Source: Branchiostoma floridae
Lineage: Eukaryota > Chordata > Leptocardii > Amphioxiformes > Branchiostomatidae
Assembly: GCF_000003815.2 (NCBI RefSeq)
Contig: NC_049984.1
Coordinates: 16,996,495-17,060,494, forward strand
Direction of reading: 5' to 3'
Length of the DNA: 64,000 bases
The position numbers were made by a program, and so were the translations under genes. The notes beneath the pieces were generated by a model. That model had not been told where the DNA came from and did no database searches. It saw only the letters and a program-made list of their open reading frames with translations. Each line of letters begins with the position of its first letter. Position 1 is the stretch's first letter. Below are positions 1-64,000 of this stretch, in pieces.

Positions 1-590
1 ATTTCCCTAGCCCAAGCGTCCATAGCATTTTTGTGTTTTTAAGTATTCTTGTGGTATTTTCTTCTTCGAGTTGTAGACCTATAATCAGTTGGGGAGCGTC
101 TACAAAAAAGTTCTATTGAAATGTTGGACAACAGAGCATCTGGTGGAACATGTCTTTGAAAGAGGTAAGACACAGCGGTACAAGTGAAGCAGGTACAGAA
201 GTAGGAAGCATTGTGTGATGGTTGTGAAAAGAGTACAAAGGAAAACCTGTCTAGTTCCCAATACTACAAATGTATAGTAGAGTTTGGACGTGTTCTTCTT
301 TTATTCAAATTATTGGACCATTTACATGTATGTCTATTTTAAGTCGCAACACAGACTATACTTTGGTGGCAAAATGGCACCTCCTGAAATGAAATCTTTT
401 TTGGATTCAAAATAGAGAAGACAAAAATTTCAAACAAACAAAAGACAATAGAAACATTAGCATCAATCTAACACCAAACATGCTTCTTGAGGATTCATAA
501 AGAGCTATCAAGGAATGCAATAGTAAATTGTGTTAATATAATGAAAATGGTACAGAGAAATCAGAGCTCTTCCACAAAAATTTTCTTTAC
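1..590 (-). other. MTSS1 intron downstream of exon 6
   Basis: This AT-rich sequence holds no recognisable exon or repeat. The next MTSS1 exon must lie beyond the left edge. Confidence 0.6.
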
Positions 591-665
591 CTTTCTTGGC
601 CTTCTTCTGCAATCTTAAAGTGTCAGCAGATTTCTTCTTGATGTCTTGTCTGGCTTTCTTGTACT
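591..665 (-). CDS. MTSS1: MTSS1 coding exon 6 (last exon inside the window)
   Basis: The acceptor TTTATAATAG follows a run of T on the minus strand and the donor is GTAAAG. The exon encodes residues 129-154, starting EYKKARQDIKKK and ending QKKAKK. This lysine-rich helix end is the phosphoinositide-binding surface of I-BAR domains. The reading frame continues beyond the left edge in phase 1. Confidence 0.93.
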
Positions 666-3600
666 CTATTATAAAAAAAATCATTAACAAGTTACAAAAG
701 GACAACAACATATTTTGATATATATATTCCAGCTTTTACATCTATACCTGTAATGCACTATCTCTTAGTCTTTACATACGAAAGATGTACTTTTTTAAAT
801 GAAATTTCATGATTCTTGGAGTGCCATAATACTTATTTCTTTGCCTGCATTACCCCATTGCGTAGCAGTAAGTCTGCCCTTATTCATGGGACACCACAGC
901 CTGGTCCACTCCTCCAGATTACAGCCCCAGCCACCCCTGCCCTTCCCATTTCCTCCTGCTGAAGCGGTGGTGACCGTAATTTGTCGGATCCACCTTTACA
1001 GATGGATCCATCACATTCTCAACCCCATGCACTACAGGGTTGAACTACTAGTCTGGAGACCCAGACAGAATTATGGGAGGCAAACCAAGGGGGGCTTCCG
1101 CAAAAGATAATCTAATATCAGTTTCAAAGTATGAAATTCAAACACCCTTGGAAGGATTTTAATTTTTTTCCAGCCTATGTTTTATCCTCCTTCCATTCTA
1201 AGAGAAATTCATTACCTTTGCCAAGAAGGTTATGTTTTTGGTACCGTTTGTCTGTGCGCATGTCTGTCTATCGCAAGTATAACTTGAGAAGTTATCAATG
1301 CATGATCCATATGATATTTAGTATGTGGGTAGAGTTTGGGAAAAGAAAGGTCAAGTTTGATAATGGACCTCCTAGCGCCTTTTTTTTATTCCCTTCTTAG
1401 GGTTTACTGTCAACTTGGAAGGTATCCTACTGTCCAGTCTATATTCAACTTGGAAGCCATCAAACGTGAGATGGAATAGCACATGTATCGCAGGGATTTT
1501 CTCTGTGCCATCCAATTGCACGGCCCCATCAGGCGCAGTCAGAGACAGATGGGCCCATTCCGCCCCTGGCTTGCCCTCTCCGCACAGCATCCTAAAGAGC
1601 CATCGGGGACGGAGGTTGTTGCAAGGGCATGGAGGGAAGTTCCAGCTATAATTGCAGTAACTTTTGATTTATGTATGTATTCTCTTAACTGCCCTTGCGG
1701 GAGACATTGAAGACTTAACAGAGCCAACAGGACTGAGAGAAAAGTTCACAGCCAACAGCTGGGTGCACCTGTGTCTTGTTCAAGTTGCTTTCTTTGTAAC
1801 ATGAATATGACCAACGGTTTAATGGTTTAATCTTTTAGTTTAATCTTTAGCATTTTGTATATCTGTAATTCAAACCAACAAAACTTTGGAGCATGCTTAT
1901 GATATTCTAAAGATTAAAGAATATCGGTGTTGATTTTTTAAAAGATTTTTGGAGCCACCATCTAGAGCATGTCTTTCAGACGTGAAAGTCTAGTGGCCCT
2001 TTGGGAAATGTTCAACAATAACAAATACACCAGAGACTGATCTGTGAACAAACAATGGCACCTGCTGGCACACCAACAATAGACTACTGGCCTAGCTATG
2101 CTGATGATTTCGAATCATCTGACCAAGCAGGATCCTAGATCTAAAAACTGTATTCAGGATCATTCTTGACTCGAAATAAAAAAAAAGTAATGCGAAAGAA
2201 AGTTCTCCCATCCTTTTTCAATATGTATGTTGAATGGCCTCAACTTTGTGCCTCAACTGACTGACTACACCAGCTACAAATGACCAACTTCAGGGGTAAG
2301 GAGATTATGTACATGTACAAAATGTAGTTAAATCTAGCAGAGGTCATAACAGGGCCTGGTTCAACAATCAGACCAGCAATTAGAGATCTTAATAGGTAAC
2401 CAGGGAAAATAGGAACATCCATGGGCGTAAATGTGCTTTTTGAAACAAATCCTTTAATTGAGAAATTATGCAGTAGGAAGTTATCAACCTAGTCATTTTG
2501 CAAAGGGAAGGGGGAGTTTTTGACCCATGTTATTGCAGACATGACCATTCAGGTACATCTACTTGGGCCAGACGAATGTGATACTGTGGATAACATCAAA
2601 TACAAATAGATTTTTGCAACTTAAAAAAAAATTGTTCCAAATAAAACAAACTTCTTGTACATCATCTTGAATCGAATATTCCCATGATATGAATAGTAAT
2701 ACAGACAAAACATAGAATATTATTATCATTAGAAAGAAATTGACAACTGATAGCCAACTTTTATATTTTTCCAAATCCAGTATTTTTCAAAATCGTTTCA
2801 ACCACCAGAAAAAAGACTTTAATGGTTGTAATACAGTGTTCTATCAGTTTGATTCTCCTACATTAGCCTTGGGGATCTCCAGACAATGTCATCCTAGAAT
2901 CAAATTTGTGAGGCCAAACTGCCTGAGTGGAAGGGACAGGAAAGTTACAAGAGGCCAGGGAGGGAATTGACAAGGTCATACCAAGGACAAGCAGGCTATG
3001 TTAGTGGTAATTGGATTACCTTGAAGGCTTACGTGATGGAAGGGAGCATGTAAAGGGCAGGATTATGCAGATGGCCTGTGGATTAAGTGTTAGGGCTTCA
3101 ATCTGTATTCATTGTTGTTGAAGGTCTTGTTTTGTCATGCTATAACCTGACTGGACAATGCTTGGAAACATTTTTCACTAGCTGTAGACTGAATGATATA
3201 TGTTGTTGTATAGCTGTTTCTGTTTCTTGAATACAACATTGAATTGATGAAGCTCCTTTTTCTTGTCAAGCTATAATTGGACTAGACAATGTTTGGAAAC
3301 ATTTTAAACAGCATGTGGACTCCGTACAGCTGTAGTCCTTATGTGTTTCCTTAAAAAGATCTTGATTGCAACAGGTGACACAATTTGTCTTCATAATTGT
3401 TGAAGGTCCTTTTTTGTAAGGCTTTAATCTCATTTGACATTGTCAGATAACATTCTCAATTGTTGATACAGCTGTAACCTTCATACATCTTAATTTCTTC
3501 ACATGGGACCTGTACTGTAGCAGGGCATAGTTTGCAACTTCCGATTCTTTTTGTTCAAAGATCGCTCACTTCAGAACAGGAAGACGGTTGGATTTTTAGC

Positions 3601-6600
3601 AATCTTACTACCATTGCCAGTATCTATCTATACACATAAATGTTAAGTTTTGATGGAACTTTAAAACATACCTGGAGTTCAACTTGGAGGCATTTGCTTC
3701 ATATATACATCATTGACAAAAGATTCTAGAGGTTCAACTCACCTTTAGCATGGTCCTTGTCCAGCTGGGTAGCATCCTTCTTCCAGTCCTCCATTCTGTC
3801 CTGGAGAGGTGTCACCAGCTTCTCTAGTATGGCACTGGAACAGTGGTACAACCATGGAACGTTTAGACCACTGTATCAGTGGTACAACATGGTACAACCA
3901 AGTCACTTTTAGACCACTGTAACATTGGCACAACCACGGAACGTTTAGACCACTGTAACAGCAGTACAACCATGGAACGTTCAAACCATTGTAACAGTGG
4001 TACAATCATCGAACATTAAGATCACTATAAGTTGTACAACCACAGAACGTTTAGGTATAGACCACTCATACACATGTAAAATGTTTATGAGTACGAAGGA
4101 CCATTGGGTCAAAACGTATTTTAGCGAAGGAGCTGTGAGCTCACAGCTAAGGGGCTGTGTGCTCGGCGAACGAGCTGTGTGCTCACAGCGAAAGGGCTGT
4201 GTGCTCGGCGAAGGAGCTCCGCAGTGTGCTCAGGCCTCACAGCGAAGGGGCTGTAACACCAGGCTGAAGCTGGCCGCCAATTGGTAGCCGCCGATCCAGT
4301 CGCCGATTCGTCATTACACAAAATATAGCATCCCATTCAAAATTCCTAATTTCCTTTAAAAGCTTAAATGGACATCAAGAACTCTATTACCACCCAATTA
4401 TTATACTATGTATAAACATAGATAATAACAGAAAGTATTATATCAACGATTAAGCACAAATAATAGACCCAATTGGGCGGCCAACTTCAGCCTGGTCTAA
4501 AATCAGGCTTACGGCTTGTAGAGCAATCTGCTACTTATCGTGGCCCGTGGCGTGGATGTTAAGACGAATTTAGATAGCGCATACCCTAACGTATTCAAAA
4601 CAAATATCAAATCTTACGGGCCGAATTTAATTAATGAACTAGAGGGGAATTAACTAATAAACAAAGGGGACGCTAAAATACGCTGCCATACGGCTTGAAG
4701 AGCAATTTGCTACTATATAAACGTGGTCCGTGAACTTTCAAGACGAATTTAGATAGCTTATACCCCAACGTTTTCAATACAAGTATCAAATCTTACGGGC
4801 CGGATTTAATTGATGAACTAGAAGGGAGCTAATTGAGTTGAATCAGTTTGGTCTATAAGAAATCGGCACTGAGCTCTAGTTCATTTAGTATATAAGGTTT
4901 AAGTGCCTCTTAAATGTTAACGGGTCACGTTTAGATACGTAGTAGATTGCCCTACAAGCCGTTTGCATTTGGCAGCCGATTTTAACCCCCCTTTGCTTGG
5001 GTATTTCCTATTAGTTAATTCCCCTCTAGTTCATTAATTAAATCCGACCCGTAAGATTTGATACCCTTTTTTGAATACGTTAGGGTTTGCTAAAATCTAA
5101 ATTCGTCTCAAATTCACGGGCCACGTTTAGATAAGTAGCAGATTGCTCTACAAGCCGTATGGCAGCCGATTTTAGACCAGGCTGAAGTTGGCCGCCGATT
5201 GGGCCTATTATTTGTCCTTAATCGTTGATATAATACTTTTTGTTATCATTTATGTTTATACATACATATATTGGGTGGTAATAGACAATATCCAGCAGTT
5301 CTTGATGTCCATTTAAGCTTTTAAAGGATATTAGGAATTTTTAGTTTCTTCGGATGGGCGTCTGAATGATGCTATGTTTTGTCTAATGACGAATCGGCGG
5401 CTGGATCGGCGGCTACCAATCAGCGGCAAACTTCAGCCTGGTGCACAACCTCCTTCGCCGAGCATGCAGCCCCTTTGCTGTGAGCAGCACACAGCTCTTT
5501 CGCCGAGCACGCAGCCCCTTTGCTGTGAGCGCAGAGCTCCTTCGCCGAGCACGCAGCCCCTTTGCTGTGAGCGCACAGCTCTTTCGCTGTGAGCACACAT
5601 GTACTTTGCCGAGCACACAGCCCTTTTGCTGTGAGCACACAGCTAGTTCGCCGAGCACGCAGCCCATTCGCTGTGAGCACACAGCTCGTTCGCCGAGCAC
5701 GCAGCCCCTTAGCTGTGAGCACACAGCCCCTTAGCTGTGAGCACACAGCTCCTTCGCTAAACACGTTTTGACCCAATGGTCCTTCGTATATGAGGGAATT
5801 AAAGATTTCATACCAAGGTCAATGTTAGCTTTCCTCCCAATACTGTTTCTTAATTTCTTTTGTTCAAGAGATACACAGAAATAGTACTGACAACAAAATC
5901 TATATTTGCCTACTGCAATATTGACTACCGCCTGGTCCAAAACACTGTAAGTACAGTAATGCCCTAAGAGATATTGATCATCGATACCCTTCCAGGCCAT
6001 ACACGGTCCTCAATATTTATAAAGGATAGTTACATGGTCACTTGGTGCTCAATAGATGAAGCCTGCTTTCATTAAAGGTAATCCATAGACCGCAAGTCTG
6101 ATAGCATTTACCACTTCTGGTACCCTTGGCTAGTACTGTCAGACTCTCAGTCTGGCCTAGTCTGTGATTTGGTTTGATCACATCGTACTAACAGCAAAAA
6201 TTGTAACAACTTGGTAGCTTTCTATTTTGTACACCAATGGCATAAGAAATATGGCCAGTATAATTATGGTAATCTCCAAGCAGCTATTGGATTAGAAAAT
6301 CGAAACACTTTCTGATCGCCCAGGATTTACTATCAGGAAAGCCTGACAGATGGCTAGCGTTACAGTTTTCCACCCCAACATCTGCTTGGAGGTTAGGTGA
6401 ATCGTACCTTGAAAAATGTCTGAGCTTGCCCTCTATACTTCTGTGGCGGATACACATTCTGGTCAGGGCTGCACCCAGCTCCTTGGTGGCTCCTGAGAAA
6501 CACAAGAAAAGGCAAAATCTTGGTCAATCTCCTGGTACTTTCAATGATGTAAGATTTGTCATTTCACAGAACAATAGATTTGAAGACAGGGACAAGTACC

Positions 6601-9600
6601 ACACATGTACAAAAGCATAATACAAAAGGTATGGATTTGTCATTAACAAGTTGTAAATATACGAAATAAAATTCTTCTGCTAGAAAGAAAAGATGTTCAT
6701 TGGTCACAATGGTTGTCATACTTGCAAAAAAAGTAAGCATCTAAAATGATGGTAATGTGTCAGTTTCCCCCGTCCCTTGCCAACAAACGCAAACAGCAAT
6801 TTGCCAACAAACGCCAAAATAACACTCCTTTTCACATTCATGACCCACATGCGTGTAAAACTCTTCCAGTATGAAGAACCATGTAAGGCATTCGGTTTGA
6901 TGTCTTCCTATAGCACGCGACTCAAATACCTCACATGCAGAAATGAAATATCTTCCTTCCAACATTCTCACCTATGTGTAAATTTACACCTCACAAGTAC
7001 ATGTATTTACAGACAGTTAGTCTAAGTAAACCTAGACAAATCCGCAATTGATACCATAACTTATCAAAATGCCCACAATACAAATGTATGTCACCATACA
7101 ATGTAGTATTGGACTCTATTAAAACTATAACTGAATTGAAAGAGAACAAGTTTGCCAGTTACATCGAAAAGCTGCACGAAAGTACATGTACATATAGATT
7201 AGAGCATCTTCTTACACCCCCTGCACCATAGTGGTCTAGTCCTCACCAAATGCCGTGAGCTGTTTAGAATAGACATGTAGCTAGAATTTGAATCCTTTAC
7301 CATCCTGTGAACCATGTAATGTTGGAACAAGGCAACAAGCCTCTTTTTTCTCTGTAAATTCCAAGAGGTCACTACCCTATTACGTGTTGGACCGTTCTAA
7401 AGGGCACCATGAATATTCTTCGTACATTTGTGCCACACAGCCGCATTTCTCTCCAGCAAAAAAGCTTCCCTCTCCACTCTAAATGCTTGTCTGTTGATTC
7501 CATCAGTAACGTTTTGTAACGCTTTTCAAGAAACAAAATGTCTTCACTAATTCTGCAGAAGATATATTCTGAATATGCATTTCAGACATACAACCTATAA
7601 CATGGAGATTTATTCCATTGATGGCAGTTATGTTGTCAGTGAGACCATCATATTCATGGAAAAGAGTTTTATCTTCAAAATGACTTTTCCACGTGGAGAA
7701 AGATATATATCAATACCACATACTTCCAAGGCTTGACAAGACGATGATAGCCTCAAGTGTTTACAGCTTTGCTGCATTCTTCGCCATTCTTATAAATATT
7801 CCTCCATTCTATGAGTTTGAGCTAAGGACAGCTGAAAAAGGTTCTGCGAAATAAAGAATATACTATAATGTCGAAAAGAAGCTGAGTAACATTATAGCTA
7901 CAATCTATTGGAATGTATGTTCAATACCAATATAGTAGCTGATGCATCTCTGAGGGTCTACATGGGGGTCCTATCAACACTTAACGTTAAATTCAGGACT
8001 GCTTACATATTACACTAAATTCAGGAAGAAATTACGCGAAATGTGGCCATGTCATTACAAACTATGGGATAAGAATACTACAAATTACAGGAAATCGAAA
8101 TAGCTTGCCTGCGACTGTGGGCCATCATCTATGATGTCACTCTGCTAAATAAAATGCAGAACTAGAAAGAGAGGCATCTAAAGTGGGCATTCCCCTGTCA
8201 CATCTGCCCTATCCATCACCCCTAACCAGGTCCATCCTCTCCTGTGCCCTAAACCAAACACTCCCAACTGTTCCAGGTTCACTTCTCCTGCTGGCCTACA
8301 CCAACATGTCTGACCTCCGCCTCCCTCCCCACCAAAGTTCCCACAACATGGAGAAACCTCCTCGCTCCTCTTTCACACGGGAACCAGCCCAAGACACCTC
8401 GGGCTAGTAAGTGTTTCTCATTTGCTGCTTTTCTTATGGGAAGATAACTTTCCCAGCTGGGTTATTAAAGGATATCTTACACCAGAGCTTGTCAGACCTG
8501 TCAGATGCAGCTGGTAACATACTCTGTTGTGTGGGACAGCGTGCATGCTAGGGCTGTGTTCACTACAGGGTTTCACTTCACTTGGACGTGAAAGCTTCAA
8601 AAAGTCTTCAGATTTTGATTTACGCATTTGCAATCACATTTTTCTTATGGATTACAGACATGGAAAAAGAAATGCTGATGGAAAAAGAAATGCCGTAAGA
8701 ACAGTGAGGGAAAATATGATTTTGAAAAGTCATAGGTTTTGTCTAACAACACCAAGGAAGATAACTTCAGTCTTTGAATTTGGGCTGCACTATCTTATTT
8801 TCCTTGTGTTCTTCCTCCAATATAGCTATTATGCATAACCATGTACCAATGATGTATATGTGAGATACTAACCTACTTACTGATGGAACATGGCTCAAGG
8901 CATAAAGTATTGATTATTTCATCCGATAAAACCAGACAGATCAATGGATTCCTTTGCTTGAGGCTACAAAATTATGCAACTAGCAATTTTACTTTTCATT
9001 CACCAGAGCTTTCTTTATCATTCTTTTGCAAAAGTGGAGAAATATTTTTTCAAGTACATGTAGAACTACAACTAAACATGCCCTTAATTCACTTATTTCC
9101 AAATCTGCTATACGTATATCTGTAGTATTCATGCATCATATCTCACCATTGAGAAAACAACAACTGAATAATTTTTTTTCCAAATTGTCAAAATTCTGTA
9201 TCATCTAGGGCCATCTGTTTTGGACATTTATTTAAAATATAATTGTCCAATTCCTCACACATCCATGACCGATCATTTCAACATATAATAGAGTACCATA
9301 TTGTATAGCATCAGGTAGGTCATATACTATGGCATACGATTAGCACCGGTAAAAGGGTATAACTTGATTACCTAATCAATTATGGTAATATGAGCATCCA
9401 ATTCATCTGCAAGCTACTTTTCTGTCAACCCACATAAGTCAGAGGTTATCTATTTACAACATCTAATCTGTATACCTTTAATGCAAATTATAACTGAAAC
9501 ATTCCATAACCTTTAGAGAAGAACATAGAACCAAAATGAAATTGTCTGAGAACAAGGTTTAGTGTTCTTGGAAGTTCATTGCATTTGGGGAGAGAGATTA

Positions 9601-12600
9601 GTCAAATGATGTATGCATTAATTGGATCTGCGGCCACCCAGTCAAATTACAGCAAGGGGGTAATTTCCCCTGGGAACTAAACACTTGTATTTCAGGATTC
9701 ACTAAACACATTAACATCGACAAATCTTTTTTCAACATAGATTTTGGGAACAGTCAGATGTTTCAGGTAGCATTCACTACCTTTCTTCAGTGACTGACAA
9801 AAATTTATGCAGTTGCTTGAGTAAAGTACTGTTACAATGTATCTTGCAAATCATTTTAACTAGATGTCAAACCTTCATCAACATATCATCAATAAAATTT
9901 TAAAGGAACAGGATTTTGTAAAGTTTAGTACCTATATACTGCAGTATACATCTTTCCTTATGAACTCCTAGTTTAGGCATCTATAATTTAGGCATCTTAT
10001 ATCAGCTAACTTCATAGGATACATGTAAAGCTGAATTTTGTTTACTTGCAGAAAATCCACTCTACAATATACATACAATGACTGTCAAAAAGATGAATTG
10101 CAACACGTTACGTACCAGACACAATGACTGAACATGTGTCAGGAAATATCTGAACCTGACCATTCCCTGCAGAAATGTATAATTACACACCAACATGTTT
10201 CATCAGCGCTCTGGCAATCAAACAGCCCTGCTGTTCACCGCTGATGACCTGATAATCCATCTTCTCTGGTAAAATGATGACCCTGTACCAGTCTGAAGGA
10301 CACTGAAAGGTTTGGGGGACGATATGCTACAAGCTTTCTGCAATGCTCTATCCAATGGCTGATCTTGAATTGAGGCGTCAGGACTAGGGCTGGGTATCGG
10401 TACAGCGTACCGGTACAAAACCGGTTTTTCTTATTGGACCGGTCCAGAAAAACCGGACCTGAAAAAATTACGTGGACCGGATGTTGGACCGATAAGAAAA
10501 TTAACATATTATTTCATCAGGCATTCACACGTTTTGGCGCTTGCAGGTGGAAGAAAATAACAAGAGCAAAGTAGAGTAGCGTTTATAGAAATTTCTACCA
10601 AGTTATACAGCCAATCGCACAGGTGCAAATAGCGTTGTAGGATTTTAAAACGCCAGTTTAAGTCTAATACTCCACCAAACAGATGTATTTGTAGTGAAAT
10701 GGACCATTGGTATGAGTCATACTGAATTAGGTCCAGGTTCAGGTCCGGACCTGGACCTGATCCTTTGGACCTGAACCGGACCTGGACCTGAATTTTCTGT
10801 ACCGGTACCCACCCCTAGTCAGGACTGGTCACATGCTGGAAGTAGTGGGCTATTTTATTTGAAGATGACTAAAGACAGCTGAAAATTCTTGACAATGTTT
10901 GGTCTCAATCTTTCTAATTATTGCTGTATTGACAGCCCTTAATGACAACGTCACTGATCATTACGATACTGATACCCCTTACTGATGATGTCACAGACTT
11001 CTGCCAATTGACAACATTTAATCATGATGTCACTGATTTCTGCCATGGTGATAACCCTTAATCAGGATGTCACTGATTTCTGCCCTGATGACAGCACTCA
11101 ATGATGATGTCACTGATTTCTGCCCTGGTGGCAACCTTTAATGATAATGCCACTGATTTCTGCCATGGATTTGGTGACAACTGATTTCTGCCATTGCAAC
11201 AACCCCTGATGCCAATGATTTTTGCCAAGGTGACAACAATAGATAATGATATCACTGATTTCTGCCAATATCACAAGCTAATCAATGAAATCCTAATGTG
11301 TATTTGCTTCAAATTTCATTAAATCCCTCAAGATCATCCAACGTATTCTTCTTAGACTAGAGTAACCGTTTATCATACAAACAAGGCAGCAGACAAAACC
11401 TCTTCAACATCAAACCCACCTCAACATCTTAATCGTTTAAATCAAGCCATAACTACCCATAACAAACATCCTGGGAATGGGGTTCACCCTTGTGAGCCTC
11501 TGAGTGAGATAATGTTCCCAGCTCTGTGTTCCATTGACCTGTGGTGACCCCTACATTCCCATGTTTGCTGTGGTAAAATGACCTCACTGTCCCGGAACTT
11601 CATGCATGTGACCACCAGCAGGCTTACCCCCTGGCCCACAGGGCTCCACTTCTTATCCAGACAATACCTGCTTTCTGGCACTACAGAGTAGACTACTCTG
11701 CTTGTTTTTGTACACTGTGAGACCCCTCTAGAACAACTTCCAAACATCCAGCGATAGGGGGCTTTTCGAGGTGACCCCCTGGGGAGTTCCGGTCCAGTTC
11801 GCATCAGTAGCTGTGCAAAGTTTACAGTGTTGTACACTGTACTTGTATGTAGGCTGTTGGGACATTAGCACACTGGTTTATGCCTGTGTATATATACAAA
11901 ACAAATTGATACCTACATGTAACTTCTGCAGAAGTTAAGTTTTAATCTAACCCTATCTTAGTACATTTCACTTTCAAAACAACAACACCTTATCAAGGAA
12001 CAGTTTTAATGTTGTTGTTAACACCGATTTTTGCACGATAGAAAACAAACGTCTGCTCAAGTTGCTTTCCTTCGAATCCATATGGGTCTTCTCTATCTTC
12101 TTGTCATGGAATAAATCTCGAAAAATCTATCCAAGTTTGGCAAGTTTTCCACCGTACTTGTTGCTTGGTGTTTGGAATTCCAGCGGCACTTGCCTGTTTA
12201 ATGTCTAGCCTGGCATGTTGCTTCTTACTAATGCTGTACGCTGCCTTGATGTATACTCCCAGCATAAACTGTATAAAATAATCCACCCCTGCTACAACAC
12301 ATCTGGTAAGACCCTCTTGATAAATGTTTCCATGCAACAATGTCAATATTTACAGATGAATTCAGGATTACATCTTATTGTACTGTTGTAGTGTAACAAT
12401 GACTGGCTATGCAGTCTTTATAATCCCTCCCGAGTGGATTTCATGATGTGGATTATTGGTGAGAGATGTTATTATCTGACAAAGGGAAACATAGCATCAC
12501 ATTCAGCACTGAGAGATGTGAATGTTTTGCTAGTGCCTCTTGGGATACAGATTCCAGGGCAACCAAAAAGCTGTTTTGTTTGTATAAATGATAAAGTTCA

Positions 12601-15600
12601 CACACTGTATGATCTGGGGACATTGGTACACAGATCCTGAGATATTTTACTGGTTGCTTAGCAGTATAATCACCTATGGGACTCCTGCCCTACTTTCCAA
12701 CTTGTAATATGTAGTTAGGGCGAACGTAATGTTGCCATGTTCAACATGTCCAAAAGGTTATCAAAGCAAGACATCAGAAGAAATAGTACCCCTTTTATAA
12801 ACATTTATGCTATGTTTTTATTAGACTCTCTCCTTCATGGAAAGTCTGTGCCAGAAAATGTCTTCGAGGACATTATCTTTGCAGACTGTGTGCTACCCTG
12901 CTATCTAATCAACATTACTGAGATGGCACGGACCATTGACCAACAGTAAAAGGTAATTTCACAGGCAGAAGTGGTGATTCCAGTGGGGAAAGTCTGGGAC
13001 ATTAATACAGGTGAAACAGCCCTCAGGCCATTCCAACAGACTTTTTTGCATATTGGAATTCTGTCACAAAAAATCCCTAGTGTAAAGGATCAACATATAC
13101 CTACATGTTGAATACAAATGCACACTTTGAATTGCAAACATGTTTCCATTACAAATCCTATCATTACTATGGCCATCACTTGCTAGCAAGCTTCATGAAA
13201 TTTTCTGGCTTCTTTTCAATCTGTTTTCTGCTCATTAAAAAGCTTTAAAATGAGTTTCTGCATTACATGATGCTATCAGTATCAAACAGCCAAAGATGGC
13301 CGTAGATGCAGACATCTTAAAATTGAGCTTTCAAGACTACAAAGTCAAACCACTTGACTCCCTATACCCACAAGAAGAATTGTTAGCACTAAATTGACTT
13401 CAACGATATTGCTACTTGGCTGTACTTGATTTCCCTGCAGGCAACAATCAGGATAAAGATCGCCATGTAGACTACACTGTAATACTGCTTTGGTGAGAAA
13501 TTTGGTGATAACACATGACATCTGGCTCAAGTCAGCACTCAGATACAGACTCTACTGGGGCCCTACATTTAGAGATGATCATGAGACAAGCTAAAAGATA
13601 AGGATATTTTTTTACGACATTGGGAAAAAAGCTTAATCTGGTCGTTATTATGTTCATTGTGGGTTGTAAAGAAAATAATACCAAAAATTAATAATATTGG
13701 CTCTTCAAAAATGACCGGTTTCCAATATTGGCTGAAAGCCCATTACTATTTCCCTCTGAGTTTTACCACCATCTACTCTATAAGTGATGAGATGTGTTCA
13801 TATAAGGCTATCAGCACAGAGCAGCAGCCTCAGCTCAATTCATTACACTGTACTGCAGCAGATATAGGTGTATATGTAGGTCAGGACTCTGGCTGGAGAT
13901 ACAAGGTAAAGCTTATGTCATGAATTATGCACATAGGCACTGATAGGGAGCTGTACATCCTATCTACACATCTTCAGGGCTGAAACTAAACCTTCATTGC
14001 TGTTAAAGAGCATAATATCTGCTTTTTGTCGACTTGAAATACATTATTTCTGTTTTATGTATGAATGTATTTCTTTTTTCTGCTAAACAAAGTCTGTTTC
14101 CAAACTGTAAGATATTAATTTCTTTTCTGCAATCTATCTCAATGATTTTTCTCCAAACTGACCTGGTTGTGGATGGGTATTTCGAGCATATAGCCGCGCT
14201 GTCTGAAAGGGCCTTTAATATTCACAGCAGCCAGGCCGTATATGAGAATAGAGCAATAAACGTCAAATTTATGTGAACCCTGAAATGAAATATTGAATAT
14301 TCAAGGGAGCAGAAAATGTTGATGGCCCATATTCTAAATTACCTTTTGACCTCAGGTCATATCCGGCGGGACAGTACCTATAGCCTGGGCTGTTCCTCTC
14401 TATAAAGGGACAGTCAATGTCATTGTAAAGCATTGGGTGACGATCCATGAGGTGTAAAATTTGGCAAAATTTTGGTTGAATGTTTTCTTTATGGGTAAGG
14501 TTTATCGTAAAATCAAGAGGATAAATTGGATCATTATCATGCAGGCAAATTATGACATCTTTACCTTATACATAATTCACCTTAAAATCACCTTTCTATA
14601 GCCATACTGGTAGTAATGCAAAATACTTCTAATTCTTGCAGAGCAAGTCTACAAAGACAAGACTGTTATAGCAAACATGTCATTAAGGTTACCAGGGCTA
14701 TTCTCTAGTAGTCATCAAATGCAAGTATTCAACATCTCTCCACTTTCCATCTTGACCTTTCCATTTCAAAGTGGGTCGACCTTTCCAGATGACCCAGCAT
14801 TGCCCGGTGACCCTCCTGGCATTATCCCAACCCACCTCTGTAATTTTCTCTTGGATATGTCTGGCTAAGTCAAACATCAAACATTATGTAATCTGACTAT
14901 AAGGGCTTTCTAAAACTGACTGTTGCAAATGTTTTATGCAATACTTAAGGCTACAATTTCATGAGAATATTTTGTCTCTAAAATCACTTAAAGATATTAA
15001 CATGCACGCAATCTATTGGAGCAAATATGATAGCATCATTTTTCTGTTCAATAGGCCAATACATATTATACTGTAATTTCAATCAATCAATTGCAAATTC
15101 TATGCAGTTAAGCTTCCAAGCGTGGGAAAATGAATGGAGGTGGCTTCTGTAAGTTTGATTTTTTGCCAAACCATGCACACATACTGTGATACAAATGTAC
15201 TTCAAAAACTGGTAGTGAAGCTTCTTTCATATGCTGTCAAGCACATGTTAGAAATGACTTTTCCATTTCTATGTGACTTTCCTAGTTGAAACTTGACTGA
15301 TTGTTCATGATAGAAACATCTGGTTCTGGCCACATACATCAGTTGAAACCCTCTTTCAGTGCACCACAGTCTTGTAGGCTCTTGTTGCTGTTCTAAAGGT
15401 CTATGACGTCTGCCAGCTTGTCACCATGGAAACCACAGCTCTTATGCCATATCTAGAGCCCAGCTTGCGTCACAAGCCATAGCAACAGCATTCCATTACA
15501 TTCCATACTTCCCTAGGGCTGCAATTTCTCACCATAAAGTAAGGGGCAAACCAGGAAATAAAGTGTGTGTGTCTGTCTGTGTGTGCGTGTGCATGAACAA

Positions 15601-18600
15601 ATTGTCCAGAAACAAGGAAAATATCAGAATTACAGAAAGGTGTAATGATATTCCATATCCATTTTAAATGCTCCTTCCAAAAGCCCTCAACAGTTGGGAA
15701 GGACCCAGAATAACCTGCATTTGAGGCTGCCTACAGCCTATTAGTAATTATCATTAATATTATCATTATCATTATCAATATTGTTTATTAAATAAATAAA
15801 TAAATAAATATTACCTAGGCTATGCAACCTTCTTCCCGTTACCTGACCCTTCAACCAATACAAATTTGGTGACAAAAGATTAACTCAGCAGTGCTAAGGT
15901 TTAACTCAAATCCATGTATGAAATTAGATGAACCTTACACTCTTATCAGCTAACAAAAGACCAGCAACTACATGAGCCCGCAACCCTGATCCCAAGCAAG
16001 AACTGATTTCGTTTGGAACTGTTGAACATTACAAAATCACCCACCGTGTGCAACTGAAAGATAACTGCTGATCTGTGTACTGGTAGAGAACCTGATCTGA
16101 ATGAGAACTAGCAAACTCAAGTCTCTATCTATATTTATGAAGCACACCCAGTGAAGTAATCTTGCCTCAACAATGTTTTTTCGCCATGGGCTAATACAGC
16201 ATCTTTTGATCTTGGTTTGACCTAGATTCCAATTTCAAGTAACTAGGGATGCAAGCCCCCAAGGGAAATGTGAACTATGACTTCCTCCATATAGCCTTGA
16301 TACTGGAAACCCAATTTTCTATCCAAGGCCTTGGAACACCAACTATCGCAATCAATCTTATACAGACAGCGCATCTTCTGACATATTGGGTATTCTAAAG
16401 GTGAAACATGATCCATCACAGGACCTTGAGAATTTGGTGAGACGACTGAAGATCTTTTCCCAATCAAGCAATCTTACTGCATTGCAGAGGACATACGGGA
16501 CTCCATAAGAATATGGCAGTTGACTGACTTGTAGATGAAAGACAATTTTTCATAGTGGTAAATATCTCCACTCCCTGACTTACCAAGCAAAGAACTTGGC
16601 ACACTGCCTATCCCCACAACAGCATAAGCTGTATTAATAATATACTGCTGCATTTCATACTTCACCACCTTTCATCCCTATATGTTTGGATATGAAGAGA
16701 AAAATGTTGGACCTGAGCCTATCTAAATGGAAAATATGCATACAGTATATCAAGGAGGTAATGTGAAGACGAAGGTTACAGGAAAGGAGCCTGCTGGCAT
16801 AGACTTTGCTGAGTTATCTCCCCTCCAAGCCTAATGTTCCGTTGCAAATCCATTCCACCATGACTGTTGCTGACTACCTATGAGATCTTGTAAATGTGGG
16901 TTGTCTCCAACAGGCTTGGATATGAATTCTATCATTTACGGAGAGCAAAATTATTTTGCTGATGCGAACATTTTATTTACTTCAAAAATACATTTACTGG
17001 TTTCAAGACATCAATCTTACGTTATGCGATCAAGTCAAATGGTACAGTTCAACAGTACTGATTGGCTAATCTGTCAGTCTAGGGTTTGCCCGAATGGTTT
17101 TCAAGCTGTATGTACAGAACGTCTATTCACAGTCACGGATTTCATCCAACTTTCTAGCTAGCTAATAGTACATTAGTAGTATTATATGCAGTGCTCTCAG
17201 AAAATGTTCAGAGTAAAGTAGTCTGAGAAAGGCTAAAACAAGTACATTTTTATGAATTTAGGTCAAAGTTTGAAAATTGATATGTAGACGCAACACTTTT
17301 ATTGCTTAGGGAGAGCCTTGGGATGGTACAGGTGCCATTGCATGCAGGCAAGCTTATTACAGCACTGACAGTTAGAGGTTAACAGGTTAATTCAACATGG
17401 TAGTGGCCTGCTACTATAACCCCACTAACTAAGAAAGATTTCCCGTTTTTACGAGAAGAATGTAAAACTGCGTACATCGTTCTCGTCAGACCAGCGCTCT
17501 TTTATGTTCACCTGGAACAAATTACCCACTCGTAATTAGGTGGAAGCTATTATCTAAATGTCATAAATACAAAACCTTCATTACGCTGCGACATTTAAGA
17601 CCCTGGGAAACACAAACGTCTCTAGACAGGCTTCTCATAAATGTTGTCATGAAGTACTCATCAATTTCCAGGCAATCTTTCACTAATATAGGTTTTGACA
17701 GCAACATTCTTACATTCTATTAATCACTCTGTTGGAACAGTATTAGCTGGCTTTATATACAATTATGAGGTTTTACCAGTTGACTGTGGGTTACTTTTTT
17801 TAAATCTTTGGGCGTTGTCAAAAATATTTATTTTGATTTGAAATTAATCCTCATGGTTTTAAGACCATTTCCTTTGTTTTCAAATGGCCCCAATTCATCC
17901 TTTTATTCTCATAGTACAACATTACGTCTTTGAAAGTAGAATGTATTCAGCAAACGTGCAAGACAGGTTTATAAAGAAAGTAAATATCAAGCAGGGTCCA
18001 GCACAGGTGTCTGCTGTCTTTGGAATCTCTCCTTGGAAAGAACAACAACAAACTGCCAGTCTCATGGTACCAGTATGTTTTTACTCCCTCTGGTTTCCCA
18101 TTACACACAGGGCCTCTCTGTCTGTGCTCACAAGTCTTGTGTAAGCCTGGAGCACTTTGAGAATGTACCGCAAAGGATTATACGGGCTGAGTGAGTTAAA
18201 AGAACCTACTGCAAAGTTTTTAGTATGATACACATTTTCCAAGTAGATGAAGTAATGGCTGTGAAATTTGTTGTTACAATGACATTAGATTTCTATGGAT
18301 ATCATGCAGGTGGAGCTTCAAATATTTCAGAAATACCAAAATCACAAAAACAATCAGGCCATTTCAAGTTGATATATAATAATCCCCTAAATGCATTATC
18401 CTCTTTACAGTTCTGATTTGACAAAGGTAACAAAATCATTGCAAGTAACTTCTTCATATTGACTTTGTATATCTGTCAGCAAGCATCAGTCAAGTTGCAA
18501 ATCTCCCATCTTTTCTTCTGAACAAATACACAGACAATCTGCACTTTGTCCCTTCCTGTAGACCCTTTCAAACCTTTTAAACAGAGAAGACAGCCACCAT

Positions 18601-21600
18601 TTATCCAGAGTGACATGGTTCTAAGTCTGTTGGATTTGGACTAATAAGCTATCCCCTACACCTGTCAGCACCTCTGTGTCTGCTGACCACCACTGGGCTG
18701 ACTGACCAGTCTGGGTCTGGCTGGTCATCAAGGACAGATGATCTCACACAGATGGTCAAGCTGGACAACTTTGTATATCAAGGATACAGTTTCAAAATTA
18801 ATTCTATTTGCCATAACAGAACAGGATGTGGCAAATCTTCTTTACTTCAACAACATTCTCTATATCAAGAATCTATTGATATGCTAATCTAGAAAGGGAA
18901 AGGTACAAAATGCATTCTCCAAGCAGATATTGGGTTGGAAAATCATACTGTTATCTGGCTGCCGTCTTTCTTACTGCCCCTACGGCCACCGGTGAGCAGG
19001 GTGAGTGAGTGAGTGAGTGTCTTTCTACAATGCAGAAAACATTACATTTCCTGACAGAACAACTGATTGACAGAATACATTACATGTTCAAACAGGACAA
19101 CTGTTTGCAGATTAGTCCTCCTTGTAATGCTTATATAAGGGGTGTTATTTGCAAAAGAAGTTGAGAACAGGTAACACCCATGCAGTCTCCTATCATCAAT
19201 CAAGTTCACACAAGTTTTCTGTCAAACCCGTCATCACGACTGACAGCTGGTCGCTCCACCTGAGGGCATTTGTAAGGGGACCTCTAACTGACCTTGGACC
19301 AGGGGTAACCCAAGACACACTGCTGCCCTTCACACCAAGGACCTTCAAGACCTATTCATAAGATGTCTGGAGGAGCAGTGATAAGACATACATAACCTGA
19401 GACAACAGTGTTTCTATGGGTACATCTAAACATGCAGTAGGTCAACAATAACTATGCTGGTACTACTTGGGAATACTGAGAAAATAGGAGTTTTGCAGGG
19501 TGGCTTTTTTCCTTGTTGACAATTGAATCGACAACAGACTATAGGAAACACCTGTTTCCTAACACTTTCAATGCTAACCCTTTGGTTCCATACTTGTTAT
19601 GATTATGGGTTCATGCAGAATGGAGAAGGTTAAAGAGTTTTCATAATGGTACAGTAACATTCTGTTTGATACTCCAAAAGAAGTAACACAATACGCACAT
19701 GTACCATACCACGCATATGCAAAATACCGTAATCATAGTCCATGAAAGATTAGGAGTAAGTGGAGTCAAGTGGCATGGCACATTCCTGTGCTGTCCTGTC
19801 CCCAGGCTGACCAGGAGCTGCGGTTACCAGGCATGTGGACAATGCTGCTGGTCATCAGTCCTTTGGTACACAGGTCAATCTTGCTGACCCATCTGGCTGG
19901 ACATTAGTTATTGAGGACTGGACAATTCAGATTTGAAAAGACAAGATGCAAGACAGAAAAAAAAGTTGAAGTATGAGACTTCAGAGTTCTACAAACCGAC
20001 TAAACAAAATGTCCCAAACTCTCCAAGATCAATAACATCATTATCAGGATCACTACTACTACAGAAGTTGCTTACAGATGTGTATAGATCTAGATCTGGA
20101 TCTGTATTGTTTGCCTGGTTTAACCGCCCGTGGGTAAAACTATAAGTTTAACATACCAGTGTAGGGATCATGAGACAGACTGCAAACAGACAGGTGAGAC
20201 TTTAACAGGTGTTTGGACAGACATGCTTCAGGTGTGGGAGGCATGTCAGGACAACAGCCTCCACTGTTTCTCACACCCTTCCTCCTAAAATAGACGTAAG
20301 ATGTACCCAACCAAGCACAACCTGTTCTCTAAGGACAGACTCTCAGGTAGGCCTTCCAAGAAAGCGCAAAACAAGACTGCAAGGCCAAAAAATGTGTCAA
20401 CTGGGCACTATGTTTTCATCACAATTTAAACATACACAAAATTGAAAGTCCTGATATTAACAATCTGTCACAAGTTTCTCTATACTTCGACTGAGCTTTT
20501 CACCGAAATGCTTCAGTAGTCTTGTTAGCAAAAACATAAAAGGACTCAATGCATACTGAGTCTGCCACTCCCCACAACATCATATAAATGTACAATGCAT
20601 GTTGCAGACCATTTAACAAGTCCTTCTCTCAGACAGAAATGATAACGGTAGAAAATGGAAAGCCAAAGAAAAACACCTAAAAGTATAGTAAAACACAGTC
20701 AAAGCCGAACCTCTTCTTGGAGTGTATACAAATCCCCCCTAGAAAAATTTCAACATCATCCAACTCAAATCCAATCTTAGCACCAACACTTTAGATTGCT
20801 ATCAGAGATAAATACATGTTCGGAACACTTGTCCTCTTACAACCAATCACTTATCTCTCTTCCTCCTTTCCTCAATTAGTGCGAACAATTACTACTTAAT
20901 GGAATCATCTTGAGTGACCAAGAAGAGGCAGTGTTCTAATCACTAAATCAGTGTAACACTGCAAGGGATAACTCGTAGTCTTGGAGAGTGGGTTTAACGT
21001 ACTTGAAAGGATAGGTACTAGGGCTGTGTACCTTAACAAATTTCAGGTACAGGTACAGGTACACGGGTTTAGGTACAGGTCCGGACCTGCACCAGTACCT
21101 AAAAAAGTTTAACCAAGTATATGTAAGTTAAACAAGTAGCTAACTGTCTTTGATATTGATAAATTGTCATCTTTGTATGGGGAATTACATATTTGAATCT
21201 CAAAACAATTTCTTTGCAAGTGCAAGTTTTCTTAAGTTTCAATTGCAAAATTATTACCATTGTCATTGTTGATTCGGGATTTACTTATCCAGGAGTCTTA
21301 AAAAGTAGTGTTTAATAGTGATTTAGTTTGTTAAGGTACAGGTACAGGTACACAGATGTTTAGGTCCGGACCTGTACCTAAACAATTTTTTAGGTACGGT
21401 ACAGGTACGGGTATTTAGGTACACAGCCCTAATAGGTACATGGTATTTGTGTCTATGAAGGTGTCGACCGACATGGTTATAGTTATACATGAATGGCTTA
21501 CAACCTTTGTTCAATGTTTTAATCTTCTACCTGCTATGGCAGCCTATTGGCACAAAATTACTATCACTAGTATCAGCTACAGGAAAAGGCAGAATGGAAA

Positions 21601-24600
21601 TGGTTAAATCCCCTTGAATAATGGCTGACTCATCCCCAAGTAAACTGAGCATCAAGATGATAGTATAATATGATTAGCGCACTGTCCATTAACCATGTTA
21701 GTCACACAGCTTAGCTAAAATACCAGTGTTTCAGTACTAGTGCCTTGGCCCAGGAAGTCTACTCAATCATATTGCAAGACTTTTGGATAGGGTTACGGAG
21801 ATATCTCTTTGGAATTTGAATTTGGAGAATGAATCTGGAGTCAAAATGTATGTGGTTAACTGCAAATAAATGAAAAATTGCAAACATACTTGCTGAACAG
21901 TTAGAATTACTCCCAATATGCAAGATGTACAGTATACATTCTTTAAAATGAAACATTTCTTTTCACAATGACATGCAAATGTGTTACGTCTGGGGGATGA
22001 CTTGAAAAAGTTGAATCTGTGCATTTTTTTTTGTTCGGAGCTACAAATAAGGCATGAAAAATTCATGACTATCAATGCCAAATGAAGGTGTAATATCGTC
22101 ACATCATCTATCTGCGGCCAATAGTGTCCCAGTGATTGTGTATGGGACACAGTAGGACCAGAGGTGTCCCAGTTATTGTAGATTAGCCACAGTCGGGCGA
22201 CCACCACCTGCTACTACCCCATCTGCTCCCTTTGCAAAGCCATTAGTTACTCATCTCACATGCAGGGCTCCCACAAAGGAATATGCTTTCAACCTTACCA
22301 AGTTCAACACATATGTAATTGGAAGTGCACCTTCATGGCAGTCTACAACTTCAAAATCAATTTTCAGTCATTACAATCATATCATAGACATACCAGTAAT
22401 ACAGGAGTGGTAGACCTGAACATATGGCCTATTGTCGGTCCAATGCTTCTTCATCCAAAAAATCTAAAATGCAGAAATCTATGATGTACACTTCAGAGCA
22501 AGGAGGATACAGTCTAGCCTAAATTTGTATTGGCTACGAGTCATCCAACAAATAAGAATCAAGTTGTTATTGAGCTTGTGTGTGCAATCGATTCTGATGG
22601 AAATGGTACAGCACAAATTGCTAACAAAGGGAAACACATAACGACACACTTTGAATTTGGGCTGCTTTCTTCCCTTTCTCTCCTGTACTTTCTTTGCTCT
22701 CTTTTCTTTCCTCTCACAGTGTCACACCCCACTTGTATGTGCCATCTGCTTCATCCAGACAGACTTGCCCCAGTTCTGCCTGGCCTGCACCTGTCTCTGT
22801 ACCTCTCAATCCCTCCTGGTCATCACATCTACCAGCCTTTGTACTGCCAGACCCTTCATCACACTGGTACATGTACAAGGCCATCCCACACATTTAACTA
22901 GAAACAGCTTGCAGTATTACAACAGAGAGAAGAAAGGATCAATTCTATGGCCAAGTTAATGGTAGAAACTACTTCCATGGTCATTACAAAAAAATTGATC
23001 TAAGATATTAATCTTTCCATAATTAGTACTGAACCACTACCATTGTGATTATCTAGGCAATAAAAAGTTAAAATGAGTATCTAATTTTTTCAGATGGATA
23101 AACACTAATAGTGTAAACTCTGGAACTGGGGATTTATGTATTTCAATCCTGAAGGTAAACTTTTAGGTTGCATTTTTACGTTTGATCTTTTGTAATAAAA
23201 GGAGACTGTATTACTCCATCGTAAAAATTACATTACCGTATGCACATTCAAAGTGCAATCAATACATAAAGCTATCCTATAAGTAAAATGTTAAATAAAC
23301 AAACCACTGCAATTGCTTGAGTGAAAGCATGGATTTAAAACTTTCAAAAAGAGGAGCATGGAAGGCTGCCAACGTTTTATTTTCTATTTGACCTACACTT
23401 TCAAAGTAATTACTAAACATTTGGCTTTCTTTCATGATCCCCTGAAGTGTGCCATACTGTGTCCCACTTCAGTTTATTGACACAGTAATTTGTCATACAC
23501 CCCCTTTATTCAGTATTCATGCCCTTCCTTTCATCTGGTAATACTGCACAGTAGCAGCGACATGGTTGGCTGACCTCACAACCATGGCTGGGGTCACCAG
23601 GTCAAGGGTCAAGAGGCAATAAGTCATAGATATGGCCTCCTTTCCTTTCTTACTGTCATTTTGTCATTCACATATAGCAGATTAAAAAAATATCCCTTTG
23701 TAGTACAATAATTCTCAATTTTCGGCTGAACAATTTCAGAATTGTACAAGGCAAAGAAATTCAATGAAGAAGTTTGGTCAAAAGTTACCTCAAAAGTGAT
23801 CCAGACAATAGTCATAAACCCACATATNNNNNNNNNNNNNNNNNNNNNNNNNNNNNNNNNNNNNNNNNNNNNNNNNNNNNNNNNNNNNNNNNNNNNNNNN
23901 NNNNNNNNNNNNNNNNNNNNNNNNNNNAAGAGCAGCTGGCATTTAGCTAATTATTGAGGTAACAGCCCTATGGGAGTGGGTAGGCAGGAGCCAGGGGTAT
24001 TGTTCCTGACCTGACCATGTGCCAGGGTTTCTCATCACTGATCAAGAATTGCATAACCTTGATTATGCTCTGTGTTCTTTCACCTGAACCATGTAGTGTA
24101 AAGGGACACTGTTCTGGCAAAGAGTTGCTATCAAAAAGCATTCATAAACTGGAAGGCTGCATTTCAAATGTCTTGAGGCACAGTGAGGTCTCTACTCCTA
24201 CCACATAAGCCAGGGATGTACATATAAGATGTGGATTTGAGAGCTGGCCAGCCTCCAGACAGCAGCAGACACTTCAGACTTGAAGCAAACACACCCTGTC
24301 ATCACAGCCACAAGACTGGGGACACACCATCCTGACAACTTGGAGGGGGTGATGGTAACATACATTTGTGTACATGTAGTCAACACAGGAGGGCAGAGAT
24401 AAATTGTGACACCTGTGTTATAAACTAATTGTACTGTACATGTATATGCACTGATATCAATGTAATTGTATGGAACAAATTTTTTTTTTTTTTCGTTTCA
24501 AAAGCTCTCTTGGATCACCGAAACAGCTTTTACAAACTCCTTCAAAACAGCATTGTTTTTATTTTCCAATATTATTCAACTAAACTCACTAGAAGTTATC

Positions 24601-27600
24601 ACGCCTATGCACAGCATAGTATTCATTCTTCCCTTTGACCCTTCCCGATCATTTCTGGTTCATCCCCTACTGTATTTTCCTTCATCTGTAGTACATATTT
24701 CAAATGCACAAGTCTTAAACCCAGACTGACAGTTGTAACAACACACATTAATCAAGACTGTCCCCTTATACACAAGCAGTGAACCTAGCCTGACATTCCA
24801 AATTTACAGCATAAAGATATGTCAAACCTACTAACAGCAAGGCAAACAATACAGGAGCAAGGCACACACGGCTATTGTACCCCAATCTTCTCTATAGGGT
24901 CTCGATAACTTGCCCAAATAATAGCTTCTGTACAGATTAGTCCTGGGCCTACTGTTCAATCTAACACGAAGTTAATGCTACAAATTTGGGAGGAGTTACA
25001 GTCAAATTTCAAAAGATGGAACTTGGAAGCAGGGTTCTTGTCTTATAATGAAAGACCCCATTGCTAAACCTCTATACACAGTCACGTTCGAGGTAGCCAC
25101 CTTTCCTGGCCTTTGGTACAGTGGTAGCTCATAGATGAATACAGATGTGACTGGTGCATAGCTCACGCCAACCTTAACGGTAATGGAGACGCACACTTCA
25201 TCAACCACGTACAAGGACTAAAGGAGACTGGTTGCTTCTTAAAGAAAACCAAAGCCACTACGATAGGAAGAGAATAACTGTGAGTTTTATCTGAACTCAT
25301 TTCTTTGCCTATTACTTTCTGCATTTCATGAAGATATGTCACTGTTGTATAGCAATCCTGCTAACTGAATCTCTCTTCTCCCTTCGTCTCATTTCATGTC
25401 AACTGCATTTTATGCAATGTTTCAGCATACTTCTCTGAAGAACTTACCTTGTATTTACACATATATTGTTTCTTCACAAATATCCACATATCATGAATAC
25501 TCTTGTTGTGGTAAGATATGACAGATGTGGTCTAGCCAGGACAGTCAGACACAACAGGAAAGAACCCAATCAGCTATTTCAACCCCTCAGGTGCTTCAAC
25601 CCAGTTGGCGACACCCCTGGCGATACCCAAACACAACGTGACTTTTCTCCTCTCACAATTCTTCCACTATGTACTGTCACTACAGCTCACAGGAGACAAC
25701 CTCCTGTGCCAAATTAAGCCTGTAAACAATGAGGCTATTTTCCTTAAATGGTAGAATACTTGAACCAATTAGTTTGCTAAGTTGTCTTCGTTTCCTGCTT
25801 TTAGGAAAGTCTGGCCTTCTAATCTATTCACTTCTGACTTTGAAAGATGATTATAAAGAAAAACATAACGATCGGTACAGAGGTTTTTCAGAGTATCAAA
25901 GTTTCAATTTTCATAATCAGACCAATCCTAAGTCTTATCATACAATACGTTTTCAATTGATACAGTATGTGAATACTATTATACTGGATCTACTAGGATC
26001 AACCTTTGTTGTGTATCAAAAAAACTTCCTTGATTCCATGTAATGAAAAATACTATCCATCTAATCTGACAAAAAATACCTGACAATCAAACTTTTAAGG
26101 ATTTGTTTTAATAACAACTTTTATTGGTCCCCTCTTTTGAATGGTACATCCCATTTACACAGCCCATCCAGGTAGGTGTGATAACCTGATGAATTAAAAC
26201 CCAATCAAGACACATTTTAGGAGACACAAATGGGTGGGAATTACTCATTAGACACCTCTTGTTCCTTTCCATCATCAAGGACTTGTTTCTTTGCACACCT
26301 CTGGCCAAATCAAGTCCCATAAGGCTGATACTGATTTGCCTTGAGCACTTCCTGACTACTGTTCCTTGTCAGCAGTTTCACCTCATTGCTCCATGGAGAC
26401 TAGAGAGATTTCTATCTTGACAGCTCATTGTCATCCTCCACTGCTCATCTCCGAGCACTTGAAAGGCTTAGGCTTTAAAGTTTTTCTTCCCTTCTTTCTA
26501 ATTATTTCAACTTGTGTGCTTTAATACCTTTTATTCAAGTTGGACACTTCTGTAGTGTGCAAAAGGTGACAACGTAATGTAACAAGTTCAGATCTCCCTG
26601 TAAAAATTGGAACAACTTAGACTTGGTAAGTCTGGGGAAACCATTTCTTGATTTGTACCATTGTTCTAATGACCGCCGTTGTTTCTTCATTTGCTACCTG
26701 TCACAAAAATGGCAAATACTGTAAATGATTTATTTTCTCAGTGGTTTTATATCACAGTAGGGAGAAAAGGGAGGTTTTTTTTGAGTGACATGGAGGCAAA
26801 CCTTGTCACAACACAATCTGCCATCTGCGTCTGTACGTTGTAAAAGATACAAGCATATCTAAAACTAAGCATCTCCTTACCGGGCCCCAGCTCTATCTGG
26901 AGTCCCAAACCCATGAGCGAGTTAACGTGAGAGCACCCATGGCGATGCTTGATATATCTGTGTCACGGGGAGATGTACTCTTTCATGTTCTTCCCTAAGC
27001 TATGGTGGGTAATGTATCATCTCATAAAAGTCGGGAAGGGCGAACACTTAAGGACGTTAACTACCCCTTGCCGATAAAGCCCTTTCCCCTGTCTATTGAC
27101 ATTGTCTCCTTTCCTAATTGACAGCCAAAATTGGTGAAGTTTTACGTTACCCTAGGTATTCAAAATCGTATCATCGTTGGCTTTCTTGAAATGTGTCCAG
27201 TCATCCAAAGCATTTTCTATCAAGTGATCATTCAGTAAAGGATATAATGAAATGCAGAACACAAAATTACATGGGTGTGGCCTAGCCTTGACGTGCACCA
27301 GAATTCCTGTCACGTTCAAAGCCCTCCCTCACGCATGCAAGGACTAACTGCATTTATATGAACAATTTCAGCTCGGAATGAGTCCTGAATACATCAGGAC
27401 CACCATAAAGTAGGGCAGGGCCCACCTGAGGGACGCCTGCCTGAAGCCTTTATGAGGGGTGAATGCCAAAGTAAATGTTATTTCAATCCATGTGTGCAAA
27501 TGTCTACATGCCGCTGAGTTTTCAAAACATCACCTCTAAGAGAGAGAAATAGTGAGAGAATAATGAATTAAAAGGCTTACCAATATTTCTCAATTCATGC

Positions 27601-30600
27601 ACTGACATTTGTTAAATATGCCGGCCACAACCTCTGCCTGGCTGTACAGTATACTTCATACCGGATTTCATCAAGCAAATTGAGAAAAATTTCTTGGTAG
27701 TCAGGTTCAGATGACTTTGCCATTCTCTCACAATGAGGTTAAGGCGCAGAATACCATTACAAAATTGATATATTTCTGCATATCTCGGTCAATGTAAATG
27801 TTATTGAGACCCTTCCAGACAGGGAATACTAGCCACACTATTGATGCGTATTGATTTTTCTAGCAGCGTCTCAGTAAATGCCATCTTTTCATGTCACCCT
27901 GCATAAAAGGAGCCATCTTTCTGTTACGGCAGATGAAAAGTACGGATCAGTCTTCTGTTCCATTGAGGATAAAAGGAGTAGAATGTTGTTCTGTAACATT
28001 TTTGTGTCAGCTGCAACTTTGTACTACATAGTTTCATCTCCATTGACATGTATGTATGTTAGATTTTATAGATGTTTGACATTGCAAGCGTCCATCGCGT
28101 ACAGGTAGCATTCAACTGGTAATATAAAGCTTCATGGCTGCATGCTATAAAATGAATGATCTTGCGTCATAAATGAACAATATCCAAAAATTACAAGGGA
28201 ATTTTGCTGTCTAAAGCTCACAGTTACACATTATATAATAATGTACCGTTAGAATAAAGACACATTTCCGATACATTACTCATTGGAATCCTATTTTCCG
28301 ATAAATAACTCATTGGAATTTTAGATCACATCATATCCATAGTGGTATCAAAATCATTCCGTCAATTCCCACCGGCAGTTTGATGGCACCCTTAACTGCT
28401 ACCATCAGAGGTTGTCAAATATCACCATGTGATTCTATAGCATTGAAGATGCAGACGTGGCAAAACATACTAATGAAATCTGGCCATAAAAAAGCCACTT
28501 GCCTCCATAGGAGCGCCAATCATGGAACCCAATATCCCTACTTAGGATTCAAATGGTTTGGGTAATAATTTGTCACTGAGCCAGAATAACTAACATGCCA
28601 AAAGCTCTAGAGGGCCATTGAAGAAACTGACGAATCAAATGACTGTATCAGTGCATGTACATGTCAATATCAGAATTTCAAATCGAAAAGAAATGGATTT
28701 ACAACATTTATAATACATACAATGAATGTATATGTACATTGTATTCACGAACATATCGGGAAGCAGAAACATTTCTTGTTTAACAGACACGTAAAGGAAT
28801 ACTGGTGAAAATTTGAATTCCCAGCGCGTTGTCAGCTCCGATATTTATCATCTCTAGTGCAACCCGCATCCCTCCAAACAGAAATTTATAGATCTCGGCA
28901 GATGCTTGGAAATTAACAGCAAACTCCCTGAGCCTGATAGATTAACTCTCTGCTTTCCATGTGGAGAAATAAATGGGTACCTAATCGTGCAGTTAGAAAG
29001 AGGGACTGTGTGCTTCTCTTTGCCAAGCCCGTTTAGTTTATCATGAACTGCTTTAGCATACAAATTAGCGATTCTTTCAAATGAGAAAAAGGGTGTCGCT
29101 ACTTGGCCATGGCTCAAATTTTATTCTTGAGAATTTATCACACAGTCCCTATGGCTGGAATCAAACCTCATATAACATATACATGTGTTATGTTACCATT
29201 GAAATCCTCTTAATGGGTATTAATGATTGAACTTGATACCTTTCCTTATGGTAAGAATCAGAACTTGAAAGACCAGCAAGATTAACAAGAAGATCCCCTT
29301 TCATACTGGTTTACTCCATACACATTGATGTAGTTCTTGCCTTTTCCCCTGGAATATGCTAGGCAAAACGAAGAAGACATTAAGAGGCACACCCACTACC
29401 CAGGTTCTGTATTATTACCCGGTGATATGCCATGCATGGCCTACATTCACGGCTATGTAGACCGCAGCGACATTGACACCGTTATGAATAATTCAGTCTG
29501 AAACCCTGACACCCCGTATATTGATTGAAAGATACATGCAGCAATGACCTACGGTATCTTTGCGCACCATTACCTTCTTTTATGCGCCCTGGTATATAAT
29601 ACTGAAGACCAACATTGGCTGCTACATTATAAAATAATTATTAATGGCTTTTGCATTTCATAGTGGTTGTAAATCCTTTCTTTATAAAGGCAGGCTTTAC
29701 ATATAAAATGACTTGATAGACTGAGCCATTATGTTGTTTGCAGCTTTGACCTATATTTTCTTAACAAAACCTTACAATGGGGGTTAGTTGTAAACAGCAC
29801 TTTAATTCATATACAACATAAACTACCATGAATAATTTAGAGGGAAAAGCCGCATAATAAATGAGTGAAATGAATCACCATGGAAAATTGTATTCCTCAA
29901 CGAGAATCTTAATAAGAATAATCAGGTATTTATATCATATAATCACTGCCAAGGTTATGATAGTGGTTTCTCTGTCTGAGGGGCTGTTGGCTTTTTAGCT
30001 TTACATTGAAGAAACCAAATATAGATATTTCATTTGATTGCTTTGATGAGTAATGATGGTTTAATCTCCAAGCAGATGCTAGGGTAAGAGTTTCTGATGA
30101 CTGGGTTTTTCTGCCAATCTATAGCTGTCAGAGAGGCCATGCATTTAGAAAACAATACAATCTTCCAACCTAAAATCTGTTTGAAGATACTGGGTCACTA
30201 ACACAGAGACTGACTGAGCAGGGAGAGATGATATCGAAGAGCATTGAGAATTTATATTAACAATGCAAGATATTTGTGGCATTTCTTATTGGACTTGGTT
30301 CAGCTGCTCTGTAAAGCTGATATTTTTGTAACCAAAAAAGGAGAAAAGGTGCCAGTGATCAGCAAAATAGTATAATTAATCCATGTCTAAATTTTGGCAT
30401 GAGTGTAAGTCTAGGAAGGGCACAATGCTCCTGTTAAATGATTCGGAGAAAAATGCAATGTGATGGAACAGAAACACTGCCTCAACCTTGGCCCGTGCAA
30501 GAATGTCATCCATTCTGCCCGGTGACATGATTTACAATTTCGGCACTCCGATGCAGACCTTTGCCAAAGCTTTAGTGACAACCCACTGCATCACGCCAAA

Positions 30601-33600
30601 ACTTTCCACTCTCCAAATGGTTTTGGGACTGCGTAGGGAAAGCTTCAAGTTGAACCCAATGTGCAGACATATATCACTCTCTACTCTTTGACTAAATTGA
30701 ATAGTAAGTAGCTGCAGTAGGCTGGGGAGGGAATATGAGGAAGGTAGATTTGGCCGTCAGTTTGTATCGTTACCGGATAAGCTACCAAGCTGAAAAAAAG
30801 TGAATACTTGGTCACATGAAACATAGATCTTTTTGGAGACTGTAAATGTAATAAGTGTAAAGAAAAGAAGCACCCTGTCCAACATGTGCAAGTATGCACG
30901 CAGTACCGTAATTACGCATTCCGCCACCTCTTCAACAATGTCAGGATGTACCATTACCCCATTTTCTAGCCTTTAATTTGCAAAGCAGTGAACTTTCTGA
31001 GCCAAATTAACCCCTGCACCCAAAACTGGAACCCTATAATAGACAGTTCCAACTTGTTAGCTAAGTAACTTCACTGATTGCTCAATTACACACAGGATAA
31101 CATGTCCTGTCTTCTTGAAATTAACTCAAGCAATCAATGGTTCTTTTTTGAACTAACGAAGTACTGACTGATATGTTGAGTTACGAACGCTACAGGTTTA
31201 CTGTCTTTCTTTCCTTTGGAACATGCTTGAAAATGATGTATTATCTTAGTTGCTTCCTTCCACCAGTGTTTCTCATACCAAAAGAGCTGATATGATAATA
31301 TACCTTTACTTTCATGGTGTGCAAAATCCAATGAACAAAATAGGTTATCACAGTAATTGAACTAATTCTATATAATCTTCATACTAGAAAAGGTGCACCT
31401 ACTGAGAATGAACAATTTTACACCTTGATGCAACCTGTTTTGCTTACAGGCAGCCACTTTGTTTTACTAACCACAACAAGCAGCTACTGGGAATCCGAGG
31501 GGATGTACGGAGTAATCTTAGCGGGTACCTGACAAAGAGTCAGGAAAACAAAGGGCAAAGGCTACAACTCCACACACCTGATGTAACACTATTAGTATTA
31601 CTACACACATTACTGAGTTACTATTCCTGGCTCTTTGTCTTGCCTCACATCACAACCATCAACAAAGTCAACATAAACACTGCAAAGAACTGGGGAATAC
31701 AGTTTCAAGGTCACCCAGGGTCACAACCATTTTGGGGGGTGGGGTGGAAACACCTGTCTCAGGTATAGACACAATGTTAGAAAATGTTTTTGAAAGAATA
31801 AAAGGATCATATCCATCATGACCAAGAAGCAAACGATTTCCAATTTTTCAAAGCATCAATGTTTGAGAGTAGACTCTCTGCTGTTAATGGCTTTGAGATG
31901 ACCCCAAGAGAAAACCGTGTTCTTGAAAAGGTTTTGTATATGAAACATCGCCTCGGAGCAACAGAAGACGAAAAGCGGCCAGGGGGCCATGTAGTGCGTG
32001 AGATATTTGGTTACTCCAAGTATGCAGCAGTAGGTGTCTCCGACAGGGATACTTCAATAGCATGTTAAGGTCTTGGTATCACGTCAACAACCACTAATTT
32101 CATCTCTCCTTGCAGAGAGGCTCCATTAGCGAAGGGCTTCCATGCCAGACAGCGGAGACGGGACACCAAAATGGCAACCGTGGGGTTGGCGAGAGGGATA
32201 AGTGTGTCACTCAACGTTGGCAAGTTCTGGGCAGCAGACGGAAACGTTACTGCCAACTGTGCCTTTGTGGACATCCAGTTCCTCCCTCTGAGGGTTTCTC
32301 CTTGTGTCAGCACTTTCCAAAAGTAAACACAGCTTCCTACCCAGCTAGGAATAGATTTTACCTGGCATCCTGCACAGAGGTTGGCATTTCCTGATAGGCC
32401 TCTGCACCAGACTTGCTTGCTGGGACAATCTGGTCTAGATAAAGTTTGGTACTCCTTGTTTTTGTTTCAAACTACATTGCAACTAATCATTAGGATTTCT
32501 ACATTAATGTTGAAGCAATACAGCATAAATATAACTCTGTCAATCTATTTCTATTTGCAGAATACATATAAGTACATGTACATGTAGCTCAGACATTTTA
32601 GTTGACATATCAAGAGGCAACGTTTGTAATATAATTATAAGAACAACAGTTTTTGCTACTCTATGGAGTCCTCCACAATGCCAATAGACTCCTATTACAC
32701 ATATACTCTTACAGGTACCAATCCCACAAAATCTAACGATACATGTACTGAATCTGAGAACATAATCATTCTCATACCCACTATAATGATTAGGAATCCC
32801 ATCAGAACAAACTACAGTGTATCAGAATGACATGTACAGACAGTGTTAGGGAACATGGCTTATTTTTCTAGCCACTCAAGCCCACAGGAGCCTGCTACAC
32901 CTCCAGAAGAAGTTCCAGCTGGGACAAGGACACGTTGACAGGTACCACAGACAACAGGAAGGGAGAGAGGAGGGAGGCCTTACTGTCAGGACTGCTGGGC
33001 TTTCAACAGTTTATACTGCAGCAAGGTCAGGGTTAGAGGGCAGCAGTTGGGGAGGGGGGCACTCTGTGTCATGTGATGCACCAGATAGAATACAGATGGG
33101 TGGTTCCCAAACCACTTGAGAGATAATAACTGTGTGAAACAGTAGTTAGGTGTGGGAGACATTCCCAGACAACATTAAGTTACAGGCTTTATACATTCAC
33201 TGATGGACTGTGACACATAATGAGACTCCCGACCATGGCCTGACATGACTTCTCTGTACAGTATCACGATTTAATCTGTCTCCTGGGTGAAGAAAACATG
33301 GAGACACAACAATCAACAGGAGGTGTGAGGAGGAAGGTCAGATTGCCACACCATTCTACAGTAGTCCCAGCAACTCCTGCAACAAGTGTTTTACTACCGG
33401 TCTCAAGGATGTGGAAAAGAACACAGTTTGGAAACAACAGACCCATAAAGTCAGGTTAGGTAAATACAACACACCTTTGACACAAACAAACTGAGCGTTA
33501 AGTGTGACCTTACTTCATGCTTCCTGTTTGTCCTGCAGGACGATGTGAGACAAAATGACTTCGCCTTTCTCAAATAATGGATTAAGAATCCATCCATCAA

Positions 33601-36600
33601 TTTATAAGAACATGGTCAAGAAGGCAGTACAATCAACTGACTGAACAGAAAGAGCATGTATATCAAACCATCAAATTTTTGTTCTTCCACAATTTCTTCT
33701 TCGGCTTCAGAATGGACTTCTCATTCTACAACATTGATTTAGTATCCATTTTCCTTCCCCCCCTCAATTCACAATCACAGCAGCATAGGTTTGCTTCTTT
33801 TGCAGCTTCTTTGTACAATTTACAATGTGGCTGCATTTTTTCCTTTATAAAGTTTTAAAACAAATAGAAATTGATGTCATCTATATAATCCAGTCAGCAT
33901 GGCCTAAGGGTGACTAAAAACTTCAAAATTATTTGTTGACTACATGTTAGTATGGTAAGGTTTTGAGTGATGTCAACTGTAATTCATCCCCCCCCCCTCA
34001 ACAAATGGACCAATCCTAAGGAAGAACAGGCCCCATACTAGACTGCAGCAAAAACAATGGAGTGTGTAGTGAGAGATGGGGTGTTCGGGAGGGTCAAGTT
34101 CGGCCCTGCACTTGACAAGACTCAACTGGCCTCACATTCCTGAAGCCCTTTGTTTATGCAGTAAGGAGCCAAGGGCTTGTTGAAAACTCAACACATTGTA
34201 TGGAAACAGTGAATCCGTATCAAAATCATCTTGGGTTATGTTGGGGATTAAACCAAAATCCGATAAGATATGGAGATTATTAAAAAATCATACAGAGAAT
34301 TTGGAGTACCAGATCCCAGGAGAAATTTTACAAACTTGAAAATCCTTAGAAAGCTTGATGCTCCTTTCCGAAACAAAATGTAACAAATCAATTATCTACA
34401 ACATCAGCTAGATAACTCCATCATTGAATCATCTCTTCTTGAAAGAATAGAGATGACAACACAAACTTCCAACCACAACAGGAAACATCCCTGTGACTTG
34501 GCTGAACTCTGTTCTTATCTGTAACCACCAGGCCTTAGTATCTTAATTGTGCCAAGGGTCTAGGGTCCTGTCAGATACTCAATCTAAAATCGCTATTAAT
34601 GTCTCCATCCACAATAATTCCACACAAGGTACCAGATAACCTTGAAGATCTTTTGTGGAAAAGACTGAGAGACAAAAGTTTGGTAATACAGGGACCAAAC
34701 AACAAGACTGCCAGTTGAAATGTTGACATGTGAGGGTGATTATCCTTTCAACTCTATAGTCCTGGGAACTTCCCCTGTACAAGTGGTTACAGATATGGCA
34801 TCCACATGCCTTTCCGTGCTCTATTTCTTCACATTAGATCTTGTTGAAAAATGGTCTGTTGGTCTTTTTTTGATGATTCTCAAATGATCAAGTAAAGGTG
34901 TGCAAGGCATAACTGAAGAGAGTCACTGCTTTATGTTCATTGCAATGGTGAATTACTTGTACATAATCTGCTTTTCAAATTGCTGTAAGTTTAGACTTCA
35001 GAGATACTTTTGCTATGAGTGTTTCCAAAAATGTCCACTCTCAAAGAGAGCTTTGACTGCACCTCTCTACAGTACAAAGCTGTTGTGAACAAATATCAAT
35101 ATTTACGTCAAAACAACATCCACTGGACGCAGAGCCAGACAAAATATTGCGTCATTCAAAGTTTTCTGATAAAAACTACAGTCTGTCTGTAGTGGACCTC
35201 TCCATAACTGGACATACACAAGCCAGAGTCCTGCTATTTTTACTCCACTTAGCTCACTGACATGGGTTTATCTTATCTTCTTAATCCTGGCCAGAAACAA
35301 CCCTGCTCTGCTCTTAAGATTGCACACTAGCTCCTCATTTATATAGGCAACTCCGCAAGTGGCCACGAACGTTTTGAAACACACCAAAATTACTGTTTCA
35401 ATGACAATATATAGACTATTACTATTGTTACGTATAGGCCAAGTTTTTAAGTTTTCCCCCTAAACTTATTAAAATCAGTTCATTGTGGTCACTGATACAT
35501 AGATAGGCACGTTTAAAAATTCATAGCACTGCATCTTTTTTGAAGTTCAGGTATTCCTCATAGAATGTAATGAATATATCATCAAAACAAAAACGACTTC
35601 TTTATGATTCAGAACCAGTCTTTTCAAAACTCCCCAAACGCCCATAGAATGCCAAGTAGAGGGTAACTGGTCAGATGTCATTTGCAAAGCCGTAAGTAAA
35701 TTTAAGTTGGGATGGCATGAAATACTTTCCAAGTTCCTTGGAAATGTCATTTGGTGTAAGACTATGGGTAAGGGAACGCTGATGCATGGGGCATCAACAG
35801 CATTTGGACAGCTCTGTGAGTGGGGAGGGTACTTCAAGGAGAGATCGGACTCCACGGCACTTTATAATGATAATAATGACAAATTGAAAACCTCTCCACC
35901 ACTTCCTGACAATCTGTGGTGTACTTCACATGCAAATGCTTGCAGATCTGGACAAAAGGGCACGACAAAATGAGGGATAAATGCTGAAATTTACATTGCG
36001 GTTTTCAGTCACGTATTCAATTGTACCTGAGATAGCTTAGTCATGCGACAGTCGACAGACACCATCTTTCCTCTCTAGAAAACATCAACGATTATTCATG
36101 TATTCAAGTTGACCGCCAACATGCCTTTGCCATACGGAACTTGTAAAAGATGACTCTTGTTTCAGCGAAACTCAAAAGCTTGGCGTTGACACAACAATAA
36201 CAAATGCCTGTGGTGCACTTTTGCTGACAACCATTCATGACTTTCAATGCTGGAGCTATGTAAGCAATGCGGCACAGTTCCAAGATTTCTGCAAAAACAC
36301 AAGTTCAAATTTGCTCGCTTTTAAAAACAGCCTCGCTAATGATCTGCATATGGATGATCTATCAAAATAACTCTACAAAGGCCTTGATGATAAACATATT
36401 ACAGGCTGACTCATAACTGTATAAGTTGAATACTTAAATACATCTATGTAATCTTTCATATGTTGTCTTCCTTCAGTAAAAATTGTTGAAATCTACAAGA
36501 ACTACCAGTACAGTGACAGTTACCTCCTGACAACACAATATGTATAAGACAGCCAGGATGATATTAACAATTCCTTGTAAAACATGATGACTAAAACCCT

Positions 36601-39600
36601 TGGATAAACTTAACAGGGCAAAGGAAGTATCATCTGGCGCCAAAGGTGTGGCAATATACGATTTTTCCTGCCTAACCCTAGATTCCAAACATTCCTTTCA
36701 ACGTCTAATACATTTACATAGACACCTCCTACAAGGAAACTGCATTCCAAATCCTCTGTTTGTATCTGTCTTTGATGCAATTTGTCCTACCTTAGCAGAA
36801 GCATAACATAGGCAATGCAGACAATACTGCAATAACTTACTAAGCCTGTGCTACAACAGGCTAATATATACAGCAATGTTTGTAGATGAAGGGGACTTCC
36901 AAGGTAAATGTTGACAGTTATGATCTACCACATCTGCTTTTTTTGTCACAGACCTCTCAAAATGAAATTTCAGAACACAGATTCTGAGAATCTACCAGTT
37001 GCTTTTGGCAATGTATTGGTAAATTTGAGTGTCCCAAATGCTGCTTTGTTGTTCTTCTGTACAATACACCAGTAAGTCATGCAACTGATGGGTAAAGGCT
37101 GGCATGATTGGATCACACACCTTGTAAGTGATACCTTAATCTTGCCCAGCGGCAAAGTCTGTTGCCTTCTCCCCTTCTACGGGTAACATTTCTTTACTTG
37201 ACGTCTTTTACCCTCTATTTTCATACCCTCTGAACTAACGTAATTTCTGACGGGTTCATTTGAGTTATAACATCTTGACTGCCTTCAAAAAAGTCTGTTT
37301 TGACTTCATTTTGTTCAAACAATGTCTGGAGGGCTTAGTCAACATTGTTTCACCTTACCGTCTTCAATTTTCAAACCTGACAATGCCACAGCTGTCACAG
37401 GTACAAGTAGACAAGCCTGTGACTACATACTCATAATCTATAGATTTCATCCATTGTTGCAAATAATGGTTGCATTTCCACCAACTATACTCATCTTTGC
37501 TCTAACAGACACAGGGAGTAAACCTATTATTACTAGGATTCGCTTAGTATTGAATTAAGGGCTTATGATGCATTCATTCAAATAATGCTGCCCACTTGTA
37601 GGTACAAAAGCGTTTTGAGTGAAATACAAAAAACAGACATCAGCTAACTTGACAAACAACTGCATACCGTTACAGTTCTTTCCGACCACAAAAACCAGAC
37701 AAAGGTTTACTCCTTGCTAGCCCTTAAGGATTGGCATATCTTGATATACTGATTGAACCACCCTTCAACAGTTTTTTAATCAGTACCTCCGAAATTGCAA
37801 GCACCATTGGGTCGCGACAACTACAGTCAGATATTTCATAGCCGTCTGTAACTGATGAACACAATCAAAGAGGTACGGATCCAACCTGAAGTAAGCCAGA
37901 GAAAAGTACTGACTGTAAAGCTGGAACAAGAGAAGTAATGGTTTGATCCAGAATGAAACATACCTCTGGTATTGGTGGCCATGTCTGCGACTTTCTGGAA
38001 AGAATCCAAGAAGACTGCTGCAGCCAGGGCTGTAGTCCTGGGGGAGAAGTTAATACAGTTAGCTACTGCACCATGTAAAAGTATGCTTCACTATTGTCTT
38101 CAAAGCTAAGGATATGAAAAATCTGTCTTGTCACTGCTTACCTTCAGGGCAAAAAGATACAAATTAAGTTTAAGATCAGAAACATACTTTAGTATGAGAT
38201 AAACAATGGACCAATTTCGTGTATGGCAACATCGCAACAACTGCTCAATAAGTATTACTGGACAATGCAGTCCTGTAACTAGGCTTCTTAACTCCCTAGG
38301 AGTCTTGGGAAGGTGCTAGCGAGAAACAAAGGAGGACAGTGTCTTAGTATGAGCTTAACGTCTTATGATTGCAGTGATCTTTTTCCAGCAATATCCATCT
38401 GGCTAGATGCTGTGGTGACAACTGAGCTGATAAGACAAGTGCTTGGATCTTTAGGTGTTTCATGTGGGACGGCTTGCTGTTTTCCAAGCCTTCTTTGGTT
38501 TCTTGTTTGACCAAAGGTGAGCTCTATGTTGCTCAGGTGCGCCATATGGTAAAGTTTGCTGTTTGGAGATAAAGTCAGATTTGTCTGCAGACCTTGGCTT
38601 AATGAGTTTTCTGTGCGGTTCTTACAGTAAGAAGCAAATTTAGAAACAAATGTGACATGCTAGTGAATGAGGGGTTTCAGACACCTGCATATTGAAATGT
38701 AATCTTATAGAAATATTTTGATATGATTTTTTCTTTTACGTGAAGACATGTAAAGATAGTTAAACAAAGCAGTTCTGTCTTAAGCAAGATATGTGATCAA
38801 ACAAACAAGGTTGCCCAATCATAACAAAGGCAGCCATAAAAAATATCTGTGAATGGGCATCCGATAATGACCCTTTACTGAAAAGGGATTGGAGCTAAAA
38901 ATAAGTGGCCACTAAGAATCAAGATACTCACTTCAGCTGTGAATGAAGCTTGGTAGCCTTGCTGAGAAAGTCTTCCCATACTGGTGTGCTGGACTGGATT
39001 TAAAAAATCAATAAAAATACTTGTGTTATGCTGATCATAAAATAAACACAATCATGACAGAGTACAAGGCAAGTCTGTTTTTCATAAATTCCAAAGTCCT
39101 TGTTTCTATATCTATGATAGTGAAGTATTTCAGGACAAGGGTTGCTCTTTTGGAAGTTTTTAATCTGTGTCCTTTTATCTCGTGGGACTCACAATCACAA
39201 CAGGCACCACTTGATAGTCTCATGACATCTCTGGGCACGTGTTGTCACCAAAATGCCATGTGAAAGAGCAAAATGAATTGCTTCACAATGCTTAGATCAA
39301 CAAGGCTGACCTAGGAGCAAGACAGGGACGCCCCCCTCCCCCTTCTCAATAACCCTAGCACGTTTAGCTCTCTCTACTTCAGTTACACGACTTTGTTTGT
39401 TCAATGTTGTTGTCCTTATCTAATCAAAATAAAACACAAGTCTATTAACATCCAGACAATTCTGGTCATTCTGTATCGTGTCAAGGATCTGAAAGGAAAT
39501 ACTAGTGGTGGCGACGGGCTCTGGGGACAAGGTAAGACAGATTGGGGAAATCGTCGCGACTGGACCTAGAAAATTGTGCAACACCGGAAGCGACAACGGG

Positions 39601-40348
39601 TAGGATAAACAGGACGTTTGCATTTTGAACGGCCTCTGCACTCGTCTTTGTGTGTGTGTGTGTTGCACGAAGACTCGCATAACACATTATACACACTTTC
39701 ATTCGTATTCAATAGAAGCAACAAGTCAAGAAAATTGGAAGCTGGTAAATTTGTCCCAGTGGACAGTAGACAATTATTATGCGGCCAACAATAACAGAGG
39801 TTAGAGTCTGCTTGGACAAGGCGGTCTAAAAAAATTACAAGATCTTAGTCACGGTTGGCGAACCACAATGCCTAAAAGAATACACACACAAAATTCCTGT
39901 GTGAAAACCTGTCCGCCCATGTTTTTGCAGTTGCTGGGTCCTTGTTTCGGAGGAGTAGACGCTGCCCCCCTCCCCACTCCGGCCAGTCACGGTCCGGTGT
40001 CCCAGACCGCTCGGCACCCCAAAACAAAGTCCAACGTAGCTCCCCTCTCCTCGCTACCCCCGCTACTTTTACGCCGCCCTAAACGTCTCAAGAGCTCTAA
40101 AATCCCACAAGCTCGATTTTCACGGTTGTCAGACGACCGTGGAGTGTGATGGATTCATTTGCTTAATCTATTTTGCTTCTGTCCGCCGAGACTTTGCTGA
40201 AGTGTCCCCCCACTCAACCCCGACCCTAAAACAAAACCCCGCCACCACGCCGAAAAAAACGGGGGGTAAAACTTGCCTTCAAGTCCGTCACTATCGTCTG
40301 GAACAGTCCGCCCAAGGCGCTGCACTCCTTCTCGATGTTGGCCTCCAT
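591..40348 (-). CDS. MTSS1: MTSS1/MIM-like I-BAR domain protein, 5' portion (six exons, partial at left edge)
   Basis: The gene encodes an I-BAR (IMD) protein of the metastasis-suppressor-1 family. These proteins form antiparallel helical dimers that bind PI(4,5)P2 membrane, drive outward protrusions and recruit actin through a C-terminal WH2 motif. Six exons join in phase (72+62+74+85+92+75 nt) into residues 1-153 plus one base. Recognisable blocks are MEANIEKECSALGGLFQTI (1-19), PVWEDF (28-33), FQKVADMATNTRG (58-70), LTRMCIRHRSIE (79-90), MEDWKK (112-117) and the basic helix YKKARQDIKKK (130-140) continuing to KKAKK at 149-153. That lysine-rich end is the family's lipid-binding surface. The spacing matches vertebrate MTSS1 as I know it. 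The rest of the I-BAR domain, the Ser/Pro-rich middle and the WH2 motif lie beyond base 1. MTSS1 and MTSS2 derive from one ancestor, so this may be the pre-duplication gene. BAIAP2-type I-BAR proteins fit the N-terminus much less well. Confidence 0.94.
666..3742 (-). other. MTSS1 intron 5
   Basis: This is a 3.1-kb intron. It contains an imperfect three-copy tandem duplication at 3114-3480. The short open frames at 1370-1730 on both strands overlap one another and match nothing in the family, so they are not called. Otherwise nothing is seen. Confidence 0.6.
3114..3480. repeat. Imperfect tandem duplication, three units of about 130-150 bp
   Basis: Units begin near 3117, 3246 and 3398 with related text: GTTGAAGGTC..., a GCTATAA-type segment, then TTGGAAACATTTT in the first two and TCAGATAACATTCTC in the third. 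Divergence is high, so the duplication is old. Confidence 0.5.
3743..3834 (-). CDS. MTSS1: MTSS1 coding exon 5
   Basis: The acceptor CACTGTTCCAG precedes 3834 and the donor is GTGAGT. The exon encodes residues 98-129, including TPLQDRMEDWKK and QLDKDHAK, which are clear family blocks. The acceptor abuts a 36-bp minisatellite (3838-4066), each unit of which carries a look-alike TGTTACAG. Confidence 0.93.
3838..4066. repeat. 36-bp minisatellite next to MTSS1 exon 5
   Basis: About six units of the type GTGGTACAACCATGGAACGT followed by TTAGACCACTGTAACA; one unit is 46 bp. It begins at the intron side of the exon 5 acceptor. On the minus strand most units contain TGTTACAG or a close variant after GTACCAC, resembling the real acceptor CACTGTTCCAG. 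Confidence 0.75.
4127..4255. repeat. Subterminal tandem array, left arm of foldback element
   Basis: About three units of the roughly 42-bp repeat (GGGCTGTGTGCTCGGCGAA...). It is inverted relative to, and shorter than, the array at 5450-5757. Confidence 0.7.
5450..5757. repeat. Subterminal tandem array, right arm of foldback element
   Basis: About seven units alternate TTCGCCGAGCACGCAGCCCC and TTTGCTGTGAGC. The open frames on both strands of this stretch come from the repeat, whose unit of about 42 bp is a multiple of three. Confidence 0.75.
6270..6395. mobile_element. MITE (TAATCTCCAAGCAG family), full-length copy
   Basis: The left end TAATCTCCAAGCAGCTATTG mirrors the right end, whose reverse complement is TAACCTCCAAGCAGATGTTG. 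It is 126 bp with no coding capacity. Its right edge lies 12 bases from the MTSS1 exon 4 5' splice site. Target duplication is TA or TAA-like, not certain. Confidence 0.6.
6408..6492 (-). CDS. MTSS1: MTSS1 coding exon 4
   Basis: The acceptor GTTTCTCAG precedes 6492 and the donor is GTACGA at 6407-6402. The exon encodes residues 70-98 (ATKELGAALTRMCIRHRSIE, then GKLRHFS), a core I-BAR helix. A 126-bp MITE (6270-6395) begins only 12 bases downstream of the 5' splice site. Confidence 0.94.
10385..10817. mobile_element. hAT-like MITE, copy 1, 433 bp
   Basis: The ends TAGGGCTGGGTATCGGTAC and, inverted, TAGGGGTGGGTACCGGTAC are flanked by an exact 8-bp duplication GTCAGGAC (10377-10384 and 10818-10825). 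The interior near each end is rich in GGTCC-GGACC palindromes. The 8-bp target site and TAGGG ends fit the hAT superfamily. No transposase is present. Confidence 0.8.
10930..11275. repeat. Minisatellite, about 40-bp unit
   Basis: Repeated GATGTCACTGATTTCTGCC followed by variants of CTGGTGACAACCCTTAATGAT. About eight degenerate units start 110 bases after hAT-like MITE copy 1. Confidence 0.65.
15566..15595. repeat. GT-rich microsatellite
   Basis: GTGTGTGTGTCTGTCTGTGTG and continuation. Confidence 0.6.
15786..15812. repeat. (AAAT)n microsatellite
   Basis: About six and a half AAAT units, next to ATTATCATT repeats at 15745-15780. Confidence 0.7.
18914..18945. mobile_element. MITE end fragment (CTCCAAGCAG family)
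   Basis: TTCTCCAAGCAGATATTGGG followed by TTGGAAAATC matches the left end of the MITE at 6270. No inverted partner was seen downstream. Confidence 0.4.
18999..19019. repeat. (GTGA)n microsatellite
   Basis: GGTGAGTGAGTGAGTGAGTG. Confidence 0.6.
21019..21431. mobile_element. hAT-like MITE, copy 2, 413 bp
   Basis: The ends TAGGGCTGTGTACCTTAAC and, inverted, TAGGGCTGTGTACCTAAAT are flanked by an exact 8-bp duplication ATAGGTAC (21011-21018 and 21432-21439). Arms of AGGTACAGGTCCGGACCTG are shared with copy 1, but the interior differs. Non-autonomous. Confidence 0.8.
23828..23927. other. Assembly gap, 100 N
   Basis: Exactly 100 N, the usual placeholder for a gap of unknown size. Falls in MTSS1 intron 3. 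Confidence 0.95.
26717..26790. mobile_element. Decayed MITE (TACTGTAAATG family), partial
   Basis: TACTGTAAATGATTTATTTT, then CAGTGGTTTTATATCACAGT and AGGGAGAAAAGGGAGG line up with the first third of the intact copy at 62162, with CpG positions changed to TG or CA. The right end is not recognised. Confidence 0.45.
30062..30189. mobile_element. MITE (TAATCTCCAAGCAG family), second full-length copy
   Basis: The left end is TAATCTCCAAGCAGATGCTA; the right end is a diverged inverted copy (reverse complement TATCTTCAAACAGATTTTAG). It has nearly the same length as the copy at 6270. Located in MTSS1 intron 3. Confidence 0.55.
37964..38037 (-). CDS. MTSS1: MTSS1 coding exon 3
   Basis: The acceptor is CTTCTCCCCCAG and the donor is GTATGT. 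The exon encodes residues 45-70, including FLDSFQKVADMATNTRG, which is nearly identical to the vertebrate family block. A 31.5-kb intron follows. The next recognisable codons (ATKELGAALTRM) come only at 6491, and no family residues appear to be missing between them. Confidence 0.93.
38932..38993 (-). CDS. MTSS1: MTSS1 coding exon 2
   Basis: The acceptor AAATCCAG precedes 38993 and the donor is GTGAGT at 38931-38926. The exon encodes SSTPVWEDFLSKATKLHSQL (residues 25-44) plus two bases of a split lysine codon. The PVWEDF block is a signature of the MTSS I-BAR domain. Intron phase is 0 upstream and 2 downstream. Confidence 0.93.
40277..40348 (-). CDS. MTSS1: MTSS1 coding exon 1
   Basis: The ATG at 40348-40346 lies in a good context (GTCAAGGATGG). 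The exon encodes residues 1-24, ending in D-L-K. The donor is GC, not GT: AAG followed by GCAAGT at 40276-40271, the usual strong context of GC-AG introns. No GT alternative nearby keeps frame with exon 2. Just upstream the minus strand reads ACTTTTACCTCAG, which could be a 3' splice site, so a noncoding leader exon further right is possible. Confidence 0.93.
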
Positions 40349-40745
40349 CCTTGACAGGAATTCTGAGGTAAAAGTTCTCCTTAGAGTCCAGAAAACACGA
40401 GAGATCTTGAGCTAAAATGTAAAATCCAAGCCGTGGGAGCGCCGCTCTACTGTACAGTACCGAGTAACGTTAGCTGGCGCACGGAAAGACCACCAAATCG
40501 CCGGCGGATGACGTCCCAACTTCCGCCGAATCTTCCTGCCCGATCCAACTACCACACCCTGGACCTACCGCAAGGCATCCACGACATCCTCGGTCAGCTC
40601 TCCTTACGATCTACCGCCCGTGGAACTGCATGTTTACGGGGCTGGAAAGCTCAGACGGCCGAGACAGACGACATTCCTCCCCTCCGCACCGCCGACATTA
40701 CTGGCATGGCTTATTTGGGCTGCAGGGTCACGTGACCCAACAGTT
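40349..40745 (-). promoter_or_regulatory. Probable MTSS1 promoter / 5'UTR region, GC-rich
   Basis: The sequence before the MTSS1 ATG changes from AT-rich to CpG-rich. It contains GATGACGTCCC (a CRE-like core near 40506) and CTTCCGCC, and ends with a perfect E-box palindrome at 40725-40738. No TATA box is obvious. A plus-strand open frame through this block is composition-driven and is not called. Confidence 0.45.
40725..40738. promoter_or_regulatory. 14-bp palindromic E-box GGGTCACGTGACCC
   Basis: This is a perfect palindrome centred on CACGTG with GTCACGTGAC flanks, the preferred site of USF and MiT/TFE (CLEAR-type) bHLH-ZIP factors. It lies 377 bases upstream of the MTSS1 start codon in GC-rich DNA. 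Confidence 0.45.
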
Positions 40746-43106
40746 GATATTTATTGGTCCGCTGCCAAAAAAAGGAGAAGTAGTACACCAGGCACTTTGG
40801 GACACACACACTGTCCGGTAGGATACTTTTAGTATTGAAAGAAGTAAAAATATTAATAATAATAATCACAATAAATAACCATGGTCCCTTAAAAATGAAT
40901 TTTTGAAAGATATTGCATTAGCTCTATGAAAATGAAAATTATAACCAACTTCCAAGCGGTGTTCCTGAATACTAATAACGGTCCTAATAATGTCATATCA
41001 GTTGATGAGAATGATTTCGCCGACGCACTGTATTGTGTCCTTTTTAGATTCCCCATTATTAGCTTTTATAGCTATGTAGATAAAATAACATTATTGGCCA
41101 TTATTCAACTAGCATGGGTCAGTTTATGAGTCATATGATAGACAAAAGTATACGGTACCGAATCCCATAGTTATCATATCTGAATCATGTATTGATGTTT
41201 CATCGTATAAAACGGCCAGTAGTAACGTTAACGTTACTGACATACATGAATTGGAGGACAAAGCAAAAAGAAGAAAAGAAACAAAAGAAATAGAGCACGT
41301 TTAGATAATTTGCACTGAGAATACATGTACAGCTTTTACCAAGGTTAGCGTTCACTATAACACATACAATTGAGTGTACACGTGATACGCACATGTACAC
41401 TCAACGTTCATTTACTTGGCTTCGAAGTGCTTAAAGTATCTGAAAGCAGATACAAGACATAACAGAGACGGCCAAGTAGGCCATTGACCTTACCGGTTGC
41501 AGCTTAGAACTTTGTACAAACGATATGCATGCAGGGATCAGACTGTTTACCGTGATGTACTACTAATATAACGTTCCAAGCTTAGACGTGCAAGTGATTT
41601 ATGACGTTTCCAATCTCATATTTCTAAAAGGTTAGGTCAAACTTTAATGTCGTTAATATGATTTGTACATCTTTTTTTGTCTTCGTGGGGAACCTGAGTT
41701 GGAAAGCCTATTTGGAAAGCCTATAGTGCCCGTCCAAGAAGTCCCATAGCCCCTCGACTGCCATTTTGTCGACGTGCCCTTGACACTGACAGGCTCAGTA
41801 CTATTTGTTACGTAGGAAAATGATAAGCAAATGGGACCTAATTCTCAGTAACTTAATCTTAACCTGATGAAGTGAACTTTTACGTCGTCGGATCAAACGG
41901 GATCAGACATTCTCTTTGAAAGAAAACAGCTGGTTTGAATCGGTAAATAAGTACTATAAAGTATAAACACTGATATGAAATTCATCTCAAACACTTTTAT
42001 CAAGAGAATGCTTGCATCACAAGCCTTATCAAACAAAGAAGTAAGTGTATGCAAGCATAGTTGTTTGAATTGAAGAGAAATTACACTTGCCTACACTATT
42101 ATACAAATTTGCTCTACCTTCAGAGGTCTCTTTATTAGTACCCGGGGTTCAGGTTTAAGTAGTAAAATAATTTCTGGACTACATGTATTTGATATGGAAC
42201 GCACGAAGGAGAGCTGCTGTTTGGGGAAATACGAGTCATGATTAACACACAGACAGACGACAAGTCCGCCTTTCCCCTCTCCAACCACATCTACTGTGCT
42301 GTGATTGACGCACCAGACGGACAACGAATTTGGCTGCCCTCCACACCATTCTTTGATTGACGTACCAGACACGCGACAAGTTCGGTTGCCCTCTTCAGCC
42401 ACAGTCATAAGAAGGGCCAAGGACAAGGCCCGATATCCCGCCGCCGAGCTCGGCACCACCTGTTCACTTCAAACTTATCAAGCGGGGCTTAACCAACAGC
42501 ACTCGAACAACGGTATGCGACTTGTAGATAGGGGGATATTGGCTAAATCCTGTGCTGTTGCACGCTCTCTTGAGCAAGGGCAATCGAAGCCCAAACGGGC
42601 CATGAGATGGACGTACCAGCACAATTATTTGTACCGGTAAGTACTCAGTAAGATCTGCCGGTCAAATGATGACAGGCATGTGTAAGATGTAGTGTACGTA
42701 TACTTACGATGGCCTAGCACTAGCAGGTTTCTGTAACTTTGTCATAGACAAAATAGAAGTGCTGAACATAATTTGTACATTGCTTTCACTCTACAGTTTT
42801 GTTATACTATTACTTAGAAGACGAAAACTTATCTTTTTCAAAATGAAATTGTATTACATGTTACGTTGCAAGCAGATACATTGAACCCGAATGTCGCCTT
42901 TGTATCTGTATTTGTTGCTCAGCTGATTTCAAAATGTTTCAGTTCAGTATCCACTTTCATTTTTTCTCCCATCAAGTCAACATCAAGTTCAGATACAATA
43001 CACGTAAAGTTACCTGGTAGTAATAGTGCGCTTTTTAGAATCTAAAAAGGTTTGCGCTTTTCAGTGACATCTGGAAGAATTTCTACCAACATCAATTGGG
43101 GACTTT
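40746..43106. other. Intergenic stretch between divergent genes
   Basis: No supported gene is seen. It holds the 18-bp palindrome at 41221 and, near 42230-42400, short direct repeats around GATTGACGCACCAGAC / GATTGACGTACCAGAC and ACGACAAGTCCG / GCGACAAGTTCG. Open frames here are short and lack coding character. Confidence 0.5.
41221..41238. other. 18-bp perfect palindrome
   Basis: AGTAACGTTAACGTTACT reads the same on both strands. It contains two overlapping AACGTT cores around GTTAAC. It lies between the divergent genes. The function is unknown. Confidence 0.4.
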
Positions 43107-43256
43107 TCAGCACTTTTCATTGTGTAGTACATGTACTTCATAATATTTCTCTCGTGGTTCAGAAGCGACATCAATGTGTAACGGGATGCATTGGCACTGT
43201 CTGAACTTTCCGGCAATGGTCTCCAGTCCGATGCCAAATATGACGTCATGTAGGGC
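43107..43256 (-). CDS. Putative small gene, exon 2
   Basis: It spans 49 codons plus TGA. The frame is open from directly after the candidate AG and closed just before it (TGA within the putative acceptor region). Another frame on the same strand is also open for 71 codons, which weakens the case. Confidence 0.3.
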   Translation of the reverse strand, partial: ALHDVIFGIGLETIAGKFRQCQCIPLHIDVASEPREKYYEVHVLHNEKC

Positions 43257-43494
43257 CTTTCATGAGCAGAATTCACGATTCAATTACATCTTGTTTATTT
43301 CGACAGCTAGCTAAATGTTGCGTCAACGCAAAGGAATTCGATAAACACCTCTGCGGTTAACTTCTACGGAAAGATTTGTGCGTCAGTGCATGGAAAGATG
43401 CGAAGTGTTTTACTGTATGAAGGATGCAGTTCATATTTACCTCGTTAGAGGACGCTGTGAACAGGTCTCCAATCAAAAGACAATTTGCGGCCAT
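43107..43494 (-). CDS. Putative two-exon small gene, 67 residues, unknown function
   Basis: On the minus strand an ATG at 43494 in a strong context (ACAAGGATGG) opens an 18-codon exon (MAANCLLIGDLFTASSNE) that ends at a GAG/GTAAAT donor (43440). A second open stretch (43256-43107) follows a weak acceptor (TTCTGCTCATGAAAG). It continues in phase for 49 residues, with blocks HDVIFGIGLETIAGKF and IDVASEPREKYYEVHV, and stops at TGA (43107-43109). The product is not recognised. There is no transmembrane segment; it has Cys at 39 and 41 and at the C-terminus. It lies head-to-head with the CMTM-like gene, about 345 bases ATG to ATG, as in bidirectional promoters. The acceptor is poor and the open length is not exceptional, so this could be chance. 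Confidence 0.35.
43441..43494 (-). CDS. Putative small gene, exon 1
   Basis: It spans 18 codons from a well-placed ATG to a donor reading GAG then GTAAAT on the minus strand, phase 0. The evidence is the start context, the donor and its position in a promoter-like region beside a divergent gene. No homology is recognised. Confidence 0.38.
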
Positions 43495-43639
43495 CCTTGT
43501 TTAAATATTTCTCAAGTATAAAACTATTTATCCAGGACGCAGAAGATGTAATTGCGCTATATTTTGCTAGTTGATTATTGTGTTTTTATCTCGTAGCATG
43601 TATTTTGTTATCAGAATTTTCTCCCTTTTTTCCAAATGA

Positions 43640-43838
43640 ACTGGTCCGTTCTACGCTTACGTCATCCCACAATGCCGTTTGGGTGTCAGTTTCCCCCAGC
43701 TGATCACTTCCGGTGTGCACTTCGTGTCTAAACCGGCGGTCTGTTTGTGTGCCATACCTTTTCCCCGTCCTGTCCGGCGTCTTTTCGGGATTTCTCGTGT
43801 TTGTGTGTGAAGTCGGAGCACCGTGGCGTGGACGTGCC
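43640..43838 (+). promoter_or_regulatory. Probable promoter and 5'UTR of the CMTM-like gene
   Basis: This GC-richer block sits directly before the ATG. It holds TTACGTCA (43657-43664, CRE-like), TCCCACAATGC (43665-43675, one base off the ZNF143/SBS core) and ACTTCCGG (43706-43713, ETS-like). No TATA box is seen. It may also serve the putative minus-strand small gene starting at 43494. The transcription start is not determined. Confidence 0.5.
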
Positions 43839-44036
43839 ATGTCTCAGAATGCCGGGGTGGGGACAGGATACCGAGAGGGGACGGCATCGTACTCAACCGT
43901 CACGACCGAAGCGGACCAGGACAGCCCGTACTCGCCCACCACCACCACGCTGACGACTACTCAGTCCGGCTGGGGGCTCACGTGCGACCTGAGCTACTGC
44001 AGGACCTTCCCAGGGATCACCAAGATTGTGCAGATG
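43839..44036 (+). CDS. CMTM-like exon 1 (coding part)
   Basis: The ATG at 43839 has G at -3. The exon encodes residues 1-66: a Ser/Thr/Tyr-rich tail with a run of Thr at 34-41, then the start of the MARVEL domain. It ends CAGATG followed by donor GTGAGA at 44037. The frame stays open upstream to about 43713 but without an ATG. Confidence 0.92.
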
Positions 44037-47000
44037 GTGAGATAGTCGGTGTAGTCGTTTCACACGCGACAAAACCGTGCAAACATAGAACATATTCTAG
44101 AGACCGAGCCAGGGGGTAACGTACGGTTTAATTTACCGGTTGTCAGGTGTGGACTGGCGTTTATTAGTTGCCATGGCTTTATTTATGATCATTATAACGA
44201 GACAAAGCATAGCCGTTTTATTTTTTTGCAAAATGAAAATCATGAGCTTTTGTTTCCCATTACTACAAGCTCCGATCTTGTAGCAGAATGATTTGAAATG
44301 ATTTGAAATTTCAAATTTAGCAGCCAGAATTTGGTTGGATAAAGACTCAAAAAGAGGTTGACAGTCTTGACATTGCCCACATAATTTGTTGTCAGATCCA
44401 GACACTTGACACGTGTGGCACTTGTCAAACCATTTTGTCATTGTTTACATCCTTTTGCTGTCCTATCGGGAACATTAGATAAATCATCAAAATCATGTGA
44501 AAAGCTCTGAGCGGAACCCTACATCTTCTTGGAGATTTCTAGTCAGATCAACATGAGGGACTGCATGCCCTTTTTCTGTAAGGTGCAGACAAGTAATTTT
44601 GATATATCTTTTAGGTAAAGCTTATCTTAACGGTAATTTGTAGTGAGTTTGCCACATTTTGGACAATTGTCCTCCTAAATTTAAGGTAACATGTGGACAG
44701 TCCTACCCAATTTGCTAGCTTTGTCAGCACAAACCATTCATGTCCTCGTACATCTACGTCATGCCTGTGATATCTGTGCATTTCTAACCAGGTAATCCCA
44801 GGAGGAAGCAGAAATAGAAAAGCCTTTTCACAGTCGGTCTGCCTGCTGCAGACTGGTCCATTCAAACATGACTCAGAGGAACTCCCATGAGTCATCATGC
44901 TCACAACAATAAAAACTGGTCTTCTACTAGTGAGGGTAGTGTGGCGTATCTGGCTCAGAAAGCAGTGGTCCTATGTTCAAATCCCGCCATGCTACCAATC
45001 TTGTGCCTTTTGGAAAGATACTAATCATGGCTTTCCTCACTCTACCCAGGTGTAAAGATGGGTACCTGACTTCGGTTAGGGAGGTAAAAGGTGGTGGAGG
45101 GAGAGGGCTGCGCTCCACCTTCCAATACTAAGCCCCATCACAGTTGATAACAACTCATTGCTCCTACAGCTTCAAACAGGCTATCAGACTACCTTTACCT
45201 GAACGTAATATTTTCTTGCTGGCTTCTACCAAGGAGGTTTTTAACCTCTACTGTATTGTCAATATGTTAGACCATGTCATACAATGTCTTGCTGCCAGGG
45301 GCTAAGAGGGTCTCTCCAACAGTTTGCAAACATTCGCCCAGAGTCACCAATGTTGTCCATAGGATTCTAGAGGCTTGACCATTGCTGCATGAAGCTTGCT
45401 TCAGTTGGGTTATGCAGTATGTTACATGCATAATTTCTTGTCACAGAGAAGATTTTCAAATCATTGCTTGTTAAAAAATCTGTGTGATATACTACTACTA
45501 GTTGATTTACACCAAACAGAAGAAGTAAGATTATCCTAATTATCATGATTCTATTCCCAAAGACCTGTTTTGAGTTTCGTCATTATCATAATATCGTTTT
45601 GCTTTTGGACCATGAATGGTGTAACGTCAACCAACATTTGTCTAATCATCAACCTTGTGTAAACTTCCTTGTAAGTAAAGTGTCGAACCATATTGATTAA
45701 AGTAGGGCAAATAGGGCAAAGATTCTGATCAGTTGTTTCTATTTATGTCACAGATGTTAATCATTAACCCATTTTAAATGAGCAACTATTCTTATCGTAA
45801 AGGTTGTGAGCGTAATACATTGTACCTTTCTTGTCACACAGTCCACTCATTGTGGTAGAATTCTTGTGTTTGGTACATTGGTGTTAAGATTCTTGTCTTG
45901 TCTGCTTAGTTTTGTTTTCCATCAACTTCCTCTTGTAGCAGTGCAAAGAGTAGAGTAGAGTAGAGTAGAGTAGAGTTCTTTGGTTAGGCAGGAGTCTCGC
46001 TTCAGTTGAAACCGCTCCTCTTCAACTCCTCATTTCTCTTCAGTCAGCATACATCCAAAGTTACAAACAATCTGACATTGCCGCCCAGACTTGTGTCTGG
46101 CAGGTACTAATACTACACCTCACATCCCTGCAGAACACAGAGTTGTCATCATGCCTTTCCATTTGCAGGGCCAACAAGGTTATCCATGAAATGGTTGTTA
46201 GAGGGGACTGAGTGATGTGTTGGCAAAAGGACAGAAAGGCTGAAGTATGTATAGTAATATTCTGTGCACAGAAGATCAATAGATGACTTCTAATGGCAGA
46301 TGGGAGGAGAATGTGGAGCCTGCTGGAATTAATGCATTCTAAGTAGTTCTCAGAAGAAGTTACCTAATGCTTCTTAATGCCATGATGATATGTAACTCTA
46401 AGCAGATCAATATTAGAACAAGTTGCAGTCAAGGCACTTTCGGGAAGTTTTGAATACTAGTATAGACTAGAAAGGCAACATTTTTGAAAAAATGCAGGAT
46501 GTGGGCGAAGGGAAAAGAAAGGAAAAATCGCAAGAAAAGAAACAACTAGAATGACAACATTTTCGCGAAAATGCAGCAAGTCTTTCCCGTGGCCTTTTTT
46601 GAAGTTTAAGTCAAACTATCTTACACACAATAGTAATTGCCATTAGGTGCCCCGTATTCTCGGTTCACCCCTATTCTCGGCCTTTACCTGACGTCACGGG
46701 TTGTGCTGTGTAGCAATTAATTATAAAGCTGAAATTCATGATCAGGTTCAGGTCCGGTACCGTACCGTAGCCTCCATTCCAAATTTGACTTAACGACGCA
46801 GGCGACAGACATCGACGATACAGTATTTGGCTGCCGCTATGGTCCGAGGCGTTGACGAGCCCCCCTCCCCACATGGACCGTCCGACCGTTTTTAAACGCC
46901 GTCTTTTGAGGGCAATTAAAAAATAAATAAAAAGGCGTGTAAACTGAACGATGCTCTGTTTGCAAGATAAAATTGTTGTAAATATCAAAAAAGAAAAAAA

Positions 47001-50000
47001 AAAGGACAACTAAAAGAAAGTTGTTCCCGCCCGGAATCGAACCAGGGTTGACCTAGCGAAAAAAGCGCAAACGTAGCTGGTGCTTTAGCCATTCGGCCAA
47101 GCTTGCCGTAACGTTATTGCCGGCATTTTAACAGGTACATGTATACAAATGCAATGCGTAGCTTGAACACGTCCGTTCACTGTTTAATTTGCAAGATTCC
47201 AAGGTCCCATTTTCTGAAGATAATGTTTTTCTGTGCAAATTTATCAATCTTGTTCATTCCGTGGCGGGCAACTTCTTCCTTGAGCGCCTGTTTGGTCGAA
47301 TGCATGGCCGATTTACTGCCGCGTCTCAGCTGCTATTATAAAACTGGATGCCGAATGACATTTTGTGTTCTCTGCGTTGATAGGTCCAGCTCTGACGTAC
47401 ACCCGAGACAGTCTGAATTTAGGCCAATCAAAAAGCTGGGAACGCGGAGTATTTGCTAACAGCTTCCATTTTTCTGAGTTTTGATTGGCTATTATCAAAA
47501 TGGATGCCGATTGTGTCCTGCGCGTTGATAGGTTCACCTCTGATGTACAACCGAGAAAGTGCGACTTTAGGCCAATCAAAAAGCTTGAAACATGGAGTAC
47601 ATGGAGGCTTCCATTTGTTTCTGATTTCCGGTGAAATACTTGTAAGAAAACTATATGTGTGGCTTCGCCCACATAAAAAGTAAAGAGATGAGAAAAGAAT
47701 ACCAATGTGATAGAGAAAATTTGAATGGAATTTGAGACTCAAGGTTTTTTTTCTCTCTCTGCATTCATGGGTATGGTTGCAATACTAGAGTAAAGTGAAT
47801 TTGAAGAAAAATACTACAGTTTGTGATTTCTACATCATCTAGACTCTACTCAATAATTTGACATCTGTTTAGAGCTAAATTGTAGGAAACATTGGGATGC
47901 ACTGTGGTAGTATTGTCTAATAGTTAAAACAACAAAGGCACATGACAAGAGAAAACCGGATATATGCAACATAAACAATACACCTACGCCCTTGATGTGT
48001 AAAAACCTCAGAGCAGGGAATATACATATGCTGTATAAGCAAGTTTTGTCACTAGATAGTATCAAGTGTCCTGTTTAATCTAATTATGGGAAACTGATCT
48101 TGTTTGACTCTTGTTTGTCCCTATTGTATATACCTGGTACAAAGCTGTTTCTCACCTGGTACTCTTAACTGGGGATTGTTTTCCCAGGGGGATTTGTATG
48201 ACTAGTGCATTAATGTAATTCCCATATAGTAATCAAATCATCATGTCACAATTGCTTCCTCTGTTAGATCACTCCAATTCAATCTGTTATGGGAATCATT
48301 TGAGAATTTTACTAGGAACTGCTCTAGAACGTATGGTTCAGACCGTTCTGCTGAAATTGCGATTGCTTCTTTCTAGGAATTGTGAAGAGTCTGAAGACTT
48401 TGCTTTAAAGTCTGTAAAACATCCTGTTATACCATTTTTATGTTATTGCTCGCAACATTTCTTTAGGAAATGTCCAAGACAAGATAGATGAAACTTTACT
48501 TGAAAAGTCATCTGTGTTGTTAGCAAGCCATTCGTGAATCATNNNNNNNNNNNNNNNNNNNNNNNNNNNNNNNNNNNNNNNNNNNNNNNNNNNNNNNNNN
48601 NNNNNNNNNNNNNNNNNNNNNNNNNNNNNNNNNNNNNNNNNNCTCAATGATTGAACAACATTACCCAGAACCTTTCTGTGCTCTATTGATGTATATAAAT
48701 TTTTGCAAATTAGTCTTACAAAATTGCACTGACAAAGGCTTCTTGTAACATGCATTGGCATAATACCGGTAGTAAGACTTATACCGGTAGATTAAAAATA
48801 CTGGAACTTAAAGAGATCTACACATGCAACAATAGTTATTTCTGAGCTGTGCACACTTCAGACATCTAGGTGTCCAATACACCATTTACAAAGCATCGAT
48901 AACAACGCATTCGAAGACAACAAGGCCAAAAGTTTTCAGTATACTTTTTTTTTAAATTTCGGGGTAGGCAGCTCGTCGTGGGACGAACACACTGTCACAT
49001 TCATTGCCAAATTTATATAGATCATAATTACACATGCTCACGGCACAAGACGAACATGATTCAACAACAATCTTGAATTTCTGTTGGTGACCTACAACTC
49101 ATGTAAAAGTGTGAAGAACCGTTGCATGATAGCCTGGATCTACGACTGAATGGGCAAAATTGAACGTACGCAGCCATTTTCCCGCCATTTTTATATCTAC
49201 GCTAGCAGTGAAGTGTTACGTCATAGCGGTTGTGACGGACAGAAGTTAAATGAAAATTCTTGACAGTATACGTCCGTTTTCTCATGACATTTTGTATGCT
49301 CATGCAGGTTTATGTTTTATGCATTTACTGACAGAAAAGGAAGGAACATCAGAGGATGTATAAATGTACATAGCGGCAGTTAATTGTGCCGTGTTTCTTC
49401 CTACCGGTATTTTGTACCCCCTCCCAACCAAGCGCCCGTTCGCCGTGTAATTCCGCGGCGTGTTACAATTACAATATTACGCTTTTAGCAGGACAAGAGT
49501 GGCAGAAAAGTTACACAGAAGAAGTGGCAAGGGTAACCTATAACAGCAACATGTAACTGGAGAAAATGATGCGTTGACAATTTGTCAAATCAGTATGGCT
49601 AGAGAAATCGTCGTAAACGTACCGGTATTATGATAATAGATGTTACAGTCAAGTACTATGTTCTTTGTATGCAATTTTAATTCTTATACCTTTTATGATG
49701 AAGTTAGATTCCTAACAAGTAACAGGTTTGTATTAAGTTCCGGGTTATGACCTTAATTATTTGAAAGGAAAGATGGATTACTTAATTTACTATACTGTAA
49801 TACTTGTTATATATTGTAAGAAAAGATAACAATTATGTATAATCTTATGTGGGCCTCCCCTATTGTGAAAGTGATGTCATCATGAATTTATAACTGTCCT
49901 ACTGTGACCAGGTGGCACAAGTCAATTACACGCTTGGCAGGAGGTGGAAGACTAAACATGTCTGTCAACTTGTCAAAACCAACCAAGCAAGCAACCAAAA

Positions 50001-53000
50001 CATTGTTACATCCATGAAGATGGAGGTATTGTTTTGGGGGTACTGTTTCTGGTCCATATGATATTTCAAGAACCTTGTAATGGATGCGCCGGATTTTGGT
50101 AGGTGGGTAGATAGGGATATATTGTTGGTTTATGTTAAATTTAGGCCTCCTGTTGGTAGACCTTGGTACTGCAGCATTTTTTTGGTGGGAGACATGAAGT
50201 CTCCAAGCAGATGTGAGGAGGAAAGATTATAACATTTTCTTTTCAGTTTTCAACTGTCAGCATTTTAAATTGAGGAGCTGAATGCCATAAAAAGTTTTGA
50301 AATACAGTCTGCTCAAAGAATAGCCCAGAAAGAAGGCCTTGCACTTGAACTAACTTTTGTATCACCTTTGGTGTCACATGGCCTTTACCACTTGACTTTT
50401 CATGGTGTTTTTACGTTTACACGCTTTTCCTTTTTGCCTTACCAACTAAGATTCTTGTATTCCATGTCAATGTTGTTTCAGTATAAATATATTGCTACAT
50501 GCTGCGGCCTTTGCAAAGAATGTTATGTTTTTGGAAGTATTTGTGTGTGTGTGTTTGTGTGTGTGTGTGCGCATGTGTGTGTTTGTGCGTGCATGCGTGC
50601 GTATGTGTGTCAACACAATAACTCAAGAATGCTGGATAAATTGTCTTGATATTTGGTGTGTGGGTACGTAATAATGATACTGTACAGATGTCAAATTATA
50701 GAGTAGATAATAAGATGTTAAAATAATAAGATGTTGTCCACCCTAGTGGCTTGTTCTATAGTGTAGATGTTGTACAGGTCTACAGTATTGTCTTGATATT
50801 TGGTATGTGGGTATGTAATAATGAGACGGTACAGATGTTAAATCATAGATAGAGAATATGTTGTTGTCCACCCTAGTGGCTTGTTATATAGTATAGATGT
50901 AGTACAGGTCTACAGTATAATTTTGTTATCTCCCAACAGCTTGAAGCCGTTCTTGTCTGTGTTAACCTGACCTGGGCTGTTGATACAAGAAACTCTAATG
51001 GTTTGGCTCAAGTCCAACACCCCGACATAAGGAGGTCATTGTTGTTCCACTGTCAACTGTACCTTTGTGCAGGTGTCAGTTGTCCTGTTCAACACCTAGC
51101 CAACAATGGCAGCCATGTGCCCTTAGATTGTTTACCTTTAGGACTTTAAAGTTGTGTACTTTTTTCCCACAATGTTCGCTGAACATGACAAAAGTTGTCA
51201 GAAAGTCTGAAAGAAATCAATTGCTTTCAAACTAATGCATCATTAGTTGGGAAGGGCATATACATGTAGCATTATACATCATAGAACACTGTTGCAAAGA
51301 TGCCAAGATTTGAAAGCCTGATAAAAACCCAGCTGGAACTGAACCTCTGCTTGTAGATGATGCAAACATAAAGGGACAGGTACAGTTCAGGTCCAGAGGA
51401 TCAGGTCTGGCCTGATCTGAACCTGGACCTGATTGCCTGTGAAAAGTTGTGAATGGGTGATAGTGAAAACAGTGGTCCATTTTGCTACAAAGGAATCTGT
51501 TTGCATCACAACTACTAGTAATATAGTCCATGTTTGACTGTAGAAACTTGGTAAAAAAAGAATATTGACTCTCCTCTACTTTGCTCTTGTTGCTTCTTGG
51601 CCCGGTAAACCCCCAAACACCTGAACGCCTGCCGGTATAATCTGATAATTTTCTATCCGGTCCAAAATTCGGTCCACTGATTTTTTTCAGGTCCAGTTTT
51701 TCCGGATCAGTCCTACTAGAAAAAAAACGGTTTTGTAACGGTACCCTCCGCTAATCCCCACCAAATGAAGTCATTGTACACTGTAACGCTGTTGCCAACA
51801 GGATTCTCAGTGCCACAGTGTGTCCGAGATGTGGCCAGAGAGTCACCTCTGAATACAGATGGAAGACTTCCCTGTCAGGCAGATCAATATGTGACCAGAA
51901 ATGAATGAGATTAGGCTGCCCCCATTTCTGTAATGGGCTAATGTGGAATATGTCTCGTCTGGCACGCTGCCCCACGGCTATTCCATTTAGCGGGGAAATG
52001 GAATTGTCACTGTAAAATCTCACTGTTTGACCCAACAAACAGCAAATTATCACATTCTGGCTGTTCTTATACAAATAGCCTTGTTAGGAGAATGGATCTT
52101 AGTATACTTGAGGAAGTAAGGCAAAACATGTGTAAAGTCACATTTTTGTGGGTTTGAAAGCTTTAATTCAAATTGTCAAACTCTGCTTGCTTCTTCTTCG
52201 TAGGGCTTCATGATCAGTCTATTGTCATTCCTTTGATGAAACTTGAAATCCACAAACATTTTAATGGATGAAGTCTAATAGAACAGTGGGCAACATGCCA
52301 GGCTAGACATATAGCTGGAAGACTGGAACAATTCTTACCAACTCTGTGCTGATGAATTTATCAAAGTAAATGAGTATGTAAAAAGCTAAAACCTTCAGAC
52401 CAAGGGGAAATTTGCAAGGGATTCTCTCCCTCTCTTTGAGTTTTGTCAGTTAATTGCGTTCTGTATATCTATCATAACTGTACGTGATAAGCCAATAAGT
52501 TATAGACATGCTAACCAATAACTTACAGTTACATGTATATGTCATGGTCATATGTCATGGTAAGACATTGCATTTTCTGATTGAAAGTAGGAAAGAATAT
52601 TGAAATCATTTTCCTTTTTTTCTGTCCATTGCTTCGGGTATGAATTGAATCAAATGATTGAAAACTTCTCATAATAAATTATATACATCATTCTTCTTTT
52701 TTCTTCACAGGTACTAGCCCTTGTAGCGTTCATAGTTGCGGAGGCGGCGAGTTGCAGTTTCGGGTGTGGTCAGGGCGCCTTCAGGTTCTTCGAGTTTGTC
52801 ACCATCACCTCCTTCCTGGTGGTTCTTGTCATTTTCCTCTGCATGGCCACCACGGCCTACCAAAAAGTCACCATAGTCCACTGGCCCCTCACAGTAAGTA
52901 GTGGCTATATTATAACTTTTGCTCATGACTAGAAGTTTTTCTTCTCTCACCGTAGATTCCTCTGGGGATTAAATTTCACAGTAGAAGAATAGATGGAATG

Positions 53001-56000
53001 TTTGCGATAGTTTAAAGTTTGTGAATCAAACAAGGGAGTAGGCAGGTAGAAGACGGTGGCTTAAGTTTGCAGTGAAGAGCTTACTGCAAAAACTGCAAAA
53101 AATTAAGCCACGGTGAAAATTTAGTAATTACTGTATATGACAAAACTGCTTTATAACAACCACAGAAATGTCAACATTTACAGTGCATTGCATTGGCAAA
53201 ACCACTTTAAGATATATGGATAACATCATTATGGAAAATGATGAATAATGATTTGCCAAAAAGCAGTTACTCAAGCAATTGGATATGATTTTGGAAAAGG
53301 TAATGCTTTTTTAGACAGCCATCTGGTGTCTTTCGTCAGTGATACTGGAGAAATCTTGTTGGAGAGAGTTTTTATATATCCTTGCTGTCTGACCATTTCC
53401 AGAATCAAATCCAGTTGCTTGTCAATGAGTAACTGCATTTTGCCACATCTTATTACCTGGATGTCTAGCCTTCATTGACAAGATTTAATGATTATTTTTA
53501 CGTTTCCAAGGCTTCCCCCCAGAAAAGCAACTATTGTTATTCTACAAGCAGAGGTTTCGGTCTGGGGGCTAGTAGTGGCAGGTATGGAGCCAGCCGCTAA
53601 TAGTCCCCCAACCAGATCCCTACTTGAAGATTATCTGTTGTTAAATGATGCCAATGCTGTTTGGGAGTGTTCATGCACGTACTGAATATCTTATCTCATA
53701 TTCCTGTACCTGGGCTATTAGTATGCATCTGAGGAGTTATATAACTGAACAGAGTGCCCCTCTATCGTCTCATCTTTCCATTTCACACATACCTGCTGAG
53801 TAAAAAGCCAAAGGCTGGACCCATTTGATGAATCTGAAATTACACGCACGAGAAGATTTCCCGGAATGTCCTTTCTGTTGCCCGTAGGACATAATAAATT
53901 TTACTTTCAGAATCTCCTGTATCTTTATTTCCTTAGGAGGGGAAGTTATCACGTCTGAGGAGGGGAAGTTATAAGGAGATTCCTAAAAATAAAAATGTCT
54001 TTTATATCAGGAATTGCATTATCAAATGTCGTAATCTTTGTGACAATATAGCAGAACAAATTTTATGTTTGTTTGATAGCAGAACAGAGACCCGTGTTCA
54101 CTTTCGCATCAACTTCAAAGTGATTATCATTGCCTGAAGTTTTGCAAGTAGTGAGCTGAAGCATTTTGTATTTCAGGTTGAGTGCTTGTCAGAATTTTTA
54201 CTTTTGATCTTGTATCACTGAAGTTAAAGGTTGCTGTAAATGTGTAATGTATCAAGTGTTGCCATCTTCTCCCTGGAGCTGAGAGATTATATGTTTTACA
54301 TTCTGGCATATTTGTGAAAAAAAGTTGGCACAGGAATCTTCCTACAATCTCCTCCCCTTCGATCTTTCCTGTTGTACATCTCACATAGGTTTTTGTATAA
54401 TATACTGGTAAATGCATTTTAAGTTTGGCAGTGTTTATAAGTTTGCAGTTTTTGCAGTGCCTTATGCACCGCAAACTCAAAACCACAAAAATTTTTGTTC
54501 TGTCTTCTGCCGCCTATTCCCTTGTCTCTATGCGCCAACCCAATAGCAGTGTAATCAAATAATGGATACTACAATACTATGCTACACGTTTATGCTATAC
54601 ATTGTACAGCACTATGATGTGTTGTAGGATGATATCTGTCGCACCATGTCCGAGTTACTAGTAAAAGGTTTCCGGCTGGCTGTCCGTCAAGGCGCCAGTG
54701 TTTCCATTGCTATAGCAGCTTGAGATTCATCGCTAGTGTGAACTTAATGAACACTCTATTTCGTCCTTTACCATGAAATGTAATCACCACAAACTTTAAT
54801 GCATTTAGAGTACAAGGATGTGCATGTTATCACTACAGCCATCTTGTTACAGGCACTGATCACATGTTTAAAGTGTGTGCTGGCATATCTGTAGTAAAAA
54901 AGACAATATGAACTGGTGACAATCAATGCTGCAAGGAGCTCATCACATAAATAGTGTGTGCGCTAGCATATCTGTAGTAAAATAACAGAAGCGTTGCCAG
55001 TAATCAGTACTACCATCTTGTTTCAGGAGCTGATCACATGTATAGTGTGTGGGCTGGCGTATCTGTAGTAAAGTAACTGAAGAATTGCCTATAATCAGTT
55101 CTACCATCTTGTTTCAGGGGCTGATCACATGTATAGTTAGGGCTCAAAATACCACCTGCATATGCAGGTTAGTGCAGGTAAAATTGGAGCTGTGCAGGTA
55201 TTTCTGGTGTCTACCTGCACCTAACCTGCACTGGTCCATGTACTGGGTTTTATACATAAATGTCATATGATGTAGGTGTATGTGGATTATTATCAGCTGC
55301 ATTGACTGTTACCACCTATAAAGTATAGAAGAAAAAAAAAGCAAAGGTTCCTGAACAATTTTAGTATGATCCATCCGGGCTCGAAATACACTTTTCAGTC
55401 AACTTGCACCTGTGCAAGTTAAGCCAAAGGTAACTTGCACCAAAAGAAACTTACTTGCACAACCCAAAATAGTGAACTGTTAACCCCTTATCTCCTCTTC
55501 TGAAAATTTGCAAATGTACGTGAGTAAATGGGGATACATAAAGACCACATGTTTGGATATTTGTTTTTCCGTAGCGTATTTTATTTTTGGTTTGAAATTG
55601 TACAAACTGTTTCATAAAAACTGTGAATTTAGGCTCAATTAAAGACAATTCAATGTCTACAACTCGATAAGATCCATAGATTTCTTCTGGACTCTTCGAG
55701 TGACATCCATCACAGTAACTATTCTTAAGCATCTCCAGAATGAAGTGGTAGAACAACTCAATACAATACATATAACTGGAAAAACCAGTCACTAATTAGT
55801 ATGCAAATGTAACTCATATGCAAATCAAGGTAAGACAGCACCATAGGAATCATTTATTGTAGAGATGGATTTGTTTTAAAAAATAGTTTACCTGGATGTC
55901 TAACCAAATTTACAAATAACAAATTTAGGCTTTTATTTATTCAGTGTTATTTTCTTTTACCTTTCAATGACAGACAATATTCTTGGTGTGTGTAAGCTTT

Positions 56001-58688
56001 TTCTAATGTCAGGTATTAGAGGACAAAAGTAACTTGCACTGGTGCAAGTTTGGTCTAAACTTACTTGCACCACACCAATTTTACTTGCACAAACTTGCAT
56101 ATGCATGTGGTATTTCGAGCCCTGTCCATACTCCATAAATTCAGAGTGGTGCAGGTAAAATTTGTCTGGTGCAGGTAATTTTCAGTGTTACCTGCACCAG
56201 TGCAGGTATGCAGGAAAAAAGTATTTCGAGCCCTGATAGTGTGTGTGCTGGCATATCTGTAGTGAAATAACGAAGAACTGCCTATAATCAGTGCTACCAT
56301 CTTGTTGCAGGAGCTGATCACATGTATAGTGTGTGTGCTGGCGTATCTGATTGCCTCCAGTGTTCTAGCAGCTAATGTTAATGACGGGGCGGGCGGTGGT
56401 GCAGTGGTGAGTATCGTCTCAAGACAGACCTGATAAGTCTGTTTGCCAGAGTACCATATGTTTTTTTATGTGAGATAGAGTACCTGTGTTGTCTGAGACA
56501 TGTCATGCGAAAAACAAAACAAGCGACTAGGTTTCCTAAGACAATACCACTTGTTCCCGACATCAAAAAGTATCTGCCATAAAAATAGAAGGCCCGGGTC
56601 AAAAGATACAGGAAATGGAAGTTCTGCTGCAGTACCAAGGTAGCTACCAGGGGACCCAAAATTAACTTTGACCTCCGTCTTACCAGGACCCACCCACATC
56701 ATCACAGTCCATCAAGTGGTTAAGTTGTTGCTGACTACAAATGTGAAGAAACATACAGACAGACAGATGCACACACAACACAGACACACCCAAACAATAC
56801 CTCCTGTTTTCATTGAGGTAAAAATCACAGCAGCTGTGTATGCATATATTACAACATGGTCAGTACAAAAATGAAGCAAAACATAATGGTTATTTCTCTT
56901 ATTCAAGCTGTCCTTTTAAAAAATGAAACGACAATGAAATGTGCACAGTTTGTCTTGTTTCTGCACATGTTTCTGCACATTTGTGCTCGGCAATAATCGG
57001 TTATGCAGACAATCAGAGCAGACTGACCTGCCCAGAAATACAGGTCACGTTACAGAAGACCTGCCTGTGGAATATCAATGTGTTTCAACAATCAATAGCA
57101 GGTGAACAGTATGCAGCATACGAAATGAAATCTGAAAAGTGCAATGGCGATTTTTCTGTTCATTTCATGACTTTTTTGTCTCTGTCCCAAGATTATCCAG
57201 AATTAGTATTTAAGCCGGTAAAGGTTCAGAGGTTTCAGTCAGTGGCAGATAAAAAGTTAGACTAAAAATTGCTGCCTCTATTTCACTGTGGTAATCCATT
57301 ATATCTACTTCTACATGTATTACAAATCAGAACTATCTACTACCCCAGAATCATGAGCATAGCATGTCTGGAACACGAGATCAAAACTGGTAGTCCTACT
57401 GCAGTACCAAGAAAAGCAGCTAGTTGGCCCAAAATGTTATTGTTCCATTTTGCCAGAACCTTCTAACATAACAAATATCACAAATATCCATCCATGACTT
57501 GCTGTTCACAAACACATGCAGATAGACAGACAGTCAATTACATGCACCCGAAAGCATATCCTTGATGGAGAAGGAAATTACAAATGTACAACTCCTTAGC
57601 AGTACATGTGTACTTGCTAAGGATGTATTTGCTGTAAAGGTTAACACTCATCCAGGGATGCAGGTTTTAAATGTTGAAAATACAACCAGATAACTGTACA
57701 TGTGTATTCCCATATTTTTCCTTCCATTCCCATCATGGAACACTGCTGGAGAATGAATACCCACAATTTTACCTCCATCCCATCCCATTCCACTCTGTTT
57801 CTATTTTCTGTGTACCAGAACTCTTCTTGCTAATGAATAGCTACAGAACAACTGCTACACTTTTCACTCCATGCTCACAGCACTTCCCATATCTAGAACT
57901 AACCATCTCTTGTACTTGACCACCATCATTTTCAACTCTGCCTGTCATTAGCTAAAAGCTTGAATTTGCTCAATACATATCTACAGTGAAGATTTCAATT
58001 TGTTTTGGTAGAAGCTGAAGAATATTTTCAAGCATTCTGTAACTAAAGCACCATGATATTCACAAGTCTTTCATTCCTTTTCACTGGTAGGAGTTTAGAG
58101 GTCAATGTCACTTTGAAAAATTGATCTGCCTTGGTACTCATGGTAACATGAGTCATTTTGGTTTCACATAGCGAAAGTGAATTTGGCTTTTGGATGATAT
58201 TCTGTGTGATATTTTGTGGAGATGAAGGGCCAGTCGTATATGAGGGAGGAAAACTTTTTTAGGGTAGGGCCAAGGAGAAATTTTTCGGGGTGGGGGTGGT
58301 GGGTGATGGGGGGTTGCAACAAAACATTTTTGGTTGCCTTCAACAATGTATTTCAAACTTGTGGCGCATTAGTTTTAGTGGATTACATCAGTAAAGTAAA
58401 AGTTTGCTAATTCAGTAATTTTTTACGGTCAGAATTGATGGGTGAAGATGTAGAAGGAGTGTGGAATTTTGTAAAGGTACATACATGTGAGACTAATCCC
58501 ACAAACTGTCATTATCATGTTCTTTCTCTTCCTCACAGGGCTTTGGTTTCTTGTCCCTGCTGGCGTTCGTGGCCGGAGGGTACTTTGCATTCCGTGAGTG
58601 GCAGGACGAGGCGAGGCCGCGCCTTCCCGTGAACAGGAGGGGGAACTACGTGCCGGCGGAGGAAAATGAAGAGAATGAAGACTTGTAA
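43839..58688 (+). CDS. CMTM-family MARVEL-domain four-pass membrane protein (four exons, complete)
   Basis: Four exons (198+183+96+150 nt, all introns phase 0) encode 208 residues. CMTM (CKLF-like MARVEL transmembrane) proteins are tetraspanning proteins of the plasma membrane and endosomes that act in membrane apposition, trafficking and receptor stabilisation. Seen here: a Ser/Thr-rich cytosolic N-tail (1-48); the family entry motif DLSYCRTFPGITKIVQM (50-66); TM1 about 62-80; a short Cys-containing loop (C81, C85); TM2 about 92-113 starting FFEFV; an H-W-P-L motif at 123-126; TM3 about 129-148; TM4 about 160-178; and an acidic C-tail ending E-N-E-E-N-E-D-L. The DLSY...RT, FFEF and WPL..EL pattern is closest to CMTM7, CMTM3 and CMTM4/6 as I know them; subgroup assignment needs a tree. 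The start is the first in-frame ATG, with purine at -3. Plasmolipin is a less likely alternative. Confidence 0.93.
44930..45140 (+). repeat. tRNA-derived SINE
   Basis: The start GTAGTGTGGCGTATCTGGCT resembles a Pol III A box region, and GTTCAAATCCC at 44975-44985 is a near-perfect B box. The body, with ACCCAGGTGTAAAGATGGGT followed by ACCTGACTTCGGTTAGGGAG, is of the kind seen in tRNA-derived SINEs of marine invertebrates, as I recall. Borders are approximate and no target duplication was fixed. Confidence 0.6.
45948..45977. repeat. (AGAGT)n microsatellite
   Basis: About five to six copies of AGAGT. Confidence 0.7.
46689..46696. promoter_or_regulatory. Perfect CRE palindrome TGACGTCA
   Basis: An 8-bp consensus CREB/ATF site within a local CpG-rich stretch of intron 1 (46640-47110). 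No start site is evident. Confidence 0.3.
47023..47106 (-). pseudogene. tRNA-like pseudogene, minus strand
   Basis: On the minus strand it has an A box TGGCCGAATGG (47099-47089) and a perfect B box GGTTCGATTCC (47043-47033), with a good T-arm (CCTGG / CCGGG). The total is 84 nt, but the acceptor ends (GCAAGCT and CGGGAAC) do not pair. The only anticodon-like loop (CTTTTTT, Lys-UUU type) has a broken stem. A decayed tRNA gene or SINE head is likelier than a working tRNA. Confidence 0.45.
47320..47620. repeat. Tandem duplication, about 157 bp
   Basis: CTATTATAAAACTGGATGCCG at 47333 recurs as CTATTATCAAAATGGATGCC at 47490. Both are followed by GCGTTGATAGGT, a CTCTGA.GTACA.CCGAGA block and TTTAGGCCAATCAAAAAGCT. 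Each copy carries a CCAATCA (CCAAT-box-like) motif. Divergence is about 20 percent by eye. Confidence 0.65.
48543..48642. other. Assembly gap, 100 N
   Basis: Exactly 100 N, a placeholder gap in CMTM-like intron 1. Confidence 0.95.
49165..49225. promoter_or_regulatory. Possible alternative promoter cluster in intron 1
   Basis: TTTTCCCGCC (49177-49186, E2F-like) overlaps CGCCATTT, whose reverse is AAATGGCGG (YY1-like). TTACGTCA (49216-49223, CRE-like) follows in a CpG-rich pocket. Such sets are common at promoters. No exon is identified on either strand. Confidence 0.3.
50198..50226. mobile_element. MITE end fragment (CTCCAAGCAG family)
   Basis: AGTCTCCAAGCAGATGTGAG matches the family's left end; no partner end was recognised. 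Confidence 0.35.
50535..50619. repeat. TG-rich microsatellite
   Basis: Alternating TGTGTG, TTTG, CGTGCA and CGTG. Open frames through it (runs of Cys and Val) are artefacts. Confidence 0.75.
50642..50925. repeat. Tandem duplication, about 140 bp, two units
   Basis: TGTCTTGATATTTGGTGTGTG at 50643 and TGTCTTGATATTTGGTATGTG at about 50789 start units that both end TTGTCCACCCTAGTGGCTTG, a TATAGT.TAGATGT.GTACAG segment and GTCTACAGTAT. The preceding AACTCAAGAATGCTGGATAA may belong to the same dispersed repeat. Confidence 0.65.
51369..51753. mobile_element. hAT-like MITE, decayed copy 3, inverted
   Basis: The reverse complement follows copy 1 in order: GGTACCGTTACAAAACCG, TCCGGAAAAACTGGACCTG, GGACCGGATAGAAAATTA, CAACAAGAGCAAAGTAGAG. 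Terminal repeats are degraded and no target duplication is left. Located in CMTM-like intron 1. Confidence 0.65.
52711..52893 (+). CDS. CMTM-like exon 2
   Basis: The acceptor is TTCTTCTTTTTTCTTCACAG and the donor is GTAAGT. The exon encodes residues 67-127: the rest of TM1, a Cys/Gly loop (CSFGCGQG) and TM2 (FFEFVTITSFLVVLVIFL), ending at VHWPLT. Phase is 0 on both sides. Confidence 0.94.
52954..53135. mobile_element. CpG-decayed MITE (TACTGTAAATG family)
   Basis: GGGGATTAAATTTCACAGTAG matches GGGGATTTAATTTCGCGGTAG of the intact copy at 62162. TTTGCAGTGAAGAGCTTACTGCAAAAACTG matches TTCGCGGTGAAGTGGTCACC followed by GCGAAAACCG there. The right end is TTACTGTA. Nearly all CpG sites have become TG or CA. 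Confidence 0.5.
54399..54560. mobile_element. CpG-decayed MITE (TACTGTAAATG family), inverted copy
   Basis: It starts TATACTGGTAAATGCATTTT. Its reverse complement contains CAAGGGAATAGGCGGCAGAAG and GAGTTTGCGGTGCATAAGGC, which line up with the copy at 52954. The far end is not fixed. Confidence 0.45.
55138..56235. mobile_element. Outer non-autonomous transposon in the exon-3 array, 5-bp target duplication
   Basis: The ends TAGGGCTCAAAATAC and, inverted, CAGGGCTCGAAATAC are flanked by ATAGT on both sides (55133-55137 and 56236-56240). The empty site can be reconstructed from sister array units (CATGTATAGTGTGTG). Subterminal repeats are of the type TGCAGGTAA / TTACCTGCA. It is interrupted by a related element at 55375. 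No transposase. Superfamily not assigned. Confidence 0.75.
55375..56124. mobile_element. Inner nested transposon, 750 bp, 5-bp target duplication
   Basis: The ends CCGGGCTCGAAATAC and, inverted, CAGGGCTCGAAATAC are flanked by TCCAT (55370-55374 and 56125-56129). They are nearly identical to the ends of the outer element. Subterminal motifs are ACTTGCACCTGTGCAAGTTA and variants. No transposase frame. Confidence 0.75.
56311..56406 (+). CDS. CMTM-like exon 3
   Basis: The acceptor CTTGTTGCAG precedes 56311 and the donor is GTGAGT at 56407. The exon encodes residues 128-159, that is TM3 (ITCIVCVLAYLIASSVLAA) and a Gly-rich loop (DGAGGGAV). It is the functional last unit of a tandem array whose upstream copies stop just after the A-Y-L codons. 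Confidence 0.92.
56600..56780. repeat. Dispersed repeat, copy A
   Basis: GCTGCAGTACCAAGGTAGCT, GACCCAAAATTAACTTTGAC and TTACCAGGACCC, ending in CAGACAGACAGATGCACAC. It shares this order with copy B at 57385. Possibly the 3' end of a retroelement; the family is not identified. Confidence 0.5.
57385..57540. repeat. Dispersed repeat, copy B
   Basis: ACTGCAGTACCAAGAAAAGC, TTGGCCCAAAATGTTATTGT and TTTGCCAGAACC, ending in GCAGATAGACAGACAG. Colinear with copy A. Confidence 0.5.
58287..58313 (+). other. Potential G-quadruplex
   Basis: Four G-runs (GGGG, GGGGG, GGG, GGGGGG) are separated by loops of one to four bases on the sense strand of intron 3, 226 bases before exon 4. This fits the G3+N1-7 rule. 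Confidence 0.45.
58539..58688 (+). CDS. CMTM-like exon 4, with stop codon
   Basis: The acceptor CTTTCTCTTCCTCACAG precedes 58539. The exon encodes residues 160-208: TM4 (GFGFLSLLAFVAGGYFAF), then an REWQDEARPR segment and an acidic tail. The stop is TAA at 58686-58688. Codons are GC-rich compared with the surrounding intron. Confidence 0.93.
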   Translation, partial: GFGFLSLLAFVAGGYFAFREWQDEARPRLPVNRRGNYVPAEENEENEDL

Positions 58689-61600
58689 CTCACCACCTGT
58701 GCTGTCCCTGACGTGTACATGTTTATATATATTATATATATACCACCTGTAGAGGATCAACACAACTAGACAAGAAGATGCATCACTGGCCATTTTGAAT
58801 TTGCGAAGATTTTCAAAAATTAAAAAAAAATTTATTGATTGGTTGGAAGGTTAAAGAAATGGCTTAACAGAAATGAACATGTCACTTCAAGATGTCACTT
58901 CAAGATTGAAACATGTCACTTTTATTGACACATGAAAGGTGACACAGCAAGACTTTGAAATGCAAGACACAACTAGTTTCCCCAAATTTTATCAGCCTCT
59001 CTTATGGTCTAAAATTGGCTAAAATTAAACACTTTTTAATGGCTGAAATCATTGAAAAGTATTCAAAACCTTTTGCCCTTTTATGCTCAACTACCTTTCT
59101 GTGATATTTCCTCCTCTTTACCTGTCACATTTAGTAATATTAGGAGACTAAATGCTGTATTATAACGTTGCAGTATTACCTTGAACTGCATAGCTAAGAA
59201 GGGCAGTCAAGTTATTTTTTCCATAAACCGGTACATGTAGAAGTTAGTGGATAGGAATGGCATAAAGTTAGACATGTGGCGTTGTGATAGACTTTATGTG
59301 TGGATGGCTGTTGCATATGTCTGCCCATTCTCCCCAATAACACAAGTTGTCCTCAAATAGTTTCCTAACATTGCAAAGTTTAAAACATGCAGTGTCTCCA
59401 AAAAGCCAAGAAAGACCTTACATGTAACCTAGTTTGGGATTTTTCATCTGAAGGAAAAACGAAAGCAGCACAATGTTTGATATTTTCAGTTTTAGCTTAC
59501 ATCGACACAACATAGATATGGCCCTAGTAATATTTTAGGTGTGCTCTGCAACTTTTTTCCACAGATTTGTAGTCGTAAGAACTCTATGAGAAGCACACTT
59601 TGCTGGACTTTGCTTGTCATTTCAGAGCAGAGGGGTGATTGTTTATCATTGCAGAAAAACCAGTGGTGAGCGGTAGAATTCATGAGCCAGTGCATGACAG
59701 ACAATTCAGTAGATATCCACTGACATGTTGTCACTTTTGAAGTATGAACGAGGATTGCGTGAAATGGCTTTCCACGACCTTTCCGCCTTCAGGATTCTGC
59801 CCTTTCAAAAGTGATACTGTCATGGATTTTTACATGACATCTTTATTTGTTTCAAGGAAACAGAATGAATAAGCAACAAGACAGAGGTGATATGAGGTAA
59901 AGTTAGCCTGCTAGCAAGCTTCTGTAGTCTTAGAGTTAGAGATAGTATGCAGGGCATAGATTTCCTGTCATTTAATTTTTTAATATAAATATTCAGTGTC
60001 ATGATTCTATTTGCAATATCTCGCTGGTGTCATGAATGTTGAAAAGCATTATGGCATAAATTTGGGGTTGTTTGTTCTAGCAATATGTCCGTAGTTGGCT
60101 GATACTTGACTGAAATAATCTACGCACTTTATTTTTGCACAGTAGTCAACATTCCACACTTGCTTCTCTTCCATACCGCTGGCATGACGCAGCTTTATTG
60201 CGTAGAAATATGAATACGATAAAAGAAAAACTTCCAAGATGTATTGAAAAGCTTCCACAGATGGATCCACAAAAAGTGTATACAGGTTTAATTTGCTAGC
60301 TCTTCCCTAGTGCAAAGAACAATAACCCACAAAAATATCTAGAAACAAATCTCTTTGGTTTGCCACTCATAGTGTTCACATTCTAACCATTTCAAGTTCT
60401 GTGTTTTAGAGTGATAATAAGGATGTATTTTTAAGTGAAACAGGAAGCTTGTTTGCGATTGCTTCTGTTACACAGTCCCCTATTATCGTAATTTCATGCT
60501 CCCCTTTCAGCACAGGGCATTATTTTACCTGGATCCATAGGTCCGGACAGGTGTTTTGATAGAACAGCAATGATTTAGGGTGATTTTCATGTGTTTGTTG
60601 AAAATGACAGAAAAACATTTGTGTTGAAAGTGTTATGCTTGAACATTGTTGGCCATTAATGCCATCTGGAATAGTTCTTTACCATTGGCAACACCTGCAT
60701 CCCTAGGGCTGGCTTTTTTTCTGTGGTAAAATTGTCTGTGATTTAAATTCTCAACCACTCTTGTGGCTTTGCAACAGACTGTTCCTGTAATGACAGTAAT
60801 CAGCATTTAAGATTCCTGGCACCTACCTTATTTGCTTCTGTCAACAGTTAGAATATGTATTCATGGAATATTGGCACTGTTACACGTACCATCTTGTAAT
60901 GTCACATTCAGCTTCCCTCCAGCAATTTTGATCAGAAGTGTGATCTGAAATTTTGCAGAAAAGGATTTTAGGGTACCATAGTTGTTGTTAGCCATAGTTC
61001 AGGCCTTCCTGCAGCAATCTGATAGACAAAATTGGCTCGAAAGTGAATTTTGTGGTATAAGTTATTTTTAGACTAATATGCTTGTGTTAAAGAAACTCCT
61101 AGCACGTACATTTTGTGTATGGTAACATGTTACTGGTTCTGTCTTGATGCTGTCATGTTATTGTAAACATCAAACATTTTAAAAAGAAGTATTACCTCTA
61201 TAAATTATCTATATTAAAGTTAGTGAGTAAGTCAGACTCTGTGTTTGTAGCTAGCGTTGGCAAACTTTAATATTTTCCCCCCAATCAAATTATATACATG
61301 ATGTAATGTTATACTGACCAAATTGTTGACCAGTCCCAAAGCATTATTTTGGCATAATGGTCAAGAAGAACACCATATGATCGGCAAAGAATTTGGTTAG
61401 TGTTTATTATTTTGTATTGGAAGGAAAGTTTGACTGTAGGTAAACGTGTCTGCAAATACAACATGTTAGCACACACATCTTTTAGATCAGAGGGTATATG
61501 AACCTATTTAATATGAATTTGTATAATAATTACCCTTCAAGTTAACCCACCTTATTATATGTATTAAGCATTTGGTATAGAAAATCTGCTACATGTAAGG

Positions 61601-62161
61601 GCTTGGTGATGGCTGTATTTTGGAAGTCCATAATGTTTATGGAAAAATTCTAACTAACAGAGAAGTGTTATGCAAAAGGGAACTTTCACAAATGAAATAT
61701 AGCAGCATATTAATAATTAGCACAATCTGTCAAGTATTGCTCTCCAAAATGTATTCCTGCTTTATGATACAGCATTTCAGAGTTTATTCCAATGAATTTT
61801 AGCTGTCTTGTCATTTCAATTAGCAAGAGTTAGTGGTCTATGCAGGAAAGTTTCTGTTTTGTGTTTCAATGCCTTTTCATGCATAGTTACAATTGATATT
61901 CAGTGTGTGCTGTTGTAGCTTGTCATAGACCTGTGGAAAAATGTCATTGTAGGATGGAATTCAGTGGAATGTGAAATAGGTTGAGACATTACAAGACGAC
62001 TTGTTTGATGGACCAAGCAAACTCCAGTCTTCCCCAATCCTTACCCGAGTACCATTTATATTCCCTTATTGCTGAGGTAGCCTATTTGGTACCCAAATCT
62101 TTTGTTTTTGGGTTCAGTAGCAGAGAGGATGTTGAGAAATGTTAAAATGTTACAAGGAAAG

Positions 62162-62373
62162 TACTGTAAATGTATTAAAGTTCGCGGGGATTTAATTTCG
62201 CGGTAGCGGGAAAAGGCACTTTTCGTGGTGGATTTAAGTTCGCGGTAACACCATAGACTGCAATCTAATATCATGATAGAATAATATTTGCGGTGGTTTT
62301 AAATTCGCGGTGAAGTGGTCACCGCGAAAACCGCGAACATTAATCCACCGCGAACATTTCTGCATTTACAGTA
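62162..62373. mobile_element. MITE hairpin (TACTGTAAATG family), best-preserved copy
   Basis: Ends TACTGTAAATG and CATTTACAGTA are inverted; the inner arms repeat TTCGCGGT / ACCGCGAA motifs that can fold back. It is 212 bp with a TA-type target, as in Tc1/mariner-derived MITEs. It lies in the probable 3'UTR. CpGs are intact here, unlike the copies at 26717, 52954 and 54399, so it is probably the youngest. Confidence 0.65.
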
Positions 62374-63685
62374 TTTAACTTGAAGTTCTTTGAAACTGCA
62401 AAGAACAAAAAATACACCCTCTTTTAACCACACAAACTGCTTTTGTCACGGGGAACTTTGCTCATAAACCATAACTTTATGATGCTTGTCCGTAAATAAG
62501 AATGCGTTCCAAAAAAAAAACGTTTTCAAGCTTTTGTCGGCAGCCACCAGTATCACGAAAGGGGTCCTGTGTATTGCTGGAAGTTTGTATGGTTCAAAGT
62601 GGTCTATCAGTGGAGGGGTCTCTAATTTCTTCCAATGGTTGCCATCAAACAATGTCCTTTGCTTGATTTTGAACTTAACTCAACTTTTAAGATTGATGAA
62701 GACTTGGGATCAGATGAAGATGACTATACTGGCTAAGAGATATAATGGAAGTGATGGTGTCGTAATGTATGTGTTAGCTAGCTGTCTTTTTGCACATGTG
62801 GAACTGTAGCAGACAAGGTAGCGTTGCAACTATTTTCCTACAACTCTGTGCTTTTAGGCCGAAGCACTGCCAATAACAATGTCAACTTTGTACATTTGCA
62901 ATCAGTATTTGAACAAAAAAGCCATAGAATCGCTCACAATTTTCCCGTATGGTATTAAGGTTTTGAGATTGGTGTTGTAAGTTTTAATATGTGAGACATG
63001 TGCAAAAGTAAGTACACTATATAGATGACAGGGAAGTGCCTGGTGGGCTTGTTCTGCCTGTAATATTGGGCCCAAATATCTACAGTTTTTAGAGGTTTTG
63101 AACTAGCTAAGAGTCGCCATTCACTGTGCTAGATATACATATAAAACTTCACTGCAAAAAAGGTCTACACATACCTTAACACACTGTCTATTTACTGTTG
63201 AGTAAGATGTGGTTAGTTACCATACAATGGAGATTTAGGAAGAGTGTTTGATATCAAAAGTTGCATTAAAAAAAAAGCACAGACAGACAGAAAAATGCGT
63301 ATTGTGTCACTTGGAGTTGGAGATGTCTTGCAACAACTAAGGCCTTTACTGGTCATGACAATCCAAGAAAAGGAATGGTATGTTTGAAGAGAAAGGCCCA
63401 AGATATAGAGGCACTTTTATGTTTTACCCAATAGACTGCAGTTGTGGAATATAGCCTGAAATTAGTACATGTATAACGAAAGCAACCCAACCTTCTCTAG
63501 AAGAAAGCAAATAGGCTAGGCTTGTCACATGGTTTATATAATCTACCATAATATGTTGTGACAAAATATTAATTTATTGTTAACTCACTATTTAACCAAT
63601 ATGTTAGTTTGACTAATTCCTGTCCAATTTCCTGTGCAATCATTGTGAGAAGTTAACATGATAATATATTTTCATTTGTCTGTCC

Positions 63686-63693
63686 TGTAAATA
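63686..63693 (+). promoter_or_regulatory. Possible Pumilio-binding element in the 3'UTR
   Basis: TGTAAATA matches the Pumilio consensus TGTANATA and lies 27 bases before the poly(A) signal, a common position. One match in 5 kb can arise by chance. Confidence 0.25.
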
Positions 63694-63719
63694 CCCATGT
63701 ACAATGCCACAAAATTTTC

Positions 63720-63725
63720 AATAAA
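63720..63725 (+). terminator. AATAAA polyadenylation signal
   Basis: A canonical AATAAA is followed within 20-30 bases by a GT-rich stretch (GTTGTGTGACTTGT), the usual downstream element. Cleavage would fall near 63740. It is the best poly(A) site noticed on the plus strand downstream of the CMTM-like stop codon. Confidence 0.6.
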
Positions 63726-63770
63726 AGATTTTATTATGGAAGTTGTGTGACTTGTATTCTTAAGTTAATT

Positions 63771-64000
63771 AAAACCCTTAAACTGGATATATCCGGCACA
63801 CATATACATGCCCTGTGTGCCGTGCCCAGATATATCCGGGATAGCGTATCCCCCCGAAGTAGCAGCTTTGCGCGCGTGTAGCGCACGAACCCCGGAAGTT
63901 AGGGACTTCAGCCTTGTTCGGCCTTCTTTTTGGAGGTCAGCGGCCAACCCTGGCACCTATAGCATTTTATAGGGCTGAAACTCTGGCAGTTTAAGGGTTA
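63771..64000. mobile_element. Possible MITE with CCCTTAAACTG ends, cut by the window edge
   Basis: CCCTTAAACTG at 63775-63785 faces CAGTTTAAGGG at 63987-63997, with TTAA-like flanks (TTAAAA on the left, TTA at the edge on the right). The inside contains ATATATCCGG direct and inverted motifs and a CpG-rich core. The ends suggest a piggyBac-type (TTAA) element, tentatively. Confidence 0.45.

Follow-up and report, generated by a model that had tools for sequence, protein, structure and literature searches.

The window analysed here, a stretch of 64,000 nucleotides, carries on its forward strand a gene with four coding exons, of which every junction is in phase 0 with GT/AG borders. The coding part of exon 1 (43839..44036, residues 1-66) ends at a GTGAGA donor and keeps the spliced frame open in phase 0, while exon 2 (52711..52893, residues 67-127, donor ACA/gtaagt) encodes most of the transmembrane segment TM1 and all of TM2. 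The true exon 3 (56311-56406), of 96 nt and phase 0, encodes TM3 and is followed by its donor at 56407, and exon 4 (58539..58688) provides, in the spliced frame, TM4, the C-terminal tail and the stop codon. The conceptual product has 208 residues with four hydrophobic segments, and its residues 53-172 match the Pfam MARVEL family PF01284 (E 7.5e-13, 49.1 bits against a gathering cut-off of 32.8). By this score, together with the four hydrophobic segments, the predicted product is a MARVEL-domain protein; a PDB sequence search with it returned no solved structure at E up to 1. Should the AATAAA recognised by eye at 63720 be the poly(A) signal, the presumed 3′ UTR of the gene would extend over about 5 kb, from 58689 to about 63730. 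Inside it, at about 62163-62372, a palindrome-like element was also noticed by eye, with TTCGCGG / CCGCGAA motifs between ACTGTAAATG and CATTTACAGT.

In the intron between exons 2 and 3, the acceptor of exon 3 is repeated together with the first 39 nt of the exon, giving five copies whose first exon bases lie at 54853, 54936, 55027, 55118 and 56311. The original prediction had announced these five copies and had placed the last intron bases at 54852, 54935, 55026, 55117 and 56310; the number and the positions were both correct, the units being 83-91 bp long. Units 1 to 5 measure 91, 83, 91, 91 and 90 bp when the insert in unit 4 is discounted; the value for unit 1 was set by us, as its left end is uncertain and by eye its homology is evident no further out than about 33 nt upstream of the acceptor. 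Units 2-5 all start with TAGTAAAAT-like sequence and end in ...TATCTG. Unit 1 (54801..54891) carries a decoy acceptor at 54852/54853 and 39 exonic bases, directly followed by TAG; unit 2 (54892..54974) is a decoy from which 10 nt of the pyrimidine tract are deleted; unit 3 (54975..55065) has an intact-looking decoy acceptor at 55026/55027. Unit 4 is in two parts, the left one (55066..55137) with 20 exonic bases behind a decoy acceptor at 55117/55118, the right one (56236..56259) with a second ATAGT and the last 19 exonic bases, and unit 5 (56260-56349, with the exon to 56406) continues through its exonic half into the true exon 3. All five units are on the plus strand. Tandem Repeats Finder reported 54934-55137 with a period of 91, 2.2 copies and a score of 310, and left units 1 and 5 outside the array. 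A 38-nt core searched with at most 3 mismatches matched copies 3 and 5 only, both exactly (0 in 100 shuffles), copies 1, 2 and 4 differing from it by more than 3 mismatches.

Unit 4 is an ordinary unit that is interrupted after ATGTATAGT by a transposon-like insert of 1,098 bp (55138..56235, no strand assigned), the termini of which, TAGGGCTCAAAATAC / CAGGGCTCGAAATAC, are inverted repeats. The insert is flanked by the direct repeat ATAGT (55133-55137 and 56236-56240). Nested within it is a related element of 750 bp (55375..56124, no strand assigned, positions counted by hand from the flanks) with termini near-identical to those of the outer insert and flanked by the direct repeat TCCAT (55370-55374 and 56125-56129). 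The 13-nt terminal core, allowing up to 2 mismatches, occurs at 5 sites in the window, where shuffles give a mean expectation of 0.66; four of the sites are the ends of the two elements and one, with 2 mismatches, lies at 14177. Such related inverted-repeat elements with 5-bp duplications would fit a family of cut-and-paste DNA transposons lacking a transposase of their own, and their termini may resemble those of hAT-like elements. None of five long ORFs of the window, picked by eye among 49, had a Pfam match at E up to 0.01, and this includes the one taken from the inner element; Rfam gave nothing at gathering score within the window, and a literature search for the repeat-element sequence, at the level of titles and the opening of abstracts, gave nothing related. 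Since the gap of 1.1 kb between copies 4 and 5 is an insert, the array is a plain minisatellite of five units, the last of which is the real exon start, and the single array span of 1.4 kb originally drawn has to be abandoned. GTGCAGGTAA- or ACTTGCAC-type repeated motifs are present near the ends of both nested elements. The same intron also holds a 39-nt inverted repeat (53061-53099 / 54442-54480) that is 79% complementary with arms 1,342 nt apart, possibly an old transposon.

The units are not equally related. Those on the exon side are 89-92% identical (units 3 and 4, 81/91; units 3 and 5, 81/90; units 4 and 5, 83/90), unit 1 shares 72-73% with units 3, 4 and 5, unit 2 shares 68-73% with the same three, and units 1 and 2 agree at 48/81 positions. 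Among units 3-5, with gapped columns dropped, 3/39 exonic columns are variable, as are 2/20 in the acceptor and 7/31 in the far intron. The exonic bases are thus less variable than the intronic ones (3/39 against 9/51), which would count against a neutral reading, though the difference is not significant (Fisher p 0.22). Neither this comparison nor that of the acceptor with the far intron (p 0.45) identifies a region of units 3-5 as significantly spared, in a small sample of low power. Within the 39 exonic nt, first, second and third codon positions all carry differences across the 10 unit pairs. The pattern of divergence is what neutral copies would be expected to show, and it has little power to tell otherwise.

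Reading the decoys in phase 0 gave stops at 54892 for copy 1, at 54948 (TAA) for copy 2 and at 55066 for copy 3, so that the claim that copies 1 and 3 stop right after the shared codons, and copy 2 earlier, was confirmed. Copies 1 and 3 stop straight after the 39 shared bases because in both cases the following unit starts with TAG. The two stops are therefore the same junction TAG and count as one event, not two, and we rejected the idea that copies 1 and 3 acquired them independently, as a sign of design. The products predicted from copies 1 and 3 break off within TM3, 13 residues into exon 3, which bears out the proposed truncation after TM2. According to the 50-55 nt rule, mRNAs made from copies 1 and 3 would be expected to undergo nonsense-mediated decay. 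Copy 4 in its present form reads through 50 open codons, into the transposon-like insert, before it reaches a stop at 55268.

Acceptors were scored with a simple log-odds matrix built on approximate frequencies and ranked among the 214 AG sites in 52950-56400. With this matrix, the acceptors of exons 2 and 4 scored 14.1 and 10.7 and the true acceptor of exon 3 only 4.0, while the decoys of units 4, 3, 1 and 2 scored 6.3, 4.3, 3.5 and -6.4. The corresponding ranks are 3rd for unit 4, 7th for unit 3, 10th for unit 5, 14th for unit 1 and 147th for unit 2. As the true site is weak, with two decoys equal to it or above and a third close, competition is possible; decoys 3 and 4, at or above the score of the true acceptor, might compete, and this would count against a neutral reading. 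The unit 2 decoy is by its score a very poor acceptor, its pyrimidine tract being short by 10 nt. The top AG site of the intron is an unrelated one at 52956 (score 8.4), and other unrelated AGs equal or beat the array acceptors, so the matrix alone is no predictor of use. From the decoys to the donor at 56407, exons of 1,289 nt (unit 4), 1,380 nt (unit 3) and 1,554 nt (unit 1) would result, compared with 96 nt for the true exon 3.

Minisatellites lying over exon-intron borders have been described in amphioxus under the name of “mirages”, in Adh3, BflGb6 and BflGb9 (PMC3087553), and a PGBD5 mirage with imperfect repeats of 60 and 108 bp has been reported together with a citation of a TnC mirage (PMC3902484). 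The present locus has the structure by which amphioxus mirages are defined: a tandem repeat spans the exon-intron border and duplicates its splice signal. In BflGb6, too, the unit combines the 3′ end of an intron with the 5′ part of an exon, there exon 2, and one haplotype has 6 units where another has 3 (PMC3087553). The unit of about 91 bp differs in size from those of BflGb6 (150-160 bp), BflGb9 (157 bp), Adh3 (10-72 bp) and PGBD5 (60 and 108 bp), and the outer units are more decayed than those of BflGb6, which are 81-100% identical (PMC3087553). A unit split by nested transposon-like inserts is another difference, as the accessible mirage descriptions of PMC3087553 and PMC3902484 make no mention of one. 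Copy-number instability was reported for BflGb6 and Adh3, and many mirage copies hold AG/GT signals that the authors consider usable as cryptic sites, although Adh3 data and globin RT-PCR suggested to them no interference with regular splicing (PMC3087553). Taking the cryptic-site remark together with the plausible acceptors of decoys 1, 3 and 4, occasional use of these decoys may be possible. The same authors proposed duplicated border sequence as a source of a new intron or exon (PMC3087553); in comparison with intron gain by internal tandem duplication, the copies here all sit inside one pre-existing intron, and no new one is in evidence.

A literature search that combined minisatellites with duplicated or tandem acceptors returned no report. 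Decoy exons in retained introns and poison exons are other systems in which non-productive intronic splice sites are able to compete with real ones. The present locus resembles them in carrying intronic sites that would be non-productive, whereas nothing in its sequence points to use, regulation, conservation or a paired conserved donor.

We consider it highly probable that the locus is a neutral, mirage-type minisatellite that nested transposon-like elements now interrupt. We infer that a segment of about 91 bp, roughly the last 52 bases of the intron with the first 39 bases of exon 3, was duplicated in tandem, so that copies of the acceptor came to lie in the intron. Copies 1 and 2, farthest from the exon, would then have decayed, while copies 3, 4 and 5 on the exon side may be younger or more recently homogenised. 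Later, a transposon-like element would have entered unit 4 and a related element would have entered that one. The decoy copies would mostly be removed by splicing as part of the intron. We propose that the true acceptor is preferred as it is the sole one at the usual exon length (96 nt) from the donor at 56407; exon definition would favour this real site, and the insert may have strengthened the preference, the decoy exons having presumably been about 1.1 kb shorter before the insertion. Leaky use of copies 1-3 would yield a protein truncated in TM3 from an mRNA that is probably decayed. As mirage repeats are known in lancelets with seemingly undisturbed splicing, the array, by analogy, most likely rides along as a passenger rather than serving as a regulatory switch.

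Of the two possibilities originally raised, a neutral minisatellite is thus the one that stood, in agreement with our data and with the published amphioxus mirages; for a built-in device, nothing was found that favours one. Such a maintained poison-exon or splice-competition device, in which the decoys would divert transcripts into frames stopping in TM3 and so lower the output of the gene, seems to us quite improbable. It would draw on the acceptor-like character of decoys 1, 3 and 4, which score close to the weak true site, and on the in-frame stops behind copies 1-3. Yet copy 2 is ruined, copies 1 and 3 owe their stops to a shared TAG that is a by-product of the unit boundary, copy 4 is open into a transposon-like insert that lies in the array itself, and no segment is significantly spared from change, at low power. 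Published mirages moreover splice normally according to their authors (PMC3087553, PMC3902484). The explanation to which we give the least credit is an assembly artefact made of collapsed or stacked haplotypes. Tandem repeats are frequently misassembled. One globin mirage locus was apparently aberrantly assembled in the draft genome (PMC3087553). In the present array, however, the divergence between units amounts to 8-41% and includes private indels, and one unit bears an insert with a direct repeat, an arrangement that a stacking error would not readily make.

A further possibility, which we regard as a long shot, is the birth of an exon, with acceptor 4 of the minisatellite and a donor of the insert defining a 60-nt cassette that would add 20 residues (GLITCIVRAQNTTCICRLVQ) before TM3. 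Several donor-like CAGGT motifs are found at the insert ends, with a terminal region of TGCAG/GTAA-type motifs, and the hypothetical exon (55118..55177, plus strand) would run from decoy acceptor 4 to the transposon donor CAG/GTAAAA at 55178. Its acceptor is the 3rd of 214 AG sites by the approximate matrix used above, and the donor yields a phase-0 exon of 60 nt without stops. As a background, we took the plus-strand AG sites of the window, excluding 54800-56450 and the window ends, and asked for an equal or better donor 30-300 nt further on: 452/3600 sites had one, and only 28/3600 (0.8%) gave a comparable open phase-0 exon. The same donor and open-frame test was passed by one of the three decoys 1, 3 and 4, decoys 1 and 3 failing it. 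Against this stand the modest strength of the donor at 55178, the use of approximate frequencies in the matrices, the post hoc discovery of the exon among 27 listed acceptor-donor pairs and the presence at 55168, 10 nt further upstream, of a donor with a higher score whose use would break the frame; these last two points make the 60-nt exon only a lead. If true, the minisatellite would have supplied the acceptor and the transposon the donor, a snapshot of the birth of a new alternative exon.

Taken alone, the locus is ordinary. If it is a lancelet locus, a MARVEL gene would join the mirage genes named in the accessible text of PMC3087553 and PMC3902484, and it would offer an example of a mirage interrupted by transposon-like elements. 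Loci of this kind are natural settings in which to ask how the spliceosome chooses among near-identical acceptors, and also whether a duplicated border gives rise to a new exon or intron. Elsewhere in the window, other minisatellites are found at 3833-4218 and at 5450-5758, the second being composed of units of about 42 bp of the CTGTGAGCACACAGC type.
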